Both the position numbers and the translations under genes were made by a program. Below the pieces are notes generated by a model. That model saw nothing but the letters and a program-made list of their open reading frames with translations. It did not search any database and had not been told where the DNA came from. A stretch of DNA of 64,000 bases, from the NCBI RefSeq assembly GCF_026627925.1, contig NZ_JAPNLE010000009.1, positions 1,178,001-1,242,000 on the forward strand, in the 5' to 3' direction. This document shows, one piece after another, positions 1 through 64,000 of the stretch (position 1 is its first letter; every line of letters starts with the position of its first letter). The DNA comes from Cupriavidus sp. D39. Lineage in GTDB: Bacteria; Pseudomonadota; Gammaproteobacteria; Burkholderiales; Burkholderiaceae.

Positions 1-90
1 CGCCAGCAGCAGGGCCAGTTCCGCGCCGATGCCGTCGGAAGCGCCGGTAATCAGCACGACCTTGCCGGTGAATGGTGCAAAGGCGGCCAT
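1..90 (-). CDS. Short-chain dehydrogenase/reductase, N-terminal fragment (cut by window edge)
   Basis: Only the first 30 codons are present, read from the ATG at 90-88 to the window edge. They encode a beta strand followed by the glycine-rich dinucleotide-binding motif TGASDGIG, the TGxxxGxG signature of classical SDR enzymes, which bind NAD(P)H. The substrate cannot be told from this piece. The start lies 4 nt after the stop of the aldolase-family gene on the same strand, so the two are probably co-transcribed. Confidence 0.85.
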   Translation of the reverse strand, partial: MAAFAPFTGKVVLITGASDGIGAELALLLA

Positions 91-94
91 GACT

Positions 95-949
95 TCAATC
101 CAGCAGGTCGGGCTGTTCCTTGACGATGCGGGCGTACAGTGGCTGGAACTGGAACCAGCCCGCCTGCGCTGTGCCGACGATCGAGTAAGCCTGGCGTGCG
201 GCAGCGTCGGAGATAACCTTCAGTGGCGCGTTGGTGCGCGCGGCGGCGGCCTCTGCCAGCAGCTGCACCTGGCAAGAGCGCTCCATGGTGATGAACCACC
301 AGGCGGCTTCGTCGACGGTCTTGCCCACCGTCAGCAGGCCATGGTTCTGCAGGATCGCAGCCTTGTTGCTGCCCAGCGCGTTGGCAATGCGCTGGCCTTC
401 GTCGAGCTCCACCACCACGCCACCGAAATCGTCATAGAGGGCATGGTCGTTGTAGAAGGCGCACACGTCCTGTGTCAGCGGATCCAGCGTGCGGCCCAGC
501 GTGGACCAGGCACGGCCATGGGTGCTGTGCGAGTGCGCGGCGGCGACCGCGTCGGCCCGGGTCTGGTGCACGCGCGAATGGATGGCGAAAGCCGCGGCAT
601 TGACCGGGTAGTCGCCTTCCACCACGTCGCCGTGGTGGTCGCAGCGAATCAGGTTGGACACCTTGACCTGGCTGAAATGCACGCCGAACGGGTTGACCCA
701 GAACGTATCCGGGAACTCGGGGTCTCGCGCGGTGATGTGGCCAGCCACGCCTTCGTCAAAGCCGAACTTGGAGAACAGGCGGAAGGCCGCGGCCAGCCGC
801 TGCTTGCGGTGCAGGCGCTCCTCGGCCGGCGTATCGAACTTCGGCGGGCGCGGCAGCACGCGGTACTTGGCCTTGACCTCTTCGGACATGCCGGCGGCCA
901 TTTCGTCCTGGTCGGCCTGGGGCTTGGTGCTTTCTGCTGGAGCATTCAT
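95..949 (-). CDS. Class II aldolase/adducin family protein
   Basis: This 284-residue cytosolic protein has the class II aldolase/adducin fold. Its likely metal-binding histidines are in the HSHSTHGRAW segment (about residue 138) and in LQNHGLLTVG (about residue 201). Family members act as fuculose- or ribulose-phosphate aldolases or epimerases, and many beta-proteobacterial members are uncharacterised and sit beside fatty-acid or aromatic degradation genes, as here. An N-terminal extension of about 45 residues rich in polar residues precedes the domain. The ATG is preceded by GGAGACACCCC, a good ribosome site. The true substrate is unknown. Confidence 0.88.
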   Translation of the reverse strand: MNAPAESTKPQADQDEMAAGMSEEVKAKYRVLPRPPKFDTPAEERLHRKQRLAAAFRLFSKFGFDEGVAGHITARDPEFPDTFWVNPFGVHFSQVKVSNLIRCDHHGDVVEGDYPVNAAAFAIHSRVHQTRADAVAAAHSHSTHGRAWSTLGRTLDPLTQDVCAFYNDHALYDDFGGVVVELDEGQRIANALGSNKAAILQNHGLLTVGKTVDEAAWWFITMERSCQVQLLAEAAAARTNAPLKVISDAAARQAYSIVGTAQAGWFQFQPLYARIVKEQPDLLD

Positions 950-969
950 GGGGTGTCTCCTTCTTCATA

Positions 970-1180
970 GTTGGTTTGCTCCCTCTCCCGCGTGCGGGAG
1001 AGGGGTCGAGGAGAGGGCGGGCGCCGGCTACGCTGTCGTGCCGGAAAAAGCCACTGGCTTCGCTTCCAGTGGCTCCTAACTAAGCCCCCTCTCCCCGGCC
1101 CTCTCCCCCTGAGGGGAGAGGGAGAGGCAGCCGTCGTCATGGCGCGCGGCTCTGGCCCGCTCGGCGGCTCCGGTGCATGC
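970..1180. repeat. Interspersed multi-hairpin repeat element, copy A
   Basis: This is a non-coding element of about 210 nt that recurs as a tandem pair near 35.2-35.6 kb. It holds three stem-loops: a first one made of CCCTCTCCCG and CGGGAGAGGG, a central one with AGCCACTGG (1049-1057) facing CCAGTGGCT (1066-1074), and a third made of CCCTCTCCCC and GGGGAGAGGG. The central stem is perfect here but degenerate in the 35-kb copies. The element fills the gap between the aldolase and reductase genes, so it may act as a transcription or mRNA-stability boundary. It encodes nothing obvious. Confidence 0.8.
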
Positions 1181-1186
1181 CTCTGG

Positions 1187-2197
1187 TTAGACCAGCTTGA
1201 CCAGCTGCTTGCCGAAGTTCTTGCCCTTGAGCAGACCCATGAAGGCTTCCGGCGCGCTCGCCAGCCCTTGCGCGACGCTCTCGCGGAACTTGAGCTTGCC
1301 TTGCGCCACGGCGGTGCCGAGTTCCTGCAGGGCTTGCGGCCACACGTCCATGTGCTCGGACACGATAAAGCCTTCCACGGTCAGGCGCGACACCAGGATC
1401 AGCTGCGGGTTCTTCAGCGGCATCGGCTGGCCGTCGTAGCCGGCGATCATGCCGCAGATGGCGATGCGGCCAAAGGCGTTCATGCGGGCCAGCACGGTGT
1501 CCAGGATCTCGCCGCCGACGTTCTCGAAGTAACCATCCACGCCGTCCGGGGTGGCTTCCTTGAACATCGCGTACAGCGCCTTGCTGTCCTTGGCGGCCTT
1601 GTAGTCGATGCAGGCATCGAAGCCAAGCTCATTGACCACGTAGTCGCACTTGTCCTTGCCGCCGGCAAAGCCCACCACGCGGCACCCATGGAGCTTGGCC
1701 AACTGGCCCACCACGCTGCCGACAGCGCCGGAGGCGGCGCTCACCGCGATGGTCTTGCCGGCCTTCGGCTGGATGATCTTGTTCAGGCCATACCAGGCCG
1801 TCACGCCGGGCATGCCGACCGAGCCGAGATAGGCGGACAGCGGGATATGGGTGGTATCGACCTTCTGGATGCCGATGCCGTTGGTGACGCCCATTTCCTG
1901 CCAGCCGAACATGCCGACCACCTTGTCGCCGACAGCATACTTGGGGTTCTTGGTCGCCACGATCTCGCCGACCGTGCCGCCGATCATGACTTCGCCCAGC
2001 GGCTGCGGCGTGGCGTAGGACTTGCCTTCGTTCATGCGGCCGCGCATATAGGGATCGAGCGACAGGAAGTGGTTGCGGACCAGCACCTCGCCTTCGCCCA
2101 GGTCAGGCACGGGCACCTCTTCCAGGCGGAAGTTGTCAGGGGTCACGGCGCCGGTGGGACGCGATGCCAGGACGATGCGCTTGTAGGTGTTCGACAT
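1187..2197 (-). CDS. NADP-dependent medium-chain (MDR) oxidoreductase, CurA/PTGR-like
   Basis: The 336-residue protein belongs to the zinc-free leukotriene B4 12-hydroxydehydrogenase/curcumin reductase branch of the MDR superfamily. It shows the family-typical start (SNTYKRIVLASRPTG), the LSLDPYMRGRM segment (about residues 46-55) and the nucleotide-binding loop ASGAVGSVVGQLAK (about 155-168). These enzymes reduce the C=C bond of enones and enals with NADPH. The catalytic zinc cysteines of alcohol dehydrogenases are absent, as expected. It is complete and matches family length. The neighbouring beta-oxidation genes suggest a role in unsaturated acyl or aldehyde metabolism, but the substrate is inferred only by family. 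Confidence 0.9.
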   Translation of the reverse strand: MSNTYKRIVLASRPTGAVTPDNFRLEEVPVPDLGEGEVLVRNHFLSLDPYMRGRMNEGKSYATPQPLGEVMIGGTVGEIVATKNPKYAVGDKVVGMFGWQEMGVTNGIGIQKVDTTHIPLSAYLGSVGMPGVTAWYGLNKIIQPKAGKTIAVSAASGAVGSVVGQLAKLHGCRVVGFAGGKDKCDYVVNELGFDACIDYKAAKDSKALYAMFKEATPDGVDGYFENVGGEILDTVLARMNAFGRIAICGMIAGYDGQPMPLKNPQLILVSRLTVEGFIVSEHMDVWPQALQELGTAVAQGKLKFRESVAQGLASAPEAFMGLLKGKNFGKQLVKLV

Positions 2198-2277
2198 GAT
2201 GGCTTCCTTACAGTGAAATGGACAAGGACACTCGTCCTTTGTCGTTCGTTGTGGGTGGTTGCTTGTCAGCTAGCTTG

Positions 2278-3652
2278 CTATTTCATCAACGACAGCGCCA
2301 GCGCCCGATACGCGCGATGCGTGACGGGGTCGTTGGCGCCGTTGGCGGCGATGGGATGCGAGGCGTAGCGCACGATGGTGAGCTCCGCCTTGGGATCAAC
2401 ATAAATACGTTGGCCGTGGATGCCTCGTGCCTCGAACACGCCGTGGTCATCGTTCGAGACCCACCACATCGAGCGATAGCTCCAGCCGGGCAAGGTGGCA
2501 TAGCCGGCCTTGGCAAACTTGGCAGGATCGCCGCCGCGGCGGATGTCCGCCACCACTTCAGCCGGGATGACCTGCTGGCCGTTGAAGCGTCCGCCGTTGC
2601 GCATGGTCTCGCCAAAGCGGGCCAGGTCGCGCAGCGTGGTGTTGAGGCCGCCGCCGCCGGATTCGCTGCCGATGCTGTCCACCATGAAGTAGGCATCGTT
2701 CTCCGCGCCCATCTTCTGCCAGACGCGCTCGGAAAGCAGCTTGGCCAGAGACTGCCCGGACACGCGCTTGACGATCCAGGCGAGGACTTCGGCATTGACG
2801 GTCTTGTAGGCGAAGGCCTGGTCATGCTCGCCTTCCTTTTTCAAGGTGGCAAGGAATTCGTAGAATGTCTTGGGCCCGGCATAGCCGGGCTCGCGGGGCA
2901 TCATGCCGCCGGCGCGGCTGTAGTCCCAGACCTCGGCCTTGGGATCGGCGTAGTTTTCCGAGTACTTGACGCCCACCGTCATGTCCATGACTTCGCGCAC
3001 GGTGGCATCAGAGTAGGCGGTGCCCGCCATCTCCGGCAGGTAGCGCGTGACGGGCGCGGCAGGGTCGAGCTTGCCGTCCGCCACCAGCATGGCGGCCAGC
3101 GTGCCGACGAAGGACTTGGTGACCGACATCGCGATGTGCGGGGTATGGTCGTCCAGCGCGCCGAAGTACTTCTCAAAGACCACCCGGCCCTTGTGCATCA
3201 CCAGGATGCCGTCGGTATAGGTCAGGCCCAGCATGTCGTTGAACGTGCGGCGGGTGCCGTCGGCATCGGTGAAAGGCACGCCGCCGATATCGTGCTCGGC
3301 ACGCGGCAAGGCCGACACGGGCCCGCGCCCGTGCCAGACCGACGCGGTCGGGACCAGTTCGCGGATATGCGAAAAGCTCCAGCGGGTGCGCGGAAAGCCG
3401 TTGCTGGCAGGGGTGAAGCTGATGATCTTGGCGGCTACGGGGGAAGCCCTGCATCCAGCCCGCCGACACGGGATCGGTGGCGGCTGCATCCGGGAACACC
3501 GGCGCGGCTGGCGCTGCTACCGGTGCGCTGGCCGAAGGAACAGGTGCATTCTGGGCTTGGCCCGGCTGGTACATGGCAAGGGTTCCTGCGCCGAAGGCGG
3601 CAAGCACGGTCAGTTTCAATCGCCGCGTGGCGGCAATCCGTTCAAACAGCAT
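2278..3652 (-). CDS. NylB-like serine hydrolase (class C beta-lactamase fold), frame broken
   Basis: The N-terminal part is a signal-anchor or signal peptide (LKLTVLAAFGAGTLAMYQPGQAQN) followed by an Ala/Pro linker. The frame then shifts near 3440, in the run CCCCC of the coding strand. The rest continues with the penicillin-binding/6-aminohexanoate-dimer-hydrolase fold: SVTK is the SxxK nucleophile motif, and FAYKTVNAEVLAWI resembles the NylB conserved segment. Restoring the frame needs one base fewer or two more and would give about 457 residues. Family members are periplasmic or cytosolic amidases and esterases. The conserved downstream sequence argues for an indel artefact or a very recent mutation. 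Confidence 0.8.
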
Positions 3653-3752
3653 CTTGTCTCCATTTTTTGATTTATAGGTGCTGCGCGCCGCCGGCCCTGG
3701 TGGCCCTGCCGGTCTTGGTGGCTAGTATCCCCTCCCTGTCCAGCGCCCCGGC

Positions 3753-4196
3753 TCAGCCGTCCGCGCCGGTATCCGAACCGCCGCTCGCCGCCCGCTGCGG
3801 CGGCACGCGCTTGACGAACTTGAACGTGCCGGACCCGCGCGACACGGTCTTGCCATCGGCATCGACAATCTCGGCCTCGCAAAAGGCCATCGTGCTGGTG
3901 CGGTGCACGCACTGCCCGCGGGCGATGAGCTTGCCGCGGCCAGGGGCCATGAAGGTTGTCTTCATCTCGATGGTCACCACGCCACGGCCGTCGGGATCGG
4001 TGGCGCGCCCGGCAATGGCCATGGCCACGTCGAGCAGCGTCATCAGCACGCCGCCGTGGGCCATGTCCCAGCTGTTCTGGTGGCGTGTTTCGAGCGCCAG
4101 TTCGATCTCGCTGCCCTCCTTGTCCATGCGGGTGCATTGCACGCCGAGGTCGGCAAGGAAGGGAATCTTGAGGGGAAATCCGTTGGTTTTAGTCAT
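3753..4196 (-). CDS. PaaI/YdiI family hotdog thioesterase
   Basis: The 147-residue protein has the single-hotdog acyl-CoA thioesterase fold. The segment HQNSWDMAHGGVLMTLLDVAMAIAG (about residues 40-64) contains the HGG motif that precedes the long helix, and VVTIEMKTTFMAPG follows. Such enzymes hydrolyse acyl-CoA or aryl-CoA esters in the cytosol. The ATG at 4196 was chosen because the protein then begins right before the conserved domain; an upstream in-frame start at 4274 would add a non-conserved leader. It lies between a serine hydrolase and an SDR gene, all on the minus strand. Substrate unknown. Confidence 0.86.
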   Translation of the reverse strand: MTKTNGFPLKIPFLADLGVQCTRMDKEGSEIELALETRHQNSWDMAHGGVLMTLLDVAMAIAGRATDPDGRGVVTIEMKTTFMAPGRGKLIARGQCVHRTSTMAFCEAEIVDADGKTVSRGSGTFKFVKRVPPQRAASGGSDTGADG

Positions 4197-4287
4197 GGTT
4201 GCAAATGAGGCGAAGACGGTACGGCTGGCCGGCTGACAAGGAGTAAAGGCCCGCCCTGCAGGGGCCAACCGCATTAGAGCATGGACT

Positions 4288-5069
4288 TTATACCGCGCTC
4301 ACGCCGCCATCCACCGCCAGTACCTGGCCGGTGATGTGCTTGCCGGCAGCGCTGGCGAACAGCAGCGCCGCGCCCTTCAGGTCCTCGTCGTCGCCCAGCC
4401 GGTGCAGCGGCACCGACGCGCACATGGCTTCCACGCCCAGGCGGTCCAGCGATCCCTGCGTCATTTTGGAGGGAAGAAGCCCGGCGCCAGCGCATTCACC
4501 GTGATGTTGTGCTCGCCCCACTCGGCCGCCAACGTGCGGGTGAAGTTCACCACCGCGCCCTTGGAGGTGTTGTAGGCAATGGTTTCCATCGATCCCGGCG
4601 GGTTGCCCGCCAGGCCGGCGATGGAGGCCACGTTGATGATGCGGCCGTAGCGGCGCGGGATCATCGACAGCTTGCCGATGCGCTGAGAGAGCAGGAACAC
4701 GCCGCGGATATTCAGGTTCATCACCTTGTCCCAGGCTTCCACCGGATGGTCCTCGGCGGGCGCGCCCCAGGTGGCCCCGGCGTTGTTGACGAGGATGTCG
4801 ATGTGGCCGAGCTTGGCCAGGGCCTCGTCGGCCAGGCGCACGATATCCGCGTCGCGGGCGCCGTCGGCGGCGATCCATTCGGCATCGATGCCAAGCCCTT
4901 TCAGGTGGGCTTGCGCCGCTTGCAGCTCGTCGGCCTTGCGCGCCGACAGCACGATGCGCGCGCCCTGCTCGCCAAGCGCTTCGGCGATCTGCAGGCCGAG
5001 CCCGCGCGAGCCGCCGGTGATCAGTGCGGTCTTGCCCTTCAGGTCGAACAATTGCTGGATGGTGTTCAT
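4288..5069 (-). CDS. SDR family oxidoreductase, frame broken near 4475
   Basis: The classical SDR features are all present: the cofactor loop TGGSRGLGLQIA (about residues 18-29), NNAG, an IINVASIAGL strand and the catalytic YNTSK. The frame then breaks at the conserved NALAPGFFPSKMTQG region, where the coding strand has CCC in place of an expected CCCC. The remaining 60 residues, ending HITGQVLAVDGG-SAV, continue in the next frame. Restored, it is about 260 residues, normal for a 3-oxoacyl-ACP-reductase-like or gluconate-5-dehydrogenase-like SDR. Its neighbour is a long acyl-CoA dehydrogenase gene 70 nt upstream, so a role in acyl-CoA or alcohol oxidation is plausible. Confidence 0.87.
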
Positions 5070-5139
5070 GGTGTCTCCCGATTTGGTGTGGCGCGCGCAG
5101 ACAGGTGCGCGCGCCTGATCAACTTGTGCGAGCCGCCGG

Positions 5140-6990
5140 TCAGAACCAGGCGCCCTGCATGTCCAGCGTAGTGCGGTCGAGCGAGGCCAGCAGGTCAAGC
5201 TGCGGCCCCACCTTGGGCAGTTCCCAGCGGAAGAAATATTCCGCCGCCGCCAGCTTGCCGCGATAGAAGTCCTGGTCTTCCTGGCTCTTGGCGCCCGCCA
5301 GCGCGGCCTGCGCGACCAGTTCCTGCTCCAGCCACGTCCACGACAGCACCACATGGCCGAACGCTTCCAGGTACACCGAGGCGTTGGCCAGCGTCACCTT
5401 GGCGTCGCCCGCTGCCCACAGCGCCTGCGTGACTTCCGCCACGCGCTTGACGGCGGCACCCAGGGCCTTTGCGTGGCTGCCCAGCGCGGCATCGCCGCTG
5501 GCCAGGGCGTGGCCAATCGTGGCCTGGATCTCCTCGCCAAGAACCTTGAAGGCCGCACCGTCCTTCATCACCACCTTGCGGCCCAGCAGGTCCAGGCCCT
5601 GGATGCCGTGGGTGCCTTCGTGGATCGGGTTGAGGCGGTTGTCGCGGTAGAACTGCTCGACGTTGTACTCGCGGGTGTAGCCGTAGCCGCCATGCACCTG
5701 GATGGCCAGGCTGTTGGCTTCCAGGCACCATTGCGACGGCCAGCTCTTGGCGATGGGCGTGAGGATATCCAGCAGCAGCGCCAGGCGCTCGTGCTCCGCA
5801 CCCTCGGCGGCACGTTCCTGGTCCACCAGTTGCGCGCAGTACAGGTTGAGCGCCAGCCCGCCTTCCACATAGCTCTTCTGCGCCAGCAGCATGCGGCGGA
5901 TGTCCGCGTGCTCCACCAGCCGCACTTGCGGGCTGGCCGGATCCTTGCCGCCGGGGCCGATCGGGCGGCCCTGCGGGCGGTTGCGCGCATAGTCCACCGA
6001 GTGCAGGTAGCCGGTATAGCCCAGCATCACCGCGCCCAGGCCCACGCCGATGCGGGCCTCGTTCATCATATGGAACATGCAGGCCAGGCCCTTGTGCGGC
6101 TCGCCCACCAGGTAGCCGATGGCACCGGCCTTGCCGCCCGGCTTGTACTTCATGCCTTCGCCGAAGTTCAGCAGGCAGTTGGTGGTGCCGCGATAGCCCA
6201 TCTTGTGGTTCAGGCCGGCCAGTACCACGTCGTTGTGCTCGCCCAGGCTGCCGTCGGCATTGACCAGGTACTTGGGCACGATAAACAGCGAGATGCCCTT
6301 CACGCCCGGGATCAGCTTGCCGTCCGGGCCGGGGATCTTGGCCAGCACCAGGTGCACGATATTGTCGGACAGCTCATGCTCGCCGGCCGAGATCCACATC
6401 TTGTTGCCGCGCAGGCGGTACTGCTGGCCCAGCGGCGATTCGCCGTCGTAGTCGGCGCGCGTGGTGATGTCCGACAGCGACGAGCCGGCCTGCGGCTCGG
6501 ACAGGCACATGGTGCCGAAGAAGCGCCCTTCCATCTCCGGCTTGACGAAGGTCTCCACCTGCGCCGGCGTGCCGTGCGTGAGCAGCAGGTTGGCGTTGCC
6601 GATGGTCAGGAAAGGATAGGAACTGGTGCCGACGTTGGCGCCCTTGAAGTAGGCGAAGCCGGCCTTCTCCACCACCACCGGCAACTGCATGCCGCCGATG
6701 TCGTAGTCCTGCCCGGCCGCCATCAGGCCGGCCTCGCAGAAGGCCTTCAGCGCGGTCTTGACCTCGGGGATGATGGTGACGGTCTCGCCGTCGAAATGCG
6801 GCTCGTGCTGGTCGCTCTTCTTGTTGTGCGGCGCGAACAGGTCGGCGGCGATCTTCTCGCAGGTATCGAGCGCGGCGTCGAAGGTCTCGCGGGAATGGTC
6901 GGCGTAGCGCGGAATACGGGTCAGCCCTTCGACCTTGAGCCATTCGTACAGCACGAAGTTCAGGTCACGGCGGGAAAGGATCAGCGACAT
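5140..6990 (-). CDS. Acyl-CoA dehydrogenase (long, ~600-residue type)
   Basis: This is a complete 616-residue flavoprotein of the long acyl-CoA dehydrogenase subfamily that includes FadE-type and DmdC-type enzymes. An N-terminal extension precedes the ACAD alpha domain. The FAD/substrate signature MCLSEPQAGSSLSDITTRA lies near residue 180. The C-terminal ACAD domain carries GGYGYTREYNVEQFYRDNRLNPIHEGTHGIQ, where the Glu of HEGTHG is the usual catalytic position for this branch. A further C-terminal helical domain follows. It catalyses alpha,beta-dehydrogenation of acyl-CoA, passing electrons to ETF. It heads a minus-strand block with an SDR and thioesterase, and fadA/fadB-like genes lie just upstream. 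Confidence 0.95.
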   Translation of the reverse strand: MSLILSRRDLNFVLYEWLKVEGLTRIPRYADHSRETFDAALDTCEKIAADLFAPHNKKSDQHEPHFDGETVTIIPEVKTALKAFCEAGLMAAGQDYDIGGMQLPVVVEKAGFAYFKGANVGTSSYPFLTIGNANLLLTHGTPAQVETFVKPEMEGRFFGTMCLSEPQAGSSLSDITTRADYDGESPLGQQYRLRGNKMWISAGEHELSDNIVHLVLAKIPGPDGKLIPGVKGISLFIVPKYLVNADGSLGEHNDVVLAGLNHKMGYRGTTNCLLNFGEGMKYKPGGKAGAIGYLVGEPHKGLACMFHMMNEARIGVGLGAVMLGYTGYLHSVDYARNRPQGRPIGPGGKDPASPQVRLVEHADIRRMLLAQKSYVEGGLALNLYCAQLVDQERAAEGAEHERLALLLDILTPIAKSWPSQWCLEANSLAIQVHGGYGYTREYNVEQFYRDNRLNPIHEGTHGIQGLDLLGRKVVMKDGAAFKVLGEEIQATIGHALASGDAALGSHAKALGAAVKRVAEVTQALWAAGDAKVTLANASVYLEAFGHVVLSWTWLEQELVAQAALAGAKSQEDQDFYRGKLAAAEYFFRWELPKVGPQLDLLASLDRTTLDMQGAWF

Positions 6991-7194
6991 GGCAGGAAAC
7001 GGCTCCCAGACTGAAAGGGAAAATCAAAGATGCGCGATCCGGCGGCGGCGATGGCGCTATTGGCAGCCTCGCGGCGGGGATCGTCGCTGTCTCCACAACG
7101 GCACGCTCGCATGGCGCACCGCACATTCTGTAAATTCTCTAAATGGCGCGGGGAAAGAAAAGGCGCTCGCGCGCCCGTCTCTTTCCTGCCGTGC

Positions 7195-7623
7195 TTAGCT
7201 ACCTTCGCCCAGGCGAGCGATGGTGCCCTGCGCCACCGCGCAGAGCTTTTCCTCGCCATCCTTGACCATGAACACATCGCATCGCACCACCGCTTGCTGG
7301 CGGCCGCGGTTGAGGCATTCAGCGCGGGCAATCAGCATGTCGCCAATCGCCGGGCGCAGGTAGTTGATCTTGTACTCGGAGGTCACCACCGGCGCCGCCA
7401 TGGCCGCGCCGCCCGCATAGGTCAGTGCGTTGTCAGCCACGTAGCTGACCACGCCGCCATGCAGGAAGCCGTGCTGTTGCCGCAGGTCCTGCCGGATAGG
7501 CAAGCGCAGCTCGGCGCGGCCGGGCGAGAGCGCGGCCAGCTCGGCGCCGACCAGCACCAAGAAGGGCTGGCTGGCCAGCACCTCCCGGCCATGGGCCAGC
7601 ATCGGGTCGGCTTGATCGCTCAC
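7195..7623 (-). CDS. PaaI family thioesterase
   Basis: This hotdog-fold protein of about 142 residues has QQHGFLHGGVVSYVADNALTYAGG, the HGG motif and long-helix segment, followed by VVTSEYKINYLRPAIGD. It is most similar in pattern to the PaaI/DUF4442 acyl-CoA thioesterases. I chose the GTG at 7623, 17 nt downstream of the thiolase stop, because a start further upstream would lie inside the thiolase gene; an in-frame ATG at 7602 is an alternative. Being immediately distal to the thiolase gene, it may release CoA from stalled beta-oxidation intermediates. Substrate inferred only from context. Confidence 0.87.
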   Translation of the reverse strand: MSDQADPMLAHGREVLASQPFLVLVGAELAALSPGRAELRLPIRQDLRQQHGFLHGGVVSYVADNALTYAGGAAMAAPVVTSEYKINYLRPAIGDMLIARAECLNRGRQQAVVRCDVFMVKDGEEKLCAVAQGTIARLGEGS

Positions 7624-7639
7624 GGTGCGTTGCCGCCGC

Positions 7640-8818
7640 TCAGAGGACTTCGAACAGGCCGGCAGCACCCTGGCCGCCGCCGATGCACATGGTCACCACC
7701 ACGTACTTCACGCCACGGCGCTTGCCTTCGATCAGCGCGTGGCCGACCAGGCGAGCACCCGACACGCCGTAAGGGTGGCCCACCGCGATGGCGCCGCCAT
7801 TGACGTTCAGGCGGTCCATGGGGATGCCCAGCGTGTCGGCGCAGTACAGCACCTGCACGGCGAAGGCTTCGTTCAGTTCCCACAGGCCGATGTCGGCAAC
7901 CGTCAGGCCGGCCTTCTTCAGCAGCTTGGGCACCGCGAACACCGGGCCGATGCCCATTTCGTCAGGCTCGCAACCGGCCACGGCAAAGCCGCGGAACGCG
8001 CCCAGCGGCTGCAGGCCCTTGGCCTCGGCCACCTTCGAATCCATGACCACGACCGCCGAAGCGCCGTCGGAGAATTGCGATGCGTTACCGGCCGAGACCA
8101 CGCCGCCGGGCATGGCGGTGCGGATCTTCGATACGGCTTCCAGCGTGGTGTCGCCGCGGATGCCTTCGTCGGCCGAGACCGTGACTTCCTTGGTCATCAG
8201 TTGGCCCGTAGCCTTGTCGGCCACGCCGGCGAGCACCGTGATCGGCACGATTTCATCGTTGAACTTGCCGGCCTCGAGCGCGGCGAACGCGCGCTGCTGG
8301 CTGCGCACGCCGTATTCGTCCTGGCGCTCGCGCGAGACGTTGTAGCGCTTGGCCACGTTCTCGGCGGTTTGCAGCATGTTCCAGTAGATTTCCGGCTTGT
8401 TCTTGGTCAGCCAGCTTTCCTGGATCATGTGGCGGTTCATTTCCTGCTGCACGCAGGAAATGCTTTCCACGCCGCCGGCCACGAAGATGTCGCCCTCATC
8501 GGCGATCACGCGTTGCGCGGCCATGGCGATGGTTTGCAGGCCGGACGAGCAGAAACGGTTCACGGTAGCGCCGGGAACGGTCACCGGGCAGCCGGCGCGC
8601 AATGCGATCTGGCGCGCGATGTTGGCGCCGGTGGCGCCCTCCGGGTTGGCACAGCCCATCAGCACGTCTTCCACTTCACCGGCGTCGATCTTGGCGCGGG
8701 CGATGGCGTGCTGGACCGCATGGCCGCCCAGGGTCGCGCCGTGGGTCATGTTGAAACCACCCTTCCAGCTTTTGGCCAGGCCGGTACGTGCGGTGGATAC
8801 GATGACTGCCTCTTTCAT
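7640..8818 (-). CDS. fadA: Acetyl-CoA C-acyltransferase (3-ketoacyl-CoA thiolase)
   Basis: The 392-residue thiolase is complete, with all three catalytic signatures: the nucleophile Cys90 in [12 protein letters not shown], His348 in [16 protein letters not shown], and Cys378 in [15 protein letters not shown]. It performs the last step of beta-oxidation, cleaving 3-ketoacyl-CoA with CoA to give acetyl-CoA and a shortened acyl-CoA. The ATG at 8818 follows an AGGAGCAAGAC ribosome site. A FadB-like gene lies upstream on the same strand, separated by the nicotinamidase gene, and a thioesterase gene follows directly. The degradative role is inferred from this context, since biosynthetic thiolases (PhaA) share the motifs. 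Confidence 0.93.
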
Positions 8819-8956
8819 GTCTTGCTCCTCAGTATCTCTGGTATCTGGTGACCTGCGGCGTGCGTTCACGTCCCGCAGTGTCTTGCAATAGGTCTTTGGC
8901 TGGGTTCAGCCGTGTTAGCCAGGCTTGGTCAGGCTTAGTCAGGCGATGCGTCAGGT

Positions 8957-9592
8957 TCAGTACAACAGGCCGGCAGATTGCAGGCGCTGTACGCCAGCGG
9001 CTTCCAGGTTTCGCCACGCGTTTGCCAGCGAGCCGTCGAGATCGATGGCGCGACAGGCGTCCTCGACCACAATGGCGTCAAATCCGGCCGTCCGGGCATC
9101 GAGCGCGCTCCAGGCAACGCAGTAGTCCGTTGCCAGTCCCACGCAAAACACCCGGCGCACCCCGCGCTCCTGCAAATAGCCCGCAAGCCCGGTGCGGGTG
9201 GTGCGATCGGCCTCCATGAAGGCCGAGTAGCTGTCCACCTCGCGGTGATGGCCCTTGCGGATCACCATCTGCGCATGCGGCACCTCCAGCCCGGCATGCA
9301 GCGCCGCGCCGTGGCTGCCCTGCACGCAATGCGTGGGCCACAAGACTTGCTGGCCATAGGGCAACGCCACGGTCTGGAACGGCTGCGTGCCGGCATGGTT
9401 GGCGGCAAACGAAACGTGGCTGGCCGGATGCCAGTCCTGGGTCAGCACCACATGCGCAAACGCCGCCGCGAGGCGGTTGATCACGGGCACGACTTCATCG
9501 CCCTGCGCCACGGCAAGCGCGCCGCCGGGCATGAAGTCGTTCTGCACGTCGATGACCAGCAGGCAATCTTCGGGGCCGTATTGCTTGGCCAT
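8957..9592 (-). CDS. pncA: Nicotinamidase
   Basis: The 211-residue isochorismatase-fold hydrolase carries the nicotinamidase catalytic triad: Asp15 in VIDVQNDF, Lys113 in VIRKGHHREVDSYS and Cys158 in GLATDYCVAWSAL. The metal-site segment QDWHPASHVSFAANH (about residues 52-66) is also present. It converts nicotinamide to nicotinate for NAD salvage. It is complete and of normal length. Its position between thiolase and fadB-like genes on the same strand is unusual for an NAD salvage gene and suggests co-transcription with beta-oxidation, which has a high NAD demand; that link is inference. Confidence 0.94.
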   Translation of the reverse strand: MAKQYGPEDCLLVIDVQNDFMPGGALAVAQGDEVVPVINRLAAAFAHVVLTQDWHPASHVSFAANHAGTQPFQTVALPYGQQVLWPTHCVQGSHGAALHAGLEVPHAQMVIRKGHHREVDSYSAFMEADRTTRTGLAGYLQERGVRRVFCVGLATDYCVAWSALDARTAGFDAIVVEDACRAIDLDGSLANAWRNLEAAGVQRLQSAGLLY

Positions 9593-9684
9593 GCCGCTAC
9601 TCCTCGCTTGGTGACCGGTTTGCGATCAATGTTGAGAACCCCGCGCAGCCTGACTGCGCCGCGCGAACATCGCCTTGGCCGTGC

Positions 9685-11765
9685 TTAGCCGTTGAAGCCC
9701 TTGCCCTCGGCAGCCAGCTTGACCAGCAGCGGGGCTGCTTTCCAGGCTTCGCCGTGGTAGCCCTTGGCATAGCGCGCCATCGACTGCGCCACGTTGAACA
9801 GGCCAACCTGGTCCGCGTACAGCATCGGGCCACCACGGAACAGCGGGAAACCGTAGCCGGTCAGGTAGACCATATCGATATCCGAGGCCTTGGAGGCAAT
9901 GCCTTCTTCCAGGATCTTGGCGCCTTCGTTGACCAGCGCGAACACCAGGCGCTCGACGATCTCCTCATCGGAAATCTTGCGGCGGGTGATGCCCAGGTCC
10001 TTGGAGTGCTGCACGATCATGTCGTTGACCTGCTGGTTCGGGTACGGCTTGCGGTCGCCCGCCTTGTAGTCGTACCAGCCCGCGCCGGTCTTCTGGCCGT
10101 AGCGGCCCAGTTCGCACAGCAGGTCGGCAGTCTTCGAGTACTGGATTTCAGGCTTGTCGATGGCGCGGCGCTTGCGGATGGCCCAGCCGATGTCGTTGCC
10201 GGCCAGGTCGCCCATGCGGAACGGGCCCATGGCAAAGCCGAACTTCTCGATGGCCTTGTCCACTTGCTCCGGCAGCGCGCCTTCGTCCAGCAGGTAGCCA
10301 GCCTGGCGGCTGTACTGCTCGATCATGCGGTTGCCGATAAAGCCGTCGCACACGCCCGACACCACGGCGGTCTTCTTGATCTTCTTGGCGACCTGCATGA
10401 CGGTGGCCAGCACGTCCTTGCCGGTCTTCTCGCCACGCACCACTTCCAGCAGCTTCATCACGTTGGCCGGGCTGAAGAAGTGCATGCCGACCACGTCTTG
10501 CGGGCGCTTGGTGAAGGAGGCGATCTTGTTGACGTCCAGCGTGGAGGTGTTCGACGCCAGGATCGCGCCCTGCTTCATCACTTCGTCCAGCTTCTTGAAG
10601 ACGATTTCCTTGACGCCCATTTCCTCGAACACGGCTTCGATCACCATGTCCGCATCCTTGATGTCGTCATAGGACAGCGTGGTGGTCAGCAGGCCCATGC
10701 GCTGCTCGACCTTCTCTTGCGTGAGCTTGCCCTTCTTGGCGCTGTTCTCGTAGTTCTTGCGGATCGTGGCCACGCCGCGGTCCAGCGCTTCCTGCTTGGT
10801 TTCCAGCATGATCACCGGGATGCCGGCGTTCAGGAAGTTCATGGTGATGCCGCCGCCCATGGTGCCGGCGCCGATCACGGCAATCTTCTCCAGCTTGCGG
10901 GTGGGGGTGCCTTCCGGTACGTCCGGGATCTTGCTGGCGGCACGTTCGCCAAAGAAGGCGTGGCGCAGCGCGCGCGATTCAGGCGTGGTCACCAGGGCCA
11001 TGAAGCCTTCGCGCTCAGCCTTCAGGCCAGCGTCGAACGGCGTGAGCGAGGCAGCCACGGCGTCCACGCACTTCAGCGGCGCCGGGAAATTCTTGGCGAC
11101 CGCGGCCACGGTATTGCGGGCAAAGGCGATGAAGCCTTCCGCGTTCTCGTGCTTGACCTTCAGGTCGCGCACCTTGGGGTACGGGCCGGGGTTGGCCGCC
11201 ACCGTCTTGGCGAAGGCCACGGCCGCGGGCAGCACGTCGCCGTCGACGATTTCGTCGAACAGCTTGGTGCCGGCGAATTTTTCGCTGGGGATAGCATTGC
11301 CCGACACGATCATGTTCAGGGCGGCTTCCAGGCCGATCACGCGCGGCAGGCGCTGCGTGCCACCGGCGCCGGGCAGCAGGCCCAGCTTCACTTCCGGCAG
11401 GGCGATCTGCGCGCCCTTCGACGCCACGCGGTAGTTACAACCCAGCGCCAGCTCCAGGCCGCCGCCCATGGCGACGGAATGGATCGCCGCCACGACGGGC
11501 TTGCTTGACCCTTCCACGACCTTGATCACCGAGTGCAGCGTCGGCTCCTGGGTGGCCTTGGGCGTATTGAATTCACGGATGTCCGCGCCGCCCGAGAAGG
11601 CTTTGCCGGCGCCGGTAATGACGATGGCCTTGACGGCCGCATCGTCCAGCGCACGGGTCATGCCTTCGACGATGCCAAGCCGGGTGCTGAGACCCAGGCC
11701 GTTGACGGGGGATTGTCGAGCGTGATGACGGCGACGCCGTCCTGAACCTGATACTGCGCTGTCAT
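9685..11765 (-). CDS. fadB: FadB-like enoyl-CoA hydratase/3-hydroxyacyl-CoA dehydrogenase, frame broken near 11710
   Basis: The protein is about 693 residues once the frame is restored. The start MTAQYQVQDGVAVITLDNPP is in one frame; the conserved continuation VNGLGLSTRLGIVEGMTRALDD is in the next. One C is missing from a C run at about 11707-11711. The N-terminal half is a crotonase domain (SGGADIREF, HSVAMGGGLELALGCNYRVA). The middle is the NAD-binding Rossmann domain (AVIGAGTMGGGITMNFLNAGIPVIMLE), and the end is the 3HCDH C-terminal domain (GNRMIEQYSRQAG). It hydrates enoyl-CoA and oxidises the 3-hydroxyacyl-CoA with NAD. It is the promoter-proximal gene of the fadB-pncA-fadA-thioesterase group. 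Confidence 0.9.
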
Positions 11766-11799
11766 GCTGGTTCCTTTGGTAACTAGAAGTTGTCTCGGG

Positions 11800-11815
11800 A
11801 TTCGAATTCTCGAAT
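11800..11815. promoter_or_regulatory. Inverted repeat upstream of fadB, candidate operator
   Basis: ATTCGA and TCGAAT form a perfect 6-bp inverted repeat with a 4-nt spacer, 35 nt before the fadB start codon, in an AT-rich island of otherwise GC-rich DNA. Its size and place fit an operator for a TetR- or GntR-type regulator of fatty-acid genes. No such regulator gene is adjacent, so the binding protein is unknown. Confidence 0.45.
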
Positions 11816-12230
11816 TAATTTTTTCTGCGCGGCCCCAAACCACCGCCCGGCCGCCGGAGAAGCCCTGGGCTTGCACCCCTCGGCCGGCGCCCACCCTATC
11901 GCGAGCGGATCAAGCATACACAAAATAGCACGGTCGTTCAATTTCATTTTGGGGCTTCCCTGGCGCCGCCATGCGCGTTGTTCATGGCGGATCTCGCCCC
12001 CGTGCATTCAGGCTGCCAAAGCCCACCAAAAAGCTAGGGTAAGCCCGGAGCGCCATGGCTCATCCGGCACATTCCCCGCCCCCTGAGGATTGCCTCTAGT
12101 CACAGTAGGCGACTTTCCTGACATAAACCGCCGTAACCCTCGGATTTACCCGGATAACCCGGTAGACTCGCGCGCTTTGCCCGCTCGGGCGCCCCACGAG
12201 GCGTCGCCCGCCGAAGTTCCAGTGACCCTG
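11816..12230. other. Divergent intergenic region between fadB and the amino acid permease gene
   Basis: I see no supported gene in these 415 bases. The left side should hold the fadB promoter and the right side the permease promoter and leader. The permease frame stays open upstream to 12090, but that stretch does not look like permease sequence, so it is treated as leader. Confidence 0.5.
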
Positions 12231-13751
12231 ATGTCTTCCCATCCTCACCCTCACCAGCATCCCGTCGTCGAGCATGACGATCTCCAGCGCAAGCTCAAGG
12301 CCCGCCACCTGACCATGATCGCCATCGGCGGCGCGGTCGGCACCGGGCTGTTCGTGGCCTCCGGCGCATCGATCTCCCAGGCGGGGCCCGGCGGCGCGCT
12401 GCTGATGTATTGCCTGATCGGCCTGATGGTGTATTGCCTGATGACCAGCCTGGGCGAGCTCGCCGTGCATATGCCGGTGGCCGGCTCCTTCGTCACCTAC
12501 AGCGCGCTCTATGTGGAGGAAGGCTTTGGCTTCGCGCTCGGCTGGAGCTACTGGTTCAGCCTGGCCGTGACCATTGCCGTGGAACTCACGGCGGCGCAAC
12601 TGGTGATGCAGTACTGGTTCCCGCACATCTCCGGCGTGATGTGGAGCGCGGGCTTCCTGTTCTTGATGTTCGGGCTCAACGCCTTCTCGGTACGCGGCTT
12701 TGGCGAGGCCGAGTACTGGTTCGCGCTGATCAAGGTAGCCACGATCCTGATCTTCCTGGCGGCCGGGCTGATGATGATCTTCGGCATCCTCAAGGGCGGG
12801 CCGCAATCGGGCTGGCACAACTTCACGCTTGGCGACGCCCCCTTCGTGGGCGGCATCCCCGCCATGTTCGGCGTGGCCATGATTGCCGGATTCTCCTTCC
12901 AGGGCACGGAGACCGTTGGCGTGGCAGCCGGCGAGGCCACCGACCCGGCGCGCACCATCCCGCGCGCCATCCGCCAGACTTTCTGGCGCATCCTGCTGTT
13001 CTACGTGCTGGCGATCCTGATCATCGGCGTGCTGATCCCCTACACCGACCCCAGCCTGCTGCGCAACGACGTCACCGACATCGGCGTGAGCCCCTTCGCG
13101 CTGGTGTTCCGCCATGCCGGCCTGGCCTTCGCCGCCGGGCTGATGAACGCGGTGGTGCTGACCGCCCTGCTCTCCGCCGGCACCTCCAGCATGTACGCCT
13201 CCACGCGGATCCTGTACGGCCTGGCGGTCAGCGGCCGCGCGCCACGGGCATTGGCGCGGCTCTCCGCCAATGGCGTGCCATACAACGCCCTGTTCGCCAC
13301 CACCGCCGTCGGCGCCCTGTGCTTCCTCAGTTCGTTGTTTGGCGACAAGGCGGTCTACCTGTGGCTGCTGAATACGTCCGGCATGACCGGCTTCATCGCG
13401 TGGCTCGGCATCGCCATCAGCCATTACCGCTTCCGCCGGGGACTGGTGTACCAGGGCTACAAGCCGTCCGACCTGGCCTACCGCTCGCCGCTCTATCCCT
13501 TCGGCCCCATCTTTGCCACCGTGCTGTGCGTGGTGATCGTGCTCGGCCAGAACTATCAGGCATTCAGCGATGTGCGCGGGCGCTGGCTGGAGATTGTCGG
13601 CACCTATATCGGCGTGCCGCTGTTCCTGGTGCTATGGCTGGGGTATCGGCTGGTCAGGAAGACGCGGCTAATCGACTATGAGGACATGCCGTTCAACTGC
13701 AAACGTGCGGGCGAGGCGGAGGCGGTTGGCGTAGGTGCGCCGGAGCGCTGA
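12231..13751 (+). CDS. Amino acid permease (APC superfamily, AAT family)
   Basis: The 506-residue inner-membrane protein has about 12 predicted hydrophobic segments. The first helix carries the family signature MIAIGGAVGTGLFVASG, which forms the unwound substrate-binding helix. Other conserved parts are SLGELAVHMPVAGSF and FSFQGTETVGVAAGEATDPARTIPRAIRQTFWRILLFY. It is a proton-coupled amino acid importer similar in layout to LysP, AroP and the D-serine/D-alanine/glycine transporter. The His-rich start MSSHPHPHQHPVVEHDDLQRKLKARH is typical of the cytosolic tail. The ATG at 12231 was preferred over the open upstream frame. Substrate is not determined. Confidence 0.93.
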   Translation: MSSHPHPHQHPVVEHDDLQRKLKARHLTMIAIGGAVGTGLFVASGASISQAGPGGALLMYCLIGLMVYCLMTSLGELAVHMPVAGSFVTYSALYVEEGFGFALGWSYWFSLAVTIAVELTAAQLVMQYWFPHISGVMWSAGFLFLMFGLNAFSVRGFGEAEYWFALIKVATILIFLAAGLMMIFGILKGGPQSGWHNFTLGDAPFVGGIPAMFGVAMIAGFSFQGTETVGVAAGEATDPARTIPRAIRQTFWRILLFYVLAILIIGVLIPYTDPSLLRNDVTDIGVSPFALVFRHAGLAFAAGLMNAVVLTALLSAGTSSMYASTRILYGLAVSGRAPRALARLSANGVPYNALFATTAVGALCFLSSLFGDKAVYLWLLNTSGMTGFIAWLGIAISHYRFRRGLVYQGYKPSDLAYRSPLYPFGPIFATVLCVVIVLGQNYQAFSDVRGRWLEIVGTYIGVPLFLVLWLGYRLVRKTRLIDYEDMPFNCKRAGEAEAVGVGAPER

Positions 13752-13857
13752 GCGAGCGGCCTAGCCGCGCACACCTAGCGCACCACATACTGCCAGTGCC
13801 TGCGCCGGAATTTAGTCTCCTGGCACCTGCGTGGTGCGGGGGGACTAGGCGTGCATA

Positions 13858-13881
13858 GAGATGTTCACTTCAAAACATCTC
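13858..13881. other. Stem-loop downstream of the ECF sigma operon and the permease gene
   Basis: GAGATGTT and AACATCTC form a perfect 8-bp stem with an 8-nt loop between the convergent permease gene and small-membrane-protein gene. There is no U tract on either strand, so a Rho-independent terminator is not clearly supported; it may stabilise mRNA ends. Confidence 0.4.
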
Positions 13882-13953
13882 GACGCCATCGTCGCCATCC
13901 GGCTCCCGCTACTCAAGAAAGGGAACTGGATGCTTACCCAATACCTTCTCCGC

Positions 13954-14196
13954 TCAATTTTCAGCTGGGAACTTCGCATCCAGATTGCGAGCTTTACGGT
14001 TGGCGATGGTTTCGAACAACCCCACCAACCAACACATCGGGCAACCCCGAAACAGCAGGAATGCGCCGATAAACAGCACGGGAGTAACAAAGACATAGGC
14101 TTGTTGGTACGCGCTCAAATACAGCGCTAAGCCAATCAGCACGAAAGCGCCCAGGCCTTTCAGCAGGTGAACACCGATGGATCGACTGCGGAACAT
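13954..14196 (-). CDS. Small membrane protein with CPMC motif, third gene of the ECF sigma operon
   Basis: This 80-residue protein starts with a basic segment. Two hydrophobic segments follow (about residues 14-29 and 33-48), then GCPMCWLVGLFETI, where a Cys-x-x-Cys pair lies just at the membrane edge, and a charged C-terminal tail. It is not a family I can name. It follows the sigma gene by 50 nt on the same strand. The DUF2892-like protein encoded before the sigma gene has the same CPMC string in the same place after a helix pair, so the two may share a redox or metal-binding function. This is inferred from the motif only. Confidence 0.75.
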   Translation of the reverse strand: MFRSRSIGVHLLKGLGAFVLIGLALYLSAYQQAYVFVTPVLFIGAFLLFRGCPMCWLVGLFETIANRKARNLDAKFPAEN

Positions 14197-14246
14197 AGCT
14201 TTCCCTTTCTATAAATGAGGGCAGAATGGACGCCGCCGTACCGACA

Positions 14247-14786
14247 TCACGCGTCGTCGGCCCAATAGCTGCCAGCCATCAGTTGGTCGCGCATCAGACC
14301 GCGGGCGCGATGCAAGCGGCTTTTGACCGCGGCCACCGAGATATTGAGGTGCGTCGCGGTCTCCGGCGCGGACAGTTCTTCGATATCGCGCAAGATCAGG
14401 ATTTCCCTGTAATGCGGCGGCAACGCAGCAATCGCCACCACCAGATCATGACGCAGTTGATGCGGCACCGGCACTTGGTACAACGTTTCCTCAAGCGCTT
14501 CCGATAGTGGCACCGTCTTTTTAAAGACCGAAAACAGCCGAAAACACTCACGCTCGACGATGCGAAACATCCAAGCTGCTAGTGCCGACAGCTTTTGCAG
14601 CGTGTGGATCTTGCTGTGCAGTTTCCACAGTGCGACCTGAACCGCGTCCTCAGCGTCTTCATTGGTGGCGCAAGTGCGGCGGGCGAAGCGCCTGAGGTCC
14701 GGCTGCATGGCGATGAGCAACTGGTCGAGCGCGCGTGAGTCACCCTGAAAGGCAGCTTCCACCAACTGAGCATCGAGTCGTCCCAT
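14247..14786 (-). CDS. ECF-type RNA polymerase sigma factor
   Basis: The 179-residue protein has sigma70 region 2 (DLRRFARRTCATNEDAEDAVQVALWKLHSKI, about residues 35-65) and region 4 (LPPHYREILILRDIEELSAPETATHLNISVAAVKSRLHRARGLMRDQL, near the C-terminus). That is the ECF layout without region 3. It directs RNA polymerase to a dedicated set of promoters, usually in response to an envelope or oxidative signal. No zinc-finger anti-sigma gene is adjacent, which is unusual. Instead the gene lies between two small CPMC membrane proteins, 2 nt after the first. The ATG at 14786 begins the conserved part; the open frame upstream overlaps the preceding gene. Confidence 0.93.
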   Translation of the reverse strand: MGRLDAQLVEAAFQGDSRALDQLLIAMQPDLRRFARRTCATNEDAEDAVQVALWKLHSKIHTLQKLSALAAWMFRIVERECFRLFSVFKKTVPLSEALEETLYQVPVPHQLRHDLVVAIAALPPHYREILILRDIEELSAPETATHLNISVAAVKSRLHRARGLMRDQLMAGSYWADDA

Positions 14787-14788
14787 GA

Positions 14789-14998
14789 TCAATCGGAGCG
14801 TTTCAGCTTGCGGCCGAACATGGCACACATCGGGCAGAAGCCGATGAAGCCGGTGCAGGCGAACACAACGCCAGCGGCCACCGCCACCCATTTGATGGCA
14901 GGTTCCATCGGCATGACGAAGGAGGCGATTACGATAACCAAGCCGATGCACAAGCGCAGTGCGCGCTCCCATTTCGGAAGATTCTTCTGAAAAAACAT
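14789..14998 (-). CDS. DUF2892 (YgaP-like transmembrane) small membrane protein
   Basis: The 69-residue protein matches the DUF2892/YgaP-TM pattern: MFFQKNLPKWERALRLCIGLVIVIASF, a second helix, then ACTGFIGFCPMCAMFGRKL. Two helices place the CPMC pair at the membrane surface. Related domains occur in rhodanese YgaP and as stand-alone proteins of unknown function. The start at 14998 has a strong ribosome site (AAGAGAGG). The stop is 2 nt before the sigma start, so translation is probably coupled. It is the first gene of the three-gene unit. Confidence 0.87.
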   Translation of the reverse strand: MFFQKNLPKWERALRLCIGLVIVIASFVMPMEPAIKWVAVAAGVVFACTGFIGFCPMCAMFGRKLKRSD

Positions 14999-15209
14999 AT
15001 AACCTCTCTTGCGGTTGAAGGACAGCGTTCCTACAGGGTAGGAGGCGGCCAGCGCCGCAAAGGATTCAAAAATTCCTGTTTTTTTGTCGTTCCAACTGCC
15101 GCCCAATGCACGCGCCAGTTACAGCCTGGTTTCCAGGACTTTGGCCCGGCTTTGCAGCAGATAACTCTCGACCACTAACTACGCTGCGTCGTGGTAGTTA
15201 CATTGCTTG

Positions 15210-15246
15210 CGCACCCAGCCGCCTCCAGCGACGCTTGCTGGGTGCG
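15210..15246. other. 10-bp perfect inverted repeat left of the IS630 copy
   Basis: CGCACCCAGC and GCTGGGTGCG face each other across a 17-nt loop. The stem sits just outside the left end of the insertion sequence and has no U tract, so it may be a recombination-prone palindrome or a structured leader. The surrounding 15.1-15.26 kb holds no supported gene apart from the interrupted small frame described at 16433. Confidence 0.4.
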
Positions 15247-15266
15247 TATCGACACGTTGGCAGCTA

Positions 15267-16429
15267 GTGTCCTGCGTCAGAAGTTCCTTGCATTATTGAC
15301 ACCACATAGTAGTCTGCGTTGAAGGCACGCAAACGGCGAGGCGGTGATGAGAGGAAGACCAAAGGCGGAACTCGTGTTGGATGAGGCCGAACGTGAGCAA
15401 CTCAAGGCGCTGACGATGCGGCGCAAGACCGCACAGGCGTTGGCGTTACGCGCGCGCATTGTGCTGGCTAGCGCTGAAGGCTTGGACAACAAGACCGTCG
15501 CGGCAAAGCAGCGTGTCACTCAGCAAACCGTATCGAAATGGCGTGCGCGCTTCGTGGCGCATCGGCTCGATGGACTGCTCGATGCGCCGCGCCCAGGGGC
15601 ACCGAGGTCCATCGATGACGCACAGGTGGATGCGGTTATTGCCAAGACGCTCGAATCCGTGCCAGCCAACGCCACCCACTGGAGCACGCGCAGTATGGCT
15701 CGCGCGGCAAATCTATCTCCGTCGACCGTGACGCGTATCTGGCGTGCCTTTGGATTGCAGCCTCATCGACAGGAGACCTTCAAGCTCTCCACCGACCCAT
15801 TGTTCGTGGAGAAGGTGCGCGATATCGTGGGGTTGTACCTCGACCCACCGCTCAAAGCCATGGTGTTGTGCGTTGACGAGAAGAGCCAGATTCAGGCACT
15901 GGACCGCACGCAACCCATGCTACCGCTGGCGCCTGGCATCCCCGAGCGACGCACGCACGACTACATGCGCCATGGCACGACAACGTTGTTCGCCGCGCTG
16001 GACATCGCCACTGGAAAAGTTATCGGTGAATTGCATCGCAGACATCGCAGCAGTGAGTTCCTGCAGTTTCTACGCACGATTGAAGCCAACGTGCCACCCA
16101 AGCTCGATGTGCATCTCGTCATGGACAACTACGGCACGCACAAGACGCCGTCGATCAAGGCTTGGTTCGCTCGCCATCCGCGCTTCCATGTTCATTTCAC
16201 ACCGACCTCCGCCTCATGGATCAATCAGGTGGAACGCTGGTTTGCAGCCATCACGGAACAATACATCCGCCGCGGCACGCATCGATCAACCCGACAACTT
16301 GAGCAAGCCATCCATCAATACCTCGACCTGAACAACGCCAACCCCACGCCTTTCGTGTGGACGAAGTCCGCCGATGACATCCTCGCCAGCATCAGGAGAT
16401 TTTGTCTGCGAATTTCTGACGCAGGACAC
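15267..16429 (+). mobile_element. IS630-family insertion sequence, complete
   Basis: Terminal inverted repeats start GTGTCCTGCGTCAGAA at both ends; 19 of the outer 20 positions match. Each end is flanked by TA (15265-15266 and 16430-16431), the target duplication typical of IS630/Tc1-mariner elements, here within CTAG on both sides. Total size is 1163 bp with one intact transposase frame, so it looks recently inserted and possibly active. It lies between the ECF sigma operon and the DctA-like gene. Confidence 0.93.
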
Positions 16430-16432
16430 TAG
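15347..16432 (+). CDS. IS630 family transposase
   Basis: The protein of about 361 residues has an N-terminal helix-turn-helix region ([15 protein letters not shown]), a second winged-helix-like segment and a DDE catalytic domain. The likely acidic triad is Asp in [13 protein letters not shown], Asp in [11 protein letters not shown] and Glu in [10 protein letters not shown]; the last two give the DNYGTHK...E spacing of IS630 transposases. A GTG lies directly before the chosen ATG and could also serve. The TAG stop codon is made of the right-hand target TA plus the next G, so the frame is closed by the target site rather than by the element itself. Confidence 0.95.
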
Positions 16433-16450
16433 GACTAGAGCTTTAGGCAT
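16433..16450 (-). pseudogene. Start of a small reading frame interrupted by the IS630 insertion
   Basis: On the minus strand an AAGGAG ribosome site (16463-16458) sits 7 nt before an ATG at 16450. The frame reads MPKALVL and runs straight into the insertion sequence. Removing the element and one TA copy joins it to 15264 and continues for 29 more codons to a stop at 15175-15177, giving a 36-residue product I do not recognise. Either a small gene was knocked out, or this is the beginning of a gene whose remainder is lost. Function unknown. Confidence 0.4.
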
Positions 16451-16575
16451 GGCGACTCTCCTTGTGGAGAGGTGGCCAGCGCGGGATGCCATTTGCCGCC
16501 TTCGGGCACCACTCGGTCAACCACCCACAGTGCGTCGCGTCAGCAGCAACGTCAGGGCATAGCTCTTTCGCGAAA

Positions 16576-17901
16576 TCAGGCCATGCTTTCTGGAGACTGC
16601 ATCGTTTGCTTGACCAGGGCGCCGTGACCGGCGACAAACTCATCGGAGAGTGAATCGGGCTCTTCCTCCGTCCCAAGTTCCCCCTCCCATTTTGCAACCA
16701 CGGCAGTGGCGATACTATTGCCCAGGACATTGGTCGCCGTGCGCCCCATGTCAAGGAACTGATCGATTCCCATCACAAGCAGCAGTCCGGCTTCCGGCAG
16801 GCCGAACATCGGCAAGATGGCGGCTACCACCACCAGCGAGCCGCGCGGGACCGCGGCCATGCCCTTGCTGCTGACCATCAGGATCAGAAGCATGGTGATC
16901 TGGTGCCCGAGCGACATGTCGACATTGAAGGCCTGCGCGATGAAGACCGCGGCAAACGCCTGATACACCATCGAGCCGTCGAGGTTGAACGAGTAGCCCA
17001 GCGGCAGGACAAAGCCGACGAGGCGCTTCTTCACCCCAAAGCGCTGGAGCCGCTCGATCATCTTTGGGTAAGCCGCCTCGCTGCTGGCGGTGGAGAAAGC
17101 GATCATCATGGGTTCGCGGATGCCCTTTGCCAGCTCGAACATGCGCCCCTTGAGAACCGCATAGCCTGCGATAAAGAGCACAGCCCACAGCGCCAGCAAC
17201 GCGAGATAGAACGCGCCGATGAACTTGCCATAGGTCACCAGTACGTCGAGCCCCTGCACGGTGATGGCCGCGGCAAGCGCTGCAAAGATGCCGACCGGGG
17301 CGAACAGCATCACCGTATTGGTGATGCGCAACATCACGTTCATCAGTTCGTCGACGGAACGTTTCAGGAACTGGCCGGAATCACCGGTAGCCTTGCCCAG
17401 TGCAACGCCGAAGAAGAGCGAGAAGATCAGGATCTGCATGATCTCGTTGGTCGCCATGGCCTCGAAGATGCTCTTCGGGAAAATATGCGTGACGAACTCT
17501 TTCAAATTGAGCGCGCTGGTCTTGAGATTCGTGCTTCCGCCAGCGTCCGGCAGGACCATGTTCAGGCTGACACCGGGTTGCGCCAGGTTCACGAACAGCA
17601 GTCCGATGCTCAGCGACACGAGCGATGCGACGATGAACCAGGTCAAGGCCTTGGCGCCGATGCGGCCGATTGCCTTGGCGTCGTCCATGCTCGCGATGCC
17701 CGAGACCAGCGTCGCAAATACGAGCGGGGCGATGATCATCTTGATCATGCGCAGGAAGATCTCGGTGATGATCGAGAAATTGCCGGCGATCACTTTGGCG
17801 GCTGCCGCGTCAGCCGCCATGCGGTGACAGGCATAGCCGACGATGACGCCCAGGACCATGCTGAGCATGATCCAGCGGGTAAGTTTGTTTGTGGTTTTCA
17901 A
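16576..17901 (-). CDS. Dicarboxylate/amino acid:cation symporter (DctA/GltP family)
   Basis: The 441-residue inner-membrane protein has the DAACS fold. The conserved parts are IIAPLVFATLVSGIASMDD, FSTASSEAAYPKMIERLQRFGV (hairpin 1), GYSFNLDGSMVYQAFAAVFIAQAF (helix 7) and LLILMVSSKGMAAVPRGSLVVVAA (hairpin 2). It imports C4-dicarboxylates or acidic amino acids with Na+ or H+. I chose the TTG at 17901, since GGAGG lies 7 nt upstream and the protein then begins KTTNKLTRW as usual. Its promoter shares an unusual box with the hydroxyaspartate operon regulator at 21.1 kb, so hydroxyaspartate or aspartate is a good candidate substrate. Confidence 0.92.
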   Translation of the reverse strand: MKTTNKLTRWIMLSMVLGVIVGYACHRMAADAAAAKVIAGNFSIITEIFLRMIKMIIAPLVFATLVSGIASMDDAKAIGRIGAKALTWFIVASLVSLSIGLLFVNLAQPGVSLNMVLPDAGGSTNLKTSALNLKEFVTHIFPKSIFEAMATNEIMQILIFSLFFGVALGKATGDSGQFLKRSVDELMNVMLRITNTVMLFAPVGIFAALAAAITVQGLDVLVTYGKFIGAFYLALLALWAVLFIAGYAVLKGRMFELAKGIREPMMIAFSTASSEAAYPKMIERLQRFGVKKRLVGFVLPLGYSFNLDGSMVYQAFAAVFIAQAFNVDMSLGHQITMLLILMVSSKGMAAVPRGSLVVVAAILPMFGLPEAGLLLVMGIDQFLDMGRTATNVLGNSIATAVVAKWEGELGTEEEPDSLSDEFVAGHGALVKQTMQSPESMA

Positions 17902-18065
17902 AGCTTCGCCTCCTGGCCAGTTTCCGATATCGGCGCCCGCGGCTGGTCTGGGCCAAGGGCTGCCTTTGCCGCCTCGCCGACGGCGGGCTGCGCACCAACC
18001 TTGGCGGGCAGACGCCATGCGCCAAGGCCTCGACGCACAGTGCATCCCGCTCATGTCGATAAGAC

Positions 18066-18094
18066 AGATTATCCAACACTAGACAAACCGTCAA
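18066..18094 (-). promoter_or_regulatory. Sigma70 promoter of the DctA-like gene, with shared regulator box
   Basis: On the minus strand a -35 TTGACG and a -10 TAATCT are separated by 17 nt. The spacer and -10 region read TTGTCTA, 5 nt, then TGGATAAT, the same as in the promoter at 21105-21133. The GACAA-N3-GTC dyad at 18082-18092 is a candidate operator. The predicted 5' leader is about 155 nt. Confidence 0.7.
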
Positions 18095-18101
18095 CACGAT
18101 G

Positions 18102-18503
18102 AAAACCCGAGGTATTTCGGGAAGACGAGGGCCCAGCGCCGGCGGCACGCGCACGAGAGCCCCGCTCGCCCACAATGCGCGCGAGCAAACCCCGCTCGAT
18201 GATCGCAGGCGCCTGCCTTCGGGCAACGGCCGCAAAGCGGAAACATTGGAGGAGATGGCCAGAGCGAGGCCAGGAATGCAATTGCGATGCCGGGGGACTT
18301 CCGGTGAACGCAAACGCCATCGTGTGCGCAGCCTGATGGACAGGCTCGCACGGATGACTATCGGTAGAAATGGGCGAATCTGTCCCTGACGGTGATACCG
18401 CTGGCCCCGGCAATCACGCCGCCGGGGTCAACGTCGCCTGCGCCACGCTGCATGGCCAGCCGGCGCCATGCGCACCGGCCGCCCTGCACGCGAGTCATGC
18501 CAA
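18102..18503. other. Intergenic region between the DctA-like promoter and the ammonia-lyase gene
   Basis: About 400 bases carry no supported gene. A 7-bp inverted repeat, CCCCGGC (18405-18411) facing GCCGGGG (18421-18427), lies downstream of the ammonia-lyase stop on the minus strand and could mark the operon end, though without a U tract. Confidence 0.45.
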
Positions 18504-19466
18504 TCAGCCTGCAAGCAATGCCGCAAACCGGTCGATATCGATGTTCCCGCCGCTGATGATGACCCCCACGCGCTTGCCCTTCAGTTCGGCCTTCATCGCG
18601 CGCGCGGCCGCAAAGCCGAGGCAGCCGGTGGGCTCCACCACCAGTTTCATGCGCGATGCGAAAAAGCGCATGCAGTCGACCAGTTCCTCGTCGGTCGCGG
18701 TCACGATGTCATCGACATCGCGGCGAATGATCTCGAAGGTGTAGTTGCCAAGGTGCTGCGTCTGCGCGCCGTCGGCGATGGTCTTGGGTGTCTCGATATG
18801 CACGATCGAGCCGGAGCGGAACGACTGCTGGCCGTCGTTGCCGGCGGCTGGCTCCACGCCGTAGATCTTGCATTGTGGAGCCAGTGCGCGCGCGGACAGC
18901 GCGGAACCGGAGAGCAGCCCGCCGCCGCCAAGGCAGACGAACAGGGCATCCAGCTCGCCGGTTTCCTCGAACAGTTCCTTGGCCGCGGTGCCCTGCCCGG
19001 CAATGACATCCGGATGGTCATACGGCGGGATCAGGGTCAGGCCGTGCTCCTCGGCCAGCTTGCGGCCGATTGCCTCGCGATCTTCCGTATATCGGTCATA
19101 GATGACCACTTTGGCGCCGTAGCCGCGGGTCGCGGCTACCTTGGCGGCCGGCGCATCATGGGGCATCACGATCGTCGCAGGGATGCCGAGCAATGAGGCC
19201 GACAACGCAATGCCTTGCGCATGATTGCCCGAAGAATACGCCACCACCCCTGCCCGCCTCTGGCGCTCGTCGAACTTCGAGAGCGCATTAAAGGCGCCAC
19301 GAAACTTGAAGGCACCCATGCGCTGCAGGTTCTCGCACTTGAAGAAGAGTTCCGCGCCCACTTCCTTGTCCGCAGTGCGCGAGCGCATGACGGGGGTGCG
19401 GTGAGCATGGCCCTCAAGCCGCCGGGCGGCTGCTGACACATCATCAAAAGTGGGTAGATTCAGCAT
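18504..19466 (-). CDS. Threo-3-hydroxy-L-aspartate ammonia-lyase (serine/threonine dehydratase family)
   Basis: The 320-residue PLP enzyme is complete. Lys54 in GAFKFRGAFNAL should bind PLP, SSGNHAQGIALS (from residue 78) is the substrate loop, and GGGGLLSGSAL (from about 180) is the phosphate loop. The stretch RYTEDREAIGRKLAEEHG-LIPPYDHPDVIAGQGT, together with GVEPAAGNDGQQSF and TPKTIADGAQTQHLG, strongly recalls yeast SRY1, a hydroxyaspartate dehydratase, rather than biosynthetic IlvA. It lacks the IlvA regulatory domain. The known reaction is 3-hydroxyaspartate to oxaloacetate and ammonia through iminosuccinate. It is third in an operon after the regulator and OCD-family gene, 28 nt from the latter. 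Serine racemase activity is an alternative. Confidence 0.85.
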   Translation of the reverse strand: MLNLPTFDDVSAAARRLEGHAHRTPVMRSRTADKEVGAELFFKCENLQRMGAFKFRGAFNALSKFDERQRRAGVVAYSSGNHAQGIALSASLLGIPATIVMPHDAPAAKVAATRGYGAKVVIYDRYTEDREAIGRKLAEEHGLTLIPPYDHPDVIAGQGTAAKELFEETGELDALFVCLGGGGLLSGSALSARALAPQCKIYGVEPAAGNDGQQSFRSGSIVHIETPKTIADGAQTQHLGNYTFEIIRRDVDDIVTATDEELVDCMRFFASRMKLVVEPTGCLGFAAARAMKAELKGKRVGVIISGGNIDIDRFAALLAG

Positions 19467-19494
19467 GATCGTAAGTCTCGTTTGAGTAAGAAGG

Positions 19495-20466
19495 CTACCA
19501 GGGCCAGTGAATGCTGGTGCCCGCTTGCGCGGCGGCGGCTCGCCGATGGAGCAGGCGAGCCACCGTCAGGTCCTGCAGCGCCAGGCCCGTCATATCGAAG
19601 ACGGTAATGTCGGCATCGTGGCGGTCAACTTGCGCCTTGCCGGCCAGCACGTCGCCGATTTCCGTGCAAGGCGTATCCGGCGCCCACTGCGTTTCGCCGA
19701 TCTGGCGGGCCTGGGCCCGGTCGTCGACAAACAGCCGCGCGCGCGCCAGCAGGCCGTCGGGCAACTCGCGCTTGCCGCGTGTGTCCGCGCCCACGCAGTT
19801 CAGGTGCGTTCCGGCCTGCACGGCTTGCAGGTCGAACAGCGCACCGCCGCCAGGCGTTGCGGTGATCACCACGTCGCTGCCCGCCACCGCCGCATTGCGA
19901 TCAGCGGCATGGGAAATCTCGCAGCGCTCGGCGAAGGCGCGCTCGAACGCGGCGTCGGGCTTGCCCGTCACCGTAACGTATTGAACCTGCGTGAGCGAGG
20001 GCAGCAGCGCAAGGGCAAACGTCAACTGGATCCGCGCCTGCACGCCAGTGCCGAACAAGCACAGGCGCTCGCTGTCCTGGCGTGCCAGTAACTGAAGCCC
20101 CAGGCCGCCAGCGGCGCCGGTGCGCATCGTGGTGACGGCGTTGCCATCGATCATGCACACTGGCCGGCCGGTTGCCGGATCGATCAGCATGATCGTAGCC
20201 TGATGCGGCTCGCCGCCTACCTGGCGGTTGGCCGGCCAGAATCCGGCCGCCTTGAAACCCAGCAGGTCCTGCGACTGGACATCGCCGGACTTGATGCCGA
20301 ACACGCCACCGGTCGCCAGTGGCTCCCGAACCAGCGGAAAGACACGGCCCTCGCCCTGGCTATGCAGGACAAAGGCTTCGTTCACCGCCTCCAGTGCATC
20401 TGCCGGCTGCAGCAGTGACTCGACCTGGTTCTTGTCGAGCAGGAGCAAGCGCGCCTCACTTGGCAT
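19495..20466 (-). CDS. Ornithine cyclodeaminase/mu-crystallin family NAD(P)-dependent reductase (iminosuccinate reductase-like)
   Basis: The 323-residue protein has the OCD/mu-crystallin layout. GIKSGDVQS and GNAVTTMRTGAAGGLGLQLLAR form the substrate side, LCLFGTGVQARIQLTFAL the Rossmann loop, and CVGADTRGKRELP plus ITVFDMTGLALQDL the C-terminal signatures. Members reduce cyclic imines, act as alanine dehydrogenases, or, as BhcD of the beta-hydroxyaspartate cycle, reduce iminosuccinate to L-aspartate. Pairing with a hydroxyaspartate ammonia-lyase, which makes iminosuccinate, favours the last. EutC (ectoine breakdown) is an alternative, but eutD and eutE are absent. Its ATG overlaps the end of the regulator gene by 11 nt, so translation is probably coupled. 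Confidence 0.85.
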   Translation of the reverse strand: MPSEARLLLLDKNQVESLLQPADALEAVNEAFVLHSQGEGRVFPLVREPLATGGVFGIKSGDVQSQDLLGFKAAGFWPANRQVGGEPHQATIMLIDPATGRPVCMIDGNAVTTMRTGAAGGLGLQLLARQDSERLCLFGTGVQARIQLTFALALLPSLTQVQYVTVTGKPDAAFERAFAERCEISHAADRNAAVAGSDVVITATPGGGALFDLQAVQAGTHLNCVGADTRGKRELPDGLLARARLFVDDRAQARQIGETQWAPDTPCTEIGDVLAGKAQVDRHDADITVFDMTGLALQDLTVARLLHRRAAAAQAGTSIHWPW

Positions 20467-21098
20467 AGCTATACACCGTAGCCCGCGACACGCCGAGATG
20501 CAGCGCCACGATTTCCATGGCGCGGCGCACCTCCATGAATCCCGCCTCCTTGAGTTCGCGCAGCAACGCGCGCCTGTCTTCGGCCTTGAGGGATCGCGGT
20601 GTAGTGGCAAGGCGCGCGGCAAACTGGTCGATGCGGCCCCGAATGGCATCCGCGCCGGCCGGGTCGAGCGACTCCTTCATGGCCGCGCCCGCGTCCACGC
20701 TGCCAAACTGGCCCAGCACGTTTTGCAAGCTGCGGAACAACGTCAGGTCGACGTTCATGCACAGGGCGGCCACATAGCCCCCGGTCGAATCCTTGATGCC
20801 GATCGACGTGCTCTTGGCCTGCCGCCCGTCGGCGAACTGATTCGCATAGTTGGCGATCACCTGCGGATACTCGGGGTCGGCAATCCGGGCAAGCCCCAAC
20901 TCCAGTTGCGGGGTCTCCCACCTGGCGGCCCGACAGGTTGTTATGGATGGCGAGGATGGCGTGCTTAGGGTCCAGCAGATCGTGGACAACCACCTCGCAA
21001 AAGGGCGCGAAGGTCTCGCTCAGACCTTGGGCCACCTGCTTGAGTTGCTCGAGCAGCGCTTGCTGCTCGGGCGTGCGTTCTGGCGTGCGTTTTTTCAT
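20456..21098 (-). CDS. YheO/DauR-like PAS-HTH transcriptional regulator, frame broken near 20903
   Basis: The restored protein is about 213 residues. The N-terminal YheO-like PAS domain reads LSETFAPFCEVVVHDLLDPKHAILAIHNNLSGRQVGDPAT, then ELGLARIADPEYPQVIANYAN in the next frame; one extra base lies at about 20902-20903. The C-terminal domain (EDRRALLRELKEAGFMEVRRAMEIVALHLGVSRATVYSYAK) is the HTH_22 DNA-binding part. DauR, which controls D-arginine use in Pseudomonas, is the best-known relative. It is first in the operon before the OCD-like and ammonia-lyase genes. Its promoter lies so close that the transcript is probably leaderless, and it shares a box with the DctA-like promoter, pointing to self-regulation plus transporter control. 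Confidence 0.86.
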
Positions 21099-21104
21099 GC
21101 GGAC

Positions 21105-21133
21105 ACATTATCCAGATATAGACAATTTGTCAA
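21105..21133 (-). promoter_or_regulatory. Sigma70 promoter of the YheO/DauR-like regulator operon, probable leaderless start
   Basis: On the minus strand the consensus -35 TTGACA and -10 TAATGT are 17 nt apart. The expected transcription start falls at or next to the ATG at 21098, so the mRNA would have no leader; indeed no ribosome site precedes the ATG. GACAA-T-TTGTC (21121-21131) is a perfect dyad over the -35 edge and a likely operator. Confidence 0.72.
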
Positions 21134-21362
21134 TACAGCGAGTAACCGGGCGACAAGAGGGGTCGCGGTTGCAGCCTGCCATAAAAGTTATCTATTAGCT
21201 ACTCAGACCTGGCGCGATCCGACAATGTTGGCGATCAGGTTAGCGCATGCGGCCGTTGTCAGATCGAGACACTTACCTGTCACACGGCCGTCACGCCATC
21301 ATCACGCCACCGTCATGTGGCCCATGCATCGTAGCGGTCTTTCGACACCATTCTTCTCCTAC

Positions 21363-22736
21363 ATGCGCATCCTCCCGTCCGCGACCGTCATTGCCGTTAT
21401 CGCCGTCACCGCTGCGGCCTGGGCTTTACCCGTCGCGGCCCAGGCCACAGCCCCTGCCGCCTACCCCGCCACCCTCGCCGGCCACGCCATCCTGCCCGCG
21501 CAGAGCTATATCGCCGCGCCCAAGGATGCGCCGCAGGATCTGCAGGCAAGCGGCAAGTTCACCACCGGTGCGCGCGTGGAAAAGATCGGCGCGGTGGAGG
21601 GGCTGTCGAACGGCCGCCCGACGGGCGTGTCCTTGCCCTTCAAGGGCCAGCCGCTCCAAGGCCACTCCGGCATCAAGCACATGGCGGACGGCAGCTTCTG
21701 GGTGCTGACCGACAACGGCGCCGGCAGCAAGGCCAATTCGCCGGACTTCATGCTCTACCTGAATCACTACAAGGTGGACTTCAAGAACGGCAAGCTCCAT
21801 CGCCTGGGCACCGTGTTCCTGCACGACCCCGACAAGAAGGTGCCCTTCCGCATCGTCCACGAAGGCACCAAGCAACGCTACCTGACCGGTTCGGATTTCG
21901 ATACGGAGAGCTTCCAGTTCGCCGGCGGCGCGCTGTGGATCGGCGACGAGTTCGGGCCCTTCCTGATCAAGGCCGACCTGCAGGGCAAAGTGCTGGCCGT
22001 ATTTGACACGCTGGTCGATGGCAAGGTCGTCCGCTCGCCGGACCATCCCGCCGTGACCACACCGGGCGTGCCGGGCGGCGCGGTGGACTTCCAGGTCAAG
22101 CGCTCCAAGGGCTTCGAAGGCATGGCGTCTTCGCCGGATGGCAGCAAGCTCTACGCACTGCTGGAAGGCCCCGTATGGAACGCCGAGGCCAAGGACTTCG
22201 AACGCATCGATGGCAAGGAAGCCCTGCGGGTCCTGGAGTTCGACACCCAGGCCGGCAAGTGGACGGGCCGCTCCTGGAAGTACCCGCTGGAAGCCAACGG
22301 CAACGCCATCGGCGACTTCAACATGATCGACGCCACCACCGGCCTCATCATCGAGCGCGACAACGGCGAAGGCACGGCCGACAAGGCCTGCCCCGAAGGC
22401 CAGAAGCGCAACGACTGCTTCTCGGACATCGCGAAGTTCAAGCGCATCTACAAGATCGAGCTGACCGACGCCAACGCGGGCGGCCCGGTGCGCAAGATCG
22501 GCTACATCGACCTGCTCAATATCGCCGACCCCGACAAGCTGGCCCGCAAGCCGCTGAACGACGGCGTGCTCAAGTTCCCGTTCTTCACCATCGAGAACGT
22601 GGATGTGGTCGACCCCACCCACATCGTGGTCGGCAACGACAACAACCTGCCCTTCTCCAGCAGCCGCGAGCCTAACAAGGCGGACGACAATGAACTGGTG
22701 CTGCTTGAGGTCGGTGAGTTCCTGAAGGCACGTTGA
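21363..22736 (+). CDS. Secreted esterase-like activity of phytase family protein
   Basis: The 457-residue protein starts with a clear signal peptide (MRILPSATVIAVIAVTAAAWALPVAAQA), so it should be periplasmic. The rest matches the phytase-like esterase domain (PF13449 type), a beta-propeller-like fold. Typical blocks are VEGLSNGRPTGVSLPF, GHSGIKHMADGSFWVLTDNGAGSKANSPDFMLYL, LWIGDEFGPFLIKAD and FEGMASSPDGSKLYALLEGP. These proteins are annotated as phosphodiesterase- or phytase-like, but few have known substrates. In-frame ATG codons at 21315 and 21324 would only lengthen the n-region. It stands alone, between the regulator operon and a toxin-antitoxin pair. Confidence 0.9.
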   Translation: MRILPSATVIAVIAVTAAAWALPVAAQATAPAAYPATLAGHAILPAQSYIAAPKDAPQDLQASGKFTTGARVEKIGAVEGLSNGRPTGVSLPFKGQPLQGHSGIKHMADGSFWVLTDNGAGSKANSPDFMLYLNHYKVDFKNGKLHRLGTVFLHDPDKKVPFRIVHEGTKQRYLTGSDFDTESFQFAGGALWIGDEFGPFLIKADLQGKVLAVFDTLVDGKVVRSPDHPAVTTPGVPGGAVDFQVKRSKGFEGMASSPDGSKLYALLEGPVWNAEAKDFERIDGKEALRVLEFDTQAGKWTGRSWKYPLEANGNAIGDFNMIDATTGLIIERDNGEGTADKACPEGQKRNDCFSDIAKFKRIYKIELTDANAGGPVRKIGYIDLLNIADPDKLARKPLNDGVLKFPFFTIENVDVVDPTHIVVGNDNNLPFSSSREPNKADDNELVLLEVGEFLKAR

Positions 22737-22744
22737 GCCTGGCT

Positions 22745-22769
22745 GGCGCGGCGCGCCTTGCGCCGCGCC
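22745..22769 (+). terminator. GC-rich stem-loop after the phytase-like gene
   Basis: GGCGCGGCGC and GCGCCGCGCC form a perfect 10-bp stem with a 5-nt loop, 8 nt after the stop codon and before a convergent gene. The following U content is weak, so it may be a bidirectional block rather than a strict intrinsic terminator. Confidence 0.6.
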
Positions 22770-22787
22770 GGTCCTTGCGTCACGCAG

Positions 22788-23214
22788 CTATTGCGCGTTC
22801 CACGGGTTGAACAGACTCACGCCGCACGGAACGAAATCAGCCTCGTTGCGTGTGACGACGGTCATCCCGTGTACCAAGGCCGTGGCGGCGATCAGCGCAT
22901 CCCGTTCGGCGCGCCGGTCGGGCACATGCAATCGGGCACAACGTTGGGCGATCGCGGTATCAATCGGCAAGACGCGATTGGCGAACTCGGGCATCACGTG
23001 ATGGTCCAGCCATGTCCGCAACAAAGCACCCTGACTGGCATCCCGGCGCTCGACCTGCAAGACACCAGCCTCCAAGCTCCAAGACGGTCACGACTGACAG
23101 AAACAGCGAGCCGGCATCCACCGTCTGTGTCCAAGCCGTCACGTTGGCATCGGCTTTGCCCGAGCGCACCTTGCGCAGCTCGGAAACCACATTGGTGTCG
23201 AGGATGTACATCAT
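22788..23214 (-). CDS. vapC: Type II toxin, VapC/FitB-like PIN-domain ribonuclease, frame broken near 23070
   Basis: The PIN domain begins YILDTNVVSELRK, holding the first conserved Asp. SLFLSVVTVLELEAG... crosses a frame shift (one extra G in the coding strand). The other frame ends with ERDALIAATALVHGMTVVTRNEADF, which holds the later acidic residues (D of RDALIAATA and of NEADF). Restored, it is about 141 residues, normal for VapC. Such toxins cut RNA with Mg2+. The start overlaps the antitoxin stop by 4 nt. If the shift is real the toxin is dead while the antitoxin remains intact. Confidence 0.88.
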
Positions 23215-23462
23215 AGGTTGGCCGGCCGCGATCCGAGATTAGCGCGAGGCGGATCGAACTCGATGTCTTCGACGCCAGGCATGGCGAGCGCGTCGGCGAT
23301 GTTGCGGCGCTGCTGCGTGAGCTTTTGGTAATCCTCGAAACTCAACAGCACATGCGCAGGCTTGCCGCGATCGGTAATGAAGACCGGACCGTCGCGGGTC
23401 GCTTTTTTAGCGCGGGTGACGTCTTGATTGAGTTCCCGGCTGGATAAGGTAGTGATGGTCAT
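23211..23462 (-). CDS. Type II antitoxin, Phd/YefM family
   Basis: The 83-residue protein starts MTITTLSSRELNQDVTRAKKATRDGPVFITDRGKPAHVLLSFEDYQKL. This is the Phd/YefM fold, whose N-terminal half binds DNA; the C-terminal tail should wrap the toxin. It neutralises the PIN toxin encoded just downstream (4-nt overlap) and probably represses the operon. The ATG at 23462 was chosen because the family begins there. It is preceded by an AGGTGCC ribosome site. Confidence 0.92.
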   Translation of the reverse strand: MTITTLSSRELNQDVTRAKKATRDGPVFITDRGKPAHVLLSFEDYQKLTQQRRNIADALAMPGVEDIEFDPPRANLGSRPANL

Positions 23463-23491
23463 GGCGGCACCTCCAGTACACATCCCGATAA

Positions 23492-23509
23492 TGTAGGTAC
23501 GTTACTACA
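23492..23509. promoter_or_regulatory. Inverted repeat upstream of the toxin-antitoxin operon, candidate operator
   Basis: TGTAG and CTACA are separated by 8 nt, 30 nt before the antitoxin start in an AT-rich stretch. Phd-type antitoxins bind such palindromes to repress their own operon. The region from here to 23725 shows no other supported feature. Confidence 0.5.
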
Positions 23510-23725
23510 AATCAGGAGAGGTCGCAACATCGGGCCCATCGACCAGGCGCGCGGCGCCGTCTACACGGAAAAGAATACGGGGCACGATGGCTCGGGTCAT
23601 GGGGGTCGATGCGCTGCCCTCGCGAAGAGCAAAGTCCATAGCCAGTTTCACCATGGCGCCATGCATCACGCCCTTATAGAGCGCCGGCACCTCAAACGCG
23701 CCAAGCCCCGTCAGCCCGGAGGGAG

Positions 23726-23750
23726 AAAAACCCGGTGCCTTGCACACCGG
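23726..23750 (-). terminator. Rho-independent terminator for the liv operon
   Basis: On the minus strand CCGGTG, a 7-nt loop, CACCGG and then G plus TTTTT give a typical intrinsic terminator, 60 nt after the livF stop codon. Confidence 0.72.
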
Positions 23751-23788
23751 TGATACCGCCTGCAGGACAGGACATGGACGGTATCACC
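23749..23788. other. 10-bp inverted repeat between livF and its terminator
   Basis: GGTGATACCG and CGGTATCACC are perfect complements separated by 20 nt. The left arm shares two bases with the terminator stem, so the two structures could compete. Role unknown. Confidence 0.45.
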
Positions 23789-23809
23789 GCCCAGCCCCTG
23801 CCACCTGCC

Positions 23810-24523
23810 CTACACCTCCAGCCATTCCTTGCGAATGGCAGCATTGGCCTTCAGATCCCCCGGCGTGCCTTCGAACACGATATGCCCGTGCCCCATCACA
23901 TAGACCCGCTGGGAAATATCCAGCGCGATGGCCAGCTTCTGCTCGATCAGCAACACCGACACGCCACGCTCCTTCAGGACTTTCAGGTAATCGCCCACCA
24001 GCGTGACGATCATCGGGGCCAGCCCTTCGGTAGGCTCGTCGATCAGCACCAGGTCGGGGTCGCCCATCAGGGTGCGGCACAGCGTGAGCATCTGCTGCTC
24101 GCCGCCGGAGAGCACGCCGGCGGCGGTGTTCTCACGCTCCTTCAGGCGCGGGAACATGTTGTACATGTCCTGCACCGTCCAGCGGGGCTTGGACTGGCGC
24201 GGATTGCGCTTCTCGCCAAGTTGCAGGTTCTGGCGCACCGTGAGCGTAGGGAAGATATCCCGGTTCTCCGGCACGTAGCCCACGCCCAGATGGGCGATCT
24301 CGAAGGTGCGCCGCCCGAGGATCTCCTCGTCGCGAAAGCGCACCGAGCCCTCAGCCTTGACCATGCCGAGGATGGCCTTGGCCATGGTCGAGCGCCCCAC
24401 CCCGTTGCGGCCCAGCAGCGCGACGATCTCGCCTTCGCCGATATGCGCATCGACGCCGTGGAGGATATGGCTCTTGCCGTAGTAGGCGTGCAGGCCCTGC
24501 ACGTCCAGCATGCGCTTGCCCAT
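23810..24523 (-). CDS. livF: Branched-chain-type ABC transporter ATP-binding protein LivF
   Basis: The 237-residue ATPase begins LDVQGLHAYYGKSHILHGVDAHIGEGEIVALLGRNGVGRSTMAKAILG. Its Walker A reads GRNGVGRS, with Arg where Lys is expected (GxxGxGKS), a notable change in a catalytic residue that could be a sequence error. The signature is LSGGEQQMLTLCRTLM and Walker B is LVLIDEP. The LivF C-terminal segment (LLIEQKLAIALDISQRVYVMGHGHIVFEG) is present. It powers import together with LivG. Its ATG overlaps the livG stop codon. Confidence 0.93.
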   Translation of the reverse strand: MGKRMLDVQGLHAYYGKSHILHGVDAHIGEGEIVALLGRNGVGRSTMAKAILGMVKAEGSVRFRDEEILGRRTFEIAHLGVGYVPENRDIFPTLTVRQNLQLGEKRNPRQSKPRWTVQDMYNMFPRLKERENTAAGVLSGGEQQMLTLCRTLMGDPDLVLIDEPTEGLAPMIVTLVGDYLKVLKERGVSVLLIEQKLAIALDISQRVYVMGHGHIVFEGTPGDLKANAAIRKEWLEV

Positions 24524-25297
24524 CAGTGCGCTCCCTCAGTAGCAGGATCGTCCAGGGTCGTGCCCAGGTAGGCTTCCTTGACCTTGCGGTTGGCGCGGAT
24601 GGCTTCGGGCGTGTCGGTGGCGATGACCTCGCCGTAGACCAGCACCGAGATACGGTCGGCCAGCCCGAACACCACGCTCATATCGTGCTCCACCATCACC
24701 AGGGTCTTGCCCACGGTGACGCGACGGATCAAGCTCCACCGCATGATCGGACTCAGAACGGCTCATGCCGGCCGTGGGCTCGTCCAGCAGGATCACCTCG
24801 GCGCCGCCGGCAATGGTGATGCCGATCTCCAGCGCGCGCTGCTCCGCATAGGTCAGCAGGCTGGCCTGGGTGTTGCGGCGGTGCTGCAGGCCGATCAGTT
24901 CCAGCACTTCGTCAGCCCGCTCGCGCGCGTCGCGCAGCTCCGAGAGACGATGCCAGAACGAATACTTGTAGCCCAATGACCAGAGCACCGCGCAGCGCAG
25001 GTTCTCGAACACCGACAGGCGGTGAAAGATATTGGTGATCTGGAAGCTGCGCGACAGCCCCATGCGGTTGATCACGAAGGGCTGCAGCCCGCCGATCTGC
25101 TGGCCATTGAGCTTGACCGTGCCCGAGCTGGGCGCAAAGCGGCCAGAGATCAGGTTGAAGGTGGTCGACTTGCCGGCGCCGTTGGGGCCGATCAGCGCAT
25201 GCCGCTCACCCTTGGGGATGGTCAGGTTGACGCCCCGGATGATCTCGGTCTGGCCGAATTTCTTGCGTACGTCGTTCAGTTCCAGTGCGGCGCTCAT
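24523..25297 (-). CDS. livG: Branched-chain-type ABC transporter ATP-binding protein LivG, frame broken near 24735
   Basis: The first part carries Walker A (LIGPNGAGKSTTFNLISG), the LivG-typical RSFQITNIFHRLSVFENLRCAVL and Walker B (VILLDEPTAG). The frame breaks where the coding strand has GAGCTTGATC in place of an expected GAGCTGATC. It resumes as IRRVTVGKTLVMVEHDMSVVFGLADRISVLVYGEVIA, ending in the BCA_ABC_TP_C-like tail. The signature motif is altered to LLTYAEQRALEIGITIA, as in this subfamily. Restored length is about 257 residues. It partners LivF. Confidence 0.9.
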
Positions 25298-26607
25298 GCC
25301 GTGCCTCCCGCCATTTCGGCCTGTACCTTGTCCCACGTGGCGCGTACCCGCGTGCGGGCAGCGCGGCAAGCCAGCAGGCCAGCCACCCACAACGCTGCCG
25401 CCACCAGCCACGGTGCCACGGTGCCGGCGTCGAAGCCGATGCGCAGCAACGACATCTCGGTGCCGTTGGCGCTATCCACCTGCACCTTGTAGACCAGTTC
25501 CACGGTGAGGATCACCGCCGCCAGCAGCACCAGCCCGGCGGCCGCAGCGATGCCGTAGTCGGGCAGCATGCGGCGCAGCTTGCCGCGCGCGAGCAGCGGC
25601 ACCTGCATCATCAGCAGGCTGGCGATGCCGCCGGGCACGAACATGACCATCAGCACAAAGAACAGGCCAAGGTACAGCAGCCAGGCCTTGGTCAGGTCCG
25701 ACAGTGCCACTGCGAACAGGATGAAGACCACGGCGCCGATCACCGGGCCGAAGAACACGCCCGCACCGCCGATGAAGGCCGCCAGCAGCACCCCTCCGGA
25801 GCGCACCGCACTGACGTTCTCGGCCGACACGATCTCGAAATTGATGGCCGACAGCGCCCCCGAGATGCCGGCGAAGAACGCCGACAGGATCAGCACCAGG
25901 TAGCGCACGCGCTGCGTGTTGTAGCCGATGAATTCCACCCGCTCCGGGTTGTCGCGCACCGCGTTGGCGATGCGCCCAAGCGGCGTCTGGGTCCAGGCGT
26001 ACATGGCCGCCATGGACAGCAGGCACCACACCGCGATCAGGTAATACACCTGGCGGCCGGGGCCGTAGGTGATGCCGAACACGGGGTCTCCCACCATGCG
26101 GTTGGTGGAGATGCCGCCCTCGCCGCCGAAGAAATCCGGGAACATCAGCGAGCTGGCAAATACCATTTCCCCGATGCCCATGGTGATCATGGCGAAGGTG
26201 GTGCCGGACTTCTTGGTGGTGACGTAGCCGAACAGCACACCGAAGAAGGCGCCGGCCAGGCCGCCAACCACCGGCAGCAGCGAGACCGGCAGCCATACCT
26301 TGCCCGCGCCGACCATATTGAGCACGTGGATGGCGATGAAGGCGCCCAGGCCCGCGTACACCGCATGGCCGAACGACAGCATGCCGGTCTGCCCGAGCAG
26401 CATGTTGTAGGACAGCGCGAAGATAATCATGATGCCCATCTGCGACATCAGCGTGATGGCGAAGCCGCCGGTGAAAAACAGCGGCATCACCAGCATCAGG
26501 GCGGCGGTCAGGCCCCAGACCGCCCAGCGTGCCAGGTTCATCGGGCGGTAGCGCATGGTGCGGCCCGTCACGACCGCCTCGCGGCGTTGTTGCATTGTCG
26601 TCTCCAT
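25294..26607 (-). CDS. livM: Branched-chain-type ABC transporter permease LivM
   Basis: The 437-residue inner-membrane permease has 10 or so hydrophobic segments. It carries the BPD_transp_2 signature (NPERVEFIGYNTQRVRYLVLILSAFFAGISGALSAINFEIVSAENVSAVRSGGVLLAAFIGG) and a typical start, LARWAVWGLTAALMLVMPLFFTGGFAITLMSQMGIMIIFALSYNMLLGQTGMLSFGHAVY. It is longer than the usual 330-400 residues because of a C-terminal membrane extension of about 100 residues. It forms the channel with LivH. It overlaps the livG start by 4 nt and follows livH by 4 nt. Confidence 0.93.
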   Translation of the reverse strand: METTMQQRREAVVTGRTMRYRPMNLARWAVWGLTAALMLVMPLFFTGGFAITLMSQMGIMIIFALSYNMLLGQTGMLSFGHAVYAGLGAFIAIHVLNMVGAGKVWLPVSLLPVVGGLAGAFFGVLFGYVTTKKSGTTFAMITMGIGEMVFASSLMFPDFFGGEGGISTNRMVGDPVFGITYGPGRQVYYLIAVWCLLSMAAMYAWTQTPLGRIANAVRDNPERVEFIGYNTQRVRYLVLILSAFFAGISGALSAINFEIVSAENVSAVRSGGVLLAAFIGGAGVFFGPVIGAVVFILFAVALSDLTKAWLLYLGLFFVLMVMFVPGGIASLLMMQVPLLARGKLRRMLPDYGIAAAAGLVLLAAVILTVELVYKVQVDSANGTEMSLLRIGFDAGTVAPWLVAAALWVAGLLACRAARTRVRATWDKVQAEMAGGTA

Positions 26608-26611
26608 GCTG

Positions 26612-27559
26612 TCAGCCCTCCCGGGTACCCATCAGACCACGCGGGCGGAAAATCAGCATCACCACCAGCAACAAATACGGCAGTACCGGGGCAACCTGCG
26701 CCACCGTGAGCTTCCATAGCGAAGACAGCGGCGTGCTGTCGGTAATCTGCAGGCCGATTGAGCCCAGCAAGCCAGCCAGCGAGGCGTCGAGCGTGACGGC
26801 AAAGGTTTGCAGCACGCCGATCAGCAGCGAGGCGATGAAGGCCCCCACTAAAGACCCCATGCCGCCCACCACCGCCACCACGAAGATGATCGACCCCACC
26901 GCTGCCGCCATCGACGGCTCGGTAATAAAGGCATTGCCGCCGATCACGCCGGCCAGCCCCGCCAGCGCAGCGCCACCGCCAAAGACCATCATGAACACGC
27001 GCGGCACATTGTGGCCAAGCGCTTCGACCATCTCGGGATACGTCAGCGCCGCCTGGATCACCAGCCCGATGCGGGTGCGGGTGAGCACCAGGTAGATCGC
27101 CACCAGCATGGCCAGCGACACCAGCATCATGAAGGCGCGGTACTTGGGGAACGACGAGGTGAATACGGTAAACAGCGGCCCGTCCAGTTCGGCCGGGATG
27201 CGGTAGGGTACGGCGGCCAGGCCCCATACCAGCTTCACGCCTTCCTCGATCAGGTAGGCCAGGCCAAAGGTGAACAGCAACTCGGCCACATGCCCGAACT
27301 TGTGCACGGTGCGCAATCCGAAGCGCTCGACCAGCGCCCCGGCGCCGGCCACCAGCAGCGGCGCGAAGATCAGCGCGGGCCAGAAGCCGATCTTGCTGGC
27401 GATGGTGTAGGCAAAGTACGCGCCCAGCATGTAGAAGCTTGCGTGCGCGAAGTTCAGCACGCCCATCATGCTGAAAATCAATGTAAGCCCGGAAGAGAGC
27501 ATGAACAACAGCAGCCCGTAGCTGATGCCATTCAACAGGGAAATGACGAAGAATTCCAC
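26612..27559 (-). CDS. livH: Branched-chain-type ABC transporter permease LivH
   Basis: The 315-residue inner-membrane protein starts with a GTG at 27559 (VEFFVISLLNGISYGLLLFMLSSGLTLIFSMMGVLNFAHASFYMLGAYFA), the standard LivH beginning, with AAGGAT upstream. The conserved loop EALGHNVPRVFMMVFGGGAALAGLAGVIGG contacts the ATPase, and VVAVVGGMGSLVGAFIASLLIGVLQTF follows. It pairs with LivM to form the channel. The start is chosen over the upstream open frame, which has no membrane character. It follows the solute-binding-protein gene by about 190 nt. Confidence 0.93.
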   Translation of the reverse strand: MEFFVISLLNGISYGLLLFMLSSGLTLIFSMMGVLNFAHASFYMLGAYFAYTIASKIGFWPALIFAPLLVAGAGALVERFGLRTVHKFGHVAELLFTFGLAYLIEEGVKLVWGLAAVPYRIPAELDGPLFTVFTSSFPKYRAFMMLVSLAMLVAIYLVLTRTRIGLVIQAALTYPEMVEALGHNVPRVFMMVFGGGAALAGLAGVIGGNAFITEPSMAAAVGSIIFVVAVVGGMGSLVGAFIASLLIGVLQTFAVTLDASLAGLLGSIGLQITDSTPLSSLWKLTVAQVAPVLPYLLLVVMLIFRPRGLMGTREG

Positions 27560-27752
27560 AACATATCCTTCATTCTGACGCCGGCCAGCCACTTGGCTGC
27601 CGGCAGTCGGCCGGTCTGGAAACGGTTGCACGCGGGTGCAAACGGGTGTGCGCCACCCACCCGGGGCCGCAAGCGCTGCCCCGGGCCGACCGAAGTATGC
27701 AGGATCGGGCGGCGCGCCGGAACCCGACGCGCCGCCCGCCAAGCGCGCAGGC

Positions 27753-28991
27753 TTAGCCCGGGCGCTTCATCTGGCAGGAAGTCGGCTGCGCTGCCACGTA
27801 CTGGTCCATCAGCGCATCGGTCTTCCAGCCAAAGCCGGTGTTTTCCTGGTCGAACTTGACCTCCTTGCCATCAACCTTGGTCCAGGTGGCCACCACCAGC
27901 GATTGCTGGGCCTGGTGATCCGAGCCGCGCATCTCCACCGTGCCATTCAGGCTTTCGGCCTTGATGCCTTCGAGCGCCTTGGCCACCTTGACCGGATCCG
28001 TCGACTTGATGTCCGTGAACGCCTTGCCCAGCATGGAGATGCCGGTGTACGCGGCCATCACGTAGAAGTCGTCGTTGTACTTCTTCTTGAAGCCTTCGAT
28101 GACGTCACCGCCCTTGAAGCCCTTGTTGTTGGGGTTGTAGTAGCCGACGTACTTGACATGCCCGGCTTCCGACGGCCCCATGGCGGTGGGCACGCCAGTG
28201 GTGGCGGCGTAGTAGGTGTAGTAGTTGGTGCTCAGGCCCGCGTCCTTGCCGGCCTTGATCAGCAGCGCGAGGTCGCTGCCCCAGTTACCGGTGATGACGG
28301 TATCTGCGCCGGAGGCCTTGATCTTGGCCGCATACGGGGCAAAGTCCTTGACCTGTGCCAGCGGATGCAGGTCTTCGCCGACGATCTGGATGTCCGGACG
28401 CTTGCGCTTGAGGTATTCCTTGGCGGCGCGCGCCACCTGGTGGCCGAACGAGTAGTTCTGGTTGATCAGGTAAACCTTCTTGACGTTGGGATCCTTGGCC
28501 AGGAAGGTGGTCAGGGCTTCCATCTTCATGTCGGAGTTGGCGTCGAGCCGGAAATGCCAATAGTTGCACTTGCTGTTGGTCATGTCCGGGTCCACCGCGG
28601 CGTAGTTCAGGTAGACGATCTCCTTGCCCGGATTGCGCTCATTGTGCTTGGCCACCGCGTCTTCCAGCGCCATGCCCACGGAGGAGCCGTTGCCTTGCAC
28701 GATATAGCGGATGCCCTGGTCCACCGCCTGCTTGAGGATGGTCAGGCTTTCCTGTGGCGAGAGCTTGTTGTCGAAGCCAACCACTTCAAACTTGTTGCCA
28801 CCGCCCCAGTTCTTCTGGTTGGCGATGTCCGCCACATACTGCCAGCTCTTGAGCTGGTTCTGCCCCACCGGCGCCATCAGCCCGGACAGCGGGTCGATAA
28901 AGGCAATCTTCACCGTATCGGCAGCCGCGACCCCGGAACCCATTGCCGCGAAAATGGCCGTGGCGGCCACGAGCGGACGCAATCTGATCAT
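27753..28991 (-). CDS. livJ: Branched-chain-type ABC transporter substrate-binding protein
   Basis: The 412-residue periplasmic protein has a signal peptide (MIRLRPLVAATAIFAAMGSGVAAADT) and the Peripla_BP_6 (LivJ-like) fold. The start is VKIAFIDPLSGLMAPVGQNQLKSWQYVADIAN, the hinge segment KKVYLINQNYSFGHQVARAAKEYLKRKRPDIQIVGEDLHPL. GAAGGAGACAAGC precedes the ATG. Despite the family name, such proteins bind amides, aromatic acids or other carboxylates as well as Leu/Ile/Val. The adjacent acyl-CoA ligase gene suggests a carboxylic acid substrate. Two short hairpins lie in the 148-nt gap upstream, which could lower read-through from the ligase gene. Confidence 0.92.
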   Translation of the reverse strand: MIRLRPLVAATAIFAAMGSGVAAADTVKIAFIDPLSGLMAPVGQNQLKSWQYVADIANQKNWGGGNKFEVVGFDNKLSPQESLTILKQAVDQGIRYIVQGNGSSVGMALEDAVAKHNERNPGKEIVYLNYAAVDPDMTNSKCNYWHFRLDANSDMKMEALTTFLAKDPNVKKVYLINQNYSFGHQVARAAKEYLKRKRPDIQIVGEDLHPLAQVKDFAPYAAKIKASGADTVITGNWGSDLALLIKAGKDAGLSTNYYTYYAATTGVPTAMGPSEAGHVKYVGYYNPNNKGFKGGDVIEGFKKKYNDDFYVMAAYTGISMLGKAFTDIKSTDPVKVAKALEGIKAESLNGTVEMRGSDHQAQQSLVVATWTKVDGKEVKFDQENTGFGWKTDALMDQYVAAQPTSCQMKRPG

Positions 28992-29139
28992 GCTTGTCTC
29001 CTTCGGTTTTATTGTTGGCTGTTGTTGATCCCGGTTCGCGGCGGCGCTCTCTCCCACGACCTCGCGCGCCGCGAACCTGTCCTGCAATCGCCGGCATCGA
29101 AGGCCGGCAAGCATTGGCGGCTCTATGGCCGCCTTGGGG

Positions 29140-30765
29140 TCAGGCCGCCGGCAGGCGGTAGTCCTTGAACTGCTCGCGCAGCTTGAGTTTCTGCATCTTG
29201 CCGGTCGCGGTGAGCGGAATCTCGGTGACAAAGACGACGTCGTCGGGGATCCACCATTTGGCGACCTTGCCTTCGAAGTACTTCAGCAGTTCCTCGCGCG
29301 TCACCTCGGCCCCCGGCTTCTTCATCACGACCAGCAGCGGGCGCTCGTCCCACTTGGGGTGATAGCAGGAAATGCAGGCCGCCATGTGCACCGCCGGGTG
29401 GGCGGCCGCGACGTTCTCGATATCGATCGAGGAGATCCACTCGCCGCCGGACTTGATCACGTCCTTGCTGCGATCGGTGATCTGCATATAGCCGTCGGGG
29501 TCGATGGTGGCCACGTCGCCCGTGGGGAACCAGCCATCCACCAGCGGCGACGCGTCGTTGCGGTAGTAGTGCTCGATCACCCAGGGACCGCGCACATGCA
29601 GGTCGCCAAACGCCTTGCCATCCCAGGGCAGCTCGTTGTCGTCGCCGTCGACGATCTTCATGTCCACGCCGTAGATCACGCGGCCCTGCTTTTCCTGGAT
29701 CTTCTGCTGCTCGTCTTCCGGCAGGTCGTTGTGGCGCGCCAGCAGCTTGCAGGAGGTGCCCAGCGGGGACATCTCCGTCATGCCCCAGGCGTGGATGGTC
29801 TCCACGCCGAGCGCCTTGAGCGCGCGGATCATGGCGGGCGGCGCGGCCGAGCCACCGATCACGGTGCGATGGAAGGTGGAGAACTTGAGATTGTTGGCCT
29901 GCACATACTGCAGCAGGCCCAGCCATACGGTGGGCACGCCGGCCGAGAAGGTCACCTTCTCCTGCTCGAACAGTTCGTAGACCGAGGCGCCGTCGAGCTT
30001 GGCGCCCGGCAGCACCAGCTTGGCGCCCACCAGCGGCACCGAGTACGGCAGGCCCCAGGCATTGACGTGGAACATCGGCACCACGGGCAGGATCACGTCA
30101 CGGGCCGAGCAGCCCAGCGCGTCCGGCAGCGCCGATGCGTAGGAATGCAGCACGGTGGAGCGATGCGAATACAGCGCGCCCTTGGGATTGCCGGTGGTGC
30201 CGGAGGTGTAGCACAGGCTGGAAGCCGTGTTCTCGTCGAACTGCGGCCACGTGTAGTTGCCGTCCTGCGCGTCGATCAGGTCCTCGTAGCACAGCAGCGC
30301 AACCTTGGCGTTGACCGGCATGTGCGAGCGGTCGCTCATCATCACCCAGCCCTTCACGCCCGGGCAATGCGCCGCCACGCCTTCCACCAGCGGCAGGAAG
30401 GTGGCATCGAAGAACACGTACTGGTCTTCGGCGTGGTTGATGATGTAGGCGACCTGCTCGGGGAACAGGCGCGGGTTGACGGTATGGCATACCGCTCCCG
30501 AGCCCGATACGCCGTAGTAGATCTCCAGGTGACGATAGCCATTCCAGGCCAGCGTGCCGACACGGTCGCCCGACTGCACGCCCAGCGCGGCGATGGCCTG
30601 GGCCAGCTTGCGCGAGCGCAGCTCGCAGTCGCGGTAGGTATAACGGTGCAGATCGCCTTCGGTCCGTCGCGAGACGATTTCCGTGCCGCCATAGTGGCGT
30701 GCGGCGTGCTTGATGATGGAGGAAATGAGCAGGGGTTCGCTCATCATTTGACCCATCAATGCCAT
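29140..30765 (-). CDS. AMP-dependent acyl-CoA synthetase (medium/long-chain fatty acid-CoA ligase)
   Basis: The 541-residue ANL-family enzyme is complete. The P-loop-like motif is [27 protein letters not shown], the A5 motif is [12 protein letters not shown], the A7-A8 region is [40 protein letters not shown], and the A10 lysine is in [15 protein letters not shown]. It makes acyl-AMP and then acyl-CoA in the cytosol. The ATG at 30765 begins the family-typical [27 protein letters not shown]. It stands at the head of the liv genes on the same strand, so import and CoA activation of one acid may be linked. Substrate chain length unknown. Confidence 0.93.
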
Positions 30766-30806
30766 GGAATAGTCTCCTGTGATTTCTCGGAATCCGTCAA
30801 AAAAAC

Positions 30807-30818
30807 GAACAACCGTTC
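30807..30818. promoter_or_regulatory. GAAC-N4-GTTC dyad upstream of the acyl-CoA ligase gene
   Basis: GAAC and GTTC are separated by 4 nt, within AACGAACAACCGTT, about 40 nt before the start of the ligase gene. This arrangement resembles operators of TetR-family fatty-acid regulators. No regulator gene is next to it. Confidence 0.45.
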
Positions 30819-31022
30819 TATTTTTGGGCCGATTGTTCCCATACTTTGATGAAGCGTCAACGGGAATCCGTTGTGCGCCGCCATATCCGGCATGCCGGAT
30901 GGCTGCACATCTGCCCCATGCCGGTGCGCTGGGGGCAGGATTCAAGTTCAGTCTGGAAACATTGCGGTGACAACAGCGGTCAGAGATGCGAGTGACGGCG
31001 TGGAAGTACAATAACGCCTGCC

Positions 31023-32722
31023 ATGTTGCACCTCAACATGTCGTTTTCCCTAGCCTGCAAGCGCACTTGCGGGAAATTCGACGAGCCGGCGCTGCACCGC
31101 CCAGCTACCCAAAGTGATGCCCCTGTGAATTCTCCCGAGCTAACCAACCTTCCCCAAGCCTTGCCTGAGGCCGCCGTCCCCGCCCCGCTGGACGCTGCCG
31201 AGCCGCGGCCGCCGTTCACGAGCGTGCCGGGCTTTGCAGAGTTGGGCCCGCGCTTCTTTACACGGCTCGCGCCGACGCCGCTACCCTCCCCCAGGCTGGT
31301 CAGCGTGTCGGCCTCCGCCGCCGGTTTGCTCGGCTGGGATGCGGATGCCGCAACGCAGCGTAGCTTCATCGAAACTTTTGCAGGAAATCACGTGCCCGAG
31401 TGGGCCGACCCCTCGCCAACGTGTACTCGGGCCATCAGTTCGGGGTCTGGGCAGGCCAGTTGGGCGACGGCCGGGCGATCCGGCTGGCCGAGGCGCGCAC
31501 CGCCTCCGGCCCCTGGGAAATCCAACTCAAGGGCGCCGGCATGACGCCCTACTCGCGCATGGCCGATGGCCGCGCCGTGCTGCGCTCCTCGATCCGCGAA
31601 TACCTGTGCTCCGAGGCGATGCAAGCGCTGGGCGTGCCCACCACCCGCGCCATGTGCATCATCGGGTCCGACGCCCCGGTGCGCCGCGAAACCCTCGAGA
31701 CCGCCTCCGTGGTGACGCGCCTGGCGCCGTCCTTTATCCGCTTCGGCCATTTCGAGCATTTCGCGGCCCGCGAGGACATCGGCGCGCTGCGCCAGCTGGC
31801 GGATTTTGTAATCGACCGCTTCATGCCCGAGTGCCGCGAGGACAAAGAGCCCTACCAGGCGCTGCTGCGTGAAGTCTCGCTGCGCACCGCCGACCTGATG
31901 GCCAAGTGGCAGGCCGTGGGCTTCTGCCATGGCGTGATGAACACCGACAACATGTCGATCCTAGGCCTGACCATCGACTATGGCCCCTTTGGCTTCCTCG
32001 ATGCATTCGACGCCAACCACATCTGCAACCATTCCGATTCGCAAGGCCGCTACGCCTACAGCCAGCAGCCGCAGGTTGCGTTCTGGAACCTGCACTGCCT
32101 GGCCCAGGCGCTGATGCCGCTGTGGCGCGAGGGCGATGGCAACGCCGACGCCGAAGCCAACAAAGCGGCTACCGACGCCGCGGTGCAAGCCGCGCGCGCC
32201 GCGCTGGATCCGTTCCGCGAGCGCTATGCCGCGGCCTTCTTCCAGCAATACCGGGACAAGCTAGGCCTGCGCCCGACGGGCGGCCCCGACGCCGACGACG
32301 AGCCGCTGCTGACCGACCTGTTCCAGCTGCTGCACGCCCAGCGCGTGGACTACACCTTGTTTTGGCGCAACCTCGCCCGCATCTCCTCTGCCGATGGCAG
32401 CCAGGATGCCCCGGTGCGCGACCTGTTCCTGGACCGCGCGGCGTGGGACGCCTGGGCCGAAGGCTACCGCGCCCGCCTGCGTGCAGAGAACTCTGTCGAC
32501 GCCGCGCGCACCGTGGCCATGCTGGCGGTCAACCCCAAGTACGTGCTGCGCAACCACCTGGCCGAGACCGCCATCCAGCGTGCGCGCGAGAACGACTTCA
32601 GCGAAGTGGACCGCCTGCTGGCCGTGCTGTCGCGCCCGTTCGACGAGCAGCCGGAGGCCGAAAGCTATGCCGCGCTGCCGCCGGACTGGGCAGCCGGGCT
32701 GGAAGTGAGCTGCTCGTCATGA
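31023..32722 (+). CDS. selO: SelO/YdiU family protein adenylyltransferase, frame broken near 31408
   Basis: The pseudokinase-fold protein AMPylates substrates with ATP. The first 125 residues lead to [17 protein letters not shown], then the frame shifts (the coding strand has CCCC before TCGCC where five C are expected). It resumes [27 protein letters not shown], the SelO hallmark. [61 protein letters not shown] and the typical C-terminal Cys-Ser-Ser follow. Restored length is 566 from this ATG; a GTG at 31125 would give 532, closer to the usual size, so the start is uncertain. msrB follows on the same strand, a sensible redox pairing. Confidence 0.9.
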
Positions 32723-32850
32723 AGGCGCAGCGGCAATGTAAGGTTTGACAGGGCAGATACGACCAACTGGCCCTGGGTGACGAAAAGCGGGCTGCGCAAC
32801 AAGCTGTGCGCCTGCCGAGTCTCCCGGCCAACGAGAAAGGAAAGCCGAAT

Positions 32851-33297
32851 ATGACCACGCACAAGACCGAAGCCGAGTGGCGCGAGCAACTCTCCGACAT
32901 CGAGTACCGCGTTGCCCGCGAAGCCGCCACCGAGCGGCCCTTCACCGGCCGCTACTGGGATCACTGGGAGCGCGGCACCTACCGCTGTGTCGGCTGCGGC
33001 ACGCCGCTGTTCGAAGCCAGCACCAAGTTCGACGCCGGTTGCGGCTGGCCGAGCTACTTCCGCCCGATCAACGGCGAGGTGATCGACGAGCACACCGACC
33101 GCACGCACGGCATGGTCCGGGTGGAAGTCCGCTGCAAGGAATGCGGCAGCCATCTTGGCCACGTTTTCGAAGATGGCCCCGCGCCCACCGGTTTGCGCTA
33201 CTGCATCAACTCGGCTGCGCTAAAATTCGACGAGCGCGACCCCGCCGACCTCAATGCGGGTGACGCCGCGCCGACATCGCCCGACACGCCGCGCTAA
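32851..33297 (+). CDS. msrB: Peptide-methionine (R)-S-oxide reductase MsrB
   Basis: The 148-residue protein has the SelR domain. Zinc cysteines are C46, C49, C95 and C98 (CVGCG and CKECG), and the catalytic cysteine is C118 in [20 protein letters not shown] is the substrate loop. It reduces methionine-R-sulfoxide in proteins, using thioredoxin. There is no signal peptide, so it is cytosolic. The ATG at 32851 follows GAAAGGAAAG. The stop is 70 nt before yciB on the same strand. Confidence 0.95.
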
Positions 33298-33367
33298 GCC
33301 CGAACCGCCCGCGCGGCGGTTCGCCGCCAACCCAGCCCTCGACCTCGCGTCGCTCTATCCTGTCCGC

Positions 33368-33907
33368 ATGAAATTCCTGTTCGACCTGTTTCCGGTCATC
33401 CTGTTCTTCGTCGCCTTCAAGTTCGCGGGCATCTATGCCGCCACCGGAGTGGCGATCGCCGCCACGGTCGTGCAGATCGGCTGGGTCTGGCTGCGCCACC
33501 GCAAGGTCGAGCCGATGCAGTGGGTCAGCCTGGTGATCATCTCCGTGTTTGGCGGCGCCACGCTGCTGCTGCACAACGAGACCTTCATCAAGTGGAAGCC
33601 CACCGTGCTGTACTGGCTCTTCGCCGCCACGCTGACGCTGTCGGCACTGATCTGGCGCAAGAACCTGATCCGCGCCATGCTGGGCAAGCAGGTCACCATG
33701 CCGGAAGCCGCCTGGGGCAAGCTCAACGCTGCCTGGGCCGCTTTCTTCGCCGTGATGGGCGTGGTCAACCTCTACGTGGCCTACCAGTTCTCCACCGACG
33801 CCTGGGTCAACTTCAAGCTGTTCGGCAGCATGGGCCTGATGCTGGTGTTCATCCTGGCGCAAAGCGTCTGGCTGTCCCGCCACATGCAGGAAAACACCAC
33901 CGAGTAA
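33368..33907 (+). CDS. yciB: Inner membrane-spanning protein YciB (septation protein A)
   Basis: The 179-residue protein has five hydrophobic segments and the family start [73 protein letters not shown] and [40 protein letters not shown] are also diagnostic. Homologues are needed for septation in Shigella and for envelope integrity in E. coli. Between msrB and a BolA gene it has the layout common in Burkholderiaceae. Confidence 0.95.
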
Positions 33908-33996
33908 AGCGTCCCGGCGGGCCATGCCCGCCGCGCCTCCCCAAGATTGATCGCTCCGGCCCCTGCCGGACCCCACCAGGACACGCACCTCAGCCA

Positions 33997-34311
33997 ATGG
34001 CCGCCGAACCCGCACAAATCGAAGCCCTGCTGCGCGCAGCCCTCACCCCCTCCAGCGTCGAGGTACGCGACGACAGTGCGCTGCACGCCGGCCATGCCGG
34101 CGCCGCGTCCGGTGGCGGGCATTACCACGTCACCATCGTCAGCGCGCAATTTGCCGGCAGCACCCGGGTAGCCCGCCATCGCATGGTGTATGATGCGCTG
34201 CGCGATCTATTCCCCACGCAAATCCACGCGTTGGCGGTGACCGCGCTGACTGACCAAGAACTTGAATCCCGCGAAACCTCCCGCGATTCCTCGAGCAACT
34301 CTCAGATCTGA
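33997..34311 (+). CDS. BolA family protein
   Basis: The 104-residue protein has the BolA/IbaG fold: AQIEALLRAAL, VEVRDDSALHAGHAG, then HYHVTIVSAQFAGSTRVARHRMVYDALRDLFPTQIHALAVTALTDQE. The invariant His in VARHRMVY is the usual Fe-S ligand with a monothiol glutaredoxin. It is probably an iron-sulfur trafficking or stress protein. The next gene, a parvulin, starts 4 nt after its stop, so they are likely co-transcribed. Confidence 0.94.
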   Translation: MAAEPAQIEALLRAALTPSSVEVRDDSALHAGHAGAASGGGHYHVTIVSAQFAGSTRVARHRMVYDALRDLFPTQIHALAVTALTDQELESRETSRDSSSNSQI

Positions 34312-34315
34312 TTCC

Positions 34316-35110
34316 ATGAAGACCACAGTCCTCTCGTTCAGCCTGGCGGCTGTGCTTGCCGCTGGCAGCTTGCCCGCCCTCGCCCAGAACGCCGCCGTCG
34401 TGAATGGCAAGGCGATCCCCTCGGCCAAGCTGGACAAGCTCGTAGCCGGCACCGGACAGCCTCCCAGCGCGGAACTGCGCGACCGTGCCCGCACCATGCT
34501 GATCGACCGTGAGCTGCTGCTGCAGGAAGCCAACAAGCGCGGCCTGACCCAGCGCGACGACCTGCAGGAACAACTGGAACAAGCCAAGCTGAACGTGCTG
34601 GCCGGTGCCGTGTTCGAAGACTACGTCAAGACCCACGGCGCCAGCGACGACGAACTGCGCAAGCAGTACGACAAGATCAAGTCCCAGTTCGGCAGCGGCA
34701 AGGAATACCACGCCCGCCACATCCTGGTCGAGAAGGAAGCCGACGCGCGCGCCATCATCGCCAAGATCAAGGCTGGCGCCAAGTTCGAAGACCTGGCCAA
34801 GGCCTCGTCCAAGGACCCGGGCTCCGCAGCCAACGGCGGCGACCTCGACTGGGCCAACAGCAGCAGCTACGTGCCGGAATTCTCGGCCGCCATGACCGCT
34901 CTGAAGAAGGGCCAGATGACCGAGACCCCGGTCAAGACCCAGTTCGGCTGGCACATCATCCAGCTCGACGACACGCGCGACGCCAAGATCCCGACGTTCG
35001 AGGAAGTCAAGCCGCAGCTGGTGCAGATGCTGATGGGCGACCAGAACTGGCAGCGCGAGCAGTTCCAGGCAATGATGAAGTCGCTCAAGGACAAGGCCAA
35101 GATCCAGTAA
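34316..35110 (+). CDS. Periplasmic parvulin-type peptidyl-prolyl isomerase
   Basis: The 264-residue protein has a signal peptide (MKTTVLSFSLAAVLAAGSLPALAQ), an N-terminal SurA-like helical region and a rotamase (PpiC) domain. The domain runs from YHARHILVEKEADARAIIAKIKAGAKFEDLAKASSKDPGSAANGGDLDWA to KTQFGWHIIQLDDTR (about residues 140-225). It helps outer-membrane or periplasmic proteins fold. The lysine-rich end SLKDKAKIQ is family-like. A strong terminator follows, so it closes the selO-msrB-yciB-bolA-ppiC run. Confidence 0.94.
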   Translation: MKTTVLSFSLAAVLAAGSLPALAQNAAVVNGKAIPSAKLDKLVAGTGQPPSAELRDRARTMLIDRELLLQEANKRGLTQRDDLQEQLEQAKLNVLAGAVFEDYVKTHGASDDELRKQYDKIKSQFGSGKEYHARHILVEKEADARAIIAKIKAGAKFEDLAKASSKDPGSAANGGDLDWANSSSYVPEFSAAMTALKKGQMTETPVKTQFGWHIIQLDDTRDAKIPTFEEVKPQLVQMLMGDQNWQREQFQAMMKSLKDKAKIQ

Positions 35111-35135
35111 GTGGATTCAGGCTTGCCGTGACGGG

Positions 35136-35162
35136 AAAACCGGCGCCGATGGCGCCGGTTTT
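35136..35162 (+). terminator. Strong Rho-independent terminator after the parvulin gene
   Basis: AAAACCGGCGCC and GGCGCCGGTTTT form a perfect 12-bp stem with a 3-nt loop, 25 nt after the stop codon. The A/T ends make it work in both directions. Confidence 0.9.
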
Positions 35163-35183
35163 CATTTGCGCGAGCGGGATACC

Positions 35184-35399
35184 GCTGGTTTGCTCCCCTC
35201 GCCCACTTGTGGGAAAGGGGCCGGGGGAGAGGGCGGGCGCTCGTTACGCTGTCGTGCTGGACAACACCACGGGCTTCGCTTCAAGTGGCTCCTAGCTAAG
35301 CCACCCCTCTCCCCGGCCCTCTCCCCCTGAGGGGAGAGGGAGAAACAGCCGTCGTCATAGCGCGCGGCTTTGGCCTATCCGTCGGCTCCGTTCAATGCC
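35184..35399. repeat. Multi-hairpin repeat element, copy B (first of tandem pair)
   Basis: This 216-nt unit starts GCTGGTTTGCTCCCCTC and is repeated directly behind itself. It corresponds to the element at 970-1180. The outer hairpins are kept, while the central one is degenerate (CCACGGGCTTCGCTTCAAGTGG). No gene is seen. Confidence 0.85.
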
Positions 35400-35600
35400 G
35401 CTGGTTTGCTCCCCTCTCCCACTTGTGGGAGAGGGGCCGAGGGAGAGGGCGGGCGCTCGTTACGCTTGTCGTGCTGGACAACACCACGGGCTTCGCTTCA
35501 AGTGGCACCTAGCTAAGCCACCCCTCTCCCCGGCCCTCTCCCCTGAGGGGAGAGGGAGAAACAGCCGTCGTCATGGCGCGCGGCTTTGGCCTGTTCCGCC
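35400..35600. repeat. Multi-hairpin repeat element, copy C (second of tandem pair)
   Basis: The second unit follows the first without a gap and is nearly identical, with only a few substitutions and 1-nt indels. Its right end overlaps the restored 3' end of the TetR gene on the minus strand and supplies that gene's stop codon. Confidence 0.85.
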
Positions 35601-36223
35601 AAGCGTTCGCAGGTATCCATGCGCTGCGCCCCGCAGTTGCCGCATCAGCCGCGAGAAATCGATCCCCTCCCCTCATCGATACAAGCATGCGAGATCAGGC
35701 CATAGACGATGGCCTGCAGCGTCACCGAGGCCTCCTCGACCACCGCGGCCTGCGGCGCGTCGGCCGCGCTTAGCAGCGCCCGGCTCCACAACGCGACGAA
35801 CCGCGCATACATCTTCTGGTAAGCCCCGCGCCCCGAGTAATGCCGCTCCAGCAGGTAGATCGGGCCCCACCGCTCCGGCGTCTCGCGGTGGTGCTCCACG
35901 TTGACGGCAATCAGCGCGTCCACGATGGCCGCCATCGATTCGCCCCGGCACTGCGCGAGACGCGCATCCATCGCCAGCACGATGCGTTTGGCGCGCAGGT
36001 GCAGGCACACCTGCGCCAGCTCTTCCTTGCTGCCGAAGTACTCGTAAAACGTTCCCAGCCCCACCCCGGCCAGGTCAACGATGGCGCGGATCGTCACCTG
36101 CGCATAGTCCTGCCCGGCCAAAAGCCGAACAAGGGCCTCCTGGATGGCCAGCGACGTCTGCCACGAGCGCGACTGCACTGGCCTGCGGCGCGGCTTTGCC
36201 GGGCCTTTTTGCTGTGGGTTCAT
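35571..36223 (-). CDS. TetR family regulator of the AidB-like gene, frame broken near 35670
   Basis: The N-terminal HTH is QEALVRLLAGQDYAQVTIRAIVDLAGVGLGTFYEYFGSKEELAQVCL (about residues 25-72). The ligand-binding part runs to ASVTLQAIVYGLISHACIDEG, where the frame breaks in GAGGGGAGGGGATC. Adding one base restores IDFSRLMRQLRGAAHGYL and a stop at 35571-35573, giving about 217 residues, a normal TetR size. The uninterrupted frame ends early, at 35645. The ATG at 36223 is preferred, but 36244 is possible. A perfect palindrome between it and the divergent acyl-CoA dehydrogenase gene is its likely operator. Confidence 0.88.
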
Positions 36224-36251
36224 CGTGCTCCGAAAGCCGAACATGAAGGCT

Positions 36252-36273
36252 GGCCATTCTATCTAGAATGGCC
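36252..36273. promoter_or_regulatory. Perfect 10-bp inverted repeat, TetR operator candidate
   Basis: GGCCATTCTA and TAGAATGGCC are separated by 2 nt, between the divergent TetR and AidB-like genes and 60 nt before the latter's start. Its position and symmetry fit binding of a TetR dimer pair that controls both genes. Confidence 0.75.
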
Positions 36274-36332
36274 CTTCGAATCTAACGGGTGGCGGCAAGG
36301 CCAGCCAGCCCGGCCCAAGGAGACAGCCCGTC

Positions 36333-37991
36333 ATGAACGCTACCCAAGCTACCCACGCCACCCACGTCATCACCAACCAGGTTCCCGAGCTTAAGGACTA
36401 CAACCTCTACACCAGCGACCCCGCCATCCGCCGCGCCGTTGCGCGCGCCGGTGCAGGCTGGAACGAGGCGGAGCTCAAGCGCCAGGGCGCGGTGCTCGGC
36501 GCCGAGCAAACCATCCGCCACGCCGAAGACGCCAACCGCTACCACCCCGAGTTGCACACGCATTCGCGCATCGGCGAACGCATCGACCAGGTGCGTTTCC
36601 ATCCCGGCTGGCACGAGATGATGGCCATTGCGCGCCGCAGCGGGCTCGCCAACCTGCCCTTCGCCGATACGCGCCCCTCGGCATGGGCCTCGTATGCGGC
36701 CTCGCTGTATATGCACAGCCAGATCGAGTCCGGCTCGCTGTGCCCCACCAACATGACCCAGGCCTGCATCCCGGTGCTGCGCAAGGAGCCCGGGCTGTTC
36801 GCGCAGTTCGGCGACAAGCTGCTGACCCAGGCCTATGACCCACGCGACATCCCTATCGAGCAAAAGGGTTCGATCAACGTGGGCATGGGCATGACGGAGA
36901 AGCAAGGCGGATCGGACGTGCGCGCCAACACTACCCGCGCGGTGGCCAGCCGCGGCGAAGGGCGCGGCGCCGAGTACGTGATCACCGGCCACAAGTGGTT
37001 CTTCTCCTCGCCGATGTCGGATGCCCACCTGGTGCTGGCCAATACCGATGCCGGCTCCTCCTGCTTCTTCGTGCCGCGCTGGCGCCCCGACGGCAGCAAG
37101 AACCCCATCGAGATCCAGCGTCTGAAGGACAAGGTAGGCAACCGCTCCAACTCCAGCAGCGAGGTCGAGTTCCGCGATGCCTGGGGCATCATGGTGGGCG
37201 AGGAAGGCCGCGGCATTCCCACCATCCTGGAGATGGCCACGTACAGCCGGCTCAACTGCTCGCTGTCCAGCGCCGGCTTCCTGCGCCAGGCGCTGGTGCA
37301 GGCCCTGCACTACGCGCGCCACCGCAGCGCCTTCGGCAAGCCGCTGATCCGCCAGCCGCTGATGATCAGGCTGCTGGCCGACATGGCGCTGGAGGCCGAG
37401 GCCGCCATGCTGCTGGCCATGGACCTGGCCACCGCCTTCGAAGCTACCGACGACCCCGCCCGCCTGGCATGGCGCCGCATCCTCACGCCCGCGTCCAAGT
37501 TCTGGATCTGCAAGCGCGCGGTGGAGATGACCGGCGAGGCCATGGAAGTCTTCGGCGGCAACGGCTATGTGGAGGATGGCCCCATGGGCCGGCTGTTCCG
37601 CGAAGTCCCGGTCAACTCGATCTGGGAAGGCTCCGGCAACGTGATGTGCCTGGACGTGCTGCGCGCCATCGGCCGCAACCCGGACGACTACCTGCGCGTG
37701 CTGGACCAGATGAGCACGGTGGGCGCGGGCGAGCCGCGCATCCAGGCCAGCGTGGCCGCGCTGCGTGCGGCGCTGCGCCTGCCCGAAGACGAACAGCAGG
37801 CAGAGGCGCGCCGCACCACCACGCGGCTGGTGCTGACCGCCCAGGCCTGCCTGATGCTGCAACATGGCGAACCGGCTACCGCGCAGGCTTTCCTGGCCAG
37901 CCGCTTCGACCCCGAATGGGGCGCAGTGATGGGCATCAGCGCGGGCGGTGGCGATGCCGCACGCATCCTGGAGATGGCCTGGGCCGCCTGA
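36333..37991 (+). CDS. AidB-like acyl-CoA dehydrogenase (isovaleryl-CoA dehydrogenase-like)
   Basis: The 552-residue flavoprotein follows the AidB plan: an extended N-terminal domain (THVITNQVPELKDYNLYTSDPAIRRAVAR), FHPGWHEMMAIARRSGL, then MGMTEKQGGSDVRANTTRA, GHKWFFSSPMSDAHLVLA and VEMTGEAMEVFGGNGYVEDGPMGRLFREVPVNSIWEGSGNVMCLDVLRA. In E. coli AidB is part of the Ada adaptive response to alkylation and binds DNA and FAD; its natural substrate is uncertain. Here the divergent TetR gene points to separate local control. AAGGAGACAG precedes the ATG. Confidence 0.93.
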   Translation: MNATQATHATHVITNQVPELKDYNLYTSDPAIRRAVARAGAGWNEAELKRQGAVLGAEQTIRHAEDANRYHPELHTHSRIGERIDQVRFHPGWHEMMAIARRSGLANLPFADTRPSAWASYAASLYMHSQIESGSLCPTNMTQACIPVLRKEPGLFAQFGDKLLTQAYDPRDIPIEQKGSINVGMGMTEKQGGSDVRANTTRAVASRGEGRGAEYVITGHKWFFSSPMSDAHLVLANTDAGSSCFFVPRWRPDGSKNPIEIQRLKDKVGNRSNSSSEVEFRDAWGIMVGEEGRGIPTILEMATYSRLNCSLSSAGFLRQALVQALHYARHRSAFGKPLIRQPLMIRLLADMALEAEAAMLLAMDLATAFEATDDPARLAWRRILTPASKFWICKRAVEMTGEAMEVFGGNGYVEDGPMGRLFREVPVNSIWEGSGNVMCLDVLRAIGRNPDDYLRVLDQMSTVGAGEPRIQASVAALRAALRLPEDEQQAEARRTTTRLVLTAQACLMLQHGEPATAQAFLASRFDPEWGAVMGISAGGGDAARILEMAWAA

Positions 37992-38134
37992 CCCTGCCAG
38001 GGCGGCAAGACACGACAAAAACACGACAAAGCCGCCTCCAGGCGGCACGAGGAGACAAGCCTTGCACCTGGTATCTGCTGCGTGCGGGCCGGGCCGACGG
38101 CAGGCGCGACGGCTCCGGTACCTGATAACGGCCC

Positions 38135-39346
38135 TCAGGCCGCGCAGAGTTCCAATAGCTGCTCGTCGCGAAAGCCCCACTGTGCCGGGTCTTCGAAGCC
38201 CACGATGGTATCTTGCGCCGCGCTCAGGTCCAGTGTCTCCGGGCCAAGGTGCGCAGCCTCGCTCACCGAATAGAACACCTTGACCAGCGGGCGCAGCGGC
38301 TCGTTGTCGTTTTGCGCGAAGACCACCGCCAGCCGTCCGGAGCGCAAGCGCAGCACCGTGCCCAGCGGATAGATGCCGATGGACCGGGTAAAGGCCTGGA
38401 ACACGGTACGGTCGAACAGCGTATCCACCCGCACCGCCATGTACTCCAGCGCCCGCGCTGGCGTCCACGCCTGGTGCCCGGGCCGGTTGGAGGTCAGCGA
38501 GTCATAGGTGTCGCACACCGCGGCGATCTTGGCATGCACGCTGATCTCGTTGCCGTGCAGGCCAAACGGGTAGCCGCGCCCGTCGATGCGCTCGTGGTGA
38601 TGCATGCAGACGTCGAGGGGAATATTGCTGTAGAGCTTGGCCTCGTTGAGGATGCGGTAGCCCACCGAAGGATGCCGCTGCACCATCGCCACCTCGGCGG
38701 CGGTCATCTCGCCCTGCTTGTGCAGCACGTGCGTGGGCACGGAAATCTTGCCGATATCGTGCACCAGGCCCGCCAGGCCGAGTTGCTGCAACTCGCCCCG
38801 GTCCAGGCCGAGCGTGCGTCCAAGCGCGATCATCAGCGCGCAGACCGCGAAGGAATGCAGGTAGGTGTAGTCGTCCCGCACCTTGAGCCGTGCCAGTGCG
38901 ATCAGGGCCTGCGAATGGCGCGTGAGCGAATTCGAGACGGAATCGACCAGCATCAGCGCGCCCTCCACCTCCAGCGCCCGGCCCATGCGGGCATCGGTGA
39001 ACATCGAGCCGACCACCGCCTTGCCGCTCTTCATGACTTCCCGCGCCAGCCCGAACTCCACCTCCAGCGGTACGCCCGACTGCGGCACGGCGCCGGCCGG
39101 CTCGTCGGCGACGGGCTTCACGTTCAAGGATCCCGTTGCCGCCGGCTGCACGGGCGGCGGCACGCCCTTGCCCTTGAGCAGGTCGATCCAGACCTCCTCG
39201 ACCTTGGAGGCGATCATCTGGTCGATCTGTTCCCGGCTGTTCACCAGGAACCGGGAGCGCCAGAAAGGATGCTCCAGCCATGGCCCCCCCACCCTGGCCA
39301 CGAACATCCCGACTTGAAGCTGTTGGGTCTTGATCCGTTTCAGCAT
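38135..39346 (-). CDS. HD-GYP domain cyclic-di-GMP phosphodiesterase with N-terminal DUF3391
   Basis: The 403-residue protein begins with a DUF3391 domain (LKRIKTQQLQVGMFVARVGGPWLEHPFW, residues 1-60 and linker). The HD-GYP domain follows: HDIGK at 196-200 and HHERIDGRGYP at 250-260, with the conserved metal ligands and GYP. It should break down cyclic-di-GMP in the cytosol. It lacks membrane segments or a receiver domain, so its input may come through the DUF3391 part. It is convergent with the AidB-like gene and alone in its unit. Confidence 0.94.
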   Translation of the reverse strand: MLKRIKTQQLQVGMFVARVGGPWLEHPFWRSRFLVNSREQIDQMIASKVEEVWIDLLKGKGVPPPVQPAATGSLNVKPVADEPAGAVPQSGVPLEVEFGLAREVMKSGKAVVGSMFTDARMGRALEVEGALMLVDSVSNSLTRHSQALIALARLKVRDDYTYLHSFAVCALMIALGRTLGLDRGELQQLGLAGLVHDIGKISVPTHVLHKQGEMTAAEVAMVQRHPSVGYRILNEAKLYSNIPLDVCMHHHERIDGRGYPFGLHGNEISVHAKIAAVCDTYDSLTSNRPGHQAWTPARALEYMAVRVDTLFDRTVFQAFTRSIGIYPLGTVLRLRSGRLAVVFAQNDNEPLRPLVKVFYSVSEAAHLGPETLDLSAAQDTIVGFEDPAQWGFRDEQLLELCAA

Positions 39347-39754
39347 GCCAGCTCCTCGCGTACAGATTGAATAAGGCGTGGTCGCTTAACGGCAAGGATG
39401 CGGATTACTTTAGGGTTGGCGCAGGCTCTGGTGCGCGTGGCGTCCTCGAGGCGGCGGCGCATGTGGATATTCGCAACAAGCCGGATTCTCGTCGTACACG
39501 CAGACGCCGCGGCCGCTCGGCCTCCCTGGCGGAGCAGTTCGCGCCCAGTCGGGAACGCACCGCCGGCAGGCCCGCAGGCATGCAGGCATGCAGCTTGGTT
39601 ATGGCTTTGCCCAGAATCGGCAATTCTCAAGTAAGCGCTTAGCCGGGATACTTGTGCATCGACGCACCCTGTTTGCGACGAACCCCGCGGCAAACCACAC
39701 AAAATCTGGCCCGTCCACGCGGCGAGGCCGAACCTGGCTTAACAGGAGACCACC
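39347..39754. other. Intergenic region between the HD-GYP and TctC genes
   Basis: About 400 bases have no supported gene. The HD-GYP promoter should lie near 39360-39410, and AACAGGAGACC (about 39743-39753) is the ribosome site of the next gene. A short GCAGGCATGCAGGCATGCA repeat is the only other structure noticed. Confidence 0.5.
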
Positions 39755-40733
39755 ATGTTCCGAGCGACCCGCCCCGCCCTGCGGCGTCATCCAGCTTACT
39801 GGCGTGCCGCCCGCGCCATCGGCCTGATGCTAGCGTTGCCTGTCTTCTCGCAGCCCAGCGCAGCGCAGGCCTGGCCGGACAAACCGATCCGGCTGGTGGT
39901 CAACTTCCCGGCCGGCGGCGCCGCCGACACATTGGCGCGCGGCCTCACCCCCGGGCTGACGGCAGCGCTCAAGCGGCCCGTGGTGGTGGATAACCGCCCC
40001 GGCGCCAACGGCATCATGGGCGCCGACGTGGTCGCCAAATCGCCCGCCGATGGCTACACCTTCCTGCTGACCTCGGGCGGCGCCATTGCCATCGACCCCT
40101 TCCTGTACAGCAAGATGCCTTACGACCCGCAGAAGGATCTGACGCCGGTGGCCTCGGTGGCCTTGGTGCGGGTGTTCCTGCTGGTCCACCCGTCGGTGCC
40201 GGCCAGGACGCTCGCCGAGTTCGTCAGCTATCTGCGCGCAAATCCCGGCAAGCTCAGCTTTGGCTCGGCCGGAAACGGCAGCACCCCGCATATCGCCGCC
40301 GAGATGTTCAAGCGGGCCGGCAAGCTCGCCCGCGCTGAGCGACCTGCTCTCCGGCCAGGTTCAGTTCATGTTTGATCCCGGTCCCGGCCTGCAGCACGTG
40401 GCCGCCGGCAAATTGCGGCTGCTGGCCGTGGCCAGCGGCAAGCGCGCTGCCCAGTATCCCGACGTGCCCACGCTGGCCGAAGCCGGGCTGCCGGGCGTGA
40501 ATGGCGATTCCACGTTCGGCGTCTATGCGCCGGCCGGGACGCCACGCGCCGTTGTCGAGAGAATGAACAAGGAGATCAACCAGGCAGTGGCCGCGAACGT
40601 GCTGCAGGACAGCGTCAATCGCATGGGCGGTGCCGTGGCGCCGCTTTCGATCCAGGCGTTTGCCGAGCGGCAGGATGCGGATCGGGCGCGCTATGGGAAC
40701 TTTATCAAGGCGGCCGGGATGACATTGGACTGA
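39755..40733 (+). pseudogene. Bug/TctC family tripartite tricarboxylate-type binding protein, disrupted by an internal deletion
   Basis: The gene has a signal peptide (AIGLMLALPVFSQPSAAQA) and the Bug start WPDKPIRLVVNFPAGGAADTLARGLTPGL. It runs well to GSAGNGSTPHIAAEMFKRAGKL. There the segment usually reading HVPYKGSxPAL is missing, and the frame changes to ALSDLLSGQVQFMFDPGPGLQHV and on to the normal C-terminus. About 35 nt are lost (about 11-12 residues), which removes a conserved substrate-binding loop as well as the frame. This differs from the single-base shifts elsewhere, so it is probably a true pseudogene. Intact homologues bind carboxylates in the periplasm. Confidence 0.82.
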
Positions 40734-40752
40734 CGTTGGCGCGAGTCGCCCT

Positions 40753-41481
40753 TCAACCCTTACGCTGGCCCTTGCCGGCAGCGGCTTTCCCATGTGCCCG
40801 ACTGGCGGCAGGTTGCGGCGCGGCCTGCGTCTCCCCGGCCTGGGCGGACTTCATGAAGCGGCTTTCGCTGGTCATCACGCCGACGATCCGGGCGAGTTGG
40901 CGGCTCAGGCTGATGTAGGCGTGGCCCATGCGGGCATCGAAGTACAGCGAATCGCCGCGCGCCAGCTGCACCCGCTCGCCGCCGTCGAAATGCACCTCGA
41001 TCTCGCCGGAGAGTACGTACACGAACTCCTCGCCGGGATGGCGCGCGAAATCCTCGGGCCCCGAGATGCGGCGCGCGTGCACGGTGCTGACCACCGGAAT
41101 CATCTGCTTTCCCACCGCCTCGGTGCCGAGGAATTCATAGGAAAACGCCACGCCCCGGTAGGTCACGCCCTCGCCGGCCCGCGTCACGACGGGCCCCTGG
41201 AACGGCGCCGTCTTCGCGCCGGCGCCCGCGAACATCGAGCCCATGTCCATCTGCAGCGCCTTGCCCAGCGCGGCAAAATTCTCGTAGCCCAATGCCAGCT
41301 GCCCGCGCTCCGCGCGCGAGATGGTGGTGATCGAGACGCCTGACAGTTCGGCGAGATGCGCCAGCGTCCAGCCAAAGGCTTTGCGCGCACTGCGCAGACG
41401 CTTGCCAAAGGTCTCGCGGTCGAGCGTGCGCGACTCGTCGCTGCCGTCGCTGCCGCGCTCCTGGGCGATGTGTGTTTTCAA
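40753..41481 (-). CDS. XRE family regulator with C-terminal cupin domain
   Basis: The protein has an N-terminal HTH (TFGKRLRSARKAFGWTLAHLAELSGVSITTISRAERGQLALGYENFAALGKAL) and a cupin sensor domain (RHPGEEFVYVLSGEIEVHFDGGERVQLARGDSLYFDARMGHAYISLS). The C-terminal tail is lysine-rich. It probably represses or activates genes in answer to a small amino acid-like molecule. The TTG at 41481 has AAGGA 7 nt upstream; an ATG at 41538 has no ribosome site, so I prefer the TTG (242 residues). It is divergent from the amine-oxidase operon, with two tandem palindromes between them. Confidence 0.9.
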   Translation of the reverse strand: MKTHIAQERGSDGSDESRTLDRETFGKRLRSARKAFGWTLAHLAELSGVSITTISRAERGQLALGYENFAALGKALQMDMGSMFAGAGAKTAPFQGPVVTRAGEGVTYRGVAFSYEFLGTEAVGKQMIPVVSTVHARRISGPEDFARHPGEEFVYVLSGEIEVHFDGGERVQLARGDSLYFDARMGHAYISLSRQLARIVGVMTSESRFMKSAQAGETQAAPQPAASRAHGKAAAGKGQRKG

Positions 41482-41565
41482 GCCTGCGTCCTTTTTTCCG
41501 TTGGAGCGGATGCTATCAGACGGCGCAGCCGGGTACATCCCATGCTGCTCACTTTAGTGCAAAAT

Positions 41566-41594
41566 TTGCGTATCCGCAATTTGCATATTCGCAA
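41566..41594. promoter_or_regulatory. Tandem palindromes, candidate operators for the XRE-cupin regulator
   Basis: TTGCG-TATC-CGCAA (41566-41579) and TTGCA-TATT-CGCAA (41581-41594) are two nearly identical 14-nt dyads, 15 nt apart centre to centre. They lie in an AT-rich gap between the regulator and the divergent oxidoreductase operon. Side-by-side binding of two dimers would control both directions. Confidence 0.75.
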
Positions 41595-41602
41595 ATTCTT
41601 GA

Positions 41603-42832
<1,230 letters not shown>

Positions 42833-42885
42833 ATCGCGTCTGCCCCCCAACCGCCAATCGGCTAACAGACCAGGAGCTCATCACC

Positions 42886-44339
42886 GTGCGTGTCTTCAGT
42901 GCCTCCCTCGCCACCGAAACCAATACCTTCGGGCCGATGCCCACCGGCCTCTCGTCCTTCAAGGACCGCGGCTACTTCCCGGCCGGCCAGCATCCCGACC
43001 AGATGACGTTCTTCTCGGGCCCATTGTGGGCCGCCCGGCTGCGCGGCAAGGAACGCGGCTGGCAGTTGTGCGAAGGCGTGGTGGCCGGCGCGCAGCCCAG
43101 CGGCACGACCACGCGCCATGCCTACGAAACCCTGCGCGAGGAACTGCTGGCCGACCTGCGCGCGGCGCTGCCCGTGGACATGGTGCTGCTCGGCCTGCAC
43201 GGCGCGATGGTGGCCGATGGCTACGATGACTGCGAAGGCGACCTGCTGCAGCGCGTGCGCGCCATCGTCGGGCCCGAGGTGGTGATCGGCGCGGAACTTG
43301 ATCCGCACAGCCACCTGACGCCGGAGATGGTCGAGCACGCCGACGTGCTGATCGCCTTCAAGGAATACCCGCACACCGACGTGCTGGAGCGCGCCCTGGA
43401 ACTGGTCGACCTGTGCGCGGCCAAGGTGCAAGGCAAGGTCCGCCCCGTGGCTGCCGTGGTCGACTGCGAGATGATCGTCACCGTTCATACCTCGCGCGAG
43501 CCAGCACGCGGCTTCGTGGACCGCATCCAGTCGCTGGAAGGCCGGGACGGCGTGCTGTCAGTCTCCATCGCGCATGGCTTCTCGTGGGGAGACGTGCCCG
43601 GGATGGGCACCAAGGTACTGGTCTACACCGATGGCAACCAGGCCCAGGCCGATGCGCTGGCCCGCCAGCTGGCCGACGAACTGATCGGCATGCGCGAGGC
43701 GCTCACGGTGCGCTATCCGGACATCGACACTTCGCTCGACGAGGCCCTGGACTTCAACGGCGGCCCGGTGGTACTGGCAGACGGCGCCGACAATCCCGGG
43801 GGCGGCGCGGCGAGCGACTCCACCTTTATCCTGCGCCGCATGATCGAGCGCGGCATCGACAACGCCGCCGTTGGTCCACTGTGGGACCCGATCGCGGTGC
43901 GCATCGCCTTCGACGCGGGCGTGGGCGAGCGCCTGGCAATGCGCATCGGCGGCAAGATCAGCCCCTCTCCGGCGATCCGCTGGACCTGGACTGCACCGTC
44001 AAGGCGCTGCTGCCCGACATGGTGATGACCGGCCTGTCGAACACGCCGGTGCAGATGGGCGATTGCGCGCTGGTGCAAGCCAATGGCATCGACATCGTGC
44101 TGATCACGCTGCGCAACCAGGCGATGGGCACGGACCTCTTCACGCAACTGGGCTGCGACCTTGCGCGCAAGAAGATCATCGTGCTCAAGTCGTCGCAGCA
44201 TTTCTACGCCTCCTTCTCGAAGGTGGCGAAGCACGTGATCTACGCTGGCGCCCCCGGCGCCGTGACGCTCGACCTCACGACCCTGCCCTACCGCAAGGTG
44301 CGCCGGCCCAAGTGGCCGCTCGACGGCGCCGCGGCCTGA
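42886..44339 (+). CDS. M81 family metallopeptidase (MlrC-like), frame broken near 43965
   Basis: The protein starts with GTG (ribosome site CAGGAG) and reads MRVFSASLATETNTFGPMPTGLSSF. The conserved parts are DMVLLGLHGAMVADGYDDCEGDLLQRVRAIVG, IGAELDPHSHLTPEMVEHADVLIAFKEYPHTD and LADGADNPGGGAASDSTFILRRMIER, followed by a frame shift (CCCC where five C are expected). It continues LSGDPLDLDCTVKALLPD, then the MlrC C-terminal domain with KSSQHFYASFSKVAKHVIYAGAPGAVTLDLTTLPYRKVRRPKWPLD. Restored length is about 484. MlrC hydrolyses the linear tetrapeptide of microcystin; other members are broader peptidases. Zinc ligands are inferred from the HxH and E/D motifs. Confidence 0.88.
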
Positions 44340-44388
44340 GCGCCCCCTGCCTGTTGGCAACGACAACAACGACAACGGAGACCCGCAG

Positions 44389-45972
44389 ATGACACTGAAT
44401 CGTCCCCTGTTCGCCGCCCTCGCGGCGAGCGTCCTCGCCCTGGCGGGCGCCAGCCTTCCCGCGCTGGCGCAGACCAAGACCCTCAAGGTCGTGGCCCATG
44501 CCGACCTGAAGATCCTCGACCCGACCTTCACCACCGCCTACATCACGCGCAACTTCGGCTACATGGTGTACGACACGCCGTTCGCGCAGGACGCGAGCGG
44601 CAAGCCGCAACCGCAGATGGTGGAGAAGTACAGCAGTTCCAGGGACGGCAAGCAGTGGAGCTTCACCCTGCGTCCCGGCCTCAAATTCTCGGACGGCAGC
44701 CCGGTCACCTCGGCCGACGCCGTCGCCTCGTTGCAGCGCTGGGGGGCGCGCGACAGCCTGGGCCGCGCCATGGGCGACGCCGGTGCCGAGTGGAAGGCGG
44801 CCGACGCGCGCAATTTCACGCTCACGCTCAAGGAGCCCTTCGGCATGGTGCTCGATGCGCTGGCCAAGCCATCGGGCTTTCCGCCGGTGATCCTGCCGGA
44901 GCGGCTGGCCAAGATGCCGGCCACCTCGCCTCTGCCCGAGGTAATGGGTTCCGGCCCCTTCGTCTTCAAGCGCGACGAATGGGTGCCGGGCAACAAGGCG
45001 GTCTTCGTGCGCAACCCGAACTACGTGGCGCGCAGCGAACCGGCGAGCGGTCTTGCCGGCAGCAAGAAGAGCCAGTTCGACCGCGTCGAATGGCTCTACC
45101 TGCCGGACGCCAACAGCGCCATCGCGGCGCTCAAGCGCGGCGAGGTCGACCTGGTCGAACAGGTGCCTCCGGACTACATCGCCCCGTTGCGAGCCGACAC
45201 CAGCATCAAGATCGGCTCGGGCGGCGCCTACCAGGGCGTGCTGGTGATGAACCAGTTGCATCCGCCCTTCAATAATCCGAAGGTGCGCCAGGCCTTCCTG
45301 CAAGCGGTGAGCCAGGAACGCTTCACCGCGGCCATGGGGTATCCGCTCGACATGCGCATGAACTACTGCGCCACCTATTTCATCTGCGGCGGCCCCAACG
45401 ATACGACGGCCGGCGCCGAGCCGTACCGCAAGGCCGACCTGGCGCGCGCCAAGCAGTTGCTGGGCGCGGCCGGCTACAAGGGCGAGAAGGTGGTGGTGCT
45501 GGTGCCGACCGACGTGCCTCAGCTCAACGCCGAGGCCCTGATGGCGGCGCAGACCATGCGCAGCATGGGCATGAACGTGGACATGCAGAACATGGACTGG
45601 GCCTCCATCGGCGCGCGCCGTGCCAAGCGCGATGCGCCCGAGGCCGGCGGCTGGAACATGTACGTGACGGTGGCGGGCGAGTTCGATTCGAATTCGCCGA
45701 TCACCAACGCCTACCTCAGCGCCGCCTGCGGCAACAGCCTGCCCGGCTGGCCCTGCGACAAGCCGCTCGACGAACTGCGCACCGCCTGGATCCGCGAGAC
45801 CGTGCCGGCCAGGCGCAAGGAATTGCTCGATGCCTTCCAGAAACGCGCCTATGAGGCCGTGCCCTATGTGAATGCCGGCCAGTACTCGGCGGCCTTCGCG
45901 GCGCGCGCCGGCCTCAAGGGCGTCGACAAGCTGTGGGCCGGCATGCCCACGGTGTGGATGCTCGACAAATAA
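44389..45972 (+). CDS. ABC transporter substrate-binding protein, peptide/family 5 (DppA-like)
   Basis: The 527-residue periplasmic protein has a signal peptide (MTLNRPLFAALAASVLALAGASLPALAQ) and the SBP_bac_5 fold: VVAHADLKILDPTFTTAYITRNFGYMVYDTPF, WSFTLRPGLKFSDGSPVTSADAVASLQRWGARD, and ALKRGEVDLVEQVPPDYI. Members of this family bind peptides, glutathione or nickel complexes. The genes for the two permeases and two ATPases follow, so the transporter is complete. CGGAGACC precedes the ATG. Confidence 0.93.
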   Translation: MTLNRPLFAALAASVLALAGASLPALAQTKTLKVVAHADLKILDPTFTTAYITRNFGYMVYDTPFAQDASGKPQPQMVEKYSSSRDGKQWSFTLRPGLKFSDGSPVTSADAVASLQRWGARDSLGRAMGDAGAEWKAADARNFTLTLKEPFGMVLDALAKPSGFPPVILPERLAKMPATSPLPEVMGSGPFVFKRDEWVPGNKAVFVRNPNYVARSEPASGLAGSKKSQFDRVEWLYLPDANSAIAALKRGEVDLVEQVPPDYIAPLRADTSIKIGSGGAYQGVLVMNQLHPPFNNPKVRQAFLQAVSQERFTAAMGYPLDMRMNYCATYFICGGPNDTTAGAEPYRKADLARAKQLLGAAGYKGEKVVVLVPTDVPQLNAEALMAAQTMRSMGMNVDMQNMDWASIGARRAKRDAPEAGGWNMYVTVAGEFDSNSPITNAYLSAACGNSLPGWPCDKPLDELRTAWIRETVPARRKELLDAFQKRAYEAVPYVNAGQYSAAFAARAGLKGVDKLWAGMPTVWMLDK

Positions 45973-46056
45973 GGGGCATCGGACTTTCGTGTGGGTCGCC
46001 GGGCGAAGCCGGCGCAGGCGTAGCAAGAGCTCGCATGCAATCTCGCGCAGGTGTGG

Positions 46057-46092
46057 CTCCTCTCCCGCGCAGCGGGAGAGGGAGCAAACCAG
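46057..46092. repeat. Half copy of the hairpin repeat element inside the dpp-like operon
   Basis: On the minus strand it reads TTTGCTCCCTCTCCCG, a short loop and CGGGAGAGG, matching one outer hairpin of the 216-nt element. It lies in the 223-nt gap between the binding-protein and permease genes and may attenuate or stabilise the mRNA, so that the binding protein is made in excess. Confidence 0.65.
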
Positions 46093-46195
46093 CGCATTGC
46101 ATCATGTCGCTCTCGCTCGGATGGAGGACGCACACGAAAGTCCGAATGGCCACAAATATGGACGAGCACGATCAACCGAGGAGACACGAACGACC

Positions 46196-47131
46196 ATGAG
46201 CTACCTGCTCCGACGCCTGGCCGCGACGCTACCCGTGATGGCGGTGGTAGCCATCGTGGTGTTCCTGCTGATCCACTTGTCGCCGGGCGACCCGGCCGCG
46301 CTGATCGCGGGCGACCTTGCCACAGTCGATGACATCGCCAAACTGCGCGGCGCGCTGGGCCTGGACCTGCCGCTGTGGCGGCAGTTCGTGTTGTGGCTCG
46401 GCCGGCTCGCGACCGGCGATCTCGGCACCTCTATCTTCACCCAGGTGCCGGTGGCCCGGTTGCTGGCGCAGCGGCTGGAGCCCACGGCCTCCATCGCCGC
46501 ACTGACCATGCTGCTCACCTTGCTGGTGGCGGTGCCGCTGGGCACGCTCGCGGCCTACCGCGCCGGCAGCTGGATCGACCGGCTGGTGATGCTGTTCGCG
46601 GTACTGGCGTTTTCGCTGCCGGTGTTCCTGGTGGGCTACCTGCTGGTCTATGCCTTCGCCATCCAGCTGCCGTGGTTCCCGGTGCAGGGCTATGCGCGCT
46701 TTGCCGATGGCCCCGGCGAGTGGCTGCGCAGCCTGGTCCTGCCCTGCGTCAACCTGGCCCTGGTCTATATCGCGCTGGTGACCCGCATGACACGCGCCAC
46801 CGTGCTTGAGGTGCTGCACGAGGACTACATCCGCACTGCGCGCGCCAAGGGCCTGGGCGTGCTGCCGGTGCTGGGCCATGCGCTGCGCAACGCCGCGATC
46901 CCGATCGCCACCACGATCGGCATGGGCATCGCGCTGCTGATCGGCGGCGTGGTCGTCACCGAGACCGTGTTCGCCATCCCGGGCATTGGCCGCCTGGTGG
47001 TCGACTCGGTGCAGCGCCACGACTATCCGGTGATCCAGAGCGTGCTGTTGATCTCGGCCGGTGTCTACGTGCTGATCAACCTGATGATCGACCTGAGCTA
47101 CCGCCTGTTCGATCCGCGCATCAAGTACTGA
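46196..47131 (+). CDS. Peptide-type ABC transporter permease (DppB-like)
   Basis: The 311-residue inner-membrane permease starts MSYLLRRLAATLPVMAVVAIVVFLLIHLSPGDPAALIAGDLA, the usual DppB start. It has six hydrophobic segments and the EAA-type loop RATVLEVLHEDYIRTARAKGLG, followed by VVVTETVFAIPGIGRLVVDSVQRHDYPVIQ. It pairs with the next permease. GAGGAGACACG precedes the ATG. The upstream open frame is not conserved. Confidence 0.93.
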   Translation: MSYLLRRLAATLPVMAVVAIVVFLLIHLSPGDPAALIAGDLATVDDIAKLRGALGLDLPLWRQFVLWLGRLATGDLGTSIFTQVPVARLLAQRLEPTASIAALTMLLTLLVAVPLGTLAAYRAGSWIDRLVMLFAVLAFSLPVFLVGYLLVYAFAIQLPWFPVQGYARFADGPGEWLRSLVLPCVNLALVYIALVTRMTRATVLEVLHEDYIRTARAKGLGVLPVLGHALRNAAIPIATTIGMGIALLIGGVVVTETVFAIPGIGRLVVDSVQRHDYPVIQSVLLISAGVYVLINLMIDLSYRLFDPRIKY

Positions 47132-47172
47132 CATCCTGTGCCAACCCCATCCTTGCCGCGAGACCTGCCGCC

Positions 47173-48075
47173 ATGTCCACCTCCCTGCCCGTGACCGATG
47201 GCGCCGCCCCTAGCGCGGCGGTGCCGGAGGACGCCCCCTTCGTGCTGCCGCGCTGGCACTGGGCGCGCAAGCACCCCACGCTGATCGTCGGCGCGCTGTT
47301 GCTGGCCGCGATTGCCGTGCTCTCCATCGGCGCACCCTGGATCGCCACCTTCGACCCCCAGGGTATTGATCCGCTGGCACGCATGCAGCCGCCTTCGGCC
47401 GAGCACTGGTTCGGCACCGATGCGCTCGGCCGCGATGTGTTCAGCCGCGCGGTCTGGGGCGGGCGCGTCTCGATGGTCGTCGGCCTGTCGGTCGGCCTGC
47501 TCGCGACCGTGTTCGGCGTGCTGCTCGGCCTCGCCGCGGGCTTCGTGCGCTGGGCCGATTCCTTCGTGATGCGCGTGATGGACGGCTTGATGGCCATCCC
47601 CGGCATCCTGCTGGCGATCGCGCTGATGGCCGTCACGCAGGCCAGCCTGACCGCGGTGATCGTCGCCATCACCATCCCCGAAGTCCCGCGCGTGGTGCGG
47701 CTGGTGCGCTCGCTGGCGCTCGCGCTGCGCGAGCAGCTCTACGTCGAGGCGGCACATGCGGTGGGCACCCGCCTGCCGGTGATCCTGGCGCGCCATGTGG
47801 TACCCAATATGGTGGCGCCGCTAATCGTGCAAGCCACCTTCGTGGCCGCCGCCGCCGTGCTGACGGAAGCGGCGCTGTCCTTCCTCGGGGTAGGCGTCCC
47901 GGGGCAAACACCAAGCTGGGGCAACATGATGGCCGAGGGCCGCAACTTCGTGGCCGTGGCGTTCCACATCATCCTTTACCCCGGCATCCTGCTGGCCGCG
48001 ACGGTGCTGGCGATCAACCTGCTCGGCGACGGCTTGCGCGATGCGCTTGATCCGCGCCTGGCGCGGCAACTCTGA
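47173..48075 (+). CDS. Peptide-type ABC transporter permease (DppC-like)
   Basis: The 300-residue permease has a cytosolic N-terminal tail, then [64 protein letters not shown], the EAA loop [14 protein letters not shown] and [29 protein letters not shown], all typical of DppC. It completes the channel with the DppB-like protein encoded 41 nt upstream. Confidence 0.93.
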
Positions 48076-48091
48076 ACCCGGGAGCCCATCA

Positions 48092-49137
<1,046 letters not shown>

Positions 49138-49141
<4 letters not shown>

Positions 49142-50130
49142 GCACCACCACCGCAACGCCATCGCCTCTCCTCAAGGTCGACCGGCTCAAGAAGCACTAC
49201 ATCGCGCCGCAGCGCTGGCTGGCGCCGCGCAAGCCGCCTATCCAGGCGGTGGACGGCGTCTCCTTCACCGTCGAGCGCGGCGAGACGCTCTCGCTGGTCG
49301 GCGAATCCGGCTGCGGCAAGACCACCACCGCCAAGTCGGTGCTGCGCCTGGTCGAGCCCACCTCCGGCTCGGTGCAGCTCGACGGCGAGGAACTGCTGGG
49401 CCTGCCCGCGAGCGCCATGCGGCTGCGCCGGCGCGATCTGCAGATCATCTTCCAGGACCCCTACGCTTCGCTAAGCCCGCGCGTGACGGCCGGCGAGATC
49501 GTCAGCGAGCCGCTGCGCAATTTCGGCATGCATTCGCGTGCCGAGCGCGCTGAACGCGTGCAGTGGCTGTTCAGCAAGGTCGGCTTGCGGCCCGAGGCGG
49601 TCAGGAAATTCCCGCACGAATTCTCGGGCGGCCAGCGGCAGCGGCTGGGCATCGCGCGCGCGCTCGCGCTCAACCCCAAGCTGATCGTCTGCGACGAACC
49701 GGTGTCGGCGCTCGACGTCTCGGTACAGGCGCAGGTGGTCAACCTGCTGATGGACCTGCAGGCCGAGTTCGGCATCGCCTACCTGTTCGTCGCGCACGAC
49801 CTGGCGGTGGTGCGCCACATCAGCCACCGGGTCGCCGTGATGTACCTGGGCCAGATCGTCGAGCTGGCCGAGCGCGACACCTTGTTCAGCGCGCCGCGCC
49901 ACCCGTACACGGAGATCCTGCTGTCCGCCGTGCCCGTGCCCAACCCGCGCACGCCGGCCCGGCGCCTGTTGTTGCAAGGCGATCCGCCCAGTCCGGCCAA
50001 CCCGCCGCCTGGCTGCCGCTTTCACACGCGCTGCCCGCTGGCGCAGGCCGTGTGCAAGGAACAGGCGCCCGCGCTCACCGAACGGCCTTCCACCACCGGC
50101 AGCCATCAGGTGGCCTGCCATTTCCGCTAA
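49138..50130 (+). CDS. Peptide-type ABC transporter ATP-binding protein (DppF-like)
   Basis: The 330-residue ATPase starts [19 protein letters not shown], with Walker A ([19 protein letters not shown]), [25 protein letters not shown], signature [16 protein letters not shown], Walker B ([23 protein letters not shown]) and a C-terminal [14 protein letters not shown] cluster. It forms the heterodimer with the DppD-like protein. The start overlaps the preceding stop by 4 nt, and the deacylase gene follows 31 nt later, all in one operon. Confidence 0.94.
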
Positions 50131-50161
50131 CCGACTCGTTCCATCCCAAGAAAGGAATCCG

Positions 50162-51622
50162 ATGTCCGACCCTACTTCCACGCACTACGACCTGCTCATC
50201 GTTGGCGGTACCGTGATCGACGGCAGCAAGGCACCCCGCTTTGGCGCCGATATCGGCGTGCGCGGCGGCCGCATCGCGGCGATCGGCAACCTGGCAGGCC
50301 ACACGGCCGACCGCACGCTCGACGCCGGGGACCGCATCGTCGCCCCGGGTTTCATCGATGCGCACACGCATGACGACCAAGCCGTGTTGTCGCAAGCCGC
50401 CATGCCCTTCAAGATCTCCCAGGGCGTGACCACCGTGATCGCCGGCAACTGCGGCGTCAGCGCCGCGCCCCTGCGCGCCGACATGGACCTGCCCATGCCG
50501 CTGAGCCTGATCGATTCGCCGGCCGAGGGCCGCTTCACCACCTTCGCGGCCTACCTGGATGCGCTGCGCGCCACGCCAAGCTCGGTCAACGTGGCAGCGA
50601 TGGTCGGCCATTCGACGCTGCGCGCGGTCACCATGGCGGCGCTCGACCGGCCAGCGAACGCCGACGAGATCGCTGCCATGCAGGCGCTGGTCGAAGAAGC
50701 CATGCAGGCCGGCGCCATCGGCCTGTCGACGGGCACCTTCTACCCGCCCGCCGCCAAGGCTACGACCGAGGAAATCATCGAGGTCTGCCGGCCGCTCAGC
50801 GCGCGCAAGGCGCTCTACGTCACGCATATGCGCGACGAGTCCGACCAAGTCATGCAATCGCTCGAAGAGACCTTCCGCATCGGCCGCGAGCTCGACGTGC
50901 CGGTGGTGGTGTCGCACCACAAGCTGCAGAACACGGCGAACTTCGGCAGGAGCCAGGTCACGCTGCCCTTCATCCGCGAGACCATGAAGCACCAGTGCGT
51001 CTCGCTCGACTGCTACCCGTACACGGCGGGTTCCACCATGATCCGCACGGACCGCGGCATGCTCGAAGGCCGGGTGCTGATCGCCACCAGCCAGCCGCAC
51101 CCCGAATGCGCGGGCCGCGATCTGGACGACATCGCCAGGGAATGGGGCGTGGCCAAGGACGAAGCCGCGCGCCGCCTGCAGCCGGGCAGCGCGGTCTACT
51201 TCCTGATGGACGAGAACGACGTGCAGCGCATCCTCGCCTTCGACGAAACCATGATCGGCTCCGATGGCATTCCCGTCGGCGAAAGCCCGCATCCGCGCCT
51301 GTGGGGCACCTTCCCCCGCGTACTGGGCCACTACTGTCGCGAGATCGGCCTGTTCCCGCTCGAGACGGCGGTCTGGAAGATGACCGGCCTGACGGCGCGC
51401 AACTTCAGCCTGCATCAACGCGGTACGCTCGAAGTGGGCCACCATGCCGACATCGTCATCTTCGATGCCGCAAACGTGCGCGATGCCGCCAGCTACGAAA
51501 CCCCCACCCGCCCGGCCGAAGGCATCGACACCGTGATCGTCAACGGTGCAGTGACGTGGCAGCACGGCGCGCACAGCGGGGCGCGCAACGGGCAGGTCAT
51601 CACCCGGCAAGCCACGCCATAA
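50162..51622 (+). CDS. N-acyl-D-amino-acid deacylase / D-aminoacylase
   Basis: The 486-residue amidohydrolase has H68-x-H70 in APGFIDAHTHDD, Cys97 in IAGNCGVS (a zinc ligand in D-aminoacylases), VVVSHHKLQN, and the late Asp in ETMIGSDGIPVGESPHPRLWGTFPRVLGHY, all diagnostic for this branch rather than for dihydroorotases. It removes the acyl group from N-acyl-D-amino acids, or may cleave dipeptides with D residues. It is the last gene of the plus-strand operon. The freed D-amino acid could feed the oxidase encoded at the operon start. Confidence 0.92.
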   Translation: MSDPTSTHYDLLIVGGTVIDGSKAPRFGADIGVRGGRIAAIGNLAGHTADRTLDAGDRIVAPGFIDAHTHDDQAVLSQAAMPFKISQGVTTVIAGNCGVSAAPLRADMDLPMPLSLIDSPAEGRFTTFAAYLDALRATPSSVNVAAMVGHSTLRAVTMAALDRPANADEIAAMQALVEEAMQAGAIGLSTGTFYPPAAKATTEEIIEVCRPLSARKALYVTHMRDESDQVMQSLEETFRIGRELDVPVVVSHHKLQNTANFGRSQVTLPFIRETMKHQCVSLDCYPYTAGSTMIRTDRGMLEGRVLIATSQPHPECAGRDLDDIAREWGVAKDEAARRLQPGSAVYFLMDENDVQRILAFDETMIGSDGIPVGESPHPRLWGTFPRVLGHYCREIGLFPLETAVWKMTGLTARNFSLHQRGTLEVGHHADIVIFDAANVRDAASYETPTRPAEGIDTVIVNGAVTWQHGAHSGARNGQVITRQATP

Positions 51623-51639
51623 GGCGCAAAGCGCGATAC

Positions 51640-52059
51640 TTACGCTTGCTTGCGGACCGCCGCCACCGCCTTGATCTCGATCACGAGCTCCGGGCGGGCA
51701 AGCGCGGCCACGCCCAGGATCGTCCACGCGGGAAAGTCCGATTTGATGAACCGTTCCTTCACGGCGCGGAAATCGGCAAGCTGTTCGCCCAGATTCACGT
51801 GGTACGACACCAGTTCCACCAGGTCGGTAAAGTCGAGCCCGAGATGCCCGAGAATGGCTTCCAGGCGCCCGAATGCCAGTTCGATCTGCTCCTTGGGCGT
51901 TTCCGCAATGGAGCCATCGGCGCGCATGCCGACCTGACCGGCGATGAACGCCAGCCCGTTCGCGGTGACCGCCGGGGCGTACTGGAAGAGGTCGAATACC
52001 CGGTTGCTGCCGAAAGCAGGCTCATTCCCGGGAAGACGAAGACGCTCAATATGACTCAT
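51640..52059 (-). CDS. RidA/YjgF family enamine/imine deaminase
   Basis: The 139-residue protein has the Rid fold: SNRVFDLFQYAPAVTANGLAFIAGQVGMRADGSIAETPKEQIELAFGRLEAILGHLGLDFTDLVELVSYHV, ending FPAWTILGVAALARPELVIEIKAVA. RidA enzymes hydrolyse reactive imines from PLP or flavin enzymes to keto acids and ammonia. A role beside the amine oxidase of this island is a natural fit. The substrate Arg found near the C-terminus of RidA is replaced here by the sequence around ALARPELVIEIKAVA, so subclass is uncertain. It is convergent with the deacylase gene, 17 nt away. Confidence 0.9.
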   Translation of the reverse strand: MSHIERLRLPGNEPAFGSNRVFDLFQYAPAVTANGLAFIAGQVGMRADGSIAETPKEQIELAFGRLEAILGHLGLDFTDLVELVSYHVNLGEQLADFRAVKERFIKSDFPAWTILGVAALARPELVIEIKAVAAVRKQA

Positions 52060-52071
52060 TGCCCATCCTTG

Positions 52072-52085
52072 ACAACAGTTGTTGT
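52072..52085. promoter_or_regulatory. Near-perfect dyad ACAACAGTTGTTGT upstream of the RidA gene
   Basis: The 14-nt sequence matches its own complement at 6 of 7 base pairs and lies 13 nt before the RidA start. It could be an operator overlapping the promoter or leader. The protein that binds is unknown. Confidence 0.45.
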
Positions 52086-52323
52086 AGTTTAGCTACGCAC
52101 ATGCCGATTGGCGCGCCTGGCTGCTGCGGACCCATTATGCCCACGGCACGCAGCAGCGTTGATGCGTTGGCGCTGCCACGTAGCCGACACCACTTGTTGC
52201 CCTGCCATCACCCACAGGCCGACTTGTCAACCCGCCCGAATATCCAGCCAACGCCCTCGGGCATTCGTCCCAAGGCGCGGCTGCACGGCTACAATGGCCC
52301 GCCACTCGCTTGCCGTTCACACC

Positions 52324-52617
52324 ATGTCCACAACGTACACGCTTGTCGGAATCGCGCGCGCCAAGGCTCACCGCCGTGAGGTCCTGGTCGCCAAGCTGGC
52401 CGCGCTGCGCCTGCGCGGCGCCATGGAACCCGGCTGCCTGCGCTACCACGTGGGGGAAGACGCCGAGGATGCCGAGGTGTTCGTGCTCTACATGGAATGG
52501 AATTCCAGGCACGCGCTTGAATCGCACCTCAACAGCGAGTATGTGCGTGACTTTCACGCCACCCGGCAGGAGTTCCTGGAGGGGGATATCAATTTCCGGT
52601 GGTTGAACGCTGCCTGA
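52324..52617 (+). CDS. ABM-domain putative quinol monooxygenase
   Basis: The 97-residue ferredoxin-like protein starts TYTLVGIARAKAHRREVLVAKLAALRLRGAMEPGCLRYHVGEDAEDAEVFVLYMEWNSRHALESHLNSEYVRDF. This is the antibiotic biosynthesis monooxygenase (YgiN) pattern, with the conserved PGCLRY and the alternating WxSxxALExH block. Such small dimers act on quinols or related molecules without cofactors, or have sensing roles. The ATG at 52324 is chosen because the upstream frame is not family-like. Function otherwise unknown. Confidence 0.87.
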   Translation: MSTTYTLVGIARAKAHRREVLVAKLAALRLRGAMEPGCLRYHVGEDAEDAEVFVLYMEWNSRHALESHLNSEYVRDFHATRQEFLEGDINFRWLNAA

Positions 52618-52782
52618 CGGCCGCCCCGGCCGTGGTCAAGAAGTACGTCAAAATACGCTTTTACAGCGAAAGCCGAGCCTTTCCCGACTCAGGGCTCCCA
52701 CCCGCTTGTCATTCCCCCAACACCGATCTATCACTTTGAGTGACGCTCCAGCGGATACGGGGCGCAACACCCGGAGTGCATC

Positions 52783-53793
52783 ATGGACGTCAAGGATGGT
52801 TTCGTCGGCACCATCGGCCATACGCCGCTGGTCCGGCTGGCAGGCCTGAGTGAGGAGACCGGTTGCGAAATCCTCGGTAAGGCCGAGTTCCTGAATCCGG
52901 GCGGCTCGGTCAAGGACCGGGCGGCGCTCTACATCATCCGCGACGCCGAGCGGCGCGGCGTGCTCAAGCCTGGCGGGACCGTAGTGGAAGGCACCGCCGG
53001 CAATACCGGCATCGGCCTGGCGCATATCTGCGCCGCGCGCGGCTACCGCTGCATCGTGGTCATCCCCGACACCCAGTCACCGGAGAAAATGGAACGCCTG
53101 CGCCTGCTCGGCGCCGAGGTGCGCCCGGTACCGGCCGCACCCTACGCCGACCCCAACAACTACCAGAAAGTGGCCGGGCGCCTGGCCGAGGAGACGGAAA
53201 ACGCCATCTGGGCCAACCAGTTCGATAATCTCGCCAACCGCCAGGCCCATTACGAAACCACCGGCCCGGAGATCTGGCATGACACCGCCGGCAAGGTCGA
53301 CGCCTTCGTCTGCGCCACCGGCACGGGCGGCACGCTGGCGGGCGTCGCGCGCTTCCTGAAAGAGAAAGAGCGCAACCCGCCTGTGCGCATCGTGCTGGCT
53401 GACCCGCATGGCAGCGGGCTGTATCACTTCGTCAAGCACCGCGCGATCAAGGTAGAGGGCAACTCCATCACCGAGGGCATCGGCTCGAGCCGCGTCACGG
53501 CCAACCTGGCGGACACGCCGATCGACGATGCGGTGCAGATCGACGACCAGGCCTGCGTCGACATGGTTTACCGGCTGCTGCGCGAGGAAGGCTTATGGGT
53601 GGGCGGCTCGTCCGGCATCAACGTGGCGGCGGCGGCATGGCTCGCACGCGAGATGGGGCCGGGCCACACGATCGTCACCCTGCTGAGCGACCGCGGCGAC
53701 CTGTATGCCGGGCGCCTGTTCAATTCGGCCTGGCTGGCGGCCAAGGGCCTGACGCCGCATGTGCCGGTACCTGGTGGGGTGGCACGGCAATGA
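52783..53793 (+). CDS. cysK: Cysteine synthase A (O-acetylserine sulfhydrylase family)
   Basis: The 336-residue PLP enzyme has Lys44 in LNPGGSVKDRAALYII, TAGNTGIGLAHICAARGY (substrate loop), GTGGTLAGVARFLKEK (phosphate loop) and a C-terminal SSGINVAAAAWLAREM. It makes cysteine from O-acetylserine and sulfide. It is somewhat longer than CysK of E. coli, and the sequence HYETTGPEIW is typical for this family. A CysM or cystathionine beta-synthase-like role cannot be excluded. It ends 6 nt from the convergent prpR gene. Confidence 0.9.
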   Translation: MDVKDGFVGTIGHTPLVRLAGLSEETGCEILGKAEFLNPGGSVKDRAALYIIRDAERRGVLKPGGTVVEGTAGNTGIGLAHICAARGYRCIVVIPDTQSPEKMERLRLLGAEVRPVPAAPYADPNNYQKVAGRLAEETENAIWANQFDNLANRQAHYETTGPEIWHDTAGKVDAFVCATGTGGTLAGVARFLKEKERNPPVRIVLADPHGSGLYHFVKHRAIKVEGNSITEGIGSSRVTANLADTPIDDAVQIDDQACVDMVYRLLREEGLWVGGSSGINVAAAAWLAREMGPGHTIVTLLSDRGDLYAGRLFNSAWLAAKGLTPHVPVPGGVARQ

Positions 53794-53799
53794 GACTGG

Positions 53800-55815
53800 C
53801 TACGTAGCCTCTTTCAAGCGCCGCCACAAGGTGGTGGCGCTGATGCCCAACTGGTGACAGGCGGCGGCGCGGTTGCCGCCGCATTCCGCCAGCACGCGGC
53901 GGATATGCTCAGCCTGGCTGGCGCGTGCCACGCCCGCGAGCGAGCCGGCGTCTGTCGCGTCGCCGTCGCCACTCCCCGCCGCTTTGCGCACGCCGCCAGC
54001 CGATGGCGCAGGATCGCCCTGCGCCTGCGTGCCAAACAACTCTGGCGCTGCCGCATGCAATTCCTCGAGCAGGTCCGCCGGCGCCAGCTTGCGCCCTGCC
54101 ACCAGCACCGCGATGCGCTCCGTCACATTTTCCAGTTCGCGGATATTGCCCGGCCACGCATAGCCCGACAGCCTTGCCCGCACCGCCTGCGGCAGCGGCT
54201 GCGGCACCGGCGTGCCCAGACGCTCCTGGGCACGCCGGTACAGCAGTTCGGCCAGTTCCGGCAGGTCGCCGGCGCGCTCCCGCAGCGGCGGCATCTCGAT
54301 GCGCAGGATATTGAGGCGGTAATAGAGATCCTGGCGGAAGCTGCCCTGCCGCACGAGTTCACCGAGGTTGCGGTGCGTTGCGGCAATGACGCGGACGTTG
54401 ACGGGGACGGCGTCCAGCCCACCAATCGGCAACACCTGCTTTTCCTGCAGCACGCGCAGCAAGCGCGTCTGCAACGCGGGCGGCATGTCGCCCACCTCAT
54501 CAAGGAACAGCGTGCCGTTGTGGGCGGACTCGAACAGGCCGGCCTTGCCGCCGCGGCGCGCACCGGTAAAGGCGCCCTCTTCGTAGCCGAACAGCTCGCT
54601 TTCCAGCAGGGTCTCCGGGAACGCCGCGCAATTGACCGCCACGAACGGGAATACGCGGCGCGGGCTGGCGTCGTGCATGCCCTGGGCCAGCACCTCCTTG
54701 CCGGTGCCGCTTTCGCCGCCCACCAGCACGGTGGAATCCACCGCCGCGTAGCGCCGCGCCAGTTCGCGCAGGTGATGCATCGCAGGTGAGGCGCCGGCGA
54801 GGTCGTCCAGGCTGTAGCGCACGCCGGCCGGCCGCGCGCGGCTGCGCGAGCGCAGGTTGCGGTCGACCCGATGGATGGCATTGGCATCCTGCAGCGTCAG
54901 CACGGCGCCGGTGGCGCCGCTCTCGGTGACGATGGGGATGCGGTTGACCACCACCATCTTGTCGCCAAGCTTGTGAATGGCTTCGAGTTCCTTGCTGCCG
55001 CTCTGCATCACGCCATCGAGCGACAGCGCGGGGGCCAGCGCTTGCAGCTTGCGGCCCAGCGCGGCGGCCGGCGCCGTGCCAAGAAAACGCTCCATGGCGG
55101 GGTTGTAGGTCTGGATGCGCCCTTCCGCGTCGACCGCGGCCACGCCTTCGTTCAGGTGCGCCAGGATGGTGTTGACGTAGTCGCGCCGGCCGGACTCGAT
55201 GCGACGCAGCCGCGCGGCTTCAATCACGTCCTCCAGCGCGCCGCGCACGGAATTGCCGGAATACAGGAACACGCCGATCAAGCCGATCTTGTCGGCCAGG
55301 TCGGTCACCAGGCCGGGCCCGACCACCACCTGCACGCCCTCCTGCTTGAGCGCCTTGACGCGGGCCGCGGCGTCATCCTCGGTCAGGTAGGTGTAGGCCG
55401 GGATGGACAGCGAAAACGTCCGGACGAATTCGTCCACCTCGGGATAGGTGGCAGCATGGGTCACCAGCGCCACCCGGGGCGAGATGCGCCGCGCCGTTGC
55501 CAGCGCGCTCATCACATCGAACCCCGTCACCTTGACCAGCACCACGGGCACGTCCACGTGCTGGCGCAGGTAGGCGCCGTTTGAGCCACCCGCCACCACG
55601 GCATCGAGCCTGCCCTCGCGCGCTTCGCGGGCGACGGCGCTCGCAGCGGCCGCGTAGCCTTTGCCCACGATGCGGAACTCGGCCTGCGCGGCGTAGGCCG
55701 GGATCAGGTCGGCAAAGGCGCGAGACAGGCGGCTGATGCCAATGGCCCAGATCCGCGGGCGGGCCGGCGTGGCGGTGGCGGAAGGGGTGATGGGCGGGAG
55801 GATGCCGGATTGCAT
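53800..55815 (-). CDS. prpR: Propionate catabolism sigma-54-dependent activator PrpR
   Basis: The 671-residue protein has an N-terminal PrpR_N sensor (PARPRIWAIGISRLSRAFADLIPAYAAQAEFRIVGKGY), a PAS-like linker, and the AAA+ sigma-54 activator domain: Walker A GESGTGKE, the sigma-54 contact loop GAFTGA, and Walker B TLFLDEVGDM. A C-terminal Fis-type HTH (GNRAAACHQLGISATTLWRRLK) follows. It senses 2-methylcitrate in known systems and opens the divergent prpB promoter, which here has a perfect sigma-54 site. The ATG at 55815 was chosen; an upstream start at 55890 would add a non-conserved stretch over the palindrome. Confidence 0.95.
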   Translation of the reverse strand: MQSGILPPITPSATATPARPRIWAIGISRLSRAFADLIPAYAAQAEFRIVGKGYAAAASAVAREAREGRLDAVVAGGSNGAYLRQHVDVPVVLVKVTGFDVMSALATARRISPRVALVTHAATYPEVDEFVRTFSLSIPAYTYLTEDDAAARVKALKQEGVQVVVGPGLVTDLADKIGLIGVFLYSGNSVRGALEDVIEAARLRRIESGRRDYVNTILAHLNEGVAAVDAEGRIQTYNPAMERFLGTAPAAALGRKLQALAPALSLDGVMQSGSKELEAIHKLGDKMVVVNRIPIVTESGATGAVLTLQDANAIHRVDRNLRSRSRARPAGVRYSLDDLAGASPAMHHLRELARRYAAVDSTVLVGGESGTGKEVLAQGMHDASPRRVFPFVAVNCAAFPETLLESELFGYEEGAFTGARRGGKAGLFESAHNGTLFLDEVGDMPPALQTRLLRVLQEKQVLPIGGLDAVPVNVRVIAATHRNLGELVRQGSFRQDLYYRLNILRIEMPPLRERAGDLPELAELLYRRAQERLGTPVPQPLPQAVRARLSGYAWPGNIRELENVTERIAVLVAGRKLAPADLLEELHAAAPELFGTQAQGDPAPSAGGVRKAAGSGDGDATDAGSLAGVARASQAEHIRRVLAECGGNRAAACHQLGISATTLWRRLKEAT

Positions 55816-55883
55816 GGAGACGGAAAACGCTGCAGATACGCCGGAAGGCGCTAACCTGGAGATTGTGCGCCAATGCGGATTGC

Positions 55884-55899
55884 ATTTCAATATTGAAAT
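55884..55899. promoter_or_regulatory. Perfect 16-nt palindrome, PrpR upstream activator site candidate
   Basis: ATTTCAATATTGAAAT is fully symmetrical. A further half site, TTTGAAAT, lies about 20 nt away at 55914-55921. It lies about 160 nt upstream of the sigma-54 promoter, the usual distance for an enhancer-type site, and overlaps the region in front of prpR, so it could also serve self-control. Confidence 0.72.
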
Positions 55900-56053
55900 A
55901 CAATGCTTTCACATTTGAAATTCATCACATACCCGGGATGCAACGCAGCGCCAGGCACGAAGCCGCAGGAACCGCCGCCAGCCCAAGCCTGGCAAGGGCA
56001 CCTGCCCGACGCGCCCCATCCTCCGCGCGGCCCGATGCACGGCCAAAACAGGC

Positions 56054-56068
56054 TGGCACACCCCTTGC
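56054..56068 (+). promoter_or_regulatory. Sigma-54 (RpoN) promoter of prpB
   Basis: TGGCACACCCCTTGC matches the -24/-12 consensus (TGGCAC-N5-TTGC) exactly, with GG and GC 10 nt apart. It is 28 nt before the prpB start and fits PrpR control. Confidence 0.92.
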
Positions 56069-56095
56069 GGTTATCAGCCGTCCACTCCTAAAGCG

Positions 56096-57010
56096 ATGAT
56101 CATGACCTTCTCCACTTCCGACCTCGCCCGCTCCGCCGGCGCCCGCTTTCGCCAGGCCCTGGCCGACGAGCATCCCCTGCAGGTCGTCGGCACGATCAAT
56201 GCCAACCATGCCCTGCTGGCCAAGCGCGCGGGCTACCGCGCGATCTACCTGTCGGGTGGCGGCGTGGCCGCGGGCTCACTCGGCCTGCCTGACCTGGGCA
56301 TCTCCAACCTGGACGACGTGCTGACCGACATCCGCCGCATCACCGACGTGTGCGACGTGCCGCTGCTGGTCGACGTCGACACCGGCTTCGGCGCCTCGGC
56401 CTTCAACGTGGCGCGCACCACCAAGTCGCTGATCAAGTTCGGCGCCGGTGCGATGCACATCGAAGACCAGGTCGGCGCCAAGCGCTGCGGCCACCGCCCG
56501 GGCAAGGAGATCGTCTCGCAAGGCGAAATGGTCGACCGTATCAAGGCAGCGGTCGATGCCCGCACCGATGAGAACTTCGTCATCATGGCCCGCACCGACG
56601 CGCTGGCCGTAGAAGGCCTGGACAAGGCCATCGAACGCGCCGTGGCCTGCGTGGAAGCCGGCGCCGACGCCATCTTCCCGGAAGCCATGACCGACCTGGC
56701 CATGTACCGCAAGTTCGTCGACGCCGTGAAGGTGCCGGTGCTGGCAAACATCACCGAATTCGGCGCTACGCCGCTGTTCACCACCGAGGAACTGGGTGGT
56801 GCCGGCGTGTCGATGGTCCTCTACCCGCTGTCCGCCTTCCGCGCCATGAACAAGGCTGCCGAAAACGTGTACGCTGCCATCCGCCGCGACGGCACGCAGC
56901 AGAACGTGGTCGACACCATGCAGACGCGCGCCGAACTGTACGAGAGCATCGGCTATCACGCGTACGAACAAAAACTGGATGCCCTGTTCGCCCAGGGCAA
57001 GGCCAAGTAA
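56096..57010 (+). CDS. prpB: 2-methylisocitrate lyase
   Basis: The 304-residue enzyme has the isocitrate-lyase-superfamily fold with the active-site motif KRCGH (residues 129-133, Cys131 catalytic), LVDVDTGFG (Mg2+ region) and [21 protein letters not shown]. It cleaves 2-methylisocitrate to pyruvate and succinate, the last step of the methylcitrate cycle. ATG codons at 56096 and 56102 are both possible. The gene is first in the prpBC-acnD-prpF run. Confidence 0.96.
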
Positions 57011-57067
57011 GCACACCAGCAGCACACGAACAGCACACGAGCACAGCAACCCCAAGGAGACTCCCCC

Positions 57068-58225
57068 ATGTCCGAAGCGCAACCGCTAGCCGCCCCGAAG
57101 CCGAAGAAGTCCGTCGCCCTGTCTGGCGTTACCGCCGGCAATACCGCGCTGTGCACGGTCGGCCGCACCGGTAACGACCTGCACTACCGCGGCTACGACA
57201 TCCTCGACATCGCCGAGACCTGCGAATTCGAGGAAATTGCCCACCTGCTGGTGCACGGCAAGCTTCCCACCCGCGCCGAACTGGCCGCCTACAAGGCCAA
57301 GCTCAAGGCCCTGCGCGGCCTGCCCGCCAACGTCAAGGCCGCCCTCGAATGGGTGCCCGCCAGCGCCCACCCGATGGACGTGATGCGCACCGGCGTGTCC
57401 GTGCTCGGCACCGTGCTGCCGGAAAAGGACGACCACAACACCCCCGGTGCGCGCGACATCGCCGACCGCCTGATGGCCAGCCTGGGCTCGATGCTGCTGT
57501 ACTGGTATCACTACAGCCACAATGGCCGCCGCATCGAGGTGGAGACCGACGACGACACCATCGGCGCGCACTTCCTGCACCTGCTGCACGGCCAGAAGCC
57601 CTCGGCGCTGTGGGAACGCGCCATGCAGACCTCGCTCAACCTGTACGCCGAGCACGAGTTCAACGCCTCCACCTTCGCCGGGCGCGTGATCGCCGGCACG
57701 GGCTCGGACATGTACTCGTCGATCTGCGGCGCCATCGGCGCGCTGCGCGGCCCCAAGCACGGCGGCGCCAACGAAGTGGCGTTCGAGATCCAGAAGCGCT
57801 ACGACAGCCCGGACGAGGCGCACATCGACATCTCGCGCCGCGTGGAAAACAAGGAAGTGGTGATCGGTTTCGGCCACCCGGTGTACACGGTTTCCGACCC
57901 GCGCAACCAGGTGATCAAGGAAGTGGCGCGCCGCCTGTCCAAGGATACCGGCTCGATGAAGATGTTCGACATTGCCGATCGCATTGAAGCCACCATGCAG
58001 GATGGCAAGAAGATGTTCGCCAACCTCGACTGGTTCAGCGCGGTGAGCTATCACATGATGGGCGTGCCGACCGTCATGTTCACCCCGCTGTTCGTGATCT
58101 CGCGCACCTCGGGCTGGGCAGCGCACATCATCGAGCAACGCATCGACAACAAGATCATCCGCCCCAGCGCCAACTACACGGGTCCGGAGAACCTGAAGTT
58201 CGTGCCGATCAAGGATCGCAAGTAA
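57068..58225 (+). CDS. prpC: 2-methylcitrate synthase
   Basis: The 385-residue citrate-synthase-family protein has the catalytic His segments GPKHGGAN and [13 protein letters not shown] and the Asp region near MFDIADR. The start [31 protein letters not shown] is typical of PrpC, not of GltA. It condenses propionyl-CoA with oxaloacetate. AAGGAGACTCCCCC precedes the ATG. It follows prpB by 57 nt. Confidence 0.96.
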
Positions 58226-58245
58226 TCTAGCCATCTAGCCGGATG

Positions 58246-58282
58246 CCGGTTTGCTCCCCTGCATCGCCCGTGGGAGAGGGGT
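58246..58282. repeat. Half copy of the hairpin repeat element between prpC and acnD
   Basis: GGTTTGCTCCCCT, then CGCCCGTGGGAGAGGGG, matches one end of the 216-nt element but with a degenerate hairpin. It lies in the 115-nt gap between prpC and acnD, thus inside the operon. Confidence 0.55.
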
Positions 58283-58340
58283 AGCTGGTCGCAAGGTGCG
58301 GCCACTACCCCTGATCGTTACTTTATTTCTTCCCTACAAA

Positions 58341-60937
58341 ATGAACACTGCAAACCGCAAACCGCTGCCCGGTACCCAGCTGGATTTCTTCGACACGCGC
58401 GCCGCGGTCGAGGCGATCCAGCCGGGCGCCTATGACAAGCTGCCCTACACGTCGCGCGTGCTGGCCGAGAACCTCGTGCGCCGCTGCGACCCGCCACGCT
58501 GACCGCTTCGCTCAAGCAGATCATCGAGCGCAAGCAGGAGCTGGATTTCCCTGGTTCCCGGCCCGCGTGGTTTGCCATGACATCCTGGGCCAGACCGCGC
58601 TGGTCGACCTCGCCGGGCTGCGCGATGCCATCGCCGCCCAGGGTGGAGACCCGGTCCTGGTCAACCCGGTCGTGCCGACGCAACTGGTGGTGGACCACTC
58701 GCTGGCCGTCGAGTGCGGTGGATTCGATCCCGACGCATTCGAGAAGAACCGCGCCATCGAAGACCGTCGCAACGAAGACCGCTTCGACTTCATCAACTGG
58801 ACCAAGAAGGCGTTCAAGAACGTCGACGTGATTCCGCCTGGCAACGGCATCCTGCACCAGATCAACCTCGAGCGCATGAGCCCGGTGGTGCAGGTCAAAG
58901 ACGGCGTGGCCTTCCCCGACACGCTGGTCGGCACCGACTCCCACACCCCGATGGTGGACGCGCTGGGCGTGATCGCCATCGGCGTGGGCGGCCTGGAAGC
59001 CGAAAGCGTGATGCTGGGCCGCGCCTCGTGGATGCGCCTGCCGGACATCATCGGCGTGGAACTCACCGGCAAGCCGCAGCCGGGCATCACCGCGACGGAC
59101 ACCGTGCTGGCCCTGACCGAATTCCTGCGCAAGGAAAAGGTCGTGTCGTCCTACCTCGAATTCTTCGGCGAAGGCACCGCCCACCTGACGCTGGGCGACC
59201 GCGCCACCATCTCCAACATGGCGCCGGAGTTCGGCTCCACCGCCGCGATGTTCTACATCGACGAGCAGACCATCAAGTACCTCAAGCTCACCGGCCGCGA
59301 CGATGCACTGGTCAAGCTGGTGGAAACCTATGCCAAGGAAGCCGGCCTCTGGGCGGACAGCCTGAAGCACGCCGAGTACCCGCGCGTGCTCAGGTTCGAC
59401 CTGTCCACGGTGGTGCGCAACATCGCCGGCCCGTCCAACCCGCACAAGCGCGTGCCGACCTCCGAGCTGGCCGCGCGCGGCATCAGCGGCAAGGTCGAGA
59501 ACGAGCCCGGCCTGATGCCGGACGGCGCCGTGATCATCGCCGCCGTCACCAGCTGCACCAACACCAACAACCCGCGCAACATGGTGGCTGCCGGCCTGCT
59601 GGCGCGCAACGCCAACAAGCTCGGCCTCACCCGCAAGCCCTGGGTGAAGAGCTCGCTGGCGCCGGGTTCCAAGGCGGTCACGCTCTACCTGGAAGAAGCC
59701 AACCTGATGTCGGAGCTGGAGCAGCTGGGCTTTGGCGTGGTGGCCTATGCCTGCACCTCCTGCAACGGCATGTCCGGCGCGCTGGATCCGGTGATCCAGA
59801 AGGAAGTCGTGGAGCGCGACCTGTACGCCACCGCCGTGCTGTCCGGCAACCGTAACTTCGACGGCCGCATCCACCCGTATGCCAAGCAGGCCTTCCTGGC
59901 CTCGCCGCCGCTGGTGGTGGCCTACGCCATCGCCGGCACCATCCGCTTCGATATCGAGAAGGACGTGCTGGGCACCGACGCCGATGGCAAGCCAGTGACG
60001 CTGAAGGACATCTGGCCGTCCGATGAAGAGATCGACGCGGTGGTTGCCGCCAGCGTGAAGCCGGCGCAGTTCCGCAAGGTCTACGAGCCGATGTTCGCCG
60101 TGACCGCCGACACCGGCGAGCAGGCCAACCCGCTGTACGACTGGCGCGAGATGAGCACCTACATCCGCCGCCCGCCCTACTGGGAAGGCGCCTTGGCCGG
60201 CGAACGCGCGCTCACGGGCATGCGGCCCCTGGCCGTGCTCGGCGACAACATCACCACCGACCACCTGTCGCCGTCCAACGCCATCATGCTCGACAGCGCA
60301 GCCGGCGAGTACCTGGCCAAGATGGGCCTGCCGGAGGAAGACTTCAAGCTCCTACGCAACCCACCGCGGCGACCACCTGACCGCGCAGCGCGCCACGTTT
60401 GCCAACCCCACCCTGAAGAACGAAATGGTGGTGGTGGACGGCAAGGTCAAGCCGGGCTCGCTCGCCCGTGTCGAGCCGGAGGGCAAGGTCACCCGCATGT
60501 GGGAAGCCATCGAGACCTATATGGCCCGCAAGCAGCCGCTGATCGTGATTGCCGGCGCCGACTACGGCCAGGGCTCCTCGCGCGACTGGGCCGCCAAGGG
60601 CGTGCGCCTGGCCGGCGTGGAAGCCATTGCCGCCGAAGGCTTCGAGCGCATCCACCGCACCAACCTGGTTGGCATGGGCGTGCTGCCGCTGGAGTTCAAG
60701 CCTGGCGTGAACCGCACCACGCTGGGCATCGACGGCACCGAGACTTACGACGTGATTGGCGAGCGCACGCCGCGCTGCGATCTCACCCTGGTGATCCATC
60801 GCAAGAACGGCGAGCGCGTGGAAGTGCCGGTGACCTGCCGCCTCGACACCGCCGAAGAAGTGTCGATCTACGAGGCTGGTGGCGTGCTGCAGCGTTTTGC
60901 GCAGGACTTCCTCGAGTCGTCGAAGGCCGCTGCCTAA
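58341..60937 (+). CDS. acnD: Fe/S-dependent 2-methylcitrate dehydratase AcnD, three frame breaks
   Basis: The aconitase-family protein of about 865 residues starts MNTANRKPLPGTQLDFFDTRAAV. Frame breaks lie near 58494 (one base missing), near 58548 (one missing, CCC for CCCC) and near 60350 (one extra). The rest is intact: FPWFPARVVCHDILGQTALVDLAGLRDA, GTDSHTPMVDALGVIAIGVGGLEAE, the three [4Fe-4S] cysteines in VTSCTNTNNPRNM and YACTSCNGMSG, and GADYGQGSSRDWAAKGVRLAGVEAI in the swivel domain. It dehydrates 2-methylcitrate to 2-methylaconitate, needing PrpF for the isomer. Three compensable breaks in a perfect protein point to sequence errors. Confidence 0.9.
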
Positions 60938-60970
60938 GCGCGCGCAGGCGCATCGACCAGCAACGTGTTC

Positions 60971-60994
60971 GGGCGGTACGGCAACGTACCGCCC
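60971..60994 (+). other. Intercistronic stem-loop with GCAA tetraloop between acnD and prpF
   Basis: GGGCGGTACG and CGTACCGCCC form a perfect 10-bp stem closed by GCAA, a GNRA tetraloop, and followed by GGTTTC rather than a U run. It probably sets differential expression or mRNA stability of prpF. A weak terminator is possible. Confidence 0.75.
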
Positions 60995-61017
60995 GGTTTC
61001 ATCAGGACAAGAACTCC

Positions 61018-62208
61018 ATGGCCCACGTACCCCAGATCAAGATCCCCGCCACCTACATCCGTGGCGGCACCAGCAAAGGCGTATTCTTCCGCCTGCAGGA
61101 TTTGCCCGAAGCCGCGCAGGTACCGGGCGCGGCCCGCGATGCGCTGCTGATGCGCGTGATCGGCAGCCCGGACCCTTACGGCAAGCAGATCGACGGCATG
61201 GGCGCCGCGACCTCGAGTACCAGCAAGACGGTCATCCTCGCCAAAAGCAGCAAGCCCGATCACGACGTCGATTACCTGTTCGGCCAGGTCTCCATCGACC
61301 AGCCCTTTGTCGACTGGAGCGGCAACTGCGGCAACCTCTCCGCCGCCGTCGGCCCCTTCGCCATCAGTGCCGGGCTGGTCGACCCCAGCCGCATCCCGCA
61401 CAACGGCGTGGCCATCGTGCGCATCTGGCAGGCCAATATCGGCAAGACCATCATCGGGCACGTACCCATCACCAATGGCGCCGTGCAGGAAACCGGCGAC
61501 TTCGAGCTCGATGGCGTGACCTTCCCCGCCGCCGAAGTGCAGCTTGAGTTCATGGACCCGGCGGCCGAGGAAGACGGCGCCGGCGGCGCCATGTTCCCCA
61601 CCGGCAACCTGGTGGACGATCTCGAGGTGCCGGGCGTCGGCACGCTCAAGGCCACCATGATCAATGCCGGCATCCCGACCATCTTCCTCAACGCGGAAGC
61701 CATTGGCTACAAGGGCACCGAGCTGCAGGACGCCATCAACGGCGACGCCAAGGCCTTGGCGATGTTCGAGACCATCCGCGCCCACGGCGCGGTGCGCATG
61801 GGCCTGATCAAACATACCGATGAGGCCGCCACGCGGCAACACACGCCGAAGGTCGCCTTTGTCGCCAAGCCGGCCGGCTACGTGGCCTCCAGTGGCAAGC
61901 AGGTTGCCGCCGGCGACGTCGACCTGCTCGTGCGCGCCTTGTCCATGGGCAAGCTGCATCACGCCATGATGGGCACGGCCGCCGTCGCCATCGGCACCGC
62001 GGCGGCAATCACCGGCACGCTGGTGAACCTGGCCGCCGGCGGCGGCGAGCGCAACGCCGTGCGTTTCGGCCATCCCTCGGGCACCTTGCGGGTGGGAGCC
62101 GAAGCCAACCAGGTCGACGGCGAATGGACCGTGACCAAGGCCATCGCGAGCCGCAGCGCCCGGGTGCTGATGGAAGGATGGGTGCGCGTGCCCGGCGACG
62201 CGTTCTGA
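61018..62208 (+). CDS. prpF: 2-methylaconitate cis-trans isomerase
   Basis: The 396-residue PrpF protein has the diagnostic start IPATYIRGGTSKGVFFRLQDLPEAA, DGMGAATSSTSKTVIL, VDWSGNCGNLSAAVGPFAI (a conserved Cys) and NAGIPTIFLNAEAIGYKGTELQ. The fold is like diaminopimelate epimerase, and it isomerises trans-2-methylaconitate to the cis form for the downstream hydratase. It completes the acnD-type methylcitrate branch. Gene context is normal. Confidence 0.95.
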   Translation: MAHVPQIKIPATYIRGGTSKGVFFRLQDLPEAAQVPGAARDALLMRVIGSPDPYGKQIDGMGAATSSTSKTVILAKSSKPDHDVDYLFGQVSIDQPFVDWSGNCGNLSAAVGPFAISAGLVDPSRIPHNGVAIVRIWQANIGKTIIGHVPITNGAVQETGDFELDGVTFPAAEVQLEFMDPAAEEDGAGGAMFPTGNLVDDLEVPGVGTLKATMINAGIPTIFLNAEAIGYKGTELQDAINGDAKALAMFETIRAHGAVRMGLIKHTDEAATRQHTPKVAFVAKPAGYVASSGKQVAAGDVDLLVRALSMGKLHHAMMGTAAVAIGTAAAITGTLVNLAAGGGERNAVRFGHPSGTLRVGAEANQVDGEWTVTKAIASRSARVLMEGWVRVPGDAF

Positions 62209-62339
62209 GGCCGGCTGACGCCGCGGCCTGGATTTCACCCCGGTGCGGGGCCGGCCACGGCGCCCGCTACCGGGAGTATCCCGGAGCTACCACTATCGGC
62301 GCACCGGACAGGTCTCTCGCGGCTTGGCCTCGCCGTGTG

Positions 62340-62376
62340 AATGGCAGTCGGCTCGCGTAGCGAGCGGACTGCCATT
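62340..62376 (+). terminator. Rho-independent terminator region after prpF
   Basis: AATGGCAGTC and GACTGCCATT enclose, after one G-G mismatch, GCTCGC and GCGAGC around a 3-nt loop, then TTCC. It lies about 130 nt after the prpF stop and is symmetric enough to act for the convergent thioesterase gene as well. The rest of 62209-62531 holds no supported gene. Confidence 0.8.
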
Positions 62377-62531
62377 TTCCATTCAAGCCTTACCTCTCGC
62401 CCTGCAGGCTCGCCTGGCCCGCCGAAGCCGAGTGCGGCCGGAGTTGCGGGATCGCGCGAGATGGCACTGGTTTGGTCGTAAGGTGCAAATGCTTGGCGGT
62501 TAATTGCGTTAGTGATTTCAAGCCAGGGATC

Positions 62532-63035
62532 TCAGTCGTGCGGCACAGGTGGCTTGGGGGTCTGTGCATCGACAGGCACGAGGATGACCTCGCCCGATGC
62601 CACCAGCCGGAGTTCGCCGCCGGACTGCTCGGCGAACACTTCCGCCCTCGCAAACACCTGCCGCTTGCCCGCCTTGGTCACGCTGGCCCGCGCCACGAAT
62701 GCCTGCCCCACGGCCGGCGCCATGCAGTTCACCGAATAGTGGGATGCCATCACCGGCCCCGCCACCGTGGTGGCCGCGAAACCGCAGGCGGTATCGACCA
62801 GGGCGCCGATCACGCCCGCATGGAGGAATCCCGCGTATTGCGTGGCTTGGTCATGCCAGGCCATGCGAAGCTCCGCCGCTCCGCCCTCCGCGCGGATTAC
62901 CTCGAAGCCGAGCCACCGGTTGAATGCGGCGGTCTGGTTGACGCGCTTGACCGCGTCCAGCGAATAGGCGCTCTTGGTGGTCGCGCTGGTGGTCGCGTTG
63001 GTCGTCGCGTTGGTGCTGTTCGTATTTGCTGTCAT
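62532..63035 (-). CDS. PaaI family hotdog thioesterase with low-complexity N-terminus
   Basis: The 167-residue protein has YAGFLHAGVIGALVDTACGFAATTVAG, the HGG-type motif in HAGVIGALVDTA form, and VMASHYSVNCMAPAVGQAFVARASVTKAGKRQVFARAEVFAE. An unusual stretch of about 20 residues of N/T/A repeats precedes the domain, encoded by near-repeats of ACCAACGCGACC; a start further in may be the true one. It hydrolyses acyl-CoA or aryl-CoA esters by family. A second such gene lies 36 nt upstream on the same strand. Confidence 0.85.
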   Translation of the reverse strand: MTANTNSTNATTNATTSATTKSAYSLDAVKRVNQTAAFNRWLGFEVIRAEGGAAELRMAWHDQATQYAGFLHAGVIGALVDTACGFAATTVAGPVMASHYSVNCMAPAVGQAFVARASVTKAGKRQVFARAEVFAEQSGGELRLVASGEVILVPVDAQTPKPPVPHD

Positions 63036-63071
63036 TGCATTACCCTGCCTGGTTGAGATCCAAGGAAAAAC

Positions 63072-63509
63072 TCACTGCATGGCCCGGAAGGTCGCGTTGG
63101 CCCTGGCGCAAGCCACGCCGTCGGCGGTGACGAAAGCCTGGGCAAAGCACAGCGTCCCGCCGACCTTGGTGAACGACGTTTCGAACAGCAGCCACTGCCC
63201 GATCCGTGCCACGCCGAGGAAGTCGATCGACAGGTTCACGGTGACCAGGCTGCGCGGCTCGGCGAACTGCATGCCGCACGACAGCCCCATGGCGTTGTCC
63301 GCCAGGGCCGTGATCAGCCCGCCATGGGCAAAGCCGCGCGCATTGGTGTGGGCCTGGGCGAGCTTCACCGCCAGCACGATGGCCTGGTCCGAGCGTTTCG
63401 AGTACAACGGCTCCCAAGGGTCGGTCAGCGGACTATGGCGAAAATGCGGCGCAAAGCCGGGCGGAAGATCGGCGGGAAGTGCGGCATGCTCGGCCGTGGG
63501 GCTGGTCAT
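63072..63509 (-). CDS. PaaI family hotdog thioesterase
   Basis: The 145-residue protein has AHTNARGFAHGGLITALADNAMGLSCGMQF, with the AHGG motif and helix, then SLVTVNLSIDFLGVARIGQWLLFETSFTKVGGTLCFAQAFVTADGVACARANATFRAM. The ATG at 63509 follows GGAGACACCACG. It forms a likely two-gene unit with the next thioesterase gene, divergent from a TetR gene with a palindrome between. Substrate unknown. Confidence 0.88.
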   Translation of the reverse strand: MTSPTAEHAALPADLPPGFAPHFRHSPLTDPWEPLYSKRSDQAIVLAVKLAQAHTNARGFAHGGLITALADNAMGLSCGMQFAEPRSLVTVNLSIDFLGVARIGQWLLFETSFTKVGGTLCFAQAFVTADGVACARANATFRAMQ

Positions 63510-63567
63510 CGTGGTGTCTCCTGGTCGGATCGGTGAGGCTGCGATTGCCCCACCACTATTTTTAATG

Positions 63568-63579
63568 TAGACCAGTCTA
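63568..63579. promoter_or_regulatory. TAGAC-N2-GTCTA inverted repeat, TetR operator candidate
   Basis: The two 5-nt arms are perfect complements in an AT-rich stretch between the divergent thioesterase and TetR genes. TetR proteins of this sort often bind such a site to control both genes. Confidence 0.65.
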
Positions 63580-63629
63580 TATAATTCTCGAGGGATAACA
63601 ACCCCTCCAACAACCGAGGACTTCGTCAC

Positions 63630-64000
63630 ATGGCCGCTCAAGCCAAGCACCGGGACAAGATCATCCGCTCCGCCGCCGTGCTCTTTCGCCGCTACGGCTA
63701 TGCCGCCAGCGGCACCAACGACATCGTCGCACTGAGCGGTGCGCCGAAAGGCTCGCTCTATCACTACTTCCCGCGAGGTAAGGAGCAGATCGCCGAGGAA
63801 GTCATCGCGTACGCCGGGGAACTGGTGCGTACGACGCTCGCGCAGCTATGCGCCGAGCATGAGTCGCCCGGGGCGATCGTGCGCGCTTATGGGGTGTTGA
63901 TGGCCGGGTGGATGGCGCAGTCCGATTACCGCGACGGCTGCCCGATCTCGACCATCCTGCTGGAAATCGCTCCCGAAGCCGAGGGCGTCGCAGCGGCCGG
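63630..64000 (+). CDS. TetR family regulator, N-terminal part (cut by window edge)
   Basis: The 123 residues present start MAAQAKHRDKIIRSAAVLFRRYGYAASGTNDIVALSGAPKGSLYHYFPRGKEQIAEEVIAYAGELV, a typical TetR_N HTH, followed by the start of the ligand-binding domain with DYRDGCPISTILLEIAPEAEG. This resembles the YxaF/LmrA-like C-terminal family, in which a Cys in DGCPI is conserved. It is divergent from two thioesterase genes that it may control. Confidence 0.9.
   Translation, partial: MAAQAKHRDKIIRSAAVLFRRYGYAASGTNDIVALSGAPKGSLYHYFPRGKEQIAEEVIAYAGELVRTTLAQLCAEHESPGAIVRAYGVLMAGWMAQSDYRDGCPISTILLEIAPEAEGVAAA

Follow-up and report, generated by a model that had tools for sequence, protein, structure and literature searches.

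A probable 3-hydroxyaspartate utilisation regulon with a YheO-type regulator in Cupriavidus sp. D39

Introduction

What substrate would be served by a transporter, a pyridoxal-phosphate (PLP) lyase, an OCD-family enzyme and a YheO-type regulator that stand together on the minus strand of one bacterial genome? The question is raised by positions 16576..21133 of the window, the 64,000-nucleotide stretch of Cupriavidus sp. D39 DNA analysed here, where a sequence-only reading had placed a DctA-like importer, an ammonia-lyase, an OCD-family reductase and a YheO/DauR-like regulator. Profile searches recovered all four families at this place (Table 1). The module is, with good probability, a 3-hydroxyaspartate utilisation regulon, in which import is followed by dehydration and then by reduction or hydrolysis of the resulting imine.

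Table 1. Genes and operator sites of the module, in window coordinates
Feature	Position	Strand	Evidence
SDF-family (glutamate/aspartate-type) transporter gene	16576..17901	-	PF00375 2e-112
Operator 2, 30-bp dyad over transporter promoter-like site	18063..18092	.	32.2 bits; 1 mismatch vs pattern
threo-3-Hydroxy-L-aspartate ammonia-lyase gene, PLP, fold type II	18504..19466	-	PF00291; NF005454; 1v71 match
OCD/mu-crystallin-family gene, probable iminosuccinate reductase	19495..20466	-	PF02423; 6rqa match
YheO-type regulator gene, PAS_6 + HTH_22, two frames	20456..21098	-	PF08348, PF13309
Operator 1, 30-bp dyad over regulator-operon promoter-like site	21102..21131	.	3 bp gap to ATG

The OCD gene overlaps the 3' end of the regulator gene, and a gap of about 600 bp separates the lyase gene from the transporter gene, which has a promoter-like site and an operator (18063-18092) of its own. 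A search of this gap for a RidA remnant found none (best E 0.29), although the same interval of a relative (G006, locus L135) holds a RidA gene.

The lyase

The lyase scores 596.8 bits with NF005454, the model of threo-3-hydroxy-L-aspartate ammonia-lyase, above its curated cut-off of 452, and stays below the cut-offs of the BhcB model NF045641 (348.4, cut-off 550), the EutB model (251, cut-off 413), TdcB and the listed threonine ammonia-lyase models. Its closest solved relative is 1v71 of S. pombe (528.3 bits), whose own relatives are called serine racemase. The passing of the NF005454 equivalog cut-off and the linkage of OCD and YheO genes to both types of threo-3-hydroxyaspartate dehydratase, described below, support hydroxyaspartate as the probable substrate class, as had been proposed.

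The OCD-family protein

The OCD-family protein, which begins MPSEARLLLL, falls under every curated cut-off, that of EutC included (120.8 vs 471.65). Its best NCBIfam model is BhcD (NF045643), with a score of 214.7 that lies far under the cut-off of 500, and in a tree built without the duplicates L102, L195 and L018 it belongs to a clade of its own, apart from the BhcD clade. Four columns (F39, W73, H84 and Q256) are common to the window clade (39 rows), BhcD (16) and a third OCD lineage (3) and are not common to nine EutC/AlaDH-like rows, in a count that also left out the badly cut L091 (branch 4.6). K55 was considered as a BhcD-specific residue and rejected because the EutC/AlaDH-like rows carry it too. 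The pair H84-Q85 is present in mu-crystallin as well.

Among solved structures the protein matches 6rqa at 147.6 bits and an archaeal alanine dehydrogenase nearly equally, at 144.8 bits. This near-equality, together with the serine racemases around 1v71, would suit a reading of the lyase as serine racemase or serine/threonine dehydratase, with an alanine-dehydrogenase-like OCD protein that takes the imine of pyruvate as its substrate. Such a reading is very unlikely, since the lyase is recognised by NF005454 and missed by the TdcB and threonine ammonia-lyase models, the transporter carries a motif of the acidic-amino-acid type, and OCD and YheO genes are linked to a D-threo-type dehydratase as well. 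The OCD-family protein is a probable iminosuccinate reductase.

Gene neighbourhoods and the fate of the imine

Conservation of the neighbourhood, for which the sequence-only reading had called, was surveyed in 29 OCD-clade loci from the genus and the order, the genome itself being set apart. The association exceeds chance: at all 29 the OCD gene has a YheO gene no more than 5.5 kb away, and the two adjoin at 28, the transporter gene coming between them at L155. The pair lies near the L-threo dehydratase at 21 of the loci and near the D-threo type, in the absence of the L-threo enzyme, at six; at the other two the contig stops before either type is reached. For the D-type protein of L136 the match is to the Delftia D-threo-3-hydroxyaspartate dehydratase 3wqc at 628.4 bits, and four D-type proteins score 102-118 with the BhcC model (cut-off 690). 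Three further loci (L177, L179 and L036) combine a different OCD lineage (34-35%) with a YheO gene, a D-type dehydratase and the same L-threo lyase (76-77%). Iminosuccinate would be the expected shared product of the two unrelated dehydratase types.

Seen from the lyase, linkage is looser. Within 4 kb of 80 lyase loci, which are not mutually independent, an OCD gene occurs at 10 and an SDF gene at 4, RidA alone at 15, OCD alone at 9 and both at 1, and none of five partner types is present at 41. RidA and OCD were considered as strict alternatives and rejected as such: L035 and L135 carry both, and the loci are not independent samples. The presence of either OCD or RidA-type imine deaminase genes in these neighbourhoods supports the proposal that iminosuccinate may have two fates, aspartate and oxaloacetate.

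The same data bear on a second alternative, in which import and dehydration proceed alike and iminosuccinate just hydrolyses to oxaloacetate, the OCD enzyme reducing another imino acid: a cyclic imine, or the imine from a D-amino-acid enzyme, in the way that DauA and DauB convert a D- to an L-amino acid. Passages of PMC5619798 give a precedent in P. aeruginosa DauB, which takes 2-ketoarginine to L-arginine. The curated cut-offs that the OCD protein misses, the many lyase neighbourhoods with RidA, of the imine deaminase family, in place of OCD, and the operator-like sites at D-amino-acid-like clusters (see below) would fit this alternative. It is nevertheless unlikely in view of the OCD gene's linkage to one or other of two unrelated 3-hydroxyaspartate dehydratase types, the presence of two distinct OCD lineages in such surroundings, and BhcD as the best-scoring model for the protein. 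Reduction of iminosuccinate is the reading preferred here.

Elsewhere in the same genome, the second OCD gene (L093) lacks any YheO or THA dehydratase neighbour up to 5.5 kb away and was for that reason rejected as a full-module copy. A D-threo-type dehydratase (84%) at C1:568008-569153 was likewise rejected as a regulon member, the best operator site nearby scoring -5.2 bits. Across the genome, the best scores with the BhcB, BhcC (NF045642) and BhcD models were 348.0, 430.9 and 215.2, against cut-offs of 550, 690 and 500, in agreement with the earlier remark that bhcC is absent.

The transporter

The likely start of the transporter is the TTG at 17901, behind AGGAGG, within a frame that is open up to an ATG at 18054 (ORF 16576-18054). 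The protein stays below the cut-offs of both the DctA model NF002461 (347.9, cut-off 513) and the GltP model NF008440 (293.1, cut-off 638), and its best solved relative is an aspartate transporter (271.9 bits). The substrate motif of the last helix reads LDMGRT, where GltP has LDMART and E. coli DctA MSEARA. The LDMxRT motif contains an Asp and an Arg with known roles in GltPh; both are kept in the window and in seven relatives (L132-L135, L155, L035 and L025), in a comparison that took in no rows from L097-L100. The transporter is thus DctA-like by profile score, as first described, but its binding motif is of the GltP/aspartate-transporter type.

Operators and regulator

A 30-bp dyad, GACAntTTGTCCAgatcTGGACAAanTGTC, precedes the regulator gene. 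Modelled without the window's own clade, this operator is found at the regulator-operon promoter with 31.0 bits and again at 18063 with 32.2 bits, the third-best site in the 64-kb window scoring -0.8 bits. The site at 18063 supports a regulatory link of the transporter, whose lack the sequence-only reading had named as a possible refutation. Genome-wide, the dyad pattern, composed only once the four sites were known, occurs at four places, each of them ahead of a module gene or a paralogue of one (the regulator operon, the transporter, the second OCD gene and the second lyase gene), and a backward control at none. The 18-bp half of the dyad was discarded as a motif, being weaker than the 30-bp form. 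The E. coli yheO promoter yielded no operator site, the highest score over 10 kb being 0.2 bits. Three relatives have operator-like sites ahead of another cluster as well, one that is D-amino-acid-like; the operator is thus not restricted to hydroxyaspartate.

The regulator has both PF08348 (PAS_6) and PF13309 (HTH_22) above cut-off, spread over two ORFs: 20469-21098 contains the start together with the first PAS half, and 20456-20989 the second PAS half and the HTH. It is a single ORF in the four nearest relatives (L132-L135). The YheO-type domains of the YheO/DauR-like regulator are therefore as described, but the gene is not intact here. It supplies the only PF13309 match of its own genome. 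With the gene broken, the regulon may have lost its control, unless the break arose in assembly.

The break could also mark a cluster decaying into a relic, the more so as an insert of 2.9 kb (13724-16619), which includes an IS630 element and is not present in genomes G003 or G007, took the place of DNA beside the transporter; the insert has changed the 3' end of the transporter gene, whose similarity to its relatives stops near 16620. Decay is nonetheless highly improbable: the reading frames of OCD protein, lyase and transporter are all open and share 91-96% identity with their counterparts in L132 and L133, the two nearest relatives, both operators are retained, and a single frame break may be an assembly error.

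The proposed regulon and its significance

In the utilisation pathway that we favour, the SDF transporter would import 3-hydroxyaspartate, and perhaps aspartate too. The PLP lyase would dehydrate the L-threo isomer to iminosuccinate, the imine of oxaloacetate, which the OCD enzyme could reduce with NAD(P)H to L-aspartate, nitrogen being kept in this direction; as the other exit, iminosuccinate would hydrolyse, spontaneously or with a RidA-type enzyme, to oxaloacetate and ammonia. The YheO-type regulator would bind the dyads, which overlap the promoter of the transporter as well as that of the regulator's own operon; its simplest role would be that of a repressor, with the substrate or the imine as inducer lifting repression.

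Tentatively, the proposal may be widened: in Burkholderiales, Halomonas-like bacteria and Pectobacterium this YheO subfamily could be the switch that responds to 3-hydroxyaspartate or to its imine, acting through the same dyad on a modular pathway that saves nitrogen, with two unrelated dehydratases, each for one stereochemical class, supplying a single imine reductase. 3-Hydroxyaspartate is a component of metal-binding siderophores, and cupriachelin contains its L-threo and L-erythro isomers; the Cupriavidus pathway may recycle hydroxyaspartate from siderophores of this sort.

If the proposal is correct, there is a dedicated bacterial path from 3-hydroxyaspartate to aspartate, and, apart from the beta-hydroxyaspartate cycle, a second setting for the possible reduction of iminosuccinate by an OCD enzyme; the nitrogen-saving step would be useful for synthetic photorespiration bypasses. 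To our knowledge few ligands of YheO regulators have been described, and these regulators would gain a defined operator along with a class of ligands that can be tested.

Comparison with known systems

The threo-3-hydroxyaspartate dehydratases are already known as enzymes, and Pseudomonas sp. T62 is the source of an L-threo-3-hydroxyaspartate dehydratase. The D-threo-3-hydroxyaspartate dehydratase comes from Delftia sp. HT23, according to excerpts of PMC8071972. The window lyase falls in the L-threo family and the alternative partner of its relatives in the D-threo family; these enzymes were described singly, whereas here they are in a regulon with a reductase, a transporter and a regulator. 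No catabolic regulon around threo-3-hydroxyaspartate dehydratases was found in the open-access literature, outside which most subscription papers lie.

Three systems share parts of the same logic. The enzymes BhcB and BhcD of the beta-hydroxyaspartate cycle were reportedly described by Schada von Borzyskowski in 2019, in work that PMC11876095 cites; there too a PLP dehydratase feeds an OCD-family iminosuccinate reductase, and the reductases have columns in common. That cycle is glycolate-fed, whereas the module is linked to an acidic-amino-acid transporter, misses the BhcB and BhcD cut-offs and has a regulator of another type. In hydroxyectoine use, EutB and EutC pair a threonine-dehydratase-like enzyme with an OCD-family reductase, as parts of PMC5924519 describe. 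Elimination followed by reduction is common to both, but the module proteins miss the EutB and EutC cut-offs, and substrate and regulator differ. Lastly, DauR is a YheO-type regulator. DauBAR serves D-arginine use in P. aeruginosa (in passages of PMC5619798). Like the module, it combines an OCD-family enzyme with a regulator of the YheO type, and an imino acid stands at its centre; unlike the module, it acts on another substrate and has no dehydratase, DauA being a flavin dehydrogenase.

Module organization

The regulator, OCD-family (OCD/mu-crystallin) and lyase genes look like a single operon, because the OCD start codon overlaps the end of the regulator gene and only 28 bp separate OCD and lyase. 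The order transporter-lyase-OCD-regulator is kept in the four nearest relatives (loci L132-L135, from genomes G003, G007, G005 and G006), in all four of which the regulator is a single ORF. In the window it is split: one ORF carries the gene start together with the N-terminal half of the PAS domain, the other the rest of that domain and the HTH; this may be a real mutation or an assembly error. No other gene of this genome matches the HTH family of YheO-type regulators.

Beside the module, a stretch of about 2.9 kb is missing from the corresponding site in G003 and G007. It carries an IS630-type transposase and an ORF that on a reading of its sequence resembles a sigma factor, and the transporter 3' end is altered where it borders.

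Features of the module and of the adjoining insert
Feature	Position	Strand	Remarks
YheO-type regulator gene	20456-21098	minus	first in transcription order; split over two frames
OCD-family gene	19495-20466	minus	second in transcription order
PLP lyase gene	18504-19466	minus	third in transcription order
SDF transporter gene	16576-17901	minus	last, about 600 bp beyond the lyase; from likely TTG start
Operator site, regulator promoter	21102-21131
Operator site, transporter promoter	18063-18092
Insert	13724-16619		about 2.9 kb
IS630-type transposase	15344-16432		inside insert
Sigma-factor-like ORF	14247-14972		inside insert

The lyase and its partners

Dehydration of hydroxyaspartate by the lyase is very probable and ranks among the best supported predictions for the module. 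The protein scores 596.8 bits against NF005454, the threo-3-hydroxy-L-aspartate ammonia-lyase model (cut-off 452). Its scores against BhcB (348.4, cut-off 550), EutB (251, cut-off 413), TdcB (296.1, cut-off 453) and the remaining listed models of threonine ammonia-lyases all fall short. The closest solved structure is S. pombe 1v71 (528.3 bits; runner-up 260.2).

In relatives an additional lyase (68-70% identical) lies downstream of the transporter (L132:1019-2113, L134:672-1880, L135:1-407); that of L132 exceeds the NF005454 cut-off with 488.5 bits, and a genome search found no copy in the window's own genome. The G005 lyase (L134:4523-5588) lies in two ORFs, by mutation or assembly error.

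Among the best 80 of 577 lyase relatives, the partners within 4 kb are YheO (31 loci), RidA (16), a D-type dehydratase (11), OCD (10, one of them only 34% identical) and an SDF transporter (4), all five being absent in 41 of the 80. Counting just OCD and RidA, the first alone is present in 9 of these loci, the second alone in 15, both in 1 and neither in 55. RidA proteins are described as imine deaminases (PMC5619798), and thus RidA would route iminosuccinate to oxaloacetate.

One probable reductase beside either dehydratase

OCD orthologues are present in 27 of 60 genus genomes (E≤1e-60) and in only 3 of 399 genomes spread over the order (E≤1e-80), the window's own genome included in both counts. 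Among 29 OCD-clade loci from other genomes of the genus and order, every one has a YheO gene within 5.5 kb of the OCD gene, and 21 have an L-threo-type lyase there (pieces 75-98% identical). In six (L136-L140, L160) this lyase is missing and a D-threo-3-hydroxyaspartate dehydratase type stands in its stead, adjoining OCD in L160 and, in L136-L140, lying downstream of it at a distance of about 2.3-2.7 kb; L159 has both types. Neither was found in L141 and L142, where the contig continues past OCD for 1.3 and 0.9 kb, respectively. The L136 D-type protein, the one compared with the PDB, matches the solved Delftia D-threo-3-hydroxyaspartate dehydratase with 628.4 bits, and four D-type proteins score 102-118 against BhcC (cut-off 690). 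Since the two dehydratases, of fold types II and III and opposite in stereochemistry, are expected to share the product iminosuccinate, this is the most plausible substrate of an OCD enzyme kept beside either.

Another OCD lineage (34-35% identical) appears to fill the same role in Pectobacterium and its kin (L177, L179, L036), where it accompanies an L-threo-type lyase (76-77%; 598.8 against NF005454 in L177), a D-type dehydratase (49% in L177, 48% in L179) and a YheO gene.

The OCD enzyme is likely to reduce iminosuccinate to aspartate. Its best model is BhcD (214.7, cut-off 500), followed by archaeal alanine dehydrogenase (193.1, cut-off 409), and it reaches no curated cut-off among the models scored; its solved relatives are likewise BhcD (6rqa, 147.6 bits) and alanine dehydrogenase (1omo, 144.8 bits). 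In a 68-row tree it falls inside a 39-member clade (support 100/100), separate from the BhcD clade (16 proteins above the BhcD cut-off, 100/99) and from the third lineage of L177, L179 and L036; the tree, to which the program's long-branch warning applies, separates the three groups and does not order them. F39, W73, H84 and Q256 (columns numbered from residue 5) are common to all three groups and differ in nine EutC/AlaDH-like rows, which is compatible with a common substrate and no proof of one; H84-Q85 is present in mu-crystallin too. Counting against the argument from context, a second OCD gene of the same genome (76%, C1:601537) has no YheO gene and neither dehydratase type within 5.5 kb.

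Cupriachelin of C. necator is reported to hold L-threo- and L-erythro-3-hydroxyaspartate (PMC10484230), and D-threo and L-erythro isomers are given as substrates of the Delftia enzyme (PMC8071972). The window's genome also has a D-threo-type dehydratase (84%, C1:568008-569153), with no operator found near it. The two dehydratase types could, hypothetically, jointly handle both siderophore isomers. Another protein of this genome (L238, C9:599186-600274) scores 430.9 bits against BhcC, below the cut-off of 690, and is perhaps a D-threonine or D-3-hydroxyaspartate aldolase.

A shared operator

Co-regulation of the module by this YheO subfamily is quite probable and likewise among the best supported predictions. 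Upstream of 61 YheO genes, 29 dyad sites (23 different) score at least 16, with the consensus GACAntTTGTCCAgatcTGGACAAanTGTC, whose left end coincides with the -35 box TTGACA. Inner arms pair at 6.83 of 11 positions, as against 5.77 with arms swapped between sites (maximum 6.65 of 1000) and 2.89 at all other windows. When the whole 64 kb is scored with a model of 16 sites, built with the window and L132-L142 held out, the transporter promoter reaches 32.2 bits, the regulator promoter 31.0 and the next-ranking position -0.8.

Allowing three mismatches at most, the 7.74-Mb genome matches the pattern GACANNNTRTCYANNNNTRGAYANNNTGTC at four places (backward control 0): these two promoters, a third site immediately preceding the second OCD gene, and a fourth some 230 bp ahead of another lyase gene (86%, C1:442576-443535). 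Since pattern and mismatch limit were set after the four had been seen, the result is the absence of a fifth. The 60 genus genomes hold 81 forward places, in 40 genomes (control 8); among the matches listed, at least 34 outside the own genome have two or fewer mismatches, with 21 assigned to module or lyase-paralogue promoters, 6 to a D-amino-acid-like second cluster (L232, L233, L235) and 7 to nothing known.

At 15 bits, the 80 lyase loci yield 39 sites in 35 loci and none in 45 (shuffled sequence 1), every site lying no more than 450 bp ahead of a module gene, and the 29 OCD loci yield 35, 34 of them upstream of a module gene (shuffled sequence 0). Part of the sites in front of regulator genes served to train the model; independent of it are those that precede the transporter, RidA in L135, the own-genome paralogues and Variovorax lyases lacking a nearby YheO gene (L003, L004, L007). 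E. coli yheO has no site of this kind. The overlap of operator and promoter suggests repression. At 21098-21131, as in many relatives, just 3 bp lie between the end of the operator and promoter and the regulator ATG, so that the regulator mRNA may be leaderless.

The second cluster, found in G014, G020 and G040, has a D-threo-dehydratase-like gene (27-28%) and ORFs that by sequence reading resemble N-acyl-D-amino-acid deacylase, TctC and gamma-glutamyltransferase; L232 and L233 also hold a paralogue of YheO.

The transporter

The transporter is reasonably likely to import hydroxyaspartate. Of the profiles scored, DctA fits it best (347.9, cut-off 513), with GltP second (293.1, cut-off 638), both scores being below the cut-off, and its best solved relative is the aspartate transporter 9bgz (271.9 bits). 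The last-helix motif is LDMGRT in the window and seven relatives, LDMART in E. coli GltP and 9bgz, and MSEARA in E. coli DctA. In GltPh this motif's Asp and Arg bind aspartate by its amino group and side-chain carboxylate, and animal transporters of the family have threo-beta-hydroxyaspartate as a classic ligand.

Relation to known systems

No description of the regulon, the operator, the two interchangeable dehydratases or the amino-acid transporter was found in the open-access literature searched. The enzyme families and the logic of elimination followed by reduction are already known: the module would share this logic with BhcB/BhcD of the beta-hydroxyaspartate cycle and with EutB/EutC of hydroxyectoine use.
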